A stretch of DNA of 45,024 nt, from the IMG/VR virus record IMGVR_UViG_3300007623_000013, positions 1-45,024 of that record, one strand, 5' to 3'. Shown one piece after another: positions 1 through 45,024 of this stretch; the first letter of the stretch is position 1, and each line of letters opens with the position of its first letter. The translations under genes and the position numbers were made by a program. Below the pieces are notes generated by a model, which was not told the origin of the DNA, did not search any database, and saw only the letters and a program-made list of their open reading frames with translations. This stretch comes from a virus.

Positions 1-1
1 A

Positions 2-421
2 CGAAGGATTGTACCAAATGAATATGAATGGGTTGATTTAGAGTCTGATATGTTATTCACCGTGGGAACTTATAAATACCGTATAAAACCAGAAGAACCT
101 AAATTCAAAGTAGGTGATTGGGTAAGATTTAACACAATTTCAGAAGAGAACTATACATTTAGAATAAAAGAAATCAAAGGAAAATATCTTTATGACGATA
201 AATGTGACGGTTATTTAGATAACTGCTGTGAATTTTGGGTACCACAAGTTGATGAATATGTATGGATAAAAAATCAACTATGGAAATATAAAGGTTTTCA
301 AAAAACGCATTATGGTGAAGGACATTGTTTTTCAACAAAAGATGATGAATTAATTAGAGACGAATTAAATTGTCGTCCATTCATAGGTGAATTACCTGAT
401 TATCTAAAGGACAATAAATGA
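2..421 (+). CDS. Hypothetical protein, 5' end outside the window
   Basis: The frame is open from the first bases of the window, so the gene probably begins upstream, although an internal ATG lies at 50. The visible part is about 139 residues and appears to hold two similar small beta-type modules. One is marked by KVGDWVRF, and each is preceded by a VP..EY.W-like segment (VPNEYEWV near the start, VPQVDEYVWI in the middle), with a CCEFW turn between them. This looks like repeated SH3- or KOW-like folds, but I do not recognise the family. Its stop overlaps the start of the next small gene (ATGA), so the two are probably translated together. Confidence 0.6.
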   Translation, partial: RRIVPNEYEWVDLESDMLFTVGTYKYRIKPEEPKFKVGDWVRFNTISEENYTFRIKEIKGKYLYDDKCDGYLDNCCEFWVPQVDEYVWIKNQLWKYKGFQKTHYGEGHCFSTKDDELIRDELNCRPFIGELPDYLKDNK

Positions 422-549
422 AAAAACCACTTAATTATTATGGATTTGCTTTTAGTGACCCGAAAGAAGGATATAATGAACATTACCTTAAAACAAAAAA
501 AGGTAAAAAGGAAATTAAAAAGCAAGTAAAATCAATTTGTGTCAGTTAA
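418..549 (+). CDS. Small basic hypothetical protein (43 aa)
   Basis: A short frame begins MKKPLNYYGFAFSDP and ends CVS. Its ATG overlaps the stop of the preceding gene as ATGA, which suggests translational coupling. The second half is very lysine-rich (KTKKGKKEIKKQ), so it might bind nucleic acid, but no family is recognisable. It is the last gene before a promoter. Confidence 0.45.
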   Translation: MKKPLNYYGFAFSDPKEGYNEHYLKTKKGKKEIKKQVKSICVS

Positions 550-564
550 ATAATTAAGTAAGTT

Positions 565-586
565 TTAAGGTAAAAAATAGTATACT
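565..586 (+). promoter_or_regulatory. Early-type promoter (TTAAGG-N10-TATACT)
   Basis: TTAAGG, 10 bases, then TATACT. This is a variant of the promoter family repeated through the window and lies just upstream of the UV endonuclease gene. A second AT-rich TATAAT follows at 591, but without the upstream box at the right distance. Confidence 0.55.
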
Positions 587-610
587 GTTATATAATAAAA
601 AGGAAAGATA

Positions 611-1492
611 ATGAAACCAACACTATGCTGTATGTTCCATAAAGAACCAATTAAATTTAAAATTTATACTAAAAAAAGATTATTTGAGCTGTCATTAGAA
701 GAAAGAATCAAAAAGATTGACGAAACTATTAGACATAATGTACAATCATTACAACGGGCAATAGACTATTGTTATGAAAATGGTATAGAAAGTTACAGAG
801 TAGGGTCAGACTTAATTTCACACTATGATACAGTAAAAGATATAGTTGACTTAGAACCTTACTTTGAACTGTTTAGAGAGGTTGATACAAAGGGCATCAA
901 CTTAAGTATGCATCCTGGTCAATACTGTATTATAAACTCACCAAAAGAAAATGTAGTAGAAAACAGTCTTAAAGATTTACATTATCACAAATTAATAGCA
1001 GATTGTTTAGGGTTCAAAGAGTTAAACATTCATGTTGGTGGTGTGTACGGTGACAAAGCGAGTGCTATACAGAGATTTATTGATACGGTTAATAAGAATC
1101 CTTGGTTAAAAGATTACTTAACAATAGAAAATGATGAGTTAAGTTTTTGTGCAGATGATTGCTTATACATTGCTAATGAAGTAGGTATACCTTTCACATT
1201 TGATTTACATCACGAAAGATGTTATTGGTTAAATGAAGGTATTGTTCCAGATGTATATAATATTTTTGAAAGGTCATCACAAACTTGGTCAAACAGAGAC
1301 CACATTAGAATACATATTAGTTCACCTAAAGATGGATATACTACACCAAGTAAAAGTAGACCACATAGTGATTACATTACAGAGAGTGATATTGTTAAGC
1401 TACAATCAGATAAGACTATATATGTTGATGTAGAAGCAAAACACAAAGAGGTAGCAGTAAAGCAATTTAAAGAGCATTTAAGTTTAATTTAG
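611..1492 (+). CDS. uvdE: UV-damage DNA endonuclease (UvdE/UVDE family)
   Basis: This 293-residue protein has the features of the UvdE TIM-barrel endonuclease, which nicks DNA 5' of UV photoproducts and some other lesions. Visible landmarks are the MHPGQY segment with His101, ELNIHVGG with His141, TIENDE with Glu175, FDLHHE with His200 and His201, RIHISSPK near 233, and VDVEAKHKE near 272. These His, Glu and Asp residues are where the family binds its metal cluster. The length is normal for the family. A clear AAAGGAAAG ribosome site precedes the ATG. It follows its own promoter and probably repairs phage DNA, a role that T4 gives to DenV. The identification is firm; the in vivo role is inferred. 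Confidence 0.9.
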   Translation: MKPTLCCMFHKEPIKFKIYTKKRLFELSLEERIKKIDETIRHNVQSLQRAIDYCYENGIESYRVGSDLISHYDTVKDIVDLEPYFELFREVDTKGINLSMHPGQYCIINSPKENVVENSLKDLHYHKLIADCLGFKELNIHVGGVYGDKASAIQRFIDTVNKNPWLKDYLTIENDELSFCADDCLYIANEVGIPFTFDLHHERCYWLNEGIVPDVYNIFERSSQTWSNRDHIRIHISSPKDGYTTPSKSRPHSDYITESDIVKLQSDKTIYVDVEAKHKEVAVKQFKEHLSLI

Positions 1493-1499
1493 TTATAAT
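1478..1499 (+). promoter_or_regulatory. Early-type promoter (TTAAGT-N10-TATAAT)
   Basis: An exact TTAAGT-N10-TATAAT that overlaps the last codons and stop of the UV endonuclease gene and reads into the phosphatase-like gene starting at 1522. Confidence 0.65.
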
Positions 1500-1521
1500 G
1501 TTACTATAAAAGGAAAGAAAT

Positions 1522-1983
1522 ATGACAATTAGACCATACTTAAAAAATGAATTATTCGAAGGTATTGTTTCTTGGGAAGAGTATTTAATAATGTTCAACG
1601 CAGATGTACTTGACAAGTTTAATACAGTACTTATATCAATACACGACCCAAACAGAGCAGTACACCCACCTGAAAAAGTAAAAGGTTGGTATGATGTCCT
1701 ACAGATACAATTTTGGGATGTTGAAGAATCTATTGGCGGATACCACCCTCTAACACACGAGCAAGGTCAGGAGTTAAAAGAATTTATTACTAAACACAAA
1801 GATAAAAGATTTATGATTCATTGTGCTGCAGGTGTCTCTAGGTCGGCAGGCGTTGGTTGTGCAGTTGAATGTATAGTTAACTTTGACGGTGATGATTATG
1901 GGTATAAAACTGGTAAGAGTGATATAAAATCACATGAAAGATACTCACCAAATCCAACTGTATATGATAGGATTATAAAATGA
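1522..1983 (+). CDS. Protein tyrosine/dual-specificity phosphatase-like protein
   Basis: The 153-residue product carries IHCAAGVSRSAG at about 99-110. This is the HC-X5-R signature of cysteine phosphatases, with Cys101 as nucleophile and Arg107 for phosphate binding. Asp66 (WDVEES) is placed like the general-acid Asp of the family. The C-terminal YSPNPTVYDRI tail resembles other phage and bacterial members. Substrates may be phosphoproteins, or phosphorylated RNA or nucleotide ends, since the fold is shared with RNA 5'-triphosphatases; the sequence does not decide. It has its own promoter, and its stop overlaps the start of the next gene. Confidence 0.75.
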   Translation: MTIRPYLKNELFEGIVSWEEYLIMFNADVLDKFNTVLISIHDPNRAVHPPEKVKGWYDVLQIQFWDVEESIGGYHPLTHEQGQELKEFITKHKDKRFMIHCAAGVSRSAGVGCAVECIVNFDGDDYGYKTGKSDIKSHERYSPNPTVYDRIIK

Positions 1984-2210
1984 TAAGTATATTTCTGTAT
2001 AACAATATGATGAAAATAATAAGTGAATCTGGTAAACGAGTAGTTGCTATTGATTTAATTCAACCTTATATGATTGAGTGCAATGGTAACTCACACATAA
2101 AAGTAAATGAAATAGATTTATATTCAGGTGAATACAATGCTTTAGACGCAGTAAAAGAAATTAACACAAAAATTGAAGAACATTATTCAAATAATGTAAC
2201 ATTAAAATAA
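1980..2210 (+). CDS. Hypothetical protein (76 aa)
   Basis: A small frame that starts inside the stop of the phosphatase-like gene (ATGA overlap), so it is probably co-translated with it. The sequence alternates hydrophobic and polar residues (VVAIDLIQPYMIECNG), consistent with a small mixed alpha/beta protein. No motif or family is recognised. Confidence 0.5.
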   Translation: MISIFLYNNMMKIISESGKRVVAIDLIQPYMIECNGNSHIKVNEIDLYSGEYNALDAVKEINTKIEEHYSNNVTLK

Positions 2211-2221
2211 AAGGAAAAATA

Positions 2222-2527
2222 ATGAAATTTGAAACATTTGTAAAACTATCAAAAAGTTATATTGAGGAGTGTGTTAATGACACAAACAATTCACTCACAC
2301 TTATGAAAATACTAAATTTAGACAATGAAGCGTATATAACAAATCCTCTATTAGAAAAAATGTTAGATGCTTTTGAGATTGAGTTTGATTTACAAGGTGA
2401 TGAAATTTTTGACTTACTTGACATTTATGAAACATTTATTTGTAATTTAACAGAGTGTGAAATTAAAGAAGGAAACTACTTAGTGGAGCCACTACTAAAA
2501 CCTTTTTACGACAAATATGGAGTATAG
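2222..2527 (+). CDS. Hypothetical acidic protein (101 aa)
   Basis: The gene is preceded by an AAAAGGAAAAA ribosome site and lies 11 bases after the previous stop, so it belongs to the same operon. The protein is acidic and predicted to be mostly helical (repeated E/D with L/I spacing, for example EKMLDAFEIEFDLQGDEIFDLL). I recognise no family. Confidence 0.55.
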   Translation: MKFETFVKLSKSYIEECVNDTNNSLTLMKILNLDNEAYITNPLLEKMLDAFEIEFDLQGDEIFDLLDIYETFICNLTECEIKEGNYLVEPLLKPFYDKYGV

Positions 2528-2529
2528 TT

Positions 2530-2886
2530 ATGGAAAAAGTTGAACTAAAAAAACAATTTGTGTACATTACAAAAAAGGAACTATATCAGTTAGGTTGGGA
2601 TTCTAATAAAGATAGTATCAGTGATATTTTTGAAGATAAAATAGTTCAACTACTTTTTATAAGAGATTACCACTACGACAAAGCAAAGAGATATGATAAA
2701 GGGTATAATATATACTATTATGTGGAAAATGTAATAGATAACTATAATTTAGATTTATCAACTCCAGAAGAAATTATATGTCCAGATTGCAAAGGGCATG
2801 GTGAGTTTGAAGTATCTGCCGGAAGTCACTCAATATTTCAAAAATGTGAAACTTGTAATGGAATTGGTACAGTCTCTTATAATTAA
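2530..2886 (+). CDS. DnaJ-type zinc-finger protein (118 aa)
   Basis: The last third contains CPDCKGHG (Cys84, Cys87) and CETCNGIG (Cys106, Cys109). These two CxxCxGxG repeats bind one zinc ion in DnaJ and in many small phage proteins. There is no J domain. The N-terminal 80 residues are unrecognised and rich in Tyr and Lys. It follows the preceding gene by two bases. A role as a small chaperone-like or RNA/protein-binding factor is possible but only inferred. Confidence 0.65.
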   Translation: MEKVELKKQFVYITKKELYQLGWDSNKDSISDIFEDKIVQLLFIRDYHYDKAKRYDKGYNIYYYVENVIDNYNLDLSTPEEIICPDCKGHGEFEVSAGSHSIFQKCETCNGIGTVSYN

Positions 2887-2893
2887 GTAGACT

Positions 2894-2915
2894 TTAAGAA
2901 TTATTACACTATAAT
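2894..2915 (+). promoter_or_regulatory. Early-type promoter (TTAAGA-N10-TATAAT)
   Basis: TTAAGA, 10 bases, TATAAT in the short gap before the gene at 2943. It belongs to the repeated promoter family. Confidence 0.65.
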
Positions 2916-2942
2916 AAATTACACAAAAAGAAGGAAAATATT

Positions 2943-3212
2943 ATGTTCATAAACAAAGAAGACATTGCTGATGATTATTTTTTACCAGGTGACACTTCAA
3001 AAGAAGCAAAACGAATATCAAATTCTAAACTAAGTCAATTAAGTAGATTTTTATATGATAAAGAGTATCTGTCACTTACATTAGAGTACACTGGAGTTGA
3101 ATGTAAGTACTATACTAGTGAACAGTTACCAGAAGATTTACCAACTGATATTGATGGTTCTCTTATAGTCTATTATAATTTAGAAGATTTAGCAAAAAGA
3201 TATGGTGTTTAA
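2943..3212 (+). CDS. Hypothetical protein (89 aa)
   Basis: It has its own promoter and an AGAAGGAAA ribosome site. The protein is acidic, with a helical N-terminal half (KEAKRISNSKLSQLSRFLYD) and a beta-like second half. It is followed at once by the rIIA promoter, so it is probably a single-gene unit. No family is recognised. Confidence 0.55.
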   Translation: MFINKEDIADDYFLPGDTSKEAKRISNSKLSQLSRFLYDKEYLSLTLEYTGVECKYYTSEQLPEDLPTDIDGSLIVYYNLEDLAKRYGV

Positions 3213-3219
3213 GCGTTCT

Positions 3220-3241
3220 CTAAGGTTAATGAGAGTATAAT
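3220..3241 (+). promoter_or_regulatory. Early-type promoter of rIIA (CTAAGG-N10-TATAAT)
   Basis: CTAAGG, 10 bases, TATAAT, placed 26 bases before the chosen rIIA start. The box is one base off the common TTAAGG form. Confidence 0.6.
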
Positions 3242-3267
3242 ATAATATATAAAAAGAAGGAATGATA

Positions 3268-5310
3268 ATGATTTTACATGAAAACAAAAAAAATGTTGAC
3301 ACAAATATGACTGGAGCTGGTGCGTTCTCAATTAAAGCAAGTGCAAAAGCATTTAAGATTCTATCAGATGGATTATATTCTGATAAAATTAGAGCAGTAG
3401 TTAGAGAGTTAAGTTGTAATGCACTAGACAGTCATACAGCTGCAGGATGTCCAGAAAAACCAATTCAAGTACATTTACCATCACTTTTTGAACCATATTT
3501 CTCAGTACAAGATTTTGGTTTAGGTTTAAGTAAAGAAAGTATTATGAATCTTTATACGACTTATTTTGAAAGTACAAAAGCAGATTCAAATGACCAAATT
3601 GGAGCACTAGGATTAGGTAGTAAATCTCCTTTTTCATATACTGATTCATTTACAGTAACAAGTGTATTTGATGGTGTTAAATCTATGTATTCTGCTTATA
3701 TTGGTAGTAATGGTGAGCCTTGTATTCAACCACTATCAGATGAAGAAACAACAGATGACAACGGAGTTACAGTATCATTTGCTGTTAAAAAAGAGGACAC
3801 TGATAAGTTTAAGTCTAGAGCAGAACTTGTATATAGACCATTTAATGTTAAACCTGTAGTAGTTGGTGTAGATACTTTTGAAATTGAAGATAGAGGTGTA
3901 GTTAAGTATAGTGGAAATGGGTGGAAAATATATGAATCATCATATTATAATAGAGACCAATATGTAGTACAAGGTAATATTGAGTATCCACTAGACAGCA
4001 ATAATATTGATTGTGAAAATGATAAACAAAAATTTATTTTAAGTCAAAATTGTGACATTGAGTTCAAATTAGGTGAGTTGGACATTGCTGCATCTAGGGA
4101 GTCTATTGGTTATGATGAAATTACAAGAGAAAACATTAGAGCAAGACTTGAAGAAGTTTATAATGAACTAGTTGAAGTTGTAAATGCTGACATCGGTAAT
4201 AGCAAAACATTTTGGGAAGCTTGTAGAAAATCTAAAATACTACAAGAAAACTTTTATTATTCAAGTATGTTAACAGACGGTCTAGTATTTAATGGGGAAC
4301 CTATTAAACATAATTTTTCAATCGATGATAATGAGATAGTTGGTTATTATCATAATTATAGAACGCAAACAAAAGTAGGTAGAAATGTATTCAAAAGAAG
4401 TATTTCTACAGATAACGATTTTATATTTGTTTTAAATGACATGAAAAGTAAAAATAAAGGTATTAGTAGAGTTAGAGCATGGGTTGCTGAAAATAATGGG
4501 TCATATTGTTTAGTAGTAAATGACAAATCTATATTTGATATTTTAGGTTCACCTGAATATAAACTTGCTTCAGAATTTGAGGATAAATCAATTGCTACTG
4601 TTAACAAAAAAAGTCCTACAGGTAAACATTTTAAAGAATATTACCATAGTGGTAGTGTTTGTTGGCAATGGGATAACCTTTACCAATCATTTGAAGATGT
4701 TGCAGGAAGTGTAGAAACTAAAATATACTATATGCCTATTAAATCAAAAGAAGCACCATATGGAGATATGTATGGACTTGTACACGCTGCAATATACCTA
4801 GGTTTGGTAGATACTACTAGATATATTACAGGTATTAAAGAAAGTTTTATTGGAACTAAAAAGTTTAATGAACTAGCAGAAACAGTTGAATTTATTAGAC
4901 TTGACGAAGCAGTAAACAATATAATAGACGACATTAAAGACAACTATATGTTTAAAAATATATTAGAAGATGTTTTATTACACACTGTGAAAGTAAGAAA
5001 ATCGTCACCTATAATCAAGGATATTATTAAAATTCTTAAAAAAGATATTGATATTTTATTACCAGGTGTTGCTAAAGATATTGTTTCAAGTTATAATCAT
5101 GATAATAATGTAATACACGCAACAAAAATGTGTGAAGTTACTGCAAGATTTTTTAATAATTATATTAAAGTTGATGTAACTAAGTTTGACGATGAAACTA
5201 AATTACAAAAAGCATACCCATTGATTAAAATGTTAGATAGATGGGAGATAAACCACGATGAAGATAAAGCATTGGTTAATTATATTAATATGATTGAATT
5301 ACAATCTTAA
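3268..5310 (+). CDS. rIIA: RIIA-like GHKL-fold protein
   Basis: The 680-residue product matches phage T4 rIIA in size, gene order and N-terminal GHKL ATPase-type motifs. RELSCNALDSH (near 46-56) is the Glu/Asn helix that binds Mg-ATP, DFGLGL (near 82) is the second motif, and GALGLGSKSPF (near 112-122) is the third. In T4, RIIA with RIIB protects infected cells from exclusion by lambda rexAB and affects lysis and membrane state; its biochemical activity remains unclear. An ATG also lies at 3262, but it sits one base from the AGAAGG site. The ATG at 3268 has normal spacing and is chosen here. rIIB follows under its own promoter. Confidence 0.88.
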   Translation: MILHENKKNVDTNMTGAGAFSIKASAKAFKILSDGLYSDKIRAVVRELSCNALDSHTAAGCPEKPIQVHLPSLFEPYFSVQDFGLGLSKESIMNLYTTYFESTKADSNDQIGALGLGSKSPFSYTDSFTVTSVFDGVKSMYSAYIGSNGEPCIQPLSDEETTDDNGVTVSFAVKKEDTDKFKSRAELVYRPFNVKPVVVGVDTFEIEDRGVVKYSGNGWKIYESSYYNRDQYVVQGNIEYPLDSNNIDCENDKQKFILSQNCDIEFKLGELDIAASRESIGYDEITRENIRARLEEVYNELVEVVNADIGNSKTFWEACRKSKILQENFYYSSMLTDGLVFNGEPIKHNFSIDDNEIVGYYHNYRTQTKVGRNVFKRSISTDNDFIFVLNDMKSKNKGISRVRAWVAENNGSYCLVVNDKSIFDILGSPEYKLASEFEDKSIATVNKKSPTGKHFKEYYHSGSVCWQWDNLYQSFEDVAGSVETKIYYMPIKSKEAPYGDMYGLVHAAIYLGLVDTTRYITGIKESFIGTKKFNELAETVEFIRLDEAVNNIIDDIKDNYMFKNILEDVLLHTVKVRKSSPIIKDIIKILKKDIDILLPGVAKDIVSSYNHDNNVIHATKMCEVTARFFNNYIKVDVTKFDDETKLQKAYPLIKMLDRWEINHDEDKALVNYINMIELQS

Positions 5311-5317
5311 TATATAT

Positions 5318-5339
5318 TTAAGTAAAGATATGTCATAAT
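5318..5339 (+). promoter_or_regulatory. Early-type promoter of rIIB (TTAAGT-N10-CATAAT)
   Basis: TTAAGT, 10 bases, CATAAT. The predicted transcription start is about 5346, downstream of an in-frame ATG at 5340. That ATG therefore cannot be used from this promoter, and the rIIB start at 5367 is favoured. Confidence 0.62.
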
Positions 5340-5366
5340 ATGGCAACAAAAATAAAAGGAAAGAAA

Positions 5367-6431
5367 ATGTTAAATTACATTATTACAGATAGTACAATTA
5401 CAGTTATGTTAAATGGTATTCCAAAAATCTTAGACAACTCACATCCAAACTTTGAAGCAGTTAAAGATGGTATTAAAAGAAACTTAACAGAAGAACAAAT
5501 TTTAGATTTAGTTGATACTGCACAAGCGTTAAAGAAATATTCTAACAGTAAAGTAACAGTTGAAAATGGAGTTGTATATTACAAAGGTATTGCTGTAAGA
5601 AATACACTTACAAGTAGAATCCTTACAATGATGAGTGAAGGATTTAATGTAGATGGTATGTGTAGATTTATGGACAATCTGTATGACAATCCATCTAAAA
5701 CAGCAGTAGATGAATTATATTTGTTCTTAGAGTCTGGTAACTTACCTATTACAGAAGATGGACATTTTCTTGCTTACAAAAAAGTTAGAAATGACTACAA
5801 AGATATTTACTCTGGTACATTTGATAATTCAATTGGTGCTATTTGTGAAATGCCAAGAAACATGGTAGATGACAATAGAAACAACACTTGTTCACAAGGG
5901 TTACACTTTGCATCATACTCATATATGTCAAGTTATGGTGGAACTGGAAATGGTGACAGAATTGTTATTGTTAAAATTAACCCTGCGGATGTTGTATCTA
6001 TTCCATCTGATTATAACAATGCTAAAGGTAGAACTTGGAGATATGAAGTTGTAAACGAAGTTACTAATGATGGTAAAACTGAAATTAAAGGTGATTGTAT
6101 TACAAACGAAGAAACATACCATGATGATTATCCTACAATGAGATTAAAAGAGGATACACCAACATTAGATGAGTTTGACAGTATGTATCCAGATACAGAT
6201 TATATGGACCACTCTAAAGATGTTTCAGTTGATGAAGAAATGAAAACAGTTAGCACATCAGGTACAAAAAATAATATTGAAAAGGAATTTAAAAAAGTAG
6301 TTTCAAAAGCACTTTACAGTGGTTCTTTAAGTGTTGATAATTTATTATCAGCGCTTGGTGATAATAACTATGATGTGTTAACTGAAGTTGATAATATATT
6401 GACGAAGAAGAACCAAACTTTAATCAACTGA
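5367..6431 (+). CDS. rIIB: RIIB-like protein
   Basis: The 354-residue frame contains the conserved RIIB core. Recognisable segments are EDGHFLAYKKVRNDYKDIYS, then MPRNMVDDNRNNTCSQGLHFAS, then DRIVIVKINPADVVSIPSDY and the KGRTWRYEV segment. RIIB partners RIIA in T4 and acts early at the membrane. The start at 5367 is chosen because AAAGGAAAG lies just before it and the promoter excludes the ATG at 5340. The frame ends with a short tail (TKKNQTLIN) that does not look conserved, while clear coding sequence continues in the -1 frame for about 120 codons (separate entry). The native protein may therefore be nearer 475 residues. Confidence 0.88.
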   Translation: MLNYIITDSTITVMLNGIPKILDNSHPNFEAVKDGIKRNLTEEQILDLVDTAQALKKYSNSKVTVENGVVYYKGIAVRNTLTSRILTMMSEGFNVDGMCRFMDNLYDNPSKTAVDELYLFLESGNLPITEDGHFLAYKKVRNDYKDIYSGTFDNSIGAICEMPRNMVDDNRNNTCSQGLHFASYSYMSSYGGTGNGDRIVIVKINPADVVSIPSDYNNAKGRTWRYEVVNEVTNDGKTEIKGDCITNEETYHDDYPTMRLKEDTPTLDEFDSMYPDTDYMDHSKDVSVDEEMKTVSTSGTKNNIEKEFKKVVSKALYSGSLSVDNLLSALGDNNYDVLTEVDNILTKKNQTLIN

Positions 6432-6769
6432 CTAACTTTGTTAGAGAGTGTGCAATTGACTTTGGATTAGAATTAGACGATTTACTTAATGAAATTGAGT
6501 ATTATATTAATACTCAATCAAAAGTAGAAAAAATTGAAGTTAAAGAAACACAAACAGATACTCCTAAAAATGTTATTCAAGCAATTGATTTAACAATTGA
6601 AGCACTTAAGCAAGGTGTTGTAACTTGGAATCAAATAAAAGAGTTAACTGATAACTTACCAGATGATGCTGAATTGTTTAATGATTATAATGCTGCTAGA
6701 AAAGCACTTATAACTGAGTATTACAATGGAAATTTAGTTATATCACAGGATGAGTTAGGAAATATCTAA
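6395..6769 (+). pseudogene. C-terminal continuation of rIIB in the -1 frame
   Basis: Directly over the end of rIIB, the -1 frame is open from 6395 to a stop at 6767. It encodes about 124 residues of ordinary-looking sequence (DEEEPNFNQLTNFVRECAID, then a helical segment ending SQDELGNI). It has no ATG, GTG or TTG with a ribosome site near its start. Joining VDNIL of rIIB to DEEEPNFN needs one extra base after the TTG at 6399-6401. I read this as a C-terminal domain of RIIB cut off by a one-base loss, a sequencing error or a -1 frameshift event. Its 3' end overlaps the leftward gene by 15 bases. Confidence 0.6.
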
Positions 6770-7255
6770 CCATTCTCCTTCACAATTTATAAGAGTATAG
6801 GTACCTTTAGTTAAATTAAAAACAGGGTTACCTCCTGCTCTTTCAAATGTTCTCACATTTCCTTCTATAACTTTTATAGTTAGTTTTTTTGTATAGTTTT
6901 TCTCTAAAAAAAGAACTGAATTTTTAGCAGTAACAATAACTATATCATTATCTTCTAAATTTTTAGTATCATTTGGTTTATCCATTTTAAGTACTTTTAA
7001 TGGAGGATGCTTGTATTGTAAATGAGCAAGTTCAGGTCCAAATGTAAAACTGAATGTTTTAGTTTCTTCTTCCCATACTAGGTTAAGAGGGTAACTTTCT
7101 CCTCTATTAATTTTAATACCAGCGAACTTTGGTATATCGCCTTTAGAATTAATTTCAATGAAAGGTTCTTCTACATTCAAATCTTTAACACTTATTCTGC
7201 CATTTTCAACTTTAAAAAAACTAGTAATTAGATTTTGTAATTCAATTTGTGTCAT
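6755..7255 (-). CDS. Late-expressed hypothetical protein, possible virion or fibre component (166 aa)
   Basis: This is one of only three leftward genes. It has a TATAAATA late promoter about 22 bases upstream on its own strand, so it should be made late, like structural proteins. The C-terminal part (about 110-166) has the alternating VIVTAKNSVLFL, TIKVIEGNVRTF, GTYTLINCEGEW pattern. Phage fibre and baseplate proteins commonly end in such beta-rich modules, but the match is only in pattern and no family is assigned. It sits between the rIIB continuation and a divergent early promoter. No signal peptide or membrane segment is seen. Confidence 0.6.
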   Translation of the reverse strand: MTQIELQNLITSFFKVENGRISVKDLNVEEPFIEINSKGDIPKFAGIKINRGESYPLNLVWEEETKTFSFTFGPELAHLQYKHPPLKVLKMDKPNDTKNLEDNDIVIVTAKNSVLFLEKNYTKKLTIKVIEGNVRTFERAGGNPVFNLTKGTYTLINCEGEWLDIS

Positions 7256-7276
7256 TTCAGTTCTCTATTTTTGTAG

Positions 7277-7284
7277 TATTTATA
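7277..7284 (-). promoter_or_regulatory. T4-type late promoter (TATAAATA, leftward)
   Basis: On the minus strand the sequence reads TATAAATA, the exact T4 late consensus, 22 bases before the ATG at 7255. It lies back to back with the rightward early promoter at 7287-7308. Confidence 0.7.
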
Positions 7285-7286
7285 AT

Positions 7287-7308
7287 TTAAGTAAAAATAA
7301 GGTATAAT
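7287..7308 (+). promoter_or_regulatory. Early-type promoter (TTAAGT-N10-TATAAT)
   Basis: An exact TTAAGT-N10-TATAAT reading into the small gene at 7341. It is divergent from, and almost touching, the leftward late promoter. Confidence 0.65.
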
Positions 7309-7340
7309 ATATAAATAAATTTAAAAAAAGAGGTAATCTA

Positions 7341-7544
7341 TTGGGAGACAGTTATAGGCGGTTAAAAAATGATTTGTCAATTTTCTTAACAGAAGCAAGA
7401 AGTTATTTTACAACCTGTGAATATTGTGGACACAAAAGTACAAGAGTTAGATTAGAAAAAACTAACAAAAAGAACAAATGGTTACATGAGATAGTGTGTA
7501 ACGACTGTAATCAAATTTTATACAAGAGTAAAGGTAAAGTATGA
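7341..7544 (+). CDS. Small two-CxxC zinc-ribbon protein with TTG start (67 aa)
   Basis: The protein has CEYCGH in the middle and CNDC near the end, giving four cysteines for one zinc. It is otherwise basic and charged, with basic stretches such as LEKTNKKNKW, so nucleic-acid binding is plausible. The start is taken as TTG at 7341 because AAGAGG lies seven bases upstream and there is no ATG in the frame. The stop overlaps the next ATG. No named family is recognised. Confidence 0.55.
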   Translation: MGDSYRRLKNDLSIFLTEARSYFTTCEYCGHKSTRVRLEKTNKKNKWLHEIVCNDCNQILYKSKGKV

Positions 7545-7723
7545 CAGAAACACAAATAAAAGAATTTAATGACCAATTACAAAAGATTGGAAAAATGACT
7601 CAAATGTATCAAGTTAACTTACAAAAAGGTGACCTTGACAAATCAAAACTTTTTGTCAATTTAACTCAAGGTGAACTTTTAAAATTAGAAATGCTAATAT
7701 ACAATGTACAACAAAATAGTTGA
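7541..7723 (+). CDS. Small helical hypothetical protein (60 aa)
   Basis: It starts inside the stop of the preceding gene (ATGA) and is probably translationally coupled. The sequence is highly helical and lacks Cys and Trp. It resembles the short coiled-coil proteins common in T4-like early regions, but no function can be read from it. Confidence 0.5.
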   Translation: MTETQIKEFNDQLQKIGKMTQMYQVNLQKGDLDKSKLFVNLTQGELLKLEMLIYNVQQNS

Positions 7724-8120
7724 AACTGGTAATTTTTTAAAAACTATTACATTTTTTAATAATGACCAAGAAATTGGTCATATAAGATATTGGTATAATG
7801 ACAGTGAAATCTCTAAAAAAGATTTATTAAATCTTTTTAAAAAACACAGTGAAAACGCTAGAGAGGTTATGACAAACTTCCCCGCAGAATGTTTAGACGA
7901 ACATTCTTTATATTTACACTACTTATGGGTAGAAAAGGAATTTAGATATAATGGTGTAGGTGCTAAATTACTAGAAATGCTTATAACAGAAAGATTTAAA
8001 GGGTTAAATGAAATAGTACTTGCTTATGACGATTCTAAACAATGGCTAGTTCCATTTTATATAAAAAATATATCATCAGCATACTGTACTAGAAAAAATG
8101 TAATACTTTTTTATATGTAA
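7704..8120 (+). CDS. GNAT-family acetyltransferase-like protein (138 aa)
   Basis: Residues around 72-95 read LWVEKEFRYNGVGAKLLEML. This matches the acetyl-CoA-binding motif A of GNAT acetyltransferases (V..e.rg.GiG..Ll), with the family pattern of a beta strand and helix after it. The length is typical of a single GNAT domain. The target, whether a protein, an antibiotic or a tRNA/toxin-like substrate, cannot be predicted. Its ATG lies 20 bases inside the previous gene and lacks a strong ribosome site. Confidence 0.62.
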   Translation: MYNKIVETGNFLKTITFFNNDQEIGHIRYWYNDSEISKKDLLNLFKKHSENAREVMTNFPAECLDEHSLYLHYLWVEKEFRYNGVGAKLLEMLITERFKGLNEIVLAYDDSKQWLVPFYIKNISSAYCTRKNVILFYM

Positions 8121-8136
8121 AATACTTCAGTAAACT

Positions 8137-8158
8137 TTAAGGCATAGTATGTCATAAT
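8137..8158 (+). promoter_or_regulatory. Early-type promoter (TTAAGG-N10-CATAAT)
   Basis: TTAAGG, 10 bases, CATAAT upstream of the gene pair at 8185-9297. The CATAAT form is shared with the rIIB promoter. Confidence 0.6.
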
Positions 8159-8184
8159 ATGGTATATAAAAAGAAGGAAAGACT

Positions 8185-8367
8185 ATGTTTGTATTTGTAA
8201 ATGACGGAATTAATGAAGATGGGTTTCAAACAGTTGTTGAAGTAGGTGAGTTTCCTACATCATTCAAAGATGAGTTGGATGGAGCAGGTGTAAAATATGA
8301 AATTGGTTTTGGTACACTTACAATTGTATCTGAAGAAGAAGCATTAAAAATATTTACAAGAAATTAA
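8185..8367 (+). CDS. Hypothetical acidic protein (60 aa)
   Basis: The protein is small and acidic, with a beta-like pattern (MFVFVNDGINEDGFQTVVEV). It is preceded by AGAAGGAAAGA and lies nine bases before the tRNA nucleotidyltransferase gene, so they share one promoter. No family is recognised. Confidence 0.55.
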   Translation: MFVFVNDGINEDGFQTVVEVGEFPTSFKDELDGAGVKYEIGFGTLTIVSEEEALKIFTRN

Positions 8368-8376
8368 GGAAAGATT

Positions 8377-9297
8377 ATGTTTATACAAAAAAGATTAGAA
8401 AAAGAAATTAATACAGAACTATTCAAACAAAATATTAAAATTCCAGGTTGCCCTCTACCATTTAAAGATGTGTACATAGATGATGTTGAAGGTTTAATCA
8501 ACGAGTTAGAAGACGGATATATCAAAGACCTTGCTAAAGATTTAGAAAAAACTATGATGTGGGTTGATACAATTACAGGTGACATTCGAACATTCCATAC
8601 TGTATTAGGAAAAGACTTATGGTTAAAGTACGCAGTTAGACAAAGCAGAGTAAGTAGAGTAGTTGAAACTCTAAGAGGACCTGTTACAAAAGTAATCGAT
8701 GTACTTAAAGAAATTGACCCTAGTGCTTGTGCTGTAGGTGGTTGTGTAAGAGATGCTATCTTAGGAAAAGAACCAAAAGATTGGGATTTTGTAAGTGGTC
8801 TGGACTATGATACTTTAGAACTGCACTTTATACAAAAGGGTTTCAAAGTAACAGAGACTGGAAAACAATTTTTAGTGTTAAATGTATCTATTGATGGTGA
8901 AAACTTTGAGATTGCTTTATACAGAAAAGACGGAATGTATGAGGATGGTCGTAGACCAGAATCAGTGGAAGTTGGAACAATTGAAGATGACAGTCAAAGA
9001 AGAGATTTTACAGTAAATGCAATGTACTTTCAATTATCAAATGGTAGATTAACTGACCCTACTGGAATGGGTTTACAAGATATAATTGATATGAAACTTA
9101 GATTTGTTGGTAATCCTAAAGATAGACTTGAAGAAGATATGTTAAGAGGGTGGAGATACATTAGATTTTTAGTTACTAAAGGGTTTCTTCCAGATAAAAA
9201 ATCTTATAGAGCAGTTAAAGAACATTGGGAAACGATATATAATAATTCTAATCCTCAGAGAGTATTAGATGAGATGTTCAAAATGTATAAAATCTAA
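8377..9297 (+). CDS. cca: CCA-adding-type tRNA nucleotidyltransferase
   Basis: Class II poly(A) polymerase/CCA enzyme head motifs are clear: AVGGCVRDAILGKEPKDWDF (about 124-143) gives the GG..VRD loop and the catalytic DxD, RRDFTVNAMYF follows near 208, and KDRLEEDMLRGWRYIRF near 248-264 is the neck region. The family repairs or adds 3'-CCA on tRNAs. At 306 residues it is short, and the frame stops shortly after the neck. A following HNH gene and a downstream orphan frame suggest that the C-terminal part was displaced by the endonuclease insertion. The N-terminal 110 residues are not part of the usual enzyme and are unrecognised. Confidence 0.82.
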   Translation: MFIQKRLEKEINTELFKQNIKIPGCPLPFKDVYIDDVEGLINELEDGYIKDLAKDLEKTMMWVDTITGDIRTFHTVLGKDLWLKYAVRQSRVSRVVETLRGPVTKVIDVLKEIDPSACAVGGCVRDAILGKEPKDWDFVSGLDYDTLELHFIQKGFKVTETGKQFLVLNVSIDGENFEIALYRKDGMYEDGRRPESVEVGTIEDDSQRRDFTVNAMYFQLSNGRLTDPTGMGLQDIIDMKLRFVGNPKDRLEEDMLRGWRYIRFLVTKGFLPDKKSYRAVKEHWETIYNNSNPQRVLDEMFKMYKI

Positions 9298-9300
9298 ATG

Positions 9301-9346
9301 TTCATAGTTTATAAATACTCTAAAAAGAGTATAAATGAACTATGAA
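9301..9346 (+). promoter_or_regulatory. Inverted repeat covering the HNH late promoter and start codon
   Basis: Left arm 9301-9320 and right arm 9327-9346 pair at 17 of 20 positions around a six-base A-rich loop. The late promoter (9310-9317) lies in the left arm and the HNH ATG (9335) in the right arm. Read-through RNA from the early CCA-enzyme promoter would hide the ATG. RNA started at the late promoter lacks most of the left arm and leaves it open. This is the arrangement known for T4 I-TevI. Confidence 0.72.
9310..9317 (+). promoter_or_regulatory. T4-type late promoter (TATAAATA)
   Basis: Exact late consensus, 17 bases before the HNH start codon and within the left arm of the inverted repeat. 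Transcription would start at about 9323, in the loop. Confidence 0.72.
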
Positions 9347-10126
9347 CAAATATATAATAATTTAGTAGAAAGAGCAAAGAAAAGAATCTTAGATGAATAT
9401 ACAGAAGTACATCATATCATACCAAAGTGTATGAATGGTACAGATGATGGTGAAAACCTAGTATCTTTAACTGCTAGAGAACACTATATAGCACATTTAT
9501 TATTAACTAAGATATATAAGAATACAGAATATGAAAGAAAACTTTTATGGGCTTTTAATGGTATGTGTAATTGGAAAAGTATAAACCAAGATAGAGATTA
9601 TAAATTTAATTCTTATATTTTTGAAAATATGAGAGGTAAGTATACACATGATGAAGATACAAAAAAGAAAATAAGTAATAGTAATAAAGGTAAAATACTT
9701 TCTGAGTCTACTAAAAAGAAAATATCAGAAACTAGGAAACAAAAAATAAAAGATGGTATAATAACTAAACCATCTGGGTCTAACAATGGAATGTTTGGTA
9801 AGTCTCATTCAGAAGAAACTAAGAAAAAGATTAGTGAGAGGGGATTAGGGATAAAAATAAAAAATACAGAGAAATATAGTAGACCTGGTAGTAAGAATAA
9901 TAATGCAAAAGTTATTCATATATTTAATGATAAAGATGAACTTATATTTGAAGCCAATGGTAATTTTAAGAGTGTATGTAAGGATAATAATTTACCATAT
10001 GCTCCACTATATAGAAGCTATCAAAATGGTACTAAACTATTTCAGAATAATGCATCTATTGCTCAAGCTAAAAATAGTGGTATGATAAAATATCAAGGAT
10101 GGTACGCTGTATTAAGTAAAAATTAA
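9335..10126 (+). CDS. HNH homing endonuclease with NUMOD-type DNA-binding repeats
   Basis: The 263-residue protein opens with an HNH nuclease core (EVHHIIPKCMNG then ENLVSLTAREHYIAHLLL, about 24-60). It continues with NUMOD3-like DNA-binding repeats (KKISNSNKGK, KKKISETRKQK, NNGMFGKSHSEETKKKISE). It ends with a helix-turn-helix-like region (GNFKSVCKDNNLPYAPLYRS). This is the standard layout of phage free-standing HNH homing endonucleases. It lies directly after the CCA-enzyme gene, has a late promoter and a start codon buried in a hairpin, and is followed by an orphan frame, all consistent with a mobile insertion. Confidence 0.88.
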   Translation: MNYEQIYNNLVERAKKRILDEYTEVHHIIPKCMNGTDDGENLVSLTAREHYIAHLLLTKIYKNTEYERKLLWAFNGMCNWKSINQDRDYKFNSYIFENMRGKYTHDEDTKKKISNSNKGKILSESTKKKISETRKQKIKDGIITKPSGSNNGMFGKSHSEETKKKISERGLGIKIKNTEKYSRPGSKNNNAKVIHIFNDKDELIFEANGNFKSVCKDNNLPYAPLYRSYQNGTKLFQNNASIAQAKNSGMIKYQGWYAVLSKN

Positions 10127-10144
10127 GTAAAGATATTATATAAT
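10123..10144 (+). promoter_or_regulatory. Early-type promoter (TTAAGT-N10-TATAAT)
   Basis: An exact copy of the promoter pattern overlapping the stop codon of the HNH gene. It reads toward the membrane protein gene at 10386. Confidence 0.62.
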
Positions 10145-10384
10145 AACAAATCTTTAAAAGCAGTTAGAGAATCAATAGGTGAGGAAAGTAAAAGATTAAC
10201 AGATTTAAAAAGACTGTTAACATTACCAGGTGTTAAAGAAATTGTAGATGAGCAAACAGAATTAAAACATTCTCCAAAAATGGTTAAAATGAATAAGTTA
10301 GAGTGTGATTATGATGAATTGTTAAAACCAATAACAAACTTAATCAGAATACAAGCAGAAATAGAAAAAATGATAGGATTGTAA
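10127..10384 (+). pseudogene. Orphan coding segment, possible displaced 3' part of the CCA-enzyme gene
   Basis: The frame continuing from the HNH stop is open for about 85 codons. It encodes a charged helical sequence (SLKAVRESIGEESKRLTDLK, then GVKEIVDEQTELKHSP). No start codon with a ribosome site lies near its beginning, and the first ATG comes late. The CCA-enzyme frame ends in MYKI, and this segment begins with KILYNN, so joining the two would give a smooth continuation. The likeliest reading is a 3' gene fragment cut off by the HNH insertion; family membership is inferred only from position. Confidence 0.45.
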
Positions 10385-10385
10385 G

Positions 10386-11027
10386 ATGAAAGTAATATTA
10401 GAATATTTTGTTGGATTTGTAATTGTGATTTATGATATAATCAAACACTTATACATTTACTTAAGAGACAGTTTACTGATATTATTTTCAACTAACAGAA
10501 AAAATAATGTGATATATTATAGATTGACACACACAAACTATTTTATTGACTTGGCTATTTCATTTGGTATTTTTATGTGCTTTGCTCAATATTCTACTAT
10601 ATTAGCAACAATCATAACCGTATGGTTTATGTTTTGGTTTTTTAGTAAAAAAGAAGACAAAGAAACAAAAGATAGTTTACAATTCGGAATATTTTCAAGT
10701 GTAATAATTCTTATAGTAGCGATAACAATACATTCAAATGTCAAAACTCCATACACATATACACCAGTAGGGTCAGTTACACTAACAGATAAAGATATTT
10801 CAGAAGAATATTCAGACAGAGAAGGTAACTTAAAAACAATTGAATCCCGAAGTGTTGAAGTTACAATTAACGGAGAAATTGAAGATGTTGAAATTGCCGG
10901 GTGTAAACCTGGAACATATGTTGTTTATAAAGAAACTTTAAATCCAAAACTAATTAATTTCGTTAAGACTGATTATATGTTAGAATGTGACAATGATTAT
11001 GAGCAGTATAAGATTGTAAAAAACTAA
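10386..11027 (+). CDS. Multi-pass membrane protein (213 aa)
   Basis: The N-terminal half has about three or four hydrophobic segments (ILEYFVGFVIVIYDII, IDLAISFGIFMCFAQYS, TILATIITVWFMFWFF, IFSSVIILIVAITI). A soluble domain of about 90 residues follows with two cysteines (IAGCKPGTYVVYKE and MLECDND). The protein is probably anchored in the host inner membrane. No family is recognised. It heads a run of small genes reaching 13201. Confidence 0.6.
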   Translation: MKVILEYFVGFVIVIYDIIKHLYIYLRDSLLILFSTNRKNNVIYYRLTHTNYFIDLAISFGIFMCFAQYSTILATIITVWFMFWFFSKKEDKETKDSLQFGIFSSVIILIVAITIHSNVKTPYTYTPVGSVTLTDKDISEEYSDREGNLKTIESRSVEVTINGEIEDVEIAGCKPGTYVVYKETLNPKLINFVKTDYMLECDNDYEQYKIVKN

Positions 11028-11050
11028 TAAATAACCTATAAGGAGTTAAT

Positions 11051-11452
11051 ATGTTCATAAATGCGTTCTATGCTATAAAATATTTAGTAGATGTTAATGT
11101 TGAAGAAGTTATAGGTACTTGTGGTTTTGGTACAAGATACATAGTTTATAAAAAGAAAAATGTTGTTGAAAGGCAGTTTACAAATTTAGATGATTTAGCG
11201 ACACTATGTGATGAATGGTGTGCTACAAATGGAGTTGATTTACTTTATGATTATGGTTTATCAAATTATGTTTTAACTGTAGTATGGGAACCAGAACCAG
11301 ATAATCCTGAAAAGTGGTATCACGGGTTAACAAAGCACGATGACAAAACAATAGTTAAAATTGAAGGTACTAGTTTTGCTATAGAAGCACTAGCAAATTA
11401 TATACCAATTGTAGAGGAGACAGTAGTAGATGACACGTATACAGACAGCTAG
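11051..11452 (+). CDS. Hypothetical protein (133 aa)
   Basis: The gene has an AAGGAG ribosome site. The product is soluble and acidic at the C-terminus, with LATLCDEWCATNGVDLLYDY in the centre. It lies in the small-gene run and overlaps the next gene by 23 bases. No motif beyond scattered Trp and Cys is seen, and no family is recognised. Confidence 0.55.
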   Translation: MFINAFYAIKYLVDVNVEEVIGTCGFGTRYIVYKKKNVVERQFTNLDDLATLCDEWCATNGVDLLYDYGLSNYVLTVVWEPEPDNPEKWYHGLTKHDDKTIVKIEGTSFAIEALANYIPIVEETVVDDTYTDS

Positions 11453-11660
11453 AGAACAGATGATAAGTAATGCAGAAGTAATGAACATATATAGAATAAA
11501 AATACACCAAGCAGAATCATATCTTAAGCGTAATTATGTTACAATAGATGAAATATTAATTAGTCAACTGACATTTTGTGACTCATATAGAAAGGTTACA
11601 GGTAGTGAATTGACAGATGATGAAATTTTAGAAAAATTAAAGGAAAGTAATGAACTATGA
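11430..11660 (+). CDS. Hypothetical helical protein (76 aa)
   Basis: A small helical protein (TAREQMISNAEVMNIYRIKI) that starts inside the preceding gene, after a GAGGAG site about a dozen bases upstream. Its end overlaps the next gene by 11 bases. Unrecognised. Confidence 0.5.
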   Translation: MTRIQTAREQMISNAEVMNIYRIKIHQAESYLKRNYVTIDEILISQLTFCDSYRKVTGSELTDDEILEKLKESNEL

Positions 11661-11868
11661 TTTAATATTAGAGTGGGTTAACATTTACTTGATTGGAATG
11701 GTATTATACATTTTTTTTCAAGCAAGTTGGAAAGGTTTTAGAGAAACTGGTTTATTTACTGGTTTCTCTTTTAAAGAGATTATATTTTACCCTATTCATT
11801 TTATTCAATGGTTAGGTTATTTAATAGGTTATGTTGTTATATTCATTATTAGTTTATTTATTAAGTAA
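11650..11868 (+). CDS. Small membrane protein with two hydrophobic segments (72 aa)
   Basis: Two membrane segments are visible (LIGMVLYIFFQA and WLGYLIGYVVIFIISLFI), joined by a short amphipathic stretch. AAAGGAAAG lies before the ATG. A role in membrane modification or lysis timing is possible, but there is no specific evidence. Confidence 0.55.
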   Translation: MNYDLILEWVNIYLIGMVLYIFFQASWKGFRETGLFTGFSFKEIIFYPIHFIQWLGYLIGYVVIFIISLFIK

Positions 11869-11874
11869 TACTAA

Positions 11875-12030
11875 ATGATTTTTAAGGATATATTATGTAT
11901 AATATCACTATCTATATTATACACTGTTACATTTATTATATATGTATCATTAGGTAGTTTTTTTATAATGTTAATACTACTAACAGTTATAATACTACCA
12001 AAAACAATAAAGGAAGAAAATGGATTTTAA
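11875..12030 (+). CDS. Small membrane protein (51 aa)
   Basis: The short frame is almost entirely hydrophobic in its first 41 residues (two segments, ILCIISLSILYTVTFIIYV and FFIMLILLTVIIL), with a charged tail KTIKEENGF. It follows the previous membrane protein by six bases and overlaps the next gene by 11. The paired position suggests a two-protein membrane unit. Confidence 0.45.
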   Translation: MIFKDILCIISLSILYTVTFIIYVSLGSFFIMLILLTVIILPKTIKEENGF

Positions 12031-12304
12031 GAAATTAGAAGAAAAACTACACGAATTAGGTAAAGAAACACTTAGGTATAAGTTGTTTACAGAATATTTT
12101 CCATCTATATATGAGAAAGAGATTTTTGAATACTCACTTATTGTACCAGAAAAACATATTGATAAATTAGGTGAAGCTGGGGAAACAATAAAAAACGAAA
12201 ATTGGGTTGCTGTTACTAAATATGCGGATGAGTTTATTGCAATTAAAACAAAGTTTTTAGCAGAATCTTTAGTAGAGTTAGAAAATGGTAGCACAAGACA
12301 GTAA
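12020..12304 (+). CDS. Hypothetical charged protein (94 aa)
   Basis: An AAGGAAG site precedes the ATG. The protein is helical and charged (MDFKKLEEKLHELGKETLRY) with an ALF-type mixed second half. It overlaps the next gene by 20 bases. No family is recognised. Confidence 0.55.
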   Translation: MDFKKLEEKLHELGKETLRYKLFTEYFPSIYEKEIFEYSLIVPEKHIDKLGEAGETIKNENWVAVTKYADEFIAIKTKFLAESLVELENGSTRQ

Positions 12305-12527
12305 AATAAGTAAGATAAAAGAAATACCAATTACTTTTAAAATAGATGGTATTGACAAGAAATTTGTTCCAGATGACAATATGACCCCAACAGAAATATT
12401 TCAAATTATGTCTGCTCTATTAGGGTCTGTAGTTGGTGCAAATATAGATACAGATTATTATATAAAAGAAAATAATTTAGAAAAATATTTTATAGAAGAA
12501 AGAATAAAAAATGAAAACAAAAGTTAA
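12285..12527 (+). CDS. Hypothetical protein (80 aa)
   Basis: A small acidic frame with ITFKIDGIDKKFVPDDNMTP, followed by a hydrophobic helix (IMSALLGSVVGAN) and a charged tail. The layout recalls small phage proteins with a ubiquitin-like beginning, but this is a guess. It overlaps both neighbours. Confidence 0.45.
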   Translation: MVAQDSKISKIKEIPITFKIDGIDKKFVPDDNMTPTEIFQIMSALLGSVVGANIDTDYYIKENNLEKYFIEERIKNENKS

Positions 12528-12912
12528 ACCATGCCCATTTTGTGCATCACACGATGTAGAAATTGTACAACATCAAACATCATTTAAAGGTGGTAGTTCA
12601 ACAGTATCTTACATTCAATGTAAAGATTGTGGGTCAAAAGGTCCTGAATTAACATCTATTTCACACGATGGTGAAAAGTTCAAAAACATTAAAAAAGAAA
12701 CTTACAAAAATTGGAACATGAGATTTCAAGACCAAACTGAAACAGATTGGGAAGATGAGTTAAAGCAAGAGATAGAGGATACTGTATCAATTGTATCAAC
12801 AACATTAAAAGAAGTTGCTGATAAGGTTAAAAGTGAAACAGATTCTACATTTACAAAAGAGAACAAAGAAAAAGTAAAAAACAAAATTATAGACTTAATT
12901 AAAAAGGTTTAA
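12511..12912 (+). CDS. Lar-like zinc-ribbon protein (133 aa)
   Basis: The N-terminal 70 residues read KPCPFCASHD, then YIQCKDCGSKGPE, then a YKNWNMR end. This is the pattern of the Lar restriction-alleviation family and related phage zinc ribbons (PCPFC, C..CGa.GP, A...WN). Rac prophage Lar lessens EcoKI restriction by favouring methylation. The C-terminal 60 residues are a charged helical extension not found in Lar. Family resemblance is visible; anti-restriction function is only possible. Confidence 0.55.
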   Translation: MKTKVKPCPFCASHDVEIVQHQTSFKGGSSTVSYIQCKDCGSKGPELTSISHDGEKFKNIKKETYKNWNMRFQDQTETDWEDELKQEIEDTVSIVSTTLKEVADKVKSETDSTFTKENKEKVKNKIIDLIKKV

Positions 12913-12913
12913 T

Positions 12914-13201
12914 ATGGCTTTATATGATGGTGATGGTTACTCAGGTAGAGACTCTACTATGAATAGGACAGTGAGTTATTCTACTTCATTTTATAACGAA
13001 ATGTCAAGTAAAAGGCCAGAACATATAATAGGAGATATGGAATATAGATTACGACAATTAGAAACTCAACTATATGAGACTAGAAAACAATTGGATGACG
13101 GTGTAGTCATTAAAGGTTGGTTATGTCCATTATGTGATAGTGTACTTGCCCCAACAGAAAAAAGGTGTAACTGTAGCCACACATTAGTAAAGTTAAAGTA
13201 A
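12914..13201 (+). CDS. Hypothetical protein with C-terminal zinc ribbon (95 aa)
   Basis: The first part is Ser/Tyr-rich and probably disordered, then comes a coiled helix (MEYRLRQLETQLYETRKQLD). It ends with CPLCDSVLAPTEKRCNCSH, a compact cysteine/histidine zinc site. It follows the Lar-like gene by one base and closes this operon, because a promoter follows. Confidence 0.5.
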   Translation: MALYDGDGYSGRDSTMNRTVSYSTSFYNEMSSKRPEHIIGDMEYRLRQLETQLYETRKQLDDGVVIKGWLCPLCDSVLAPTEKRCNCSHTLVKLK

Positions 13202-13203
13202 AT

Positions 13204-13225
13204 TTAAGTTAAATTATACTATAAT
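13204..13225 (+). promoter_or_regulatory. Early-type promoter of the NAMPT operon (TTAAGT-N10-TATAAT)
   Basis: An exact match to the promoter pattern, 28 bases before the NAMPT start codon. Confidence 0.66.
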
Positions 13226-13252
13226 ACTTACATTAAAACAAAAGGAAAGAAT

Positions 13253-14653
13253 ATGATAATAAATCGTGTATGTTTAGCAGATAGTTATAAGTATAGTCAA
13301 CCAATGCAGTATCCTAAAAATGTTACAAGTATGTATGACTATATGGAGTCAAGAGGTGGAGAATACGATTCAACCGTATTTTTTGGATTACAATATATTT
13401 TAAAAGAGTTTTTAGAAACACCTATCACAATCTATGAAGTGGAAGAAGCAAATAGATATGCTAAATTACACGGAGAACCTTTTGATTATAAAGGGTGGCA
13501 GTACATTGTAGAAAAATACAAAGGTAAATTACCAGTTAGAATTAAAGCAGTTGCAGAAGGTTCTGTTATTCCTACAAAACACCCACTTGTAACAATTGAG
13601 TCAACAGATGAAAAGGTATTCTGGGTAGTTGGTTTCTTAGAAACATTATTAATGAAAGTATGGTACCCTACAACTGTAGCAACTAAATCATACTATGTTA
13701 AAAAAATGTTAAATGAGTATGCAGAAAAATATTCAGATTCAACAGATGGTGTTTCATTTCAATACCACAACTTTGGTGATAGAGGGTCTACAACAGTTGA
13801 AGCAGCAGCAGTAGGTGGAATGGCACACTTAACACAATTCTTAGGAACTGATAACTTTAAGTCATTATTCTTTGCTGACAAATATTATGGTGTTGATGAG
13901 GATACAGTAGCAGGATATTCAATTCCAGCAACAGAGCACAGTACTGTGACATCTTGGGGAAGAGATGGGGAATTTGAGTTCTATGAGAACTACATTGAAA
14001 CTTTTAAAGGAAGTCCTATTGTAGCGTGTGTATCAGATTCATATGACATTTACAAAGCAACTAGATTTATTACTAGTGGTACAATGAAACAAAAGATTGA
14101 GTCAGATGAGTATCCAATTTTTGTTATTAGACCAGATTCAGGTGACCCTGTAGAAGTAGTATCACAAATGTTAGACATTTGTTATGAAAATGATGTTGCA
14201 TACACAGAAAACTCAAAAGGGTTAAAAGTGTTTAACAAGTACAGAATCATTTATGGTGATGGTATTTCTCCAGTAGTTATTAAAGAAATTTTAGATGTTG
14301 TTGTTGACAAAGGATATGCACCCGATAACTTAGCATTTGGTTCAGGCGGAGATTTAATGCAGAATGTTAATAGAGATACATTAAAGTTTGCTATTAAATG
14401 TTCAAGTGTAACAGTAGATGGTCAATTAAGAGATGTATTCAAAGACCCTATAACAGATAAAGGTAAAGCATCTAAAAAAGGTAGAGTTACTACATTCTAT
14501 AACAGTGAAGAAAATGAATACGCGGTAGGTGATGTTGACACTATTCCAGTTGGTTATGTTGATTTATTACAAACTGTTTATGAAAATGGTGAAATTAAAA
14601 GAACATACTCTTTTGATAGAGTAAGAGCAAACACATGGATAAAATATGATTGA
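13253..14653 (+). CDS. nadV: Nicotinamide phosphoribosyltransferase (NAMPT/NadV)
   Basis: The 466-residue protein has the full set of NAMPT landmarks: DSYKYSQPMQYP at the start, FQYHNFGDRGSTTVEAAAVG near 162-181, a GTDN loop, IPATEHSTVTSWG near 222-234 with the catalytic-type His, VSDSYDIYK, IRPDSGDP and YGDGI. The enzyme makes nicotinamide mononucleotide from nicotinamide and PRPP. The length is standard. It leads an operon with the NMN adenylyltransferase at 14843, giving a two-step route from nicotinamide to NAD+. Such pairs in other phages rebuild NAD+ destroyed by host immune NADases. The assignment is firm; the defence role is inferred. Confidence 0.93.
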   Translation: MIINRVCLADSYKYSQPMQYPKNVTSMYDYMESRGGEYDSTVFFGLQYILKEFLETPITIYEVEEANRYAKLHGEPFDYKGWQYIVEKYKGKLPVRIKAVAEGSVIPTKHPLVTIESTDEKVFWVVGFLETLLMKVWYPTTVATKSYYVKKMLNEYAEKYSDSTDGVSFQYHNFGDRGSTTVEAAAVGGMAHLTQFLGTDNFKSLFFADKYYGVDEDTVAGYSIPATEHSTVTSWGRDGEFEFYENYIETFKGSPIVACVSDSYDIYKATRFITSGTMKQKIESDEYPIFVIRPDSGDPVEVVSQMLDICYENDVAYTENSKGLKVFNKYRIIYGDGISPVVIKEILDVVVDKGYAPDNLAFGSGGDLMQNVNRDTLKFAIKCSSVTVDGQLRDVFKDPITDKGKASKKGRVTTFYNSEENEYAVGDVDTIPVGYVDLLQTVYENGEIKRTYSFDRVRANTWIKYD

Positions 14654-14831
14654 TATAACAAGTTTAGTACAATACTTTTTTAATATGCACAAAGAGTTAC
14701 ACGGAAAAGATGGGTATGATAGAAGATAGGTTATGAGAGATATTATTGGTGAGTTAAAAACTAATGGTATTGAATATGATGAAATGATTATTCATTGTGT
14801 ACTAGACGAGTTAGAAGATGACTATAATTGA
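14646..14831 (+). pseudogene. Short frame interrupted by one TAG codon
   Basis: An ATG overlapping the end of the NAMPT gene opens a 27-codon frame ending in TAG at 14727-14729. The same frame continues from an ATG at 14733 for 32 codons (MRDIIGELKTNGIEYDEMII), ending just before the ribosome site of the next gene. Read through, it would give about 61 residues of ordinary helical protein. It may be two tiny genes or one small gene broken by a nonsense codon. Confidence 0.35.
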
Positions 14832-14842
14832 AAGGAATAAAG

Positions 14843-15388
14843 ATGAAATATGGATTATTTATTGGAAGAGTTCAACCTTTTCACTTTGGTCACCAACATA
14901 TTGTTAATGAAATAATGTTAGACGGATTGAGACCTCTTATTGCTATTGGGTCTATTAATCACAACAGAAACTTAGACAAAAACCCTTTAAGTTTTCAACA
15001 AAGAAAAGAACTAATTCAAATCATATATCCTACAGAAGTTGATATTATAGGACTATATGATTTTGAAGATTGGACAGATTGGTTTGAAAATGTATTAAGA
15101 GCAATTGAATATGTTGCATTAGCAAAGCCAGGTGATGTTACACTTTATTATCATAACAAAGAAGTTGATAGAACTACATTTGAATTTAATGGTAACACAT
15201 ACCAAAATACATTTTATACTGATATTTTCAAAGATAGTGGGTTTAATATGAAACCAATTGAATTTGTTGATAGAAGCGATTTTAAGATTGATAGTAACGC
15301 AAGTGATATTAGAAGTGATATTGAAGGATTTAAACACTTTTTGGATGCAAGAATATATCACAAACTAAAAACTCTAGGGTGGAAATAA
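14843..15388 (+). CDS. NMN adenylyltransferase (NadM-type nucleotidyltransferase)
   Basis: The 181-residue protein begins MKYGLFIGRVQPFHFGHQHI, which contains the G.xQPxHxGH motif of NMN/pantetheine-type adenylyltransferases. NPLSFQQRKELIQ near 48-60 corresponds to the NPF..ER segment of NadM enzymes. The enzyme would join NMN and ATP to form NAD+. A TTG upstream in frame was ignored because AAAGGA lies just before the ATG at 14843. The ISTTR-type C-terminal motif is not exact, so substrate choice rests on the motif and on the NAMPT gene directly upstream. Confidence 0.85.
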   Translation: MKYGLFIGRVQPFHFGHQHIVNEIMLDGLRPLIAIGSINHNRNLDKNPLSFQQRKELIQIIYPTEVDIIGLYDFEDWTDWFENVLRAIEYVALAKPGDVTLYYHNKEVDRTTFEFNGNTYQNTFYTDIFKDSGFNMKPIEFVDRSDFKIDSNASDIRSDIEGFKHFLDARIYHKLKTLGWK

Positions 15389-15407
15389 TAAAATATTAAG
15401 GAAAATG

Positions 15408-16160
15408 ATGAGTAAAGACAAATCTACAAAAGATGATAAAAAAATGTTAAATAGTGAATATCACACTATGTTTGTTATTGATGTTTCAGAAAAGAAAGAA
15501 CCTGTTACAATTGAAAAAACTGATAAAAAAGGTAAAGTTACTACAGAAACATTACCAGACACATACAAAATCACACCAGCACATAAAAAGTATAGAATCT
15601 TTATGGACTCATTTATGGAGTATGAAAGAGGTTTACATGAAATGTTTAACACGCTTTGGAATGCAGAAGATAATGATGAACTAGAGTTAAGAATAAACTC
15701 TTGGGGTGGTTTAGTTAAAGAAGGACAAAACTTCTATAATGTGATTAAAAATAAGTTCAATGGTAGAACAACAACTATTTTAGACTCTGCTGGTTACTCT
15801 ATGGGTGCAATTGCTATGTGTTTAGGAGATGAAAGAATATGTATGGAACAATCTGATTTAATGTTCCATGATTATTCTGGCGGTTCTAGTGGTAAAGGTG
15901 GTGAAATTGAAGCTCATGTCACCCATACTGCTAAACATCTTAGAAGCTTTTTTAGGAAAGTAATTGTAGACCAAGGATTTCTAACACCAGAGGAATTTGA
16001 AAAAATGATTATAGGTAAAGATTACTGGATGGAAGTACCTGAAATGTGTGAAAGAGGCATTGCTACTCATGTAATGGTGGATGGTGTTAAAGTCAAAGCT
16101 AAAATGTATCTTAAATATTCAAAAGGTAAAATTAGTAGGAAAGAATTATTAGGGAATTAA
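15408..16160 (+). CDS. ClpP-like serine protease
   Basis: The protein is about 250 residues. After a charged 50-residue N-terminus it has the ClpP/crotonase core: LRINSWGGLVKEG near 93-105, then DSAGYSMGAIAMCLGD with the nucleophile Ser, then MFHDYSGGSSGKGG with the His, and GKDYWMEVPEMCERGIA, which supplies the third Asp and the usual processing-site helix. ATG codons at 15405 and 15408 both follow AAGGA; the second has better spacing. In other phages ClpP-like proteins act in head maturation or in protein turnover. The early promoter and NAD neighbours make a non-structural role more likely here. Confidence 0.82.
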   Translation: MSKDKSTKDDKKMLNSEYHTMFVIDVSEKKEPVTIEKTDKKGKVTTETLPDTYKITPAHKKYRIFMDSFMEYERGLHEMFNTLWNAEDNDELELRINSWGGLVKEGQNFYNVIKNKFNGRTTTILDSAGYSMGAIAMCLGDERICMEQSDLMFHDYSGGSSGKGGEIEAHVTHTAKHLRSFFRKVIVDQGFLTPEEFEKMIIGKDYWMEVPEMCERGIATHVMVDGVKVKAKMYLKYSKGKISRKELLGN

Positions 16161-17015
16161 CGCCCTAATATATTCATCACAATTTATTTTTTTAATTCTT
16201 TTTATAAATGTTTGAATATTACATTCAATGTTTTTTATTTTCATTAATTTGTGTAAATCACTCTTTCTATATACAATACCATCATACATATAAAACCATT
16301 TTGAACCATTAGCTACTAAAAATCTATTATTGTTAAATTCCTCTTGAGATACTCTTGACTTATTATTATTTCTAATATCCGTAACTGTTAGTGAGCCTTT
16401 TGATATACTTGTATGTGTTTCTTTATTCCATTCAGATTTATCTATTTTTGATTTATTACCGTTTTTATCTACTACAACAACTTTATCTTTGCTGACATCT
16501 GAATAATTTCTATTACTAATTTTTTTGTGTCCTAACATCTTTTCCGATAGTTTCTTTTTTCTCTCAACTGACCATGATTCTCGTTTATTTGTATGCTTAT
16601 AACCACCTAAATCAACTCTTCCTTTATTCCACGGCTCTTTTCCTGTAGTATCAAACCCAAAAGGTGTCTGGTTACTTTCGTTAAAAAAGTTATTGTTACT
16701 TTTAACATTAAATTTACTATGTAAAAAAGATTCAAAAATTATTTTGTCTCCTATATTATCAAATACTCTAACTATTTTAAATTTATATTTTTCTTTATTT
16801 TTTATTATATCTTTTTTTCTTTTTGATGAACTATTATAATTAAGTAGGTCTTTTAACGGGTTTTTTAAAATAGATTTTCTTGAACCATAATAATGTTCAT
16901 TAGTTTCTGTATCTGTGATTCTATATACATAATATAATCTATTATCTTTATTAAAGTTTATTTTGTGTGCTCTGCTATCTTTTAATATTTTACCCTTATA
17001 TTCTCGATATGTCAT
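16149..17015 (-). CDS. GIY-YIG homing endonuclease (288 aa, leftward)
   Basis: Residues about 28-45 read YYVYRITDTETNEHYYGSR, a GIY-YIG variant. An Arg-containing helix follows, and the catalytic-type Glu is in IFESFLHSKF near 94. The linker has GKEPWNKG and WSVERKKKLSEKMLG, like NUMOD3 DNA-binding pieces, and a basic C-terminal recognition region follows. It is read leftward among rightward genes, overlaps the protease gene end by 12 bases, and has a late promoter. All these fit a mobile endonuclease gene inserted after the protease. Confidence 0.82.
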   Translation of the reverse strand: MTYREYKGKILKDSRAHKINFNKDNRLYYVYRITDTETNEHYYGSRKSILKNPLKDLLNYNSSSKRKKDIIKNKEKYKFKIVRVFDNIGDKIIFESFLHSKFNVKSNNNFFNESNQTPFGFDTTGKEPWNKGRVDLGGYKHTNKRESWSVERKKKLSEKMLGHKKISNRNYSDVSKDKVVVVDKNGNKSKIDKSEWNKETHTSISKGSLTVTDIRNNNKSRVSQEEFNNNRFLVANGSKWFYMYDGIVYRKSDLHKLMKIKNIECNIQTFIKRIKKINCDEYIRALIP

Positions 17016-17039
17016 TTACCAACACCTTGTTTTTTATAT

Positions 17040-17047
17040 TATTTATA
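17040..17047 (-). promoter_or_regulatory. T4-type late promoter (TATAAATA, leftward)
   Basis: The minus strand reads GGTTATAAATAATA, with the exact late consensus about 25 bases before the GIY-YIG start codon. Confidence 0.68.
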
Positions 17048-17142
17048 ACCCACACAGAATGTTAAAAAATGATACATTTATTAAGTGATATTATTATATA
17101 ATATACACAGCAAAAGATTATTTAAAGTCGCTTAAGAAATAA

Positions 17143-17164
17143 TTAAGTAGAATTTGAGTATAAT
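17143..17164 (+). promoter_or_regulatory. Early-type promoter of the NAD kinase operon (TTAAGT-N10-TATAAT)
   Basis: An exact pattern match, 19 bases before the small gene at 17183. The preceding 100 bases hold only AT-rich sequence and the leftward late promoter. Confidence 0.65.
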
Positions 17165-17182
17165 AAAATAAAAAGAGTACAA

Positions 17183-17386
17183 ATGAATATTGATAATCAA
17201 GGTATAAAACCAAAATTTAGACTATTTCAAAAAGTTCAAGTGACAATAAACAATCAGTTAGAGGACTGTGAGATTTTTGGATTACAATACGATGAAAGAA
17301 GAAAATCTTTCCTATATATGTTAAAGTGTTGTAAAACAAGTATTTTTAGTGCATTTGAAAATGAATTGGTAGAGATTCCAAAATGA
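17183..17386 (+). CDS. Hypothetical protein (67 aa)
   Basis: A small beta-rich protein (KFRLFQKVQVTINNQLEDCE) ending in LVEIPK. Proteins of this size and pattern are common in phage early regions and may be SH3-like, but no family is assigned. Its stop overlaps the NAD-kinase-like start (ATGA), indicating coupled translation. Confidence 0.5.
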   Translation: MNIDNQGIKPKFRLFQKVQVTINNQLEDCEIFGLQYDERRKSFLYMLKCCKTSIFSAFENELVEIPK

Positions 17387-18048
17387 TATTATTTAGAGAT
17401 AGTTACGACAAAGAAAAATACATAGAAGATTGTGGTAACTATATAAAAGCAGTAGGTGGAGATGGTACACTACTAAGAGCAATTAATTTGTACTCGGAAT
17501 TAGACAAACCATTTTTTGGTGTTGCTAAAGGAACAGTTAACTTTCTTATGAATAAGAGAGATAGTGTTGACGAATATACACATTTTCAAAAATTAAATTT
17601 AATCAAAATTAGAGTAGAATATGATAATTTTCATAAGAGAACTATATTTGCATTCAATGATGTTATGATTGGTGGAGATATGAACTCTTGGATTGAGTTT
17701 AATGTTGAAGAAAAAGATGGAATGTTTGGTGACTTTAGAGGTGGTGGTATAATTATAAGTACACCACAAGGGTCAACTGGTATTAACAAAAATAACAATG
17801 GTCCTATACTACCACTATCAACTGATTTGTGGAGTATTACTGGTGACAAATGTAACAGAAAAATTGAATATGTTATAGAACCAAGGGAAACTGTTATATC
17901 TGTTAAGAGTAGAACACCTGTAACACTATGGGCAGACGGTTCTAATACAGTTATAAAAAATGTACAACGGGTAACAATATCAAGTGGTGATAGTGTAGAA
18001 GTGTTGTTTAATGACTTTGAAGAGTTTATTAAAAAGAGAAGAATCTAG
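17383..18048 (+). CDS. NAD kinase-like protein
   Basis: The 221-residue protein has the NAD kinase/diacylglycerol kinase fold signature GGDGTLLRAI (about 24-33), FGVAKGTVNFLMNK (about 46-59), matching the G.N.G.lGFL motif, and AFNDVMIGG. The long motif STPQGSTGINKNNNGPILPL (about 126-145) corresponds to STPTGSTAY..SAGGP. The enzyme would phosphorylate NAD+ to NADP+. The gene is shorter than cellular NAD kinases (about 290) and lacks much of the N-terminus. Placed next to NAD+ synthesis genes, it may convert or shelter the NAD pool. The S-T-A-Y Tyr is not conserved, so activity is likely but not certain. Confidence 0.8.
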   Translation: MILFRDSYDKEKYIEDCGNYIKAVGGDGTLLRAINLYSELDKPFFGVAKGTVNFLMNKRDSVDEYTHFQKLNLIKIRVEYDNFHKRTIFAFNDVMIGGDMNSWIEFNVEEKDGMFGDFRGGGIIISTPQGSTGINKNNNGPILPLSTDLWSITGDKCNRKIEYVIEPRETVISVKSRTPVTLWADGSNTVIKNVQRVTISSGDSVEVLFNDFEEFIKKRRI

Positions 18049-18061
18049 TTAAGGTATTAAG

Positions 18062-18241
18062 ATGAAAAAGTTTATCAGTGGTGTTTTTAAAGTTGTAGGT
18101 GTCATTTTTATAATGATTGGAGATTGGTTTACAGATGTTTCTAATTGGATTGCTACCGATGTTAAAAAAGAAGAAAAAGAAGTTAAACATCACTCTATTG
18201 AAACTGACAAAGACTATGAAAGATTATGGGATTATAACTAA
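18062..18241 (+). CDS. Small single-pass membrane protein (59 aa)
   Basis: The protein begins MKKFISGVFKVVGVIFIMIG, a positively charged start and a hydrophobic segment. A Trp-containing amphipathic stretch and a charged C-terminus (KKEEKEVKHH) follow. It could be a membrane-anchored peptide. It lies 13 bases after the NAD-kinase-like gene and its stop abuts the next start (TAATG). Confidence 0.45.
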   Translation: MKKFISGVFKVVGVIFIMIGDWFTDVSNWIATDVKKEEKEVKHHSIETDKDYERLWDYN

Positions 18242-18705
18242 TGGTACTTACAAAAGAACAAATAGACGAATTAATTGAGTCTAAAGAAGAAATTATTAGA
18301 GTTTGCGCAGAAGACCCTTCAGCATTAGATGAAATTCATAAAGTGTTTGACAGTATTATTGATAGAGGTCAATATATATTAAACAATGTTGAAAGTATAT
18401 TTTTGAACTACGAGTTTAAAAATGAGTTAGATGAAGAAGAAGCCTTAATAGTAAAAGACACACTTTGGAATATGTTTACTTGTAAAGAAGATGATTTTAT
18501 GAAACCTTCTGACTTTGAAGAACTTATTGAAATGGTGTTAGGAATCGATAAAAAAATAATGAGTCCTCTTTTTGAGAGTTTACTAAAAGGGTTTTTTATA
18601 CCATCTGTTAAAACATTAATACTAATTAGACCAGATTTATCTCATACTTCTGCACTAATAGATGTAATGAACAGTTGTATAGCAGAGCAATACAATGAAT
18701 ACTAA
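18241..18705 (+). CDS. Hypothetical acidic helical protein (154 aa)
   Basis: It starts on the stop of the small membrane gene (TAATG) and overlaps the next gene by 11 bases. The protein is strongly acidic and helical (EQIDELIESKEEIIRVCAED), with no cofactor motif. Acidic composition might suggest an inhibitor or DNA mimic, but nothing in the sequence proves this. Unrecognised. Confidence 0.55.
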   Translation: MVLTKEQIDELIESKEEIIRVCAEDPSALDEIHKVFDSIIDRGQYILNNVESIFLNYEFKNELDEEEALIVKDTLWNMFTCKEDDFMKPSDFEELIEMVLGIDKKIMSPLFESLLKGFFIPSVKTLILIRPDLSHTSALIDVMNSCIAEQYNEY

Positions 18706-19099
18706 AGTATCAATACAAGATGAATACTACACAATACTAGATGTAAATCAAAATCCAAATAACATATATGTATTTGGTGATAACTTAATTGAAAAAGGGT
18801 GTGGTGGACAAGCTATAATCAGATACTGCTCTAATAGTTTTGGTATTCCAACAAAAAGATTACCTACTATGGATTTTGAAGCATTTTTTAGAGATAGAGA
18901 TGAAGAGTTTATATCAGTAAATTTAAAAATCAAAGAACTAGTAGAACTAAGCAAAACGCACACTATAGTGTTTCCTAAAGATGGAATTGGTACAGGTTTG
19001 GCTGCTATGCCAAAATCAAGTCCTAAACTATTTCAGTACTTATGTGACAAAATAGAAGAACACTTTGGATTAATAATGACAGATAAAGGATTTATATGA
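18695..19099 (+). CDS. Macrodomain-like protein (134 aa)
   Basis: The protein reads NIYVFGDNLIEKGCGGQAII (about 23-42), GIPTKRLPTMDFEAFF, a middle helix, and then TIVFPKDGIGTGLAAMPKSS. The order VFGDN, a Gly-rich loop, then FP..GIGTGLA resembles the ADP-ribose-binding loops of macrodomains and is common in phage proteins with that proposed fold. If right, it could bind or process ADP-ribose, NAD breakdown products or ADP-ribosylated targets, which fits its NAD-rich neighbourhood. Family assignment is tentative. Confidence 0.55.
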   Translation: MNTKVSIQDEYYTILDVNQNPNNIYVFGDNLIEKGCGGQAIIRYCSNSFGIPTKRLPTMDFEAFFRDRDEEFISVNLKIKELVELSKTHTIVFPKDGIGTGLAAMPKSSPKLFQYLCDKIEEHFGLIMTDKGFI

Positions 19100-19659
19100 G
19101 AACATTAGAAGAATTTGAAGGACAAGAATGGAGATGTTATCACTTTGGTAACTTTTACTTAAGTTCTATCCAACAAGGAATTCAAGCAGCACACGCACAA
19201 ATGGAACTGTTTAACAAGTACACACCAAACTTAGGTAATATGAATGAAGTTGATGATGTTCCACAGATTGATATGTTGTTTACTTGGTCAACAGAACACA
19301 AGACAATGATTTGTTTAAATGGTGGTATGAACATTGACTTAATCAATATACACGACATTTTAGCAACAGACAGAAATCCATATCCTTGGAGTAGATTTCT
19401 TGAGCATGGTGATGCTCTTAACGGTCTATTAACAAATTTAGCAATAGTATTACCCGAGTTTATTTTTTGTACTGCTGAAAAAATTAGAAGTAGAAAGTAT
19501 TATTTAGAAGGTAATGTTGTAAAAGAACCACCAGTACAACCTATGACAGAAGATGGTGCAATGTTAGCAGTACATTTAGAACCTATAACTGTATGTAAGT
19601 TAACAGATTTTGAAGTACAGTTAGTTGATGTATTAAATCAATGTGGGTTAGCAAGATAA
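19096..19659 (+). CDS. Hypothetical protein, weakly PTH2-like (187 aa)
   Basis: The gene starts on the end of the macrodomain-like gene. The protein contains YLSSIQQGIQAAHAQMELFN (about 17-36), a WSTEHKTMICLNGGM stretch, then LPEFIFCTAEKIRS. The Q..IQAAHA helix and the following K-T-M-I strand are faintly like the AQ.aHA and vki.l elements of peptidyl-tRNA hydrolase 2. I treat this only as a pattern, and no catalytic residues can be assigned. It is co-translated with the kinase-like gene downstream. Confidence 0.5.
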   Translation: MRTLEEFEGQEWRCYHFGNFYLSSIQQGIQAAHAQMELFNKYTPNLGNMNEVDDVPQIDMLFTWSTEHKTMICLNGGMNIDLINIHDILATDRNPYPWSRFLEHGDALNGLLTNLAIVLPEFIFCTAEKIRSRKYYLEGNVVKEPPVQPMTEDGAMLAVHLEPITVCKLTDFEVQLVDVLNQCGLAR

Positions 19660-20183
19660 TGAAAAATATTAACTTATTTGGAGGTCCAGGTACTGGGAAG
19701 TCGACGATTGCTTCAGAATTATTCACTGAAATGAAAAAAAGAAATGACAAAGTAGAATATATACAAGAGTATGCTAAAGAGTTAACATTTGGTAAGGATT
19801 TTACTAGACTTGCAGACCAACTACACATATTAGGTGAACAGCACCATAGAATGTATAGATTAAGAGACCAAGTAGATTTCCTTATCCACGATAGTCCATT
19901 TGTTATGGGTGTAGTATACTTACAAAAAGATAGACATTTACCAAAAAAACTATACAAAAAACTTGTAACAAAAATGTTTAAAAGTTATGATAATATCAAT
20001 ATATTCCTTGAAAGAGATGTTGAAAAGTTTGGTTATGAAACATATGGCAGAAATCAAAACTTAGAAGAAGCACAACAAAAAGACAAAGAAATAAAAGATA
20101 TGTTAAAAGAATCTAACATTCCATTCATAACAATAAAAGTTGGTAAAAAGACAACAAAAAAGATTTTAAACTTACTAGTTTAA
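19659..20183 (+). CDS. P-loop kinase, NadR ribosylnicotinamide-kinase-like
   Basis: The protein opens MKNINLFGGPGTGKSTIASE with a Walker A loop GGPGTGKS. It continues IQEYAKELTFGKDF, then LADQLHILGEQHHRMYRLRD, then DFLIHDSPFVMG as the Walker B-like strand. This order matches AAA_28-type kinases, which include the C-terminal nicotinamide riboside kinase domain of NadR. The ATG at 19659 is used because it overlaps the preceding stop (TAATG). A nicotinamide riboside kinase would add a third entry into NAD synthesis here, but other small-molecule kinases of this type cannot be excluded. Confidence 0.68.
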   Translation: MKNINLFGGPGTGKSTIASELFTEMKKRNDKVEYIQEYAKELTFGKDFTRLADQLHILGEQHHRMYRLRDQVDFLIHDSPFVMGVVYLQKDRHLPKKLYKKLVTKMFKSYDNINIFLERDVEKFGYETYGRNQNLEEAQQKDKEIKDMLKESNIPFITIKVGKKTTKKILNLLV

Positions 20184-20190
20184 GTTGTTT

Positions 20191-20212
20191 TTAAGTGTAT
20201 AGAGTATATAAT
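20191..20212 (+). promoter_or_regulatory. Early-type promoter (TTAAGT-N10-TATAAT)
   Basis: An exact pattern match just after the kinase-like gene. Another TTAAGT lies 11 bases upstream at 20180, without a matching -10. The sequence around this promoter is nearly repeated at 21367-21388. Confidence 0.66.
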
Positions 20213-20238
20213 TATACATATACAAAAAAGGAATGATT

Positions 20239-20412
20239 ATGACAGAAGAAACAAACCTAGATTTTCTAATTGATGTTGAAAATGATATAGAGATTGACCT
20301 TGATAACATAAAAGTACCAGAAAAAAAGAAAGAAATCACAATAGATGAATATTTTGATTATTTGGCAGAACAAGAAGAAGAACGAGTACTTCTATTTAAT
20401 TACTCATTTTAA
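20239..20412 (+). CDS. Small acidic hypothetical protein (57 aa)
   Basis: The frame begins MTEETNLDFLIDVENDIEID and ends RVLLFNYSF. It follows a clear promoter and AAAAGGAATG site. It is very acidic (about one third D/E). Its first-gene position and strong ribosome site suggest early, abundant expression; the function is unknown. Confidence 0.5.
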   Translation: MTEETNLDFLIDVENDIEIDLDNIKVPEKKKEITIDEYFDYLAEQEEERVLLFNYSF

Positions 20413-20423
20413 AAGGAAATATT

Positions 20424-20825
20424 ATGATTATTACAGATAAAAATACAGGATTATTTATTCACCCAAACTTTGACTCAGGTTCTTATATGGGTTCTTTCAC
20501 ACTTTTACATAATGAGTTAAAAAATTTAGACTGTCAAGACCCAAAATGGGATGTTTGTTCAATGTTAATTTCAACATATGTTGGTAGTTACTTAGATGGT
20601 ACAATGAATGAATTGGTGTCAGGTAGAGGTGATGAATATATACCGCCACAAAAAGGTTATCAAACAGATGATGATGCTAGAAGTTTTATACATAACGAGG
20701 GTGTTGGGTATGCTGTTACTAGATACATTGATGCTGAACAGTTCTCAAACGAAAAGACTAGACAGTTATGGCATAAAGCAGAGAAAGCAATACTTGAACT
20801 TGAAAAACATCTTGGTGTTGAATAA
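20424..20825 (+). CDS. Hypothetical protein (133 aa)
   Basis: Preceded by AAAAGGAAA. A soluble protein with PKWDVCSMLISTYVGSYLDG and RSFIHNEGVGYAVTRYID stretches, a mixed helix/strand pattern and no metal or nucleotide motif. It overlaps the next start (TAATG). Unrecognised. Confidence 0.55.
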   Translation: MIITDKNTGLFIHPNFDSGSYMGSFTLLHNELKNLDCQDPKWDVCSMLISTYVGSYLDGTMNELVSGRGDEYIPPQKGYQTDDDARSFIHNEGVGYAVTRYIDAEQFSNEKTRQLWHKAEKAILELEKHLGVE

Positions 20826-21121
20826 TGACATTAAATGAAGCAAATAAAGTACTTGAAAGTTTAAGAGAACTTTCAGTTGATGTAGAATACTTCTCTTGGG
20901 GACCATCATATGAGTTTGCCCAAGCAAGACAAAAAGAAGCAATATCAATACTTACCAATTATGTTAAAGAACTAGAGGAACAAAAGTTAAAAAATGATGT
21001 TGGTGCTGGTATGTTAGATTCAATTGAACAATGTCCAGAATGTGAAGATGGTATAGTAATAAGTAAAATGAGTGGTGGTTATCATTGTAATAAATGTAAT
21101 TATGGAGAAATTGCATTTTAA
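20825..21121 (+). CDS. Zinc-ribbon protein (98 aa)
   Basis: After about 60 helical residues, the C-terminus has CPECEDG followed by YHCNKCNYG. These two CxxC pairs about 15 residues apart form a zinc ribbon like those in transcription factors and topoisomerases. It overlaps the preceding gene stop. Possible nucleic-acid or polymerase binding; no specific role is visible. Confidence 0.55.
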   Translation: MTLNEANKVLESLRELSVDVEYFSWGPSYEFAQARQKEAISILTNYVKELEEQKLKNDVGAGMLDSIEQCPECEDGIVISKMSGGYHCNKCNYGEIAF

Positions 21122-21125
21122 TTAT

Positions 21126-21133
21126 TATAAATA
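21126..21133 (+). promoter_or_regulatory. T4-type late promoter (TATAAATA)
   Basis: Exact late consensus immediately after the zinc-ribbon gene stop and 22 bases before the gene at 21155, which also has an unusually strong GGAGG ribosome site. Confidence 0.66.
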
Positions 21134-21154
21134 TGTTTCACACGGAGGTACATT

Positions 21155-21355
21155 ATGTTAATAAAAGATGTAGAAGAGATATTGTTCTCTATAAACGAGT
21201 ATGAAATCAAAACTTTCAAAGAAGATATACCAATAGAAGAACAAATTGGTGATTATTTTAATGAAAAAATGGGCTCAGATAAAACTATATTAAAAGTTGA
21301 AACATTAGGTGAAAAAGGTACAAATTTACAATTTTTAATTAAATACACTTACTAA
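21155..21355 (+). CDS. Late-expressed hypothetical protein (66 aa)
   Basis: This small acidic protein has a TATAAATA promoter and a CGGAGG ribosome site, unlike the AAGGAAAG sites of neighbouring early genes. It starts MLIKDVEEILFSINEYEIKT and includes a helix EEQIGDYFNEKMG. Late timing suggests a virion or assembly role. Unrecognised. Confidence 0.55.
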   Translation: MLIKDVEEILFSINEYEIKTFKEDIPIEEQIGDYFNEKMGSDKTILKVETLGEKGTNLQFLIKYTY

Positions 21356-21366
21356 TTAAGTTCTTT

Positions 21367-21388
21367 TTAAGTGTATGTAGTATATAAT
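21367..21388 (+). promoter_or_regulatory. Early-type promoter (TTAAGT-N10-TATAAT)
   Basis: An exact match. Its surroundings, including the upstream AATTAAG/TTTTTAAGTGTAT and downstream TATAATTATAC, closely copy the promoter at 20191-20212. Confidence 0.66.
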
Positions 21389-21415
21389 TATACTATATAA
21401 AAAGAAGGAAAGAAT

Positions 21416-21718
21416 ATGACAAGAGTAGAAAGAGCAAACGAAATTTTAAGAAGTATTGGTACAACATCAGGTAAGTTATCTGCTATGATTGGAGCAAAAA
21501 ACTTTCTTGCACTAGATAATGGAATTGCTTTTAAATTCCCTAGAAGTAATGGTGTTAACTATATTAGAATTACACTTAATGGGAAAGATTTATATGATGT
21601 AGAATATATGTATGTTACTACAAAGACAAACAAAACTAAAAGTGTATCAAATGACCTTTATAACGATATGGTTAAAAACGATATTGAACAAACTATTGAA
21701 ATGTATTTGAGTTTATAA
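21416..21718 (+). CDS. Hypothetical protein (100 aa)
   Basis: A soluble protein with VERANEILRSIGTTSGKLSA at the N-terminus, then a beta-rich part (GIAFKFPRSNGVNYIRITLN). The pattern resembles small phage early proteins of unknown role. The gene has its own promoter and AAGGAAAGA site, and its stop overlaps the next ATG. Confidence 0.55.
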   Translation: MTRVERANEILRSIGTTSGKLSAMIGAKNFLALDNGIAFKFPRSNGVNYIRITLNGKDLYDVEYMYVTTKTNKTKSVSNDLYNDMVKNDIEQTIEMYLSL

Positions 21719-21939
21719 TGTTAGTTCAACCTTTACAATATGAAAAAATACACACAGTAAGAGAAAAACAATCCTCTGCATTTGATAACCAAGTAAATGA
21801 AAAATTGTCAAAGGGTTGGGTAATTATTAGTATGAGTATATCAGAATTGCAATCCAGTGAATATGGCAGTAGTAGAGATATATATCTTGTTGCTATATTA
21901 GGTAAACCAATAAACAACAATTTAGACTTAAAACAGTAA
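21718..21939 (+). CDS. Hypothetical protein (73 aa)
   Basis: It begins inside the stop of the preceding gene (TAATG). The fold appears small and mixed: a VREKQSSAFDNQVNEKLSKG helix and then WVIISMSI and IYLVAILG strands. Similar short phage and bacterial proteins of this shape (DUF1737-like) exist, but I would not assign one firmly. Confidence 0.5.
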   Translation: MLVQPLQYEKIHTVREKQSSAFDNQVNEKLSKGWVIISMSISELQSSEYGSSRDIYLVAILGKPINNNLDLKQ

Positions 21940-21953
21940 ATTTTAAGTTATAA

Positions 21954-21975
21954 TTAAAGTATATTAGATTATAAT
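21954..21975 (+). promoter_or_regulatory. Early-type promoter (TTAAAG-N10-TATAAT)
   Basis: TTAAAG, 10 bases, TATAAT before the TelA-like gene. A TTAAGT also lies at 21943, but its matching -10 (GTATAT) is poorer. Confidence 0.52.
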
Positions 21976-21994
21976 AAAACAAAAAGGAAAGATT

Positions 21995-23020
21995 ATGACA
22001 GAAATTGTAGCAGAAATGGTTGAAGAAAATTTAAAATCAGATAGAGTTGACATTATTAAATTAGAGTCTGACTTTAATTCGTTTAAGAAAAATGACACAG
22101 TTAAAACTATGAAAATTACTGAAACTATTCAGATGATGGAATTAGATACTGTTAAAGATTTAATACTTGATGCAAAAGAAAAAATCGAAGACTATGCTCA
22201 AGGTAACAGCTCAAGTTTCTTAGGTAGAGCAAAAAGTAGAGCAGCAAGTTTACCATTAATTGGTGGGTGGGCAAAAAAGTCTATTGAGTCTGCACAAAGA
22301 ACAAAAGATGAAAATTCATCTATTAATGATGTATTTAAATCAATTTTTAACAACTTTACTGCTAAGCAAGATAGAATTATCGACTTAGTTGGAATGTTAG
22401 AAGGTATGAGACAAAAGTTATCAGAGCAAACTGAATATGTTCAAGGTATTATTGAAATTACAGATGAAATGATTGAAGATAATGAGTCAATGGCTGATGT
22501 GTTTAGAGCAAAGAGACTTAATGAGATGGCAAGAACAACTATGTTAAAGAACCAAGATAAAATTAGTAACAAAATTGAACCTGCACTTATGTTAGCTGCT
22601 AAGTCATTAGAGAATATGACTAAAATTTTACCATCATTAGAAAGTGATATGCTAGACGAGTTAGGTATTAATGGTGCATTAAATTCATTTAAAGATGTAA
22701 ATGTTATGTTAAAAGAAACAATGGAACTAGCAAACAATATTACTGCTATATCTGCTCAAAGTACACAAGACCTTATGTTAGAAGTAATGGACATTGCTGA
22801 TACGAGTGAAAATATCAAGTACATTGAAGAAGCACAAAGTAGAAGAAGTGGTTTCCAGAAGAAATTTGAAGGTGTTATGTTAGAAAGTGCTAAGAAACAA
22901 GAAGAAAACTATCAAAAAGTTAAGACTCTTGCAGAGAACTACAAAGAAAACGAAACACTGTCTGCATTAGTTGATAGTTATTCAAACACTGCTATGTTAA
23001 TTGAAGCGAAAGGTAAGTAA
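21995..23020 (+). CDS. TelA-like (toxic anion resistance family) helical protein (341 aa)
   Basis: The protein is almost wholly helical. It has a Gly/Ser linker (GNSSSFLGRAKSRAASLPLI near 70-89), then SINDVFKSIFNNFTAKQDRI, and a long second helical half with LENMTKILPSLESDMLDELG. The layout (a short linker, paired helices, and a long N/L-rich helix before an ILP-type break) is like TelA/KlaA proteins. These sit beside tellurite and stress genes and have been seen in jumbo and T4-like phages. Similarity is by pattern only. It leads a four-gene set without gaps. Confidence 0.42.
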   Translation: MTEIVAEMVEENLKSDRVDIIKLESDFNSFKKNDTVKTMKITETIQMMELDTVKDLILDAKEKIEDYAQGNSSSFLGRAKSRAASLPLIGGWAKKSIESAQRTKDENSSINDVFKSIFNNFTAKQDRIIDLVGMLEGMRQKLSEQTEYVQGIIEITDEMIEDNESMADVFRAKRLNEMARTTMLKNQDKISNKIEPALMLAAKSLENMTKILPSLESDMLDELGINGALNSFKDVNVMLKETMELANNITAISAQSTQDLMLEVMDIADTSENIKYIEEAQSRRSGFQKKFEGVMLESAKKQEENYQKVKTLAENYKENETLSALVDSYSNTAMLIEAKGK

Positions 23021-23496
23021 TGAAAAATTTCACAGATAAAGAAGTATTAGAGTTAACAACTGCCGAGTTTATTGGAAGAGATGAAGAAGAAGTAAGAGTA
23101 CTGTTAGATGACATAGTTATTACAGGTTTTGATACAGTTGAAATTAATGGAGTTACATCTAAACTTAATAGAGAAAACATTGAGAAAATTATTCTTAAAA
23201 AAGGTAAACTATCATTAGTTAAAGCGGATATTGATGCTCAAGCAATTGGAGAATACATTAAAACTAGTATTGACACAGGTATTGAGAAAGAGATTAAAAC
23301 ATTATCTAAAGCAGTGTTTGACTTAACAAAAGAAATGAAATATAGTGTAGAAAATATTAATAAAATTACTAATGATGTTGGGTTGTCAATTGACAACCAG
23401 TTTAAAACTGTGAATAATATTTCAATTAATTATGATAATACTAGAAATAATGTTGAGAAAATTATTAAAGAGTTAAAAGTGCTAATTGAGGAGTAA
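23020..23496 (+). CDS. Hypothetical protein, helical (158 aa)
   Basis: The start overlaps the previous stop (TAATG). The N-terminal 75 residues look beta/alpha (TDKEVLELTTAEFIGRDEEE). The second half is a long helix (IKTLSKAVFDLTKEMKYSVE) with Asn/Ile repeats typical of coiled coils. It is co-translated with the TelA-like gene, suggesting a shared complex. Unrecognised. Confidence 0.55.
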   Translation: MKNFTDKEVLELTTAEFIGRDEEEVRVLLDDIVITGFDTVEINGVTSKLNRENIEKIILKKGKLSLVKADIDAQAIGEYIKTSIDTGIEKEIKTLSKAVFDLTKEMKYSVENINKITNDVGLSIDNQFKTVNNISINYDNTRNNVEKIIKELKVLIEE

Positions 23497-23499
23497 TAT

Positions 23500-24258
23500 A
23501 TGTTTGGATGGTTTAAGAAAAAAGATACTAGAACAAAGATTATAGAACAATACAAAAAACAGTTAGACAGACTAAACAAAATTGATGAAAACTTTGTACA
23601 AACCGAAACAAATATCCTTGAAAATGCTAGAGAAGTTTTAATATCAGATTTAGAAGTTATTGGTGAAATTTATGCTACAACTGTTAAAGGTAAAGAAGAA
23701 ATTGAAATAACCCTTAAAGATGTTGATAAACAAACCCCTCTAGTGGACAAAATATTAACACCAGTAGGACATTACAGTAGAGAAATTGAATTCACGGGTG
23801 ATGTATCAATTGTAGATAATTTAGTAAAAGTACAACCTGACTCATATGTAGTAGAGTTTGTTAGTGTTAATAGTGATTACTATCATAAGTTTGAGAATAT
23901 ATTAAAGAAAAGAGATAAAATAAATTCCTCAAAACTTAAATCTAAAGTAAAAAGATTGTACAATAGTAAAGTACTTGAAACAAAATATAAAACCGAAGCA
24001 ATATGTAAGTTTTCACCTATGTTTGGTAAAAATATGGATGAATGGTTAAAAGAATATGAGTTTAATAGTGTTAAATTAAAAGAAGTTGAAAGATTTAAAG
24101 ATTTGGAAGATATATTTTATCTAAGACAAGAAAATAAACCTTGGCAAACTATTGTATTAATTCCATATTGTAAATTGGAAAATTTATTATCAAACAAATA
24201 CTACAAATATATGTTAGATAATAATAAATTATCTATTGCATATCATAAAGGATTATAA
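23500..24258 (+). CDS. Hypothetical protein (252 aa)
   Basis: The protein begins MFGWFKKKDTRTKIIEQYKK, a membrane-surface-like basic start, then a coiled helix. It then has a possible beta domain (LTPVGHYSREIEFTGDVSIV) and a Lys-rich segment (KKRDKINSSKLKSKVKRLYN). It follows the previous gene by three bases and overlaps the next by one. No motif identifies it. Confidence 0.55.
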   Translation: MFGWFKKKDTRTKIIEQYKKQLDRLNKIDENFVQTETNILENAREVLISDLEVIGEIYATTVKGKEEIEITLKDVDKQTPLVDKILTPVGHYSREIEFTGDVSIVDNLVKVQPDSYVVEFVSVNSDYYHKFENILKKRDKINSSKLKSKVKRLYNSKVLETKYKTEAICKFSPMFGKNMDEWLKEYEFNSVKLKEVERFKDLEDIFYLRQENKPWQTIVLIPYCKLENLLSNKYYKYMLDNNKLSIAYHKGL

Positions 24259-24551
24259 TGATTTTTGGTACTAGAACAGAAATAACAAAAGAAATATTAG
24301 ATAAATCTATGAGGAATATTGAAGAGTATATAGAGGAAGAAATAGGTACTGAAATAGGTAAAGAATTAATCAAAAAATACAAACCCACTAAATATGAAAC
24401 CTCAATTCAAACAGTTGTATACGAACAAAGAATATGGGCAATAGAACATGACGATTATAAAAAAAGAGTGAAAGATATTATTGACATTTTAGAATATAAT
24501 AATATAAATTCTAATGACACTCAAAAAATAATAAAAATATTAACCAATTAA
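24258..24551 (+). CDS. Hypothetical protein (97 aa)
   Basis: The last gene of the TelA-like set, starting on the stop of the previous gene. A small charged helical protein (EILDKSMRNIEEYIEEEIGT) with no recognised domain. Confidence 0.5.
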   Translation: MIFGTRTEITKEILDKSMRNIEEYIEEEIGTEIGKELIKKYKPTKYETSIQTVVYEQRIWAIEHDDYKKRVKDIIDILEYNNINSNDTQKIIKILTN

Positions 24552-24568
24552 ATAAAATAAGGAAAAAT

Positions 24569-24964
24569 ATGACATTAGCAATTGTTGGTAGTAGAAGTTT
24601 TATAGACTATAGTTTAGGATACTTAACTACAGATGAATTTGTATCAGAACTAAAAGAAAGTAATATAATAGTAGATAGTGTAGTTTCTGGCGGGGCTAAT
24701 GGTGCAGATAAATTTGGTAGACAATTTGCTAGAAGTAGAAGAATGGGATACAAAGAACACCCAGAAGATTGGCACAATTATGGTAAAGCAGCTGGTATGA
24801 TAAGAAATAAAGACATTATCAATGATGCTGACTGTGCTATTGTATTTTGGGATGGAGTGAGTAAAGGTACAAAAAATATCATTGAACACATAATGTCAAA
24901 AGGTATTCCATATCAAATCATTAGATTTGATAAAAGTGACACAGAGGAATGGTATGATAACTGA
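24569..24964 (+). CDS. SLOG-fold nucleotide-binding protein (YspA/DUF2493-like)
   Basis: The 131-residue protein reads TLAIVGSRSFIDY at the start, VVSGGANGADKFGRQFARSR (about 38-57), then HPEDWHNYGKAAGMIRNKDI, then DCAIVFWDGVSKGTKNIIEH. These are the GSR, SGGA.GAD, RN..I and FWDG.S.GT elements of the YspA-type SLOG family. That Rossmann-like fold binds nucleotides or their derivatives and often occurs in nucleotide-signal or immunity systems. It overlaps the GGDEF gene by 11 bases, suggesting linked roles. The ligand is unknown. Confidence 0.82.
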   Translation: MTLAIVGSRSFIDYSLGYLTTDEFVSELKESNIIVDSVVSGGANGADKFGRQFARSRRMGYKEHPEDWHNYGKAAGMIRNKDIINDADCAIVFWDGVSKGTKNIIEHIMSKGIPYQIIRFDKSDTEEWYDN

Positions 24965-25502
24965 ATATTGTAATGATTGTGATAAAATAAAATCACTACA
25001 GAGAGAAATTGAAGTTCTAAAAGAACAAATAGAAAGATACAGATATGACGCATTAACAGGACTACCAACTAGAATAGACTTTGAAAGTGATTATGAAAAT
25101 CATATTCACGACTACAACACCTTTAACGAAACTTTTATGCTAGGTATAATTGACTTAAATGACTTGCATAATATAAACAAAGACAAAGGGTATAAAGCAG
25201 GTGACAGTGCCTTGCTAGAAGTTTCACAGACATTACAAGAATTATTTTTTGATTGTTCAATATATAGGATTGGTGGTGATGAATTTGCACTATTATGTAG
25301 AAGATTATCATTAGATAAGTTTACTAGTATTATTAACCACTCAAACATCAATTGTAAAGTATCAATAGGTGCTTGTAAATCTAAAGGTGTAAATATATCG
25401 AAAAGTGATATGTTTAAAATAGCAGACGACCTTATGCTTATCGATAAATCAAATAAAAGAGTAGGAAGATTGAACTGTAAGATTGAGTTTCCATTTAAGT
25501 AA
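24954..25502 (+). CDS. GGDEF-domain protein, probable diguanylate cyclase (182 aa)
   Basis: The 182-residue product is a short coiled coil (residues 10-30) plus a GGDEF domain. It shows DALTGLPTR (32-40), the metal-binding strand IIDLNDLHNINKDKGYKAGD (Asp67), and an intact RIGGDEF (105-111), then VSIGA (137-141) and ADDLMLIDKSNKR. These are the substrate and catalytic features of diguanylate cyclases, which make cyclic di-GMP from two GTP. No RxxD inhibitory site precedes the GGDEF loop. There is no sensor or membrane domain. The ATG at 24954 follows a GAGG site and lies inside the SLOG gene. The cyclase motif is plain; the actual product, possibly another cyclic dinucleotide, is untested. 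Confidence 0.85.
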   Translation: MITEYCNDCDKIKSLQREIEVLKEQIERYRYDALTGLPTRIDFESDYENHIHDYNTFNETFMLGIIDLNDLHNINKDKGYKAGDSALLEVSQTLQELFFDCSIYRIGGDEFALLCRRLSLDKFTSIINHSNINCKVSIGACKSKGVNISKSDMFKIADDLMLIDKSNKRVGRLNCKIEFPFK

Positions 25503-25505
25503 TAT

Positions 25506-25527
25506 CTAAGAATAATTAGTATATAAT
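25506..25527 (+). promoter_or_regulatory. Early-type promoter (CTAAGA-N10-TATAAT)
   Basis: CTAAGA, 10 bases, TATAAT right after the GGDEF gene stop and before the coiled-coil gene. Confidence 0.55.
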
Positions 25528-25553
25528 ATACTTATAAAACAGAAGGAATGTAT

Positions 25554-25976
25554 ATGTATAGTAAAGACGACACTATTGTATTAAACGGAACTCAAGCAAA
25601 CGAAATACAAGAACTAATCAACAATCAACAAAGACTTATAGAAACTTTACAAAATGAAGTAAAACTTAAAGAACAAAAGTATATTGATGTTAAATGGGAC
25701 TACAATGATTTACTTAAAGAGTTGTCAAAATTAAGAAAAAAAGTAGAAACATATAGTCACGAATACAACAAAGCAAAAGAATTAGGTGACCTTATGGCTA
25801 AAGCATATAAAAAAGAAAAGTCTCAAAAAATAAAGTTACAAGATGAAGCAGAATTTTTAAAAAGTAGACTTGAAGTGTCACACAAAATGTACTCAAAAAA
25901 GACAGAATATATAACATCAAAAAAAGAACCTAAAGTTGCTAAGAGAACATACAAATTTGAAGAGGTATATGTATAA
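25554..25976 (+). CDS. Coiled-coil protein (140 aa)
   Basis: Most of the protein is one long coiled coil (NEIQELINNQQRLIETLQNE through LKSRLEVSHKMYSK), ending in a basic tail with KKEPKVAKRTYKFEEVYV. ATG codons exist at 25548 and 25554. AGAAGG at 25541-25546 favours the second, which has normal spacing. A scaffold or binding role is likely, but no partner can be named. Confidence 0.6.
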   Translation: MYSKDDTIVLNGTQANEIQELINNQQRLIETLQNEVKLKEQKYIDVKWDYNDLLKELSKLRKKVETYSHEYNKAKELGDLMAKAYKKEKSQKIKLQDEAEFLKSRLEVSHKMYSKKTEYITSKKEPKVAKRTYKFEEVYV

Positions 25977-25979
25977 ATA
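25972..25979 (+). promoter_or_regulatory. T4-type late promoter (TATAAATA)
   Basis: Exact late consensus overlapping the stop of the coiled-coil gene, 18 bases before the small gene at 25997. Confidence 0.55.
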
Positions 25980-25996
25980 CAATAAAAAGGAAAACT

Positions 25997-26143
25997 ATGT
26001 TATTTGATTATATTATTAACATATCATATCTAGTTGCTTCGTCATCTTGGTTTAATATGATTATGTCAATGGACACAAAAACAAGTTTAGCAATTATGTT
26101 TAGTCTCTCACTTACTAGAGAAGGTACAATTACTGAATATTAA
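25997..26143 (+). CDS. Small hydrophobic protein (48 aa)
   Basis: The frame starts MLFDYIINISYLVASSSWFN after an AAAAAGGAAAA site. Two weakly hydrophobic stretches (IINISYLVASSSW and SLAIMFSLSL) may insert in the membrane. The late promoter directly upstream suggests late expression. Its small size leaves it uncertain. Confidence 0.42.
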   Translation: MLFDYIINISYLVASSSWFNMIMSMDTKTSLAIMFSLSLTREGTITEY

Positions 26144-26179
26144 TCAGATTTATATATTTAAGCAAAAAAAGAGGAAAAA

Positions 26180-27157
26180 ATGACATATAAAAATTTAATT
26201 TTAAATTTAAACGAATCTAACATAGATATAGATTTACTTATTAGATATTACGAGGACGAGTTCGATGAAGAATTTTATGATGAAGAAGAAGATGAGTACG
26301 AACAAGATGTAATTGACTCTATTTTTGAATACTCTGCATCTGAATATTTATTTGCAGCAGCTTCATCAGAGTATGAAACTTTAAGTGAAATTTTTGGGGA
26401 GTACTTCAGAGATAACGACAAAAGTAAATTATTTGATAGAAATATTTATGATGATGATGACTTTATGAAACTTCTTATCAAAGATAAAAATGTTACAACT
26501 GGTGATGAATTAGAATATGCTATTGATTGTTGGGGCTATATTATTGACAAAAACGCAGAAAAAACAATTGACCGTGTATTAAATTCAGTTAACATAGACA
26601 AAATACCACTTGAAATGTTAGAATACATAAACGATTACTATGGTATCGAAGATTTTATAAAGAATAATGTTGAAGATAGACCAGAAATATCAAAATTAAT
26701 ACTAAGTGGTGATATTGACGGTGATATGGATGAATTTGGTAAAAATTCTGATATGGTAGCACTTATATTAAAAGATGTAATTGATAAAATGTCTGATTGG
26801 GATACTATTGAAAAATACTCTTGGGAATTAAGAGGATTATTAGGCGTTGACAGATTAAAGTATGCACTAGATAAAGGGACATACACTAAAAATAAAAGAG
26901 TATTAATTGATGAAGTTGAAAACTTAATGGCTGGAAAGGATAGTGGACACCCATTCAGAAGCTATGGTGCACAAGCAGTACAAGAAGTGTTTGAAGATTA
27001 TGATTGGTCAGACGAAGAGTTAAATGATATGATTCAAGATAATTACAAACTAAGTAAAGTAGATTTTGAAATGCCATATGAAATGATTAATAGAGACGCA
27101 AATAGAAAAGAAGCAGACCATATTGCTGCACAAGGTCCAAACTATAGACACGATTAA
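26180..27157 (+). CDS. Large acidic hypothetical protein (325 aa)
   Basis: The protein is very acidic, especially near residues 24-45 (YEDEFDEEFYDEEEDEYEQD), and is mostly helical with repeated short blocks such as EYINDYYGIEDFIKNNVED. No catalytic motif is visible. Its end, HPFRSYGAQAVQEVFEDYDW followed by IAAQGPNYRHD, is less acidic. Acidic surfaces can mimic DNA or bind basic host proteins, but this is speculation. A perfect palindrome overlaps its stop codon. Confidence 0.58.
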   Translation: MTYKNLILNLNESNIDIDLLIRYYEDEFDEEFYDEEEDEYEQDVIDSIFEYSASEYLFAAASSEYETLSEIFGEYFRDNDKSKLFDRNIYDDDDFMKLLIKDKNVTTGDELEYAIDCWGYIIDKNAEKTIDRVLNSVNIDKIPLEMLEYINDYYGIEDFIKNNVEDRPEISKLILSGDIDGDMDEFGKNSDMVALILKDVIDKMSDWDTIEKYSWELRGLLGVDRLKYALDKGTYTKNKRVLIDEVENLMAGKDSGHPFRSYGAQAVQEVFEDYDWSDEELNDMIQDNYKLSKVDFEMPYEMINRDANRKEADHIAAQGPNYRHD

Positions 27158-27165
27158 TCGTGTCT
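27146..27165. terminator. Perfect 20-base palindrome after the acidic gene
   Basis: A 10-base half site, AGACACGATT, is followed exactly by its reverse complement. It spans the stop codon of the acidic gene and touches the next promoter box. It can form a strong RNA hairpin but lacks a long T run afterwards, so it may be a weak terminator or a two-fold protein-binding site. Confidence 0.5.
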
Positions 27166-27186
27166 TAAGTTTAGATATAGTATAAT
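27165..27186 (+). promoter_or_regulatory. Early-type promoter (TTAAGT-N10-TATAAT)
   Basis: An exact pattern match, directly adjoining the palindrome. Transcription would start near 27193, leaving a leader of about 70 bases before the gene at 27265. Confidence 0.65.
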
Positions 27187-27197
27187 AATACAAGTTT

Positions 27198-27216
27198 ACA
27201 TAGAACTTATCTATGT
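27198..27216 (+). other. Leader hairpin near the mRNA 5' end
   Basis: ACATAGA and TCTATGT flank a five-base loop (ACTTA), a 7-bp stem that would begin within a few bases of the predicted transcript start. Such 5' hairpins usually stabilise mRNA. No riboswitch class is recognised. Confidence 0.4.
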
Positions 27217-27264
27217 TGGTGGTTGGATAGATTATCTGTAAAAAAGATAAAACAAGGAAAGAAA

Positions 27265-28593
27265 ATGAAATTCACACATAATAACACAGAATACGAGTTA
27301 ATGTTCTTAACAGTGGCTGGAAGTCACTTATATGGAAATAGCAGACCAGAGTCAGATTGGGATTATAGAGGCGTTTTTATGGCATCTAATGATACATTCA
27401 CAGGTTTACTTGGAAAGACTGAACAATTAGAGGGACAGACAGTATATGATGCTCTTGTTAAAGCTGGTATGGAACTAAATGAGACAGATGATGTCGTACT
27501 TTATGAGTTAAACAGATTTTGTCAATTAGCACTGGATAACAATCCGAACATAATGGATATGTTATGTCACGATTACACTAACCCTAAGTTCTCTTTATAT
27601 AAAAGTAACAGTGGTCAGAAATTGTTAGAAAACAAAGATTTGTTTATGAGTACAAAACTTAAGCATACATTTAGTGGTTATGCTATGGCACAGTTAAAGA
27701 GAATCAAAGGTCATAATAAGTGGATAACTGAATTTCCAGACACTGATGCAGTATTATCATTTACAAAATATATGTTTGAGCAAGATAGGGTTGATTTTAA
27801 TTGGGTTTGTGACAACTTTGGTGGAGAAGTTGCCGAAAAGGTAACAGGTGAAAATGCACAAAAAAACACAAATAAAGAATGTGTATCTTGGAAAGAATTT
27901 GTAACATTGAGAGCAGAAATGAGCAATGGTGATGGATTTCTAGAAAATTATAGATTACCTCAGTTAATTGACTACTGTCATCCAAAAGACTTAAAAGGTA
28001 AACAAATGAGTATAAAGGCAAAACTGTCTGATTACGAATTATTTGAACGACTTGGAATAACAAGTTTAGAATTATTTTTAAGAAAACAAGCATCATTTAG
28101 AACACTATCTCCTAGTATGTTAGTTGTGTATACTGGTGGTAACGGATTATTCTCTAAAGAGGGTAACTTAAAGGCAAATGACCCAGAGAAGGTAGGTGAG
28201 TTTGTATGTTTACTTTCAGTTGACCAAATGAAATACAAATCTGACAAAGACCATGTTAAGAAAATGTGGCATTGGAAATGTAACAGAAATGAGAAAAGAG
28301 GTGCTCTAGAGGAACAGTTTGGTTATGATACTAAGCACGCATCACATTTAGTTAGATTGATGGAAGGTTGTAAAGATATACTATCTACTAGTGTATATGA
28401 GCCGACACTTTCAGGTGATAGATTAAAACTTGTAAATGATGTTAGAAACGGCGAATATACATATGAATGGGTTGTTGAGTATGCTGAGAAACTTGACAGT
28501 CAGTTACAAGAAATGATGAAAAAATCTGAATTACAAAAGAAACCAAACCATAAAAAAGTTAACGAATTAGTACTAGAATTAAGAAAAAATTAG
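27265..28593 (+). CDS. RlaP-like nucleotidyltransferase (DNA polymerase beta fold)
   Basis: The 442-residue protein starts with a polymerase-beta nucleotidyltransferase core: TVAGSHLYGNSRPESDWDYR (about 13-32), with the GS..YG loop and the DxD pair (SDWDYRG). It then has a long helical region. This pattern matches the YcgL/RlaP family of predicted nucleotidyltransferases, which often sit near RNA ligases or RNA-repair genes. A TTG 42 bases upstream was rejected because CAAGGAAAG precedes the ATG at 27265. Together with the CCA enzyme it suggests RNA 3'-end work, but the substrate is unknown. Confidence 0.78.
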   Translation: MKFTHNNTEYELMFLTVAGSHLYGNSRPESDWDYRGVFMASNDTFTGLLGKTEQLEGQTVYDALVKAGMELNETDDVVLYELNRFCQLALDNNPNIMDMLCHDYTNPKFSLYKSNSGQKLLENKDLFMSTKLKHTFSGYAMAQLKRIKGHNKWITEFPDTDAVLSFTKYMFEQDRVDFNWVCDNFGGEVAEKVTGENAQKNTNKECVSWKEFVTLRAEMSNGDGFLENYRLPQLIDYCHPKDLKGKQMSIKAKLSDYELFERLGITSLELFLRKQASFRTLSPSMLVVYTGGNGLFSKEGNLKANDPEKVGEFVCLLSVDQMKYKSDKDHVKKMWHWKCNRNEKRGALEEQFGYDTKHASHLVRLMEGCKDILSTSVYEPTLSGDRLKLVNDVRNGEYTYEWVVEYAEKLDSQLQEMMKKSELQKKPNHKKVNELVLELRKN

Positions 28594-28600
28594 GTATAAT
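28579..28600 (+). promoter_or_regulatory. Early-type promoter (TTAAGA-N10-TATAAT)
   Basis: TTAAGA, 10 bases, TATAAT overlapping the last codons of the nucleotidyltransferase gene. Confidence 0.6.
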
Positions 28601-28618
28601 AAAACAAAAAGGTAGTTT

Positions 28619-29164
28619 ATGATTAATGCTGATAATTTAGTTCAAACTCAAACTGAGATTTTAGGGGAGTGGTATATTGCTAAACCTTTAACTGCTCCTT
28701 TTATAATGAGACTTAAAGATGCTTGGAAAGTACTCGTTGGTGACGCACAAGCAGTTTCCTTTACAGAAGTGATAGATGTTAAAGAAATGATGATTGATAA
28801 AATTAAAACACTTTATAATTTAAATGAAGAATTTAATTTGAAAAATAAAAAGTGTAATGAAGCACAGAAAAAAATACTAGGTACAAAATTAGATAAAAAC
28901 CTATCTGGTATTAAATTATCTATTGGTAAGGATAATAATAATAAAGTTCTAAATATCAGTGATTACACTTTTATTATATTTGATAATGGTAATATGACAG
29001 TAGAAATGAATGGTGTTAACAAAACATACGATAATGAAATCCTATCTAACATATACAAAGATACTAAATTTAAATTTATTTTTGATAAAACTGTATCAAT
29101 TTATAAAGATTTAGATAAAGCAAGAGAAACATTATTATCACCAATTAAAACAGTAGAGGAGTAG
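28619..29164 (+). CDS. Hypothetical protein (181 aa)
   Basis: The start follows AAAGG. The protein has an early ILGEWYIAKPLTAPFIMRLK segment, a Lys/Asn-rich middle, and a beta pattern near 115-140 (YTFIIFDNGNMTVEMNGVNK). No family is recognised. It leads a three-gene operon ending in the dNMP-kinase-like gene. Confidence 0.55.
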   Translation: MINADNLVQTQTEILGEWYIAKPLTAPFIMRLKDAWKVLVGDAQAVSFTEVIDVKEMMIDKIKTLYNLNEEFNLKNKKCNEAQKKILGTKLDKNLSGIKLSIGKDNNNKVLNISDYTFIIFDNGNMTVEMNGVNKTYDNEILSNIYKDTKFKFIFDKTVSIYKDLDKARETLLSPIKTVEE

Positions 29165-29167
29165 AAA

Positions 29168-29359
29168 ATGAATGTTTTTACAGAAGAAGATTTATTAGAA
29201 ATAAAAGACAGTGTCTTAGAACAAATGAATTTACATCTTAATACTAATGCTCACACTTGGGCCGAAGAATGTGCTGTTAATAAATGTAAAATTATTGTTC
29301 AAAACACTATAGATATGTTAGTTGAAAGGGAAATTAATGTCAAAAGTAATTCTAATTAA
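29168..29359 (+). CDS. Small helical hypothetical protein (63 aa)
   Basis: A small acidic helical protein (FTEEDLLEIKDSVLEQMNLH) with HTWAEECAVNKCKI in the middle. It overlaps the dNMP-kinase-like gene by 23 bases. Unrecognised. Confidence 0.5.
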   Translation: MNVFTEEDLLEIKDSVLEQMNLHLNTNAHTWAEECAVNKCKIIVQNTIDMLVEREINVKSNSN

Positions 29360-29921
29360 TGGTAAAAAGAGAAGCGGAAAAGATTATTCTGCTGATTTAA
29401 TCAAAAAAAGATTAGAAAAAAAAGGGTACACTGCTGAAATTATTAGATTTGCAGACCCTATGAAATTTATTGTTGCAGAAACATTTGGTATTTCAGAAGA
29501 AGATTTAGACACATATAAAAATGATGTTGTAGAGTTTGGTTACGAGATTAAAGCATATCCAGATAATCAACCATCAGTAACAATCCTTCAAGATAGTTTT
29601 AGAGGTGCTTTACAAAGATTTGGTACTGAAGCAATGAAACCTGTATTTGGTGATAACATTTGGGCAAAACTTCTATACAAAAAAGCAAAAAAACTTGATG
29701 TTGATTTTGTATTAGTACCAGACTTTAGATTTTTAGTTGAGTACAAAAAGAAAGCAATTACATTAAAAATTAGACACGATGTATTAGAATCAGAGTGTAC
29801 AGACACACACGCAAGTGAAACAGAGTTAAATGATTTTAACTTTGATTATGAAATTGACAACACTGGTTATCCTGATACAACAGACCAAATTAAGAAATTT
29901 GTGAAAATAATTACTAAATAA
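29337..29921 (+). CDS. Deoxynucleoside monophosphate kinase-like protein (T4 gp1-like)
   Basis: The 194-residue protein starts MSKVILINGKKRSGKDYSAD, with a GKKRSGKD P-loop like that of T4 gene 1 dNMP kinase. It continues IIRFADPMKFIVAETFGISE, LQRFGTEAMKPVFGDNIWAK, FVLVPDFRF and THASETELN. These are the lid and dNMP-binding features in the same order. Such enzymes make dNDPs for phage DNA synthesis and in T4 also accept modified dCMP. A TTG upstream was rejected because AAAGGG precedes the ATG at 29337. Substrate range cannot be predicted. Confidence 0.75.
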   Translation: MSKVILINGKKRSGKDYSADLIKKRLEKKGYTAEIIRFADPMKFIVAETFGISEEDLDTYKNDVVEFGYEIKAYPDNQPSVTILQDSFRGALQRFGTEAMKPVFGDNIWAKLLYKKAKKLDVDFVLVPDFRFLVEYKKKAITLKIRHDVLESECTDTHASETELNDFNFDYEIDNTGYPDTTDQIKKFVKIITK

Positions 29922-29928
29922 GTTTACT

Positions 29929-30843
29929 TTAATGTAGTGTAAAATAGGTTGGTTTACTTAAACATTCAGTATAACCTCCTATTTTTTCCTTAGGTGTATA
30001 TTTAAAGAACTCATTTTCAGATAATAATTGTTCTTCTTTTTCCTTACAATCTAATAATGTCCCTTCATATAAATCTATGACTTCTATTTTATAATATTTC
30101 CTTATTTGTTTAAATCTATCAATTATACCTTTAGTGGTTATACCAACTTTATAAAATTTTTCATTATTTTCAATATGTGTGAACTTTAGACTATATAGAA
30201 TGCAGTAATCATCTTTATGTTCATTTAACTTAAGAGTATTAATACTCATTGATGTATAAATGGGTTGTTTACAATGTGGACATTTAGATTTTAGATTTTT
30301 GTTTAAAAAATCTTTAGGTAGTATATTAAACTCACCGTGCTCTTTACATATAACAGTTATAGGTCTATCTCTCCTAGTGTATTTTACTTTAGATAAATCA
30401 TATATATTACCATTTATTTTTAATGCTTCTTTGATGTACTCTTTATGGGTCTTTTCTTGTTTACATTTAGGACATCCTCTACCACTCGTTAAAGACCTTG
30501 CTTGAGGTGTAAATACACCATGGTATACACATTTAACTTCTATTTTCTCTTCTATACCTACAAATTTATTTTTGTCAATCTCAATTGTATAAAACTTCGC
30601 ACCTAATGCTTTAGCACAGTCATCTATAAATTTATCAGGTGTCATTCTATTTTTACATTTAGGACATCCTCTACCACTCGTTAAAGACCTTGCTTGAGGT
30701 GTAAATGTACCATGTTCTGAACAATGTACTGTCACTCTATCAGAAGAACTAACATATACTACATCACTAAAATCTAATGTACTTACTTTACTACCCAACT
30801 TTTCTTTTACTTTTTTAATAAAAGTTTCTGTATTATATGCCAT
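29929..30843 (-). CDS. Zinc-ribbon repeat and GIY-YIG-like endonuclease-type protein (304 aa, leftward)
   Basis: Three similar DUF723-like zinc units lie in the first 190 residues. Each runs V.C..HG.F...(A/K)..L..GR/..CP.C. The first two are nearly identical, with FTPQARSLTSGRGCPKC in both. The C-terminal part (about 215-300) reads ILYSLKFTHIENNEKFYKVG, then GIIDRFKQIRKYY, then LLDCKEKEEQLL, like GIY-YIG/T5orf172-type nuclease domains. The ATG at 30843 follows AAAAAGGACTT; a start 33 bases upstream lacks a ribosome site. Antisense orientation and a late promoter support a mobile endonuclease. Confidence 0.7.
   Translation of the reverse strand: MAYNTETFIKKVKEKLGSKVSTLDFSDVVYVSSSDRVTVHCSEHGTFTPQARSLTSGRGCPKCKNRMTPDKFIDDCAKALGAKFYTIEIDKNKFVGIEEKIEVKCVYHGVFTPQARSLTSGRGCPKCKQEKTHKEYIKEALKINGNIYDLSKVKYTRRDRPITVICKEHGEFNILPKDFLNKNLKSKCPHCKQPIYTSMSINTLKLNEHKDDYCILYSLKFTHIENNEKFYKVGITTKGIIDRFKQIRKYYKIEVIDLYEGTLLDCKEKEEQLLSENEFFKYTPKEKIGGYTECLSKPTYFTLH
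30460..30514. repeat. 55-bp direct repeat, copy 1
   Basis: Identical at every base to 30652-30706. Both lie inside the leftward zinc-ribbon gene and encode its repeated FTPQARSLTSGRGCPKC unit. Confidence 0.85.
30652..30706. repeat. 55-bp direct repeat, copy 2
   Basis: Second identical copy of the repeat at 30460-30514, 192 bases away. That spacing is a multiple of three, so the reading frame is kept. Confidence 0.85.
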
Positions 30844-30863
30844 TATTAAGTCCTTTTTGTTAT

Positions 30864-30871
30864 TATTTATA
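30864..30871 (-). promoter_or_regulatory. T4-type late promoter (TATAAATA, leftward)
   Basis: The minus strand reads GTATAAATAA, the late consensus, 21 bases before the ATG at 30843. Confidence 0.68.
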
Positions 30872-30876
30872 CACAA

Positions 30877-30900
30877 TTAAATGTATACTAGTACATTTAA
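30877..30900. repeat. Inverted repeat upstream of the leftward late promoter
   Basis: TTAAATGTA and TACATTTAA flank a six-base centre (TACTAG), a perfect 9-bp inverted repeat. It could serve as a hairpin between divergent units or as a protein-binding site. Confidence 0.55.
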
Positions 30901-30904
30901 AAGT

Positions 30905-30968
30905 AATCGTGTAATTAATACATAAAATTAAGGATAATTTAATCTAAATTACACAATTTTACACGATT
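30905..30968. promoter_or_regulatory. Operator-like inverted repeats upstream of the cytochrome gene
   Basis: AATCGTGTAA (30905-30914) is matched exactly in reverse by TTACACGATT (30959-30968). A direct near-copy, TTACACAATT, lies at 30949-30958. These 10-base elements overlap the upstream box of the cytochrome promoter and could be regulator sites. Confidence 0.5.
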
Positions 30969-30980
30969 TTATGGTATAAT
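30959..30980 (+). promoter_or_regulatory. Promoter of the cytochrome gene (TTACAC-N10-TATAAT)
   Basis: TATAAT at 30975 has TTACAC, not TTAAGT, 10 bases upstream. The odd box sits in the repeated TTACACRATT elements, so this promoter may be controlled differently from the others. Confidence 0.5.
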
Positions 30981-31026
30981 TATACAGTTACAAAAAGATA
31001 ACTAAATAAAAACAAAAGGAGAACTT

Positions 31027-31308
31027 ATGAAAAAGTTACTATGGATTGCAATATTAGCAACAGGAATTATGGCGGCAGAGGTTAGTACTGCAAGTTGTGT
31101 AGGATGTCACGGAGCGGATTGGTCAAAGTCTGCACTAGGTAAATCTAAAATTGTTTCTGAAATGACACAAGAAGAGATTAAAACTGCATTAAACGGATAT
31201 AAAGATGGAACATATGGTGGACCAATGGCAGGTGTAATGAAAGGTCAAGTTATGAGATTAACTGACGCTGACATCGCAGCAATTGCTTCACAAATCAAAC
31301 CACAATAA
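31027..31308 (+). CDS. Secreted monoheme c-type cytochrome (93 aa)
   Basis: The protein begins with a Sec signal peptide (MKKLLWIAILATGIMAAEVS, likely cleaved after residue 16 or 17). CVGCH at 24-28 is the heme c attachment site, and MAGVMKGQV near 67-75 supplies the Met axial ligand region, followed by LTDADIAAIASQI. This is a complete small class I cytochrome c very like periplasmic cytochromes c553 of Campylobacterota. Heme is attached in the periplasm by host maturation proteins. It would carry electrons there, for instance to a cytochrome oxidase. It stands alone with its own promoter and a palindromic terminator, and its GCG/GCC/GAC-rich codons differ from neighbouring genes, suggesting gain from the host. 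Confidence 0.93.
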   Translation: MKKLLWIAILATGIMAAEVSTASCVGCHGADWSKSALGKSKIVSEMTQEEIKTALNGYKDGTYGGPMAGVMKGQVMRLTDADIAAIASQIKPQ

Positions 31309-31314
31309 ATGGAT

Positions 31315-31340
31315 AATCTAGTAGTATACTACTAGATTTT
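31315..31340 (+). terminator. Terminator after the cytochrome gene
   Basis: A perfect 24-base palindrome (half site AATCTAGTAGTA, 31315-31326) begins six bases after the stop and is followed by TT. It forms a 10-bp or longer stem with a four-base loop, enough for intrinsic termination, although the T run is short. Confidence 0.65.
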
Positions 31341-31374
31341 CCAAACACTTACTACATAAAAAACAATCAAAAAA

Positions 31375-31396
31375 TTAAGTAAAATTTAACTATAAT
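31375..31396 (+). promoter_or_regulatory. Early-type promoter of folE (TTAAGT-N10-TATAAT)
   Basis: An exact pattern match 32 bases before the FolE start codon. Confidence 0.66.
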
Positions 31397-31427
31397 TAGT
31401 TTATACAATATAAAACAAAGGATAATA

Positions 31428-32204
31428 ATGGAATTTAAAGTATTAAATGATGATATTATTAACTATGCGAAAGAAAGATTTACAAAAAAATATACAACTG
31501 TAGATTTTGATACTGCACTAGAAACATACAAAAATATGAATGATTTTAAGATTTCTGAAAATGTATTTAATAATAATAAAAATTTTGATGAAAAAGTACA
31601 CTATTTGGTTAGACTAGTTACACAATACCATATGGAATGTGTATTTAGAGCAATGAAAATTGATATGACAGATGAAAATGTTGCAGGGGAAACTGGTACA
31701 CCTTACAGATTTACTAAAATGTATTGTGGTGCAGACTTAGAAGATGATACAGAATTATTATCTGGTAGATGGACTAAAAAACCTAGAATTGCATCATTTC
31801 CAAATGAACATAAACAAAAGTTTCCAATTACGAAAAGAGTTGATGTTGTAAGTGTATGTTCACACCACACTGCACCATTTAGTACTATGTTTAGAGATGA
31901 CTCTTATGCTATTATTTCTTATATACCTGAAGATAAAATTTTAGGTATTAGTAAATTACAGAGGATTGTTGATTGGGTTGCTAGAAGAGGACATTTACAA
32001 GAAGGTCTTACACAAATGATTTATGAAGAAGTAAGTGCTGCTGCAGAGACTGCTAATGTGTATGTAAAACTATGTAATCTTGTACATACTTGTGAATCGT
32101 TAAGAGGGTCACAGTCTAAAGATGGAACATTTACAAGTGAATATTATGGTGGTGAGTTTGAAAACTTTGAAAATAGAAAAGAAGTACAGTTAAGTATTAA
32201 ATAA
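31428..32204 (+). CDS. folE: GTP cyclohydrolase I (FolE)
   Basis: The 258-residue protein holds GTP cyclohydrolase I motifs: TPYRFTKMYCG near 88-98, VVSVCSHHTAPF near 142-153 (zinc Cys and His), ILGISKLQRIVDWVARRGHL near 169-188, and the closing CESLRGSQ that supplies the second zinc cysteine. It makes dihydroneopterin triphosphate from GTP, the first step toward 7-deazaguanine bases. QueD follows nine bases later, so a deazaguanine role is more likely than folate. It leads the operon up to about 34446. Confidence 0.92.
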   Translation: MEFKVLNDDIINYAKERFTKKYTTVDFDTALETYKNMNDFKISENVFNNNKNFDEKVHYLVRLVTQYHMECVFRAMKIDMTDENVAGETGTPYRFTKMYCGADLEDDTELLSGRWTKKPRIASFPNEHKQKFPITKRVDVVSVCSHHTAPFSTMFRDDSYAIISYIPEDKILGISKLQRIVDWVARRGHLQEGLTQMIYEEVSAAAETANVYVKLCNLVHTCESLRGSQSKDGTFTSEYYGGEFENFENRKEVQLSIK

Positions 32205-32212
32205 GGATTAGT

Positions 32213-32542
32213 GTGAAACATATTATAGATAAATCGTTTAGTTTTTGTTATGGACATAGAGTTCATAATCAAAGACTTGATACAAATTTTACAGAGAGTG
32301 GTGATGCTTGTCTTGCTTGTAGACACTTACACGGACACGAAGGTTTAATTAAAGTTTTCTTAGAAGAAGAAAAAACTGGTATTAATGTACAATCTACTGG
32401 AATGGTTACAGATTTTAAACACCTTGGATGGTTTAAGAATTTTATTGATGATACATTAGACCATAAAATGATTTTAGACATTAAAGACCCACTATTACCT
32501 AATGAACTAGAGAGTTACACTCGTTGGATACTAAAGAGTTAG
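32213..32542 (+). CDS. queD: QueD-like 6-carboxytetrahydropterin synthase, N-terminal part
   Basis: A GTG-start frame (AAGGA site) encodes MKHIIDKSFSFCYGHRVHNQ, then CLACRHLHGHEG (Cys36, His39, His41), then TDFKHLGWFKNFIDDTLDHK. These are the zinc His, catalytic Cys and C-terminal DHK elements of QueD/PTPS enzymes, which turn the FolE product into 6-carboxytetrahydropterin. The frame ends after YTRWILKS, well before the family's usual end. The rest continues in the -1 frame from the next entry. Confidence 0.82.
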   Translation: MKHIIDKSFSFCYGHRVHNQRLDTNFTESGDACLACRHLHGHEGLIKVFLEEEKTGINVQSTGMVTDFKHLGWFKNFIDDTLDHKMILDIKDPLLPNELESYTRWILKS

Positions 32543-32820
32543 ATACACAATATTTGATTACAGATAGTAGAGGGTTTTCAACAATTGCTTTAGGACAACT
32601 AGTAGAAGATTTATCTTTAGATTTAGATAATCCAGGTGATAAAGCAATATATGAAAAATATGAAGGTATTGTTATTGTTGATTTTGTTCCTACATCAGAA
32701 AACTTAGCAGGTTGGTTGTTGACAGTTGCACAAGAAAAAATGAAAGGTATACCTAACATTAAAGTAGCAGCAGTTGAATATTGGGAAACTCCAAAAAGTC
32801 ACTGTAGAGTAGAATCATAA
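32524..32820 (+). CDS. QueD-like C-terminal part in the -1 frame
   Basis: This frame, open from 32506 and with only TTG at 32524 as a start, encodes EGIVIVDFVPTSENLAGWLL and ends VAAVEYWETPKSHCRV. The VDFVPTSEN and E.WETPKS segments are the C-terminal half of QueD enzymes, including the pterin-binding Glu. It overlaps the first part by 19 bases in the -1 frame. Either the two parts are joined by a frameshift (the sequence CTAAAGAG near 32533 offers a slip-prone AAAG), or one base has been lost or misread. The weak TTG makes a separate small protein the poorer choice. Confidence 0.6.
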   Translation: MDTKELDTQYLITDSRGFSTIALGQLVEDLSLDLDNPGDKAIYEKYEGIVIVDFVPTSENLAGWLLTVAQEKMKGIPNIKVAAVEYWETPKSHCRVES

Positions 32821-33068
32821 TGTCATACGCAATATTAGGAGGTATACTACTTATAATAGGTGCCTTCTTTGTATTTAGAGGGCAAATATTTATAAGTGTA
32901 GGAATATATTTTGTTGCTGATATTTGTTGGGTTGTACTTGCTTATCAACAAAATGATTACATAGGTATGTTACTTATTAGTATAGGTATGTTATTAGGTT
33001 TAGGTGCATATATTAAGATGAATACTGGTATAATGCATAAGACATTACATAAGGATAGAGATGGATAA
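32820..33068 (+). CDS. Small membrane protein (82 aa)
   Basis: Three hydrophobic segments are visible (YAILGGILLIIGAFFVF, IFISVGIYFVADICWVVLAY, MLLISIGMLLGLGAYI), followed by a basic tail. The start overlaps the queD stop (TAATG). It is probably an inner-membrane protein in the same operon. Function unknown. Confidence 0.55.
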   Translation: MSYAILGGILLIIGAFFVFRGQIFISVGIYFVADICWVVLAYQQNDYIGMLLISIGMLLGLGAYIKMNTGIMHKTLHKDRDG

Positions 33069-33489
33069 AGTTTATTATAATTGGGAAAATTTTGAATTAG
33101 ATGTTGCTAAAATTCACGGGGAATTAGTTGAAGGTCCTACACCATATTTTGTTTCGATACACAGAGGGTCGTTACCACTTGGTGTTAAATTATCAAACAA
33201 ATTTGATACACCTTTAAGTGTTATTAAGTTTCAGACTAGAGATGGTCAAGATAAAGAGCCACAGTTTGTTATTAACGAGATACCTTCAAAAGATTCTAAA
33301 GTTATTGTTTTAGATGATATTTTTGATACTGGTTTAACACTTTCAAAAATTAAAGAAATAATGAGCGATTATAGTAATGTACATTATTATGTTATTCATA
33401 GTAATACAAAAGCAGATAGAGTAACAGATATGAATGTACTTGCTTGTAACAGTACAACAGGAGAATGGGTGGTATACCCTTGGGAGTAA
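33061..33489 (+). CDS. Type I phosphoribosyltransferase (xanthine/guanine type)
   Basis: The 142-residue protein has KVIVLDDIFDTGLTL near 80-94, the PRPP-binding loop of type I phosphoribosyltransferases, with HRGSLPLGVKLSN earlier as the flexible region. The length and order fit xanthine-guanine or hypoxanthine salvage enzymes. It would join a purine base to PRPP. It lies among deazaguanine genes, so a modified-base role is conceivable. Overlaps the previous gene by eight bases. Confidence 0.78.
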   Translation: MDKVYYNWENFELDVAKIHGELVEGPTPYFVSIHRGSLPLGVKLSNKFDTPLSVIKFQTRDGQDKEPQFVINEIPSKDSKVIVLDDIFDTGLTLSKIKEIMSDYSNVHYYVIHSNTKADRVTDMNVLACNSTTGEWVVYPWE

Positions 33490-33492
33490 AAG

Positions 33493-34446
33493 ATGAATAA
33501 TGTTTTTTTATTAAGTCATAACGATATGGATGGTTATGGTTGTGTATTAAGTGCCAAAAAAGCATATCCTGAATGTAGATATATGAATGTTGGTTATGGT
33601 GACATTGTATCTACGCTCCATTATATGTCAGCTGAAGTGCTTGATGGTTCAATTGACACAGTCTACATAACAGATTTAAATTTTGATGAAATATGTACAA
33701 TAGAACTATATAAACAAGTAAAACACTATCCGTCTGTTAACTTTACATATGTAGACCACCACCCATTCCAATCTGATAAGCAATTTCAGATATTTGAAAA
33801 ACTAAAAGAGTTTCCAAATTTTAAGATGGTACACACTGAAAAGAGAAGTGCTACTTATATATTTTATAAGTACCTATTAAGTAAAGAGTTATTTCAGTTT
33901 GATGAAAGTTATGAAAAGTTAATGAGTTCAATTGATGCTTATGACACTTGGAAAACAGATACTGTTTATTTTAAACCAGGTTTACTTTTAAATGATATTT
34001 TTTACAATTGGCCTAAAAGTAGATTTATGAATGAATTATTAACTGAAATGAAAATAACAGATAATATGAAAAAAGAAATGAAATCGTTCTCAGAAAGAAA
34101 AACTGCACTATTTAAACGATTACAAGATGGTGGATTTATTATTCCATTTGGAAATGTTCTTATGTTCCTTTGTGATGATTTTGTATCACATATGACAATT
34201 GATTATCCTGGTTATAAGTACTATGTTAATGGTAGAAGTTATGGTGGAGTATCAGTTAGAATAAGTCAAGAAATAGAAGACCCTAAACATATTAAAGACC
34301 ATATTAACAAAGCTTTAGAAAGCAACCCTTATGTTGCATCTAGTGGAGGACACGACCACGCATTTGGAATAACATTACAACCTGAGTATAAAAATAAAAT
34401 GCTTAGCGTAGTAGAGACACTAGTAAAAGAATTAAGCAAGTTTTAA
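33493..34446 (+). CDS. DHH-family phosphoesterase (NrnA/NrnB-like)
   Basis: The 317-residue protein begins LLSHNDMDGYGCVLSA (His9, Asp11, Asp13), then has VYITDLN, TYVDHHPFQS (Asp88, His89, His90), and near the end a DHHA1-type SSGGHDHAFG. These are the metal-binding and substrate elements of DHH/DHHA1 nanoRNases and dinucleotide phosphodiesterases such as NrnA and NrnB. Substrates of the family include short RNA and linear di-nucleotides such as pApA and pGpG. This phage also has a GGDEF protein, so a role in clearing signal nucleotides is possible but inferred. Confidence 0.83.
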   Translation: MNNVFLLSHNDMDGYGCVLSAKKAYPECRYMNVGYGDIVSTLHYMSAEVLDGSIDTVYITDLNFDEICTIELYKQVKHYPSVNFTYVDHHPFQSDKQFQIFEKLKEFPNFKMVHTEKRSATYIFYKYLLSKELFQFDESYEKLMSSIDAYDTWKTDTVYFKPGLLLNDIFYNWPKSRFMNELLTEMKITDNMKKEMKSFSERKTALFKRLQDGGFIIPFGNVLMFLCDDFVSHMTIDYPGYKYYVNGRSYGGVSVRISQEIEDPKHIKDHINKALESNPYVASSGGHDHAFGITLQPEYKNKMLSVVETLVKELSKF

Positions 34447-34464
34447 TCTTTCTTTTGGTATAAT
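34443..34464 (+). promoter_or_regulatory. Weak early-type promoter (TTAATC-N10-TATAAT)
   Basis: TATAAT with a poorer upstream box (TTAATC) at the usual 10-base spacing, overlapping the DHH gene stop and reading into the gene at 34490. Confidence 0.48.
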
Positions 34465-34489
34465 ATATTATATCAAAAAAGGAAAGATT

Positions 34490-34723
34490 ATGTATAAATT
34501 TGAATATTCAACAAAATGGTTAACAGTTTCATACGAAGCAGAGGGTGTTTACAGTAGAGAAATACAAGTAAAGACTGCAGACGGTGAAACTAGAACTGAC
34601 ATAATCTCAAACAAACAAGCCGCATACATACAAGAAATACTTACAGAAACAATGACAGAGAATAACACTACACAAGAAGTTGGAAACAAAGTGTGTGAAG
34701 TTTACTATTCTATTGTTATATAA
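34490..34723 (+). CDS. Hypothetical protein (77 aa)
   Basis: Preceded by AAAAGGAAAG. A soluble protein with a beta-rich first half (YKFEYSTKWLTVSYEAEGVY) and a helical second half rich in Thr and Asn (QEILTETMTENNTTQEVGNK). No family is recognised. It lies alone between two promoters. Confidence 0.52.
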   Translation: MYKFEYSTKWLTVSYEAEGVYSREIQVKTADGETRTDIISNKQAAYIQEILTETMTENNTTQEVGNKVCEVYYSIVI

Positions 34724-34724
34724 A

Positions 34725-34746
34725 TTAAGAAAAAAATAGTTATAAT
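34725..34746 (+). promoter_or_regulatory. Early-type promoter of the topoisomerase large subunit (TTAAGA-N10-TATAAT)
   Basis: TTAAGA, 10 bases, TATAAT, 26 bases before the topoisomerase start codon. Confidence 0.62.
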
Positions 34747-34772
34747 ACATAATAATAATCACAAGGAATTAT

Positions 34773-36626
34773 ATGAAAGCAAATATAGTTAAGAAAATAT
34801 CTAGAAGAGATAAAGTATTACTTAGACCTAACAGATTTATTGGTAGTGTAGAACCTTATACAACTGAAAGATATATATTTGATAACGAAAAATTTACTAA
34901 AACTAAACTAAACTATTCACCAGGTCTTATTAAAATTATCAGAGAAGTTATTGACAATTCAATTGACGAAGCAATCAGAACAAATATGAAATTTGCTAAC
35001 AGTATTGATATTTCTGTAAAATCTGAATTTGACGGGGATTGGATAACTATCAAAGATAATGGTAGAGGTATTCCTATTATTGAAACTGAAGGTGACGAAG
35101 CAGACGGTTCTATGATGCCAGAAGATGCTTGGTGTACACTTGATGCAGGTGCAAACTTTGATGATGAAGATGACAATACTACAATGGGACAGAATGGGGA
35201 AGGTGTTTCACTTACTAATATTTTTTCTACTCAATTTATAGGTAGTACTTGGGATGGTAAACAATCGTTTGTACTAACTGCTAAAGATAATATGGCAGAT
35301 TATGATTTTAAAATTGCTAAATCTAAAAAGAAAGGTACGGAAGTAAAATTTTTACCAGATTATCAAAGGTTTAAAATAAACGACTTCAATAGAGACCATC
35401 AATTAGTGCTTATGACAGACCTAATTAACTTGTCTTTAACATACCCTGATATTAAGTTTACTTATAACAAGAAACTTGTTAAAGTAAGAAATTTTAAAGA
35501 ATATGCTAAACTATTTGGTGTTGAGTCATTTGAAGTGTCTGAAACAAAAAACCTTAATATTGCTATTATGCCAAACAATGAAGACACATTTGAATTTGTA
35601 CATTACATTAATGGTCTTAATGTATATAACGGTGGTAAACCGCTTGACTGGGTAATGAGAAATATTACACAAGGTATATTTGATAAAATTAGTAAAAAAT
35701 ACCCTAATATTAAAACAGGTGATATTAAAAATAAATTGTTTGCAGTTGCAATATTCCAAGGTATGGTAAATCCTAGATTTGAAGACCAAATTAAGTCACT
35801 TTGTTCAAACACTGTATTAGAGTTTAGACCACAAATAGAAGAACCAGACTGGAATAAGTTCTGTAACAAACTTATAAAAAATAAAGAAATAATTGAACCT
35901 ATTACTGATGTTTATAGACTTAAAGAAGAGTTACAAAAGAAAAAAGAGTTACAACAGTTAGAGAAAAAAACTAAGAAAAAAGTAAAAAGTGAAAAATACT
36001 TACCTCCTACAGGTATAAAAAAGTATCTTATGATTACAGAAGGTGCTTCTGCTACAGGTGGACTTTTACCTGTACTAGGTAGAAGAGAAATTGGGTATTA
36101 CGAATTAAAGGGTAAGCCACTTAATACTATTAAAGCCGACCATAAAGACTTTATGAAAAATGTTGAACTTAGAGAACTGTATGAAATTGTTAACAGTGAA
36201 GGATATCAGTATATTGTATTTGCTACTGACCAAGATTTAGATGGAATCCATATTAGAGGGTTAGGTACTGCATTTGGGTTAACACACTTAACAGAACATT
36301 TACAAAATGGTAAAATTGGAATGTTACAAACACCACTTATTGGTATTAAGAAAAATAACAAACTAGTTGATTGGGTTTATAATATGAATGATTTAACACC
36401 TGCAATTGAAAAGAAAGGTGTAGCTAAGTACTATAAAGGTTTAGGTTCTTGGAAAGAGAGTGACCTTAAGCAAGTTGTTGCTAAAGATGGTATGATGAAA
36501 ATGATTGATATTTTTGAGTACGATGACCAAGCAGAAGAGATGATTAGAGGATGGTTTGACCCAGACAATGTACCGTTTAGAAAAGAAAGAATTAAAGCAA
36601 ATCAGTTCTCTCTAATAAAACTATAA
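34773..36626 (+). CDS. 39: DNA topoisomerase II large subunit (fused gp39/gp60 type)
   Basis: The 617-residue protein has the GHKL ATPase core: EVIDNSIDEAI (near 53), KDNGRGIPI (near 96), and GQNGEGVSLTNIFST (near 140). The TOPRIM region is complete: MITEGASATGGLLPVLGRRE (near 420) and VFATDQDLDGIHIRGLG (near 482). In T4 the ATPase and TOPRIM parts are split between genes 39 and 60; here, as in many relatives, one gene holds both. With gp52 it forms the phage type II topoisomerase that relieves strain during replication. Confidence 0.93.
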   Translation: MKANIVKKISRRDKVLLRPNRFIGSVEPYTTERYIFDNEKFTKTKLNYSPGLIKIIREVIDNSIDEAIRTNMKFANSIDISVKSEFDGDWITIKDNGRGIPIIETEGDEADGSMMPEDAWCTLDAGANFDDEDDNTTMGQNGEGVSLTNIFSTQFIGSTWDGKQSFVLTAKDNMADYDFKIAKSKKKGTEVKFLPDYQRFKINDFNRDHQLVLMTDLINLSLTYPDIKFTYNKKLVKVRNFKEYAKLFGVESFEVSETKNLNIAIMPNNEDTFEFVHYINGLNVYNGGKPLDWVMRNITQGIFDKISKKYPNIKTGDIKNKLFAVAIFQGMVNPRFEDQIKSLCSNTVLEFRPQIEEPDWNKFCNKLIKNKEIIEPITDVYRLKEELQKKKELQQLEKKTKKKVKSEKYLPPTGIKKYLMITEGASATGGLLPVLGRREIGYYELKGKPLNTIKADHKDFMKNVELRELYEIVNSEGYQYIVFATDQDLDGIHIRGLGTAFGLTHLTEHLQNGKIGMLQTPLIGIKKNNKLVDWVYNMNDLTPAIEKKGVAKYYKGLGSWKESDLKQVVAKDGMMKMIDIFEYDDQAEEMIRGWFDPDNVPFRKERIKANQFSLIKL

Positions 36627-36629
36627 ATA
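36622..36629 (+). promoter_or_regulatory. T4-type late promoter (TATAAATA)
   Basis: Exact late consensus overlapping the topoisomerase stop codon, 22 bases before the gene at 36651. It appears to drive the four-gene cassette that follows. Confidence 0.62.
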
Positions 36630-36650
36630 TAATAAAAAAGGATATTTATC

Positions 36651-37121
36651 ATGACTAAATTTAAAGATTTAATCGAAAAAAAGAAATGTAATAAAAAAAA
36701 GAAAAAAGAGCAAAAGCCTAAAAAACTAGAAGAATCTAAAGATATGATTTCTGATTTAAGAGATACTTTTGAAGAGTATATTTCTGACATGAGAGACGAT
36801 GTATATAATATTACTGCTGGTGAATTAGACTCAACTGCTGAAACTTTATTCAATAAATTATCAGAATATAATTTTGATGATGCTATTTACGCTGCTAAAG
36901 TTGGTGATGTTAGAGAATTCGAAAAAATATTCAAAGACTTTATTGACTATGGGTTTGGAGATTATGATGAAGATGAAGCAGAAGAAATGGAAGAGTTCTG
37001 TGATAACTGTTTATATTACTCTAGTGAAATAATTGATGTTGCACTTGCTAAATCTTTTGATTCGAGTGAAGTTATGAATTTAATTGATGATTTTGAAAAA
37101 AGATTACAAAAGGTACTATAA
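36651..37121 (+). CDS. Hypothetical protein, possible internal head protein (156 aa)
   Basis: The N-terminus is extremely basic (LIEKKKCNKKKKKEQKPKKL, about 7-26). It is followed by an LEE site and then a long acidic helical body (DYGFGDYDEDEAEEMEEFCD). A basic N-terminus with a possible L-x-E prohead protease cut site would fit a T4-like internal or core protein. The late promoter directly upstream supports virion timing. This is an inference from composition and context; no family is recognised. Confidence 0.5.
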   Translation: MTKFKDLIEKKKCNKKKKKEQKPKKLEESKDMISDLRDTFEEYISDMRDDVYNITAGELDSTAETLFNKLSEYNFDDAIYAAKVGDVREFEKIFKDFIDYGFGDYDEDEAEEMEEFCDNCLYYSSEIIDVALAKSFDSSEVMNLIDDFEKRLQKVL

Positions 37122-37122
37122 T

Positions 37123-37539
37123 ATGAGCTTTAAAAAATTATTAGATGCTGAAATTAACGAGTCACCAGTAGGACAAAAAGGTAGAACTAGTTCTGTTGAT
37201 GCTGATAATTATATAGATGAAAACCCAAAAGTGGTTAATGATTTTAAAAAAATTGTCCAAAAAATGGGTGGAAAGCAAGTTGCTAGAAGAATATTAGATA
37301 GAATGTCATTTACTAATACCAAAAGAGTAGTTGCAGAGGGTATATCTGATGTTGAAGAATATTTAAGAGATGTTGGTTTTAAAATTAAAGCAATACACCC
37401 AACTAAAGAAGGTAAAGAATTAGAGTTTTATAAAGATTACCAAGCAGAAGAAGCATTTGAAGACTTAAAGTCTGCTGGATTTTTAGATAGTTTTAATTTA
37501 GATTTACAACATAACATAATTGTAGTAGTGGAGTTATAG
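37123..37539 (+). CDS. Hypothetical protein, possible internal head protein (138 aa)
   Basis: The start at 37123 follows AAAGG; an earlier in-frame ATG lies inside the preceding gene and has no ribosome site. The short N-terminus MSFKKLLDAEINESPVGQKG resembles the leaders of T4-like internal head proteins, with L-D-A-E/I-N-E as possible gp21-type protease sites. The rest is soluble: VARRILDRMSFTN, then a small alpha/beta domain FKIKAIHPTKEGKELEFYKD. Confidence 0.5.
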   Translation: MSFKKLLDAEINESPVGQKGRTSSVDADNYIDENPKVVNDFKKIVQKMGGKQVARRILDRMSFTNTKRVVAEGISDVEEYLRDVGFKIKAIHPTKEGKELEFYKDYQAEEAFEDLKSAGFLDSFNLDLQHNIIVVVEL

Positions 37540-37540
37540 G

Positions 37541-38011
37541 ATGAAAAGTTTATCATTTAAAGAGCATTTATTATTAAGTGAATGTGTAAACAATACAGTA
37601 GATATGATTTCTGAAAAGATGGAACCATTTACAAAAAAACAGTTAAAAGAGCTAGGTGATAAGTACAATGAGTTACAAACAATTAACCCTAGTTCTGATA
37701 CATACAAAAAACTAAAAAAATTTATTAATATTTTACCTGTTGAAAATTTAAAACAATTAAGAGATAGCAAAATTAAATTCTTGAATGTTATGGCAAATAC
37801 TGTTTTAATGAAACAAGGTATAACTGAAGGTAAAAAAGAGAGTTTAACTCCTGAAGAAATATTAAAAAATGTTAAAAAATTTAGAATGGATTCTGATGTT
37901 GGATACTTATTAACAGACGATGATATTATTATGGCACTTACTAACACAGGTATGTCTTTTGACGATGCTGAGAAGTACTTCAAAGACAATTATAAAAAAA
38001 TTAAAGTATAA
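37541..38011 (+). CDS. Hypothetical protein, possible internal head protein (156 aa)
   Basis: The protein starts MKSLSFKEHLLLSECVNNTV, again a short FKEHLL-type leader as in the neighbouring gene. It continues as a helical protein with repeated Lys/Leu segments (KKLKKFINILPVENLKQLRD) and ends in acidic helices (DDDIIMALTNTGMSFDDAEK). It lies two bases after the previous gene. A virion role is suggested only by the shared leader style and the late promoter upstream. Confidence 0.5.
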   Translation: MKSLSFKEHLLLSECVNNTVDMISEKMEPFTKKQLKELGDKYNELQTINPSSDTYKKLKKFINILPVENLKQLRDSKIKFLNVMANTVLMKQGITEGKKESLTPEEILKNVKKFRMDSDVGYLLTDDDIIMALTNTGMSFDDAEKYFKDNYKKIKV

Positions 38012-38020
38012 GGATATATT

Positions 38021-38662
38021 ATGCCAGCAAGTATGATACCATCATTTGCCAAAAGAAGTGGTAAGTCTGAAAAAGAAGTTGAAAAACTTTGGCACAAAGC
38101 TAAAGGACTTGCTGCAGACCAAGGTCACACAGAAGAGTATGACTATATTGTAGGTATACTTAAAAGAATGTTAAGACTTAATGAAGATGAACAATTAGAA
38201 GAATCTGCTCAAATTAAATTAGATTTACTTACACAAATAACAAGTAATCTTACAAGTGCTGATGTGTCTAAACTTAAAAGGATTGCTAAAATCTTAGATG
38301 ATGTAGAGGATGTTAACGAGAGTGACATTGACAATACACAAGAAGAAGTAATTACTGAAGAAGTTATATCTGATTATAATGGTTTAACAGTATATGGAGA
38401 CCTTATAACACTTAGTCTTAATAAAGCGAAATATAACAATCTAATGGAGATTGAGGTTAGTGGTAAATTTACATTATCAAACTTAAAATCTGCTGAAAGA
38501 CTTAAAAGTGAATACAGCGAAGAAGATTGGGATACTATTGAAAAAATATGGAACAGACTATCTGAAAAGTACGGTAACAAAATAGAAAAACAAATCAAAA
38601 AGTTTGAGCAAGACTTAAACAACACTATCATTGATATGGAAAAAGAGTTAGAAAAATTCTAA
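38021..38662 (+). CDS. Hypothetical phage protein with SGKSEKEVEKLWHKAK region (213 aa)
   Basis: The N-terminal 55 residues (MPASMIPSFAKRSGKSEKEV, then EKLWHKAKGLAADQ, then YDYIVGILKRMLRLNE) form a block that I recognise from many T4-like and other large phages. There it often occurs at the front of proteins of unknown or head-related role. After LNEDEQLEE, a possible protease site, the rest is helical and acidic. It closes the cassette; a promoter for gene 52 follows. Confidence 0.55.
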   Translation: MPASMIPSFAKRSGKSEKEVEKLWHKAKGLAADQGHTEEYDYIVGILKRMLRLNEDEQLEESAQIKLDLLTQITSNLTSADVSKLKRIAKILDDVEDVNESDIDNTQEEVITEEVISDYNGLTVYGDLITLSLNKAKYNNLMEIEVSGKFTLSNLKSAERLKSEYSEEDWDTIEKIWNRLSEKYGNKIEKQIKKFEQDLNNTIIDMEKELEKF

Positions 38663-38684
38663 CCTTTTCCCCTCTAAACTAAAA

Positions 38685-38706
38685 TTAAGTTAAAATATAC
38701 TATAAT
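38685..38706 (+). promoter_or_regulatory. Early-type promoter of gene 52 (TTAAGT-N10-TATAAT)
   Basis: An exact match to the pattern. A second TATAAT follows at 38711 without a matching box. The gene 52 start lies 29 bases downstream. Confidence 0.66.
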
Positions 38707-38734
38707 ACACTATAATACATTTGAAAGGAATGCT

Positions 38735-40045
38735 TTGAAAATATCTGATTTTTTAAATAATGAACTAGTAGACTATGCTTCATATGATAACTTAAGGTCT
38801 ATTGCAAGTTACATTGACGGTCAAAAGAACTCTAGTAGAAAAATTTTACATACAGTTTTAAAGAAAAACATTAAAGATGAAATAAAAGTAGCACAACTTG
38901 CTAACAAAATGGCAGAGTTCACACAGTACTTACACGGAGATGCTTCAGGTGTAGTTGTTACTATGGCACAAAATTATGTTGGTACAAACAATATGCCATT
39001 ACTTGCTAGAGAAGGTAACTTCGGTACAAGATTTAAACCTGAAGCATCAGCGCCTAGATATATCTATACTATGAAAGAAAAGTATACTGATAGTTTATTT
39101 AATAAAGATGATGAGCCAATTTTAATTAAACAAGAATTTGAAGGTGACGAAATTGAACCTAGATTTTATATTCCGACACTACCTATATTATTACTTAATG
39201 GTTCTATGAACTGTATGACTCCTGGTTTTAGTCAACATATATTACCAAGAAACCCAGATGAAATTAAAGAATATATTAAGTTAAAACTAAATAATAAAGA
39301 CACATCTAATATAATGCTAACACCTTATTTTAAAGGATTTGAAGGTAGTATTAGACAAGGTGCAGAGAGTAATAAATGGGAAATATTAGGTAAGTTTGAA
39401 AGAGTTGGTACTGCAGGTTTAAGAGTAACAGAGCTACCTACTAATTGGGACTTAAAAAAGTACACAAAATTTTTAGACGAATTAATAGATAAAAAAGTAA
39501 TTAAAGACTTTAAAGATAAATGTGAAAATGACAATTTTTCTTTTGAAATTAGAGCAGACCAAAAGTTTTTAAAATTACCAGATGAAAAAATATTAGAAAA
39601 ACTAAAGCTTATTAAAAAAGAAAGTGAACAGTATAATGCTATCGATGAAAACAATAAAATGAGATTGTTTGAAGGTGTACACGATATATTAGATAGTTTT
39701 ATTGAAATTAAACGAGAGTATATACAAAAAAGAAAAGATTATCAATTAAGTGTACTTAAAGATAAAATGAATATTGAAGCATCTAAATACTTGTTTATTA
39801 AACATATTAACGAAGGTGATATTGTAATAAATAAAAAGAGTAAACAAGAAATTATAGACCAACTAGAAGAGTATGAAAGAATTATACATAAAGATGGTAC
39901 ATATGATTATTTACTTAATATGAGTATATATAAATTAACATTAGAAGAAATGAATAAAGCTAAAGAAAGTATTATGACTATGAAAGAAGAATATAAGTAT
40001 TTAAGTTCATCTAGTGTAGAGGATATATGGTTACGAGAAATCTAA
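38735..40045 (+). CDS. 52: DNA topoisomerase II medium subunit (gp52)
   Basis: The 436-residue protein matches the GyrA/ParC-type cleavage subunit. SYIDGQKNSSRKILHTVL (near 27-44) is the DG.K.SSRK winged-helix motif, then QYLHGDASGVVVTMAQNYVG follows, and APRYIYTMKEKY near 106-117 carries the DNA-cleaving Tyr. A long C-terminal coiled region follows (EIKREYIQKRKDYQLSVLKD). The start is TTG at 38735 because AAAGGAA lies just upstream and the nearby ATG at 38730 opens onto a stop. It partners the large subunit at 34773. Confidence 0.9.
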   Translation: MKISDFLNNELVDYASYDNLRSIASYIDGQKNSSRKILHTVLKKNIKDEIKVAQLANKMAEFTQYLHGDASGVVVTMAQNYVGTNNMPLLAREGNFGTRFKPEASAPRYIYTMKEKYTDSLFNKDDEPILIKQEFEGDEIEPRFYIPTLPILLLNGSMNCMTPGFSQHILPRNPDEIKEYIKLKLNNKDTSNIMLTPYFKGFEGSIRQGAESNKWEILGKFERVGTAGLRVTELPTNWDLKKYTKFLDELIDKKVIKDFKDKCENDNFSFEIRADQKFLKLPDEKILEKLKLIKKESEQYNAIDENNKMRLFEGVHDILDSFIEIKREYIQKRKDYQLSVLKDKMNIEASKYLFIKHINEGDIVINKKSKQEIIDQLEEYERIIHKDGTYDYLLNMSIYKLTLEEMNKAKESIMTMKEEYKYLSSSSVEDIWLREI

Positions 40046-40057
40046 GAGAGGTGTAAC

Positions 40058-41008
40058 ATTTATTTTAAAGAAGACAACGAAACTTACAATAACTTATCAG
40101 AGTTTAAGGATATTGATTATATAAATGGTGGTATAAAAAGAGTTGTAAACATTGAAAATTACAATGAAAAGTATATACACGACCAATTAGTAGAGTTTAA
40201 AGAACTTATAATGTCAATGAGACCTTATATAAAATTTGAAACTACTATGGAATACTTATGGATGGATTCATTAAGTAATATATTTGATTTTGACCTTCAA
40301 TGGAATAATAATCACAAAAGGTCAGAGTATATAAATCTACCTCAAATAGACCAGTCATTGGATAAACTTTACAATTATGTTATATGTTTACGAGGTGGTT
40401 ACCCACAACAAAGAAACACATTTTTAAAAAAAATGGCAATGTTAGACCCGAATACTAAATTAATCGACACTCCGATTGATGGGTTTAAATTCACAATATG
40501 TCCAATGTTTAAAACAATATTTACAGGGGATTTTCATAGATATTGGAATCCATATAATATGATTGACACTGTATCGTATAGTAATTTTAATATTAACCAA
40601 ATTTTGGATATAATAAAAACACAAATACATGATGATGAACAATTAAGACTATACAATTTAATAATAGACGGTAATTTATTTCAACCATATTTAAATAAGA
40701 TGTATGAACATACAAAGGCTGCAGGTAGACAATATTTTGATTTATATGTAGTTGACCCATATATGTTTGATTATTTAAATACACCAGTACAAAAGTGTTA
40801 TTATAAAGTATATGGTTGGAATAAAAGACCAGTACCAAAAGACTTAAATTGTTATGTTTTTGATAATTTAAAGTGGTCAACTGAAGTTAATGTACCTACT
40901 AAAGCAATTGTACTAGAAGATAATATTAATAAAACACTTGCTAAATTACTTACTGGTAAAATTGAAGACATAAAACACTTTATGAATAAACCACTAATAG
41001 ACCCATAG
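40058..41008 (+). CDS. Hypothetical protein with probable ATT start (316 aa)
   Basis: The frame is open from just after the gene 52 stop and in the same frame as gene 52. GAGAGG lies six bases before an ATT at 40058, and the predicted protein between there and the first ATG (40211) looks genuine (YFKEDNETYNNLSEFKDIDY). An ATT start, as used by infC, is therefore likely. The body contains many Trp, Tyr and Asn residues (YLWMDSLSNIFDFDLQWNNN, FTGDFHRYWNPYNM) but no known motif. It precedes uvsY by 11 bases and may belong to the recombination operon. Confidence 0.55.
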   Translation: MYFKEDNETYNNLSEFKDIDYINGGIKRVVNIENYNEKYIHDQLVEFKELIMSMRPYIKFETTMEYLWMDSLSNIFDFDLQWNNNHKRSEYINLPQIDQSLDKLYNYVICLRGGYPQQRNTFLKKMAMLDPNTKLIDTPIDGFKFTICPMFKTIFTGDFHRYWNPYNMIDTVSYSNFNINQILDIIKTQIHDDEQLRLYNLIIDGNLFQPYLNKMYEHTKAAGRQYFDLYVVDPYMFDYLNTPVQKCYYKVYGWNKRPVPKDLNCYVFDNLKWSTEVNVPTKAIVLEDNINKTLAKLLTGKIEDIKHFMNKPLIDP

Positions 41009-41019
41009 AAAGGAAACGA

Positions 41020-41418
41020 ATGGATTTTGATGCTATAAGACAAAGATACAGAGACTTTGTTGATTGGAATAAAGATAATATAGAAGAGCGTATCACAAGA
41101 ACTGCTGGTGAGTACGCATACTATCAAACATTATATATTCAAGTTAGTAAAAAAAAGAATGAATTAGAACAAAAACTAGATGAAATGTGGCATGGTAAAT
41201 GGAAGTACTATAAGTATGAATTTGATGTAGCACTAGATAAATCTGAAATAAAAGGTTTTATTGACAAAGATATTGACATGATAAAATTAAGAGGTCAAAT
41301 AAGTAACCACGAAAGTTATGAAAACTTTTTTAAAGAGTGTATGAAAAATATTGACCAACTTAGATGGGATATGAAGCATTACATACAATACAAACAATTT
41401 ATGGCCGGTATATCATAA
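41020..41418 (+). CDS. uvsY: UvsY-like recombination mediator
   Basis: The 132-residue protein matches UvsY in size and pattern. It has a YAYYQTLYIQVSKKKNELEQ helix, then MWHGKWKYYKYEFD, then IDMIKLRGQISNHESYENFF, and an end in MKHYIQYKQFMAGIS. In T4, UvsY loads the UvsX recombinase onto gp32-coated single strands. It adjoins uvsW, as in T4, with a TAATG overlap. Sequence similarity is weak, and position carries much of the weight. Confidence 0.68.
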   Translation: MDFDAIRQRYRDFVDWNKDNIEERITRTAGEYAYYQTLYIQVSKKKNELEQKLDEMWHGKWKYYKYEFDVALDKSEIKGFIDKDIDMIKLRGQISNHESYENFFKECMKNIDQLRWDMKHYIQYKQFMAGIS

Positions 41419-43136
41419 TGAGAGTATTATGTGAAGATGTAAATGAGTCATATTGTAAATTAGATTTTTCTGAAATAAATGACCCATATAAATTAGCAGA
41501 GCTAAAAGTTATGTTTGCTGACCAACTATCTGCTTTTACAGAAGGATACAAGTTTACACCATCATTTAGAGCAGGATTGTGGGATGGTAAGAAAAACTTT
41601 TATAAAATGGTAGGCGACTTAATGGTATTTCCTAAAGGAATGTGGAAGTACTTAGATAGAAAAGTTTCAAAAAACCTACCAGACATAAACTTTGAGTATA
41701 TGTCTAATACACATTTTGAAACAGTTTCTAAAGAAGATTTTGACACATTCTTAAAGTCACTCCACCTACCATTCCCGCCATATGATTATCAATATGATGC
41801 TGCATTTGAAGCAATCAATTCAGGTAGGATGACAATAGGTGCTGCGACTTCTGCTGGTAAGTCATTTATCATTTATATAATATTTAGATGGATGCTTGAC
41901 AAAGGTATAAAGACTATGCTAGTCGTTCCAAATGTTATGCTTGTGAATCAGATGTACCAAGATTTTGTGGATTATGGGTTCGATGTTATTGAAGATTATA
42001 TTGTAAGAATAGGTGGTGAACACTGTAAAACAATTGAAGAAAAAAGAGAATTGTTTGCTGATAATTTAGAAGGTGGTATGAATATTATTTCCACTTGGCA
42101 GTCACTATACAACTCACCTGATTTATTTAGTACAATTGGTTGTATTATAGTAGATGAGGTTCATAATGCTAAATCTGAGGTATTTTCGGATATTATACTA
42201 CCAGGAGCAATCTCTTCGAAATATAGATTTGGATTGACTGGTACTATGCCACCAGGATATGCTGACAAATTATCAATCTTAGGTGCTATTGGACCACATA
42301 AAAGATTTGTTAATGCTCAAGGACTTATAGACAGAGGGTTAGCAACACCAGTAGAAATTAAAATGTTATTCTTAAATTATTCACAAAAAGATAAAGATGA
42401 AATGAAAGGTATTAAGAAATACCCAGATGAAATCAAATATATAGAGATACATAAAGAAAGAAATAGGCTCATTGCTAAGTACACAAATAAGATTGCTAAA
42501 AGTGGTAATACACTTGTTATGTTTACAAAGGTAGACCATGGAAAGACCCTTATGGAAGAATTTCTTAGGTCAAAATTTGGAATTGATAATCTATTATTTT
42601 TAGATAAAATTACACCAAAATCACTTGAATCTATACCTGAAGAAACTGAAAAGATTTTTGTAAATACAGAATTAAATTCAAGACAAATAGGGTATATTAC
42701 AAAGGCTGGTTTAGACCAAAACATTTTCGAACCATTGTCGAAATATGATGTATTTTTAATTTATGGTGGTATTGCTGATGAAGAAAGAGAACAAATCAGA
42801 AAAATACTTGAGACAAAAGAAGATGCAGTAGTATTTGCATCGTTTGGTACAATGTCAACAGGTGTTTCGATAAAAAGAATACACAACATTATATTAGCAA
42901 GTACAACTAAATCTCCTATTAGACTACAACAGACAGTTGGTAGAGGAATGAGATTACACGACTCAAAAGAATGGGTTAAGATATGGGACTTTATAGATGA
43001 CTTCTCTAGAAGAAATAAAAGTGGGAATGTTATTGAAAATAGTAGAAATCACTGTCTAAAGCATGCAGACGAAAGAATGTCACTTTATTTAGATAATGGT
43101 TACCCTATTGCAGAAGCAGAGATAGAAGTTCCATAA
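41418..43136 (+). CDS. uvsW: UvsW-like recombination/repair helicase
   Basis: The 572-residue protein is a superfamily 2 helicase. It has ATSAGKSFIIYIIF as Walker A (near 142-155), IIVDEVHNAKS as the DEVH box, GLTGTMPPG as motif III, MFTKVDHGKT as motif IV, and LQQTVGRGMRLHD as motif VI. UvsW unwinds branched DNA and R-loops and drives the T4 switch from origin to recombination replication. The ATG at 41418 overlaps the uvsY stop; an earlier in-frame ATG lies inside uvsY and is rejected. The length is normal. Confidence 0.93.
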   Translation: MRVLCEDVNESYCKLDFSEINDPYKLAELKVMFADQLSAFTEGYKFTPSFRAGLWDGKKNFYKMVGDLMVFPKGMWKYLDRKVSKNLPDINFEYMSNTHFETVSKEDFDTFLKSLHLPFPPYDYQYDAAFEAINSGRMTIGAATSAGKSFIIYIIFRWMLDKGIKTMLVVPNVMLVNQMYQDFVDYGFDVIEDYIVRIGGEHCKTIEEKRELFADNLEGGMNIISTWQSLYNSPDLFSTIGCIIVDEVHNAKSEVFSDIILPGAISSKYRFGLTGTMPPGYADKLSILGAIGPHKRFVNAQGLIDRGLATPVEIKMLFLNYSQKDKDEMKGIKKYPDEIKYIEIHKERNRLIAKYTNKIAKSGNTLVMFTKVDHGKTLMEEFLRSKFGIDNLLFLDKITPKSLESIPEETEKIFVNTELNSRQIGYITKAGLDQNIFEPLSKYDVFLIYGGIADEEREQIRKILETKEDAVVFASFGTMSTGVSIKRIHNIILASTTKSPIRLQQTVGRGMRLHDSKEWVKIWDFIDDFSRRNKSGNVIENSRNHCLKHADERMSLYLDNGYPIAEAEIEVP

Positions 43137-43140
43137 CTAC

Positions 43141-43183
43141 AAAAAAATTAAGTAAAATTTGTATATAATTATATATCTCCAAA
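43141..43183. repeat. 43-bp direct repeat, copy 1
   Basis: Identical to 43225-43267 and contains one complete TTAAGT-N10-TATAAT promoter. The copies are 84 bases apart, in the gap between uvsW and gene 45. Confidence 0.88.
43148..43169 (+). promoter_or_regulatory. Early-type promoter of gene 45, upstream copy
   Basis: Exact TTAAGT-N10-TATAAT within the first copy of the 43-bp repeat. Confidence 0.66.
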
Positions 43184-43224
43184 AGGGATACATTATAACA
43201 AATTAAACTTAAGAAAATTTTAAT

Positions 43225-43267
43225 AAAAAAATTAAGTAAAATTTGTATATAATTATATATCTCCAAA
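43225..43267. repeat. 43-bp direct repeat, copy 2
   Basis: Second identical copy; immediately after it, ATATCTC and GAGATAT can pair as a 7-bp hairpin in the leader. Confidence 0.88.
43232..43253 (+). promoter_or_regulatory. Early-type promoter of gene 45, downstream copy
   Basis: Exact TTAAGT-N10-TATAAT within the second copy of the 43-bp repeat, 53 bases before the clamp gene start. Confidence 0.66.
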
Positions 43268-43305
43268 GAAGAGATATTGTTTAAAATGAAAAGGAAACGG
43301 TAAAA

Positions 43306-44007
43306 ATGTTAAATAACGAAACACAAAAAATCTTAAGTGATTTATCTACTATTAGTACAACTGCTATAGTATCACACCCTATTACAGGAGTACAGGACAT
43401 TGATAGAAGTATTGTTGCTTTTATTAATGTAGAAGAACTAGGTGAGGACAAATTTGATGACTTTGGTCTTATGAATATTAATGAGTTCTTAAACTTAATT
43501 TCTTATGTTGATGGTGCTGAAATTGATATTAAAGATAGAATTGCTACTATTAAAAATGATGCCCAGAATGCTAAGTATTATACTACAGACATTTCTATTA
43601 TTGAAGAAGCATATGGTACAAACCCTGCTATTTTAGAAAACATTTCTAAAGCATTTGAAGCTGCAAATTTTGATGTATCTGCTGAACAATTAAGTAAATT
43701 ATCAAAAATTTCAGGGTCATTAAAAGTTAATGATTTAGTAGTTTACCCACAAGATGGTGGAATTGTTTTAGATGTAACTGACAGTACAAAAACTGACACA
43801 AACTCACTTAAAACAACTATTATGGGTGAATGTAATGATGATGATATGAAAATTGTAATTGATATGAATAATATTAAAAAGATTCCAGGTGGTAACTATA
43901 ATATTAAAGTTGCTAAAAATCCTAAATCTGGTTCTTATATTACACTATGGACATCACAAGATTTACCATCTTTACAAATTGTAGTTTCATTAGCTGCTAG
44001 AGACTAG
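43306..44007 (+). CDS. 45: DNA polymerase sliding clamp (gp45)
   Basis: The 233-residue protein agrees with T4 gp45 (228) in length and in region-by-region pattern: an N-terminal helix ETQKILSDLSTIST, then FGLMNINEFLNLISYVDGAE, matching the DLNGFL.ILSLV.D region, then LENISKAFEAANFDVSAEQL, the second-domain entry, and near the end IVIDMNNIKKIPGGNYNIKV, matching the FIINMANMKM..GNYKL region. The clamp tethers the polymerase and also serves late transcription. Two tandem promoters lie upstream and gene 32 downstream. Confidence 0.82.
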   Translation: MLNNETQKILSDLSTISTTAIVSHPITGVQDIDRSIVAFINVEELGEDKFDDFGLMNINEFLNLISYVDGAEIDIKDRIATIKNDAQNAKYYTTDISIIEEAYGTNPAILENISKAFEAANFDVSAEQLSKLSKISGSLKVNDLVVYPQDGGIVLDVTDSTKTDTNSLKTTIMGECNDDDMKIVIDMNNIKKIPGGNYNIKVAKNPKSGSYITLWTSQDLPSLQIVVSLAARD

Positions 44008-44022
44008 TTAGAATTTAAACAA

Positions 44023-44030
44023 TATAAATA
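44023..44030 (+). promoter_or_regulatory. T4-type late promoter of gene 32 (TATAAATA)
   Basis: Exact late consensus 15 bases after the clamp gene stop. RNA from it would begin at about 44036 and carry a leader of about 140 bases before gene 32. Confidence 0.62.
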
Positions 44031-44037
44031 CAGTGTA

Positions 44038-44056
44038 GAATATATACAATATATTC
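44038..44056 (+). other. Hairpin at the 5' end of the gene 32 leader
   Basis: GAATATAT and ATATATTC flank the loop ACA, a perfect 8-bp stem next to the expected late transcript start. T4 gene 32 mRNA also has a 5' structure (a pseudoknot) used for gp32 autoregulation; whether this hairpin forms one is not clear. Confidence 0.5.
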
Positions 44057-44127
44057 TCATTCGTATGAAAATGTTGCAACAATTCGTTTAAAAAGTTAGG
44101 TGTGTTTAAAGATAAACATAAAATTTA

Positions 44128-44163
44128 TAATAATGTATAAAAATCGTTAATAATGTATGAAAA
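44128..44163 (+). repeat. Two 16-base direct repeats before the gene 32 ribosome site
   Basis: The copies at 44128-44143 and 44148-44163 match in 15 of 16 bases (TAATAATGTATAAAAA and TAATAATGTATGAAAA), start 20 bases apart, and lead into AAAAGGAAAAATAAA and the ATG. This unstructured A/U-rich RNA resembles the repressor-binding tract of T4 gene 32. Confidence 0.55.
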
Positions 44164-44175
44164 AGGAAAAATAAA

Positions 44176-45024
44176 ATGAGTGATGTATTTAACTTCGACT
44201 TCGCAAGTCTACAACAAAATTTACAAGCAGGTGCTATTACAGAGAAAAAAGAGTATGGTCCTGATGAAAGATTTTGGAAACTATCAAGAGGGGATGATGA
44301 TACAGGTACTGCTATTATTAGATTAGTAGTTGACGAAAACAGAGTACCATTTGTAAAAGTATTCCACCACCAATTCTCAGTGTATGACCCATCAAAACAA
44401 AAGAAAAGATGGTTTATTGAACCTTCTCCACAAACAATTGGATTACCTTGTCCGGTATCTGAAGAGTGGCAAAGACTGTACAATGAAGGTACAGCAGAAG
44501 CAAAAGAAAGAGCAAAACAATTCTCTAGAAAAATCAAGTATATTACTAATATCAAAGTAATTAATGACCCTGCTAACCCAGAAAACAATGGTAAGTATTT
44601 CTTATGGGAATTTGGAACAAAACTATTAGATAAATTCTTAACAGTTATGAATCCAACAGAAAATGACAGAAAATTAGGTGTACAACCAGTTGAGTTATAT
44701 AACCCAATGGCTGGTGCTAACATTATGTTAAAAATTAAAAAATCTGCTGGTTTCTTTAATTATGATGATACACAAATTATGTCACCAACTGCTGAATACG
44801 AGTCAATGGAATCTGCTATGGCTGAGATTGATGCTAATACACATAAGTTACAAGAGTTCTTAGAACCTACATACTTTAAATCGTATGATGAGTTAAAAGG
44901 TAAAATGCACTTTGTATTAACTGGTACTAAATTAGGTGCTGAAACACAAAATGCACAAGAAGCACAATCAAATGGAACTGATGTGTCAGGTATGACTGTT
45001 AACACTGGAATGCCACCAGCACAA
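44176..45024 (+). CDS. 32: Single-stranded DNA-binding protein gp32, 3' end beyond the window
   Basis: Read to the window end, 283 residues: MSDVFNFDFASLQQNLQAGA, then a gp32-like core (DDTGTAIIRLVVDENRVPFV, VYDPSKQKKRWFIEPSPQ, NPENNGKYFLWEFG, NPMAGANIMLKIKKSAGFFN) and an acidic tail region starting near 280. gp32 coats single strands in replication, recombination and repair. In T4, His64, Cys77, Cys87 and Cys90 bind zinc. Here the CPVC pair reads CPVS and the Cys77 position is not Cys, so zinc binding of the T4 type seems lost. The start follows AAAAGGAAAAATAAA. Confidence 0.9.
   Translation, partial: MSDVFNFDFASLQQNLQAGAITEKKEYGPDERFWKLSRGDDDTGTAIIRLVVDENRVPFVKVFHHQFSVYDPSKQKKRWFIEPSPQTIGLPCPVSEEWQRLYNEGTAEAKERAKQFSRKIKYITNIKVINDPANPENNGKYFLWEFGTKLLDKFLTVMNPTENDRKLGVQPVELYNPMAGANIMLKIKKSAGFFNYDDTQIMSPTAEYESMESAMAEIDANTHKLQEFLEPTYFKSYDELKGKMHFVLTGTKLGAETQNAQEAQSNGTDVSGMTVNTGMPPAQ

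Follow-up and report, generated by a model that had tools for sequence, protein, structure and literature searches.

A Campylobacterota-like cytochrome c gene with putative regulatory signals of its own in a T4-like phage genome

Organization of the locus

The window, by which we mean the whole stretch of DNA analyzed, comprises all 45,024 bases of an IMG/VR virus record (IMGVR_UViG_3300007623_000013), which is itself probably part of a larger genome. It encodes the T4-type replication proteins topoisomerase gp39 and gp52, the UvsW helicase, the clamp gp45, and gp32, and is part of the genome of a T4-like phage, with a gp39 nearest to that of Vibrio phage Va1 and its kin (39%). No tRNA was found in the window. 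Our focus is a 93-aa open reading frame (ORF) on the plus strand at 31027..31308 (ATG at 31027, stop at 31308), assigned to the c553/c6-type cytochromes by profile, PDB match, alignment, and structural model. As the initial annotation had described, it stands between a leftward endonuclease gene and folE. The former (29932..30843, minus strand) matches phrog_681 (E 1e-42), has a weak T5orf172 C-terminus, and is likely a free-standing homing endonuclease; the latter, at 31428..32204 on the plus strand, codes for GTP cyclohydrolase I (PF01227). In an empty-site comparison, this neighborhood was shared by no related contig, and no close folE relatives were found in IMG/VR. At 32213-32820, two frames jointly match the QueD-like 6-carboxytetrahydropterin synthase family, which may reflect a frameshift, a sequencing error, or a two-piece protein; the DNA is about 67-81% like Campylobacterota queD.

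One promoter-like pattern recurs in the window. TTAAGT-N10-TATAAT occurs in 13 exact copies against 0.12 expected, all on the plus strand and ranging from 1478 to 43253; the same pair is found at no other spacing from 5 to 19, and seven pairs have spacings of 20-21. Judged by these counts, the motif is a phage promoter, and folE carries an ordinary copy at 31375-31396. The layout, a box plus a -10 element, recalls T4 middle promoters; one copy exists in another viral contig (L005, below), and the other viral loci that we examined have none. The predicted cytochrome promoter is unlike the 13 others, as had been claimed: it reads TTACAC-N10-TATAAT, with TTACAC (30959-30964, plus strand) in place of TTAAGT and an extended -10 (TGG) before the -10 box at 30975..30980 (plus strand). 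Adjoining this box are two tandem operator-like 14-mers, ATTACACAATTTTA and TTTACACGATTTTA (30948..30971, plus strand), which hold two tandem exact matches to WTTACACRATTWTA (TTACACRATT repeats), at 30948 and 30958; an inverted copy, 100% complementary and reading AATCGTGTAA on the plus strand, lies at 30905..30914 on the minus strand. Of the operator-like repeats in the initial annotation, the local cluster of two tandem and one inverted copy thus stands, although across the whole window the motif is not commoner than expected by chance.

Translation would start from a strong Shine-Dalgarno sequence, AAGGAGA (31016..31022, plus strand), the fifth strongest among 67 window genes. After the stop codon, a perfect 24-nt palindrome, AATCTAGTAGTATACTACTAGATT (31315..31338, plus strand), forms a terminator-like hairpin with a predicted folding energy of -17.6 kcal/mol (z -7). 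The palindrome is as perfect as first described; its action as a terminator is likely but, the T-run that follows being short (TTTTCC), not certain. With a promoter, a repeat cluster, and a hairpin of its own, the gene does look like a stand-alone regulatory unit, and the arrangement suggests a separate temporal class or separate control for the cassette.

The cytochrome

By its sequence, the ORF is a complete, mono-haem class I cytochrome c of the c553/c6 type, in agreement with the initial annotation. It matches PF00034 (E 2e-6; 29.3 bits against a gathering cut-off of 21.3), and its top PDB match in a sequence search is Desulfovibrio vulgaris cytochrome c553 (E 5e-14). The haem-attachment motif CVGCH (C24-V-G-C27-H28) is encoded at 31096..31110, and the predicted distal haem ligand, Met71, at 31237..31239, both on the plus strand; the residue of 1dvh that pairs with Met71 is the second Met of 'KAMM', the axial Met of c553. 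In our alignment (A6), C24, C27, and H28 are invariant, as is M71. From the motif, we predict covalent attachment of haem. The N-terminus resembles a Sec signal by eye, with KK, a hydrophobic stretch, and A-A before EV; this putative signal peptide would span about residues 1-16/17 and direct export to the periplasm. An AlphaFold2 model, built from a 16-sequence alignment of the window and locus proteins, has a mean pLDDT of 84, with 91-96 over most of the mature part and low values in the signal region; a Foldseek search with the model returned c553 first (E 3e-5, TM 0.73/0.85), followed by other small cytochromes c. The Desulfovibrio protein (1dvh, 1c53) is the closest solved structure by both sequence and fold, but at about 40% identity it comes from another phylum and has other redox partners. 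NCBIfam holds no equivalog for the phage protein.

The base composition of the gene had been taken as a sign of GC-richer codons and recent transfer, and here our results differ. At 0.387, the ORF has a higher GC content than any other in the window, but the excess comes from GC1 and GC2 and thus reflects its amino acids. Nothing stands out in GC3 (0.215, z 0.99) or in codon use (z -0.32, rank 28 of 70). Because homologs in the putative hosts have the same GC3 (mean 0.214), a composition test has no power to date the transfer, and we rejected codons and GC as signs of recency. A very recent capture is, moreover, argued against by the long branch of the protein, 0.5 changes per site.

Relatives in Campylobacterota

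All relatives that we found in cellular genomes point to one phylum. We searched 84,980 genomes of bacteria and archaea for patterns derived from the window protein and a Sulfuricurvum homolog and obtained 54 loci, every one Campylobacterota by title; as the patterns favor this family, the count does not bear on absence elsewhere. Among 397 genomes drawn from Campylobacterota, 142 had matches at E<1e-15, the best 62% identical. When 19 kb of the window were compared as DNA with the same 397 genomes, the cytochrome gene was picked out, at about 70-83% identity within the ORF, and queD came second. These results bear out the Campylobacterota-like character noted in the initial annotation and support a host origin of the gene within Campylobacterota. 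The host of the phage is probably a sulfur-oxidizing bacterium of this phylum.

Genomes of the phylum contain several related cytochromes each, and some of these paralogs probably serve other enzymes. We distinguished two cellular forms with a purpose-made N-terminus pattern, one with a short stretch before CxxCH, as in the window, and one with a longer stretch. The ccoS gene was found within the locus of 26 of the 45 short-form relatives and none of the 39 long-form ones, some loci being just 3 kb long; the Fisher P value of 9e-10 overstates the evidence, as the loci are mutually related. Pfam identifies ccoS in these loci as FixS/CcoS (PF03597) and its neighbor as a CcoI-like copper P-type ATPase; ccoS and ccoI are maturation genes of the cbb3 oxidase. 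We considered the short N-terminus as a phage trait but dropped the idea, because it also occurs in Arcobacter, Sulfurimonas, and Sulfurovum.

Viral relatives and phylogeny

Phage-encoded exported cytochromes c had been described as rare, and our searches agree: no relative was found in 50,697 GenBank phage records queried with three different family members, in PHROGs, or among BFVD structures (best E 2.2). Scans of IMG/VR, in which a pattern search may miss others, revealed three further viral contigs with related cytochromes. L005 (193.7 kb) is T4-like by its gp39 and gp32 and has the cytochrome between a MazG-like gene and gp32; L065 (37.5 kb) carries RtcB, a phage-type phosphoesterase, and many homing endonucleases; and L066 (5.2 kb), also T4-like, has a cytochrome that is truncated and precedes gp45, gp32, and an exonuclease/RNase H-type gene. 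The positions in L005 and L066, before gp32 and gp45-gp32, are unlike that in the window. The full-length proteins of L005 and L065 belong to the same family as the window protein, at 42-46% identity to it; the haem motif and the Met ligand are conserved in all three, and the L066 fragment retains the Met region. As a detector in viral contigs, PF00034 was discarded because it missed the L005 gene, which the family alignment found. The gene was absent from 26 other contigs, some of 167-441 kb, found with the gp39 topoisomerase of the window; many of these are fragments and several are distant relatives, for which absence is weak evidence.

The viral proteins differ in detail. The L065 cytochrome has a lipobox-like MAAC and may be a lipoprotein; it also has a Cys-containing C-terminal tail, and the L005 tail contains NATCD. 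In L065, a homing endonuclease gene (3920-4576) directly precedes the cytochrome gene (4889-5233), and the window cytochrome likewise adjoins one. L005 further encodes two long proteins of YDDRGNELTF...SWTKTYDD repeats (6963-8120 and 13337-14113).

A tree of 90 sequences, of the kind envisaged in the initial annotation, placed the viral proteins on long branches (0.5-0.8) and in different places among their Campylobacterota relatives. L005 joins an Arcobacter-type pair/clade with support of 100/95, and in the free tree, the window protein falls near Sulfurovum-type proteins with weak support (83/71). The free tree thus puts the window outside the ccoS-linked clade, though an AU test is compatible with a place within it (p 0.47). 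A single viral clade is likewise not rejected (p 0.21), although in the free tree the three full-length viral proteins stand apart; placing the window and L065 together even scores better. With about 100 alignment columns, one origin and several cannot be told apart; tree and gene positions together suggest several captures.

Discussion

We consider it fairly probable that the phage carries a captured host electron carrier of the CccA-like c553/c6 type, working between the bc1 complex and the cbb3 oxidase during infection. The extended -10 promoter of the gene would be used by host RNA polymerase, presumably early in infection; Sec would export the apoprotein, and host CcsBA would attach the haem in the periplasm. 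The holo-protein could then carry electrons from quinol-cytochrome c reductase to the cbb3-type oxidase, so that respiration, proton-motive force, and ATP supply would be kept up during the shut-off of host gene expression. A role in respiratory electron flow, proposed at the outset, is the likeliest function because ccoS-ccoI adjoins many of the cellular relatives. The linkage belongs to these relatives alone: the phage gene is flanked by an endonuclease gene and folE, and its own genomic context points to no partner. For lack of this linkage, we do not class it as a CccA orthologue; it is probably CccA-like in its work.

In Campylobacter jejuni, ccoI and ccoS are cj1155c and cj1154c (PMC8267372), and CccA (Cj1153), CccB, and CccC take part in electron transfer between bc1 and the cbb3 oxidase (PMC5656828); by the locus numbers, cj1153 would adjoin ccoI/ccoS. 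With the CccA-type c6/c553 of Campylobacterota, the phage protein shares its size, predicted signal peptide, CxxCH, distal Met, GYKDG-(S/T)-YGG-x-M core, and short N-terminus, at up to about 60-65% protein identity; it differs in being phage-encoded, in having no ccoS-ccoI beside the gene, in its own regulatory cassette, and in its long branch.

The electrons might, however, go elsewhere. The cytochrome could serve another periplasmic partner, such as Nap, cytochrome c peroxidase, or thiosulfate/sulfide oxidation, and redirect electrons rather than sustain their flow to the oxidase. The presence of several paralogs per genome would fit this, as would the Sulfurovum-type short-form relatives, which have no ccoS nearby and next to which the free tree, weakly, puts the window; in C. 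jejuni, reductases and peroxidases of the periplasm receive electrons from Qcr as well (PMC6195509). On a Sulfuricurvum plasmid, a relative even lies directly before napA, but it is of the long-form subtype and the window protein of the short, and many short-form relatives adjoin ccoS-ccoI. On balance, we regard another partner as unlikely. Support of c-type cytochrome maturation or of periplasmic thiol redox balance, instead of bulk electron flow, we think improbable: it is brought to mind by the title of Liu and Kelly 2015, according to which CccA (Cj1153) is needed to keep apocytochrome thiols reduced for haem attachment (as cited in PMC8267372), yet the sequence gives it no preference over electron transfer.

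Two further readings seem to us very improbable, each to the same degree. Phage proteins often inhibit host machinery, and the viral branches are long (0.5-0.8); as a decoy, the protein would compete for haem, CcsBA, or oxidase docking and slow host respiration or exclude other phages, but it retains every haem and ligand residue as well as the core GY-x-x-G-x-YGG...M, as a working carrier would. Nor is the gene easily seen as an incidental passenger or a chimeric assembly with no function in the phage. The record is a single metagenomic fragment, the 26 other gp39-found contigs lack the gene, and the adjacent homing-type endonuclease could have dragged it in; against this, it has its own promoter, a strong Shine-Dalgarno sequence, and a hairpin, and the conservation of functional residues at about 42-62% identity implies selection. 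A chimera in particular is unlikely because three other viral contigs carry relatives and the codon use matches that of the window.

If the gene is indeed a carrier feeding the oxidase, a functional parallel would be plastocyanin, PetE, an auxiliary metabolic gene of cyanophages. Both are small, soluble, host-derived electron carriers in T4-like phages; PetE, however, is a copper protein of photosynthesis, the phage cytochrome a haem protein of respiration, and the two are not homologous. The initial annotation called the gene a moron taken from the host. Host derivation and, by sequence, the promoter and terminator-like hairpin agree with that term, but a foreign codon composition was not found, and the strict sense of a gene expressed from a prophage does not suit a T4-like and thus presumably lytic phage, T4-like phages being lytic. 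"Auxiliary metabolic gene" is the better term, as the gene sits in a virus genome among virus genes, has its relatives in Campylobacterota, and is absent from the other contigs found with gp39.

Viral genes of respiration have been described before: cbb3 subunits (PMC3474794, PMC12713726), CydAB (PMC12043954), NorB/NirK (PMC8115048), and Sox proteins including SoxD, some phage SoxD apparently without a cytochrome c motif (PMC8190135). All of these are directed at host electron transport, as the phage cytochrome would be, but cbb3, CydAB, NorB/NirK, and SoxD are subunits of oxidases or reductases; PMC8115048 states that its phages showed no electron carriers such as cytochromes. In the literature, of which our coverage was partial, we found no description of a soluble respiratory cytochrome c in a phage, and a soluble stand-alone respiratory electron carrier was likewise absent from the libraries of phage sequences and viral structures that we searched.

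The gene suggests that some viruses supply parts of the host respiratory chain while multiplying. Sulfur-oxidizing Campylobacterota rank among the main primary producers of vents and sulfidic waters, and their phages would then be supporting or steering host electron flow at the level of cytochrome c; the protein, being small and easily tested, offers a means to measure whether respiration limits phage production. More tentatively, and with a chance that we put a little below even, several lineages of T4-like and other large phages of Campylobacterota may have captured a host periplasmic c553 independently, each in another genomic place, which would make the carrier between bc1 and the oxidase a recurrent bottleneck of infected chemolithotrophs. 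If several independent captures did take place, the cytochrome would be the respiratory counterpart of cyanophage plastocyanin.

Other genes of the window touch on metabolism and repair. Proteins resembling NadV-type NAMPT (13253-14653), NMN adenylyltransferase (14843-15388), and, weakly, NAD kinase (17383-18048) form a possible NAD(P) supply set; they would fit a phage that handles host redox metabolism, and a link to the cytochrome is conjecture. The phage also encodes a GGDEF diguanylate cyclase domain (24927-25502, E 4e-15), with relatives in the viral loci L097 and L105, and a UV-damage endonuclease, UvdE, and an RlaP-type RNA-repair nucleotidyltransferase at 611-1492 and 27259-28593.
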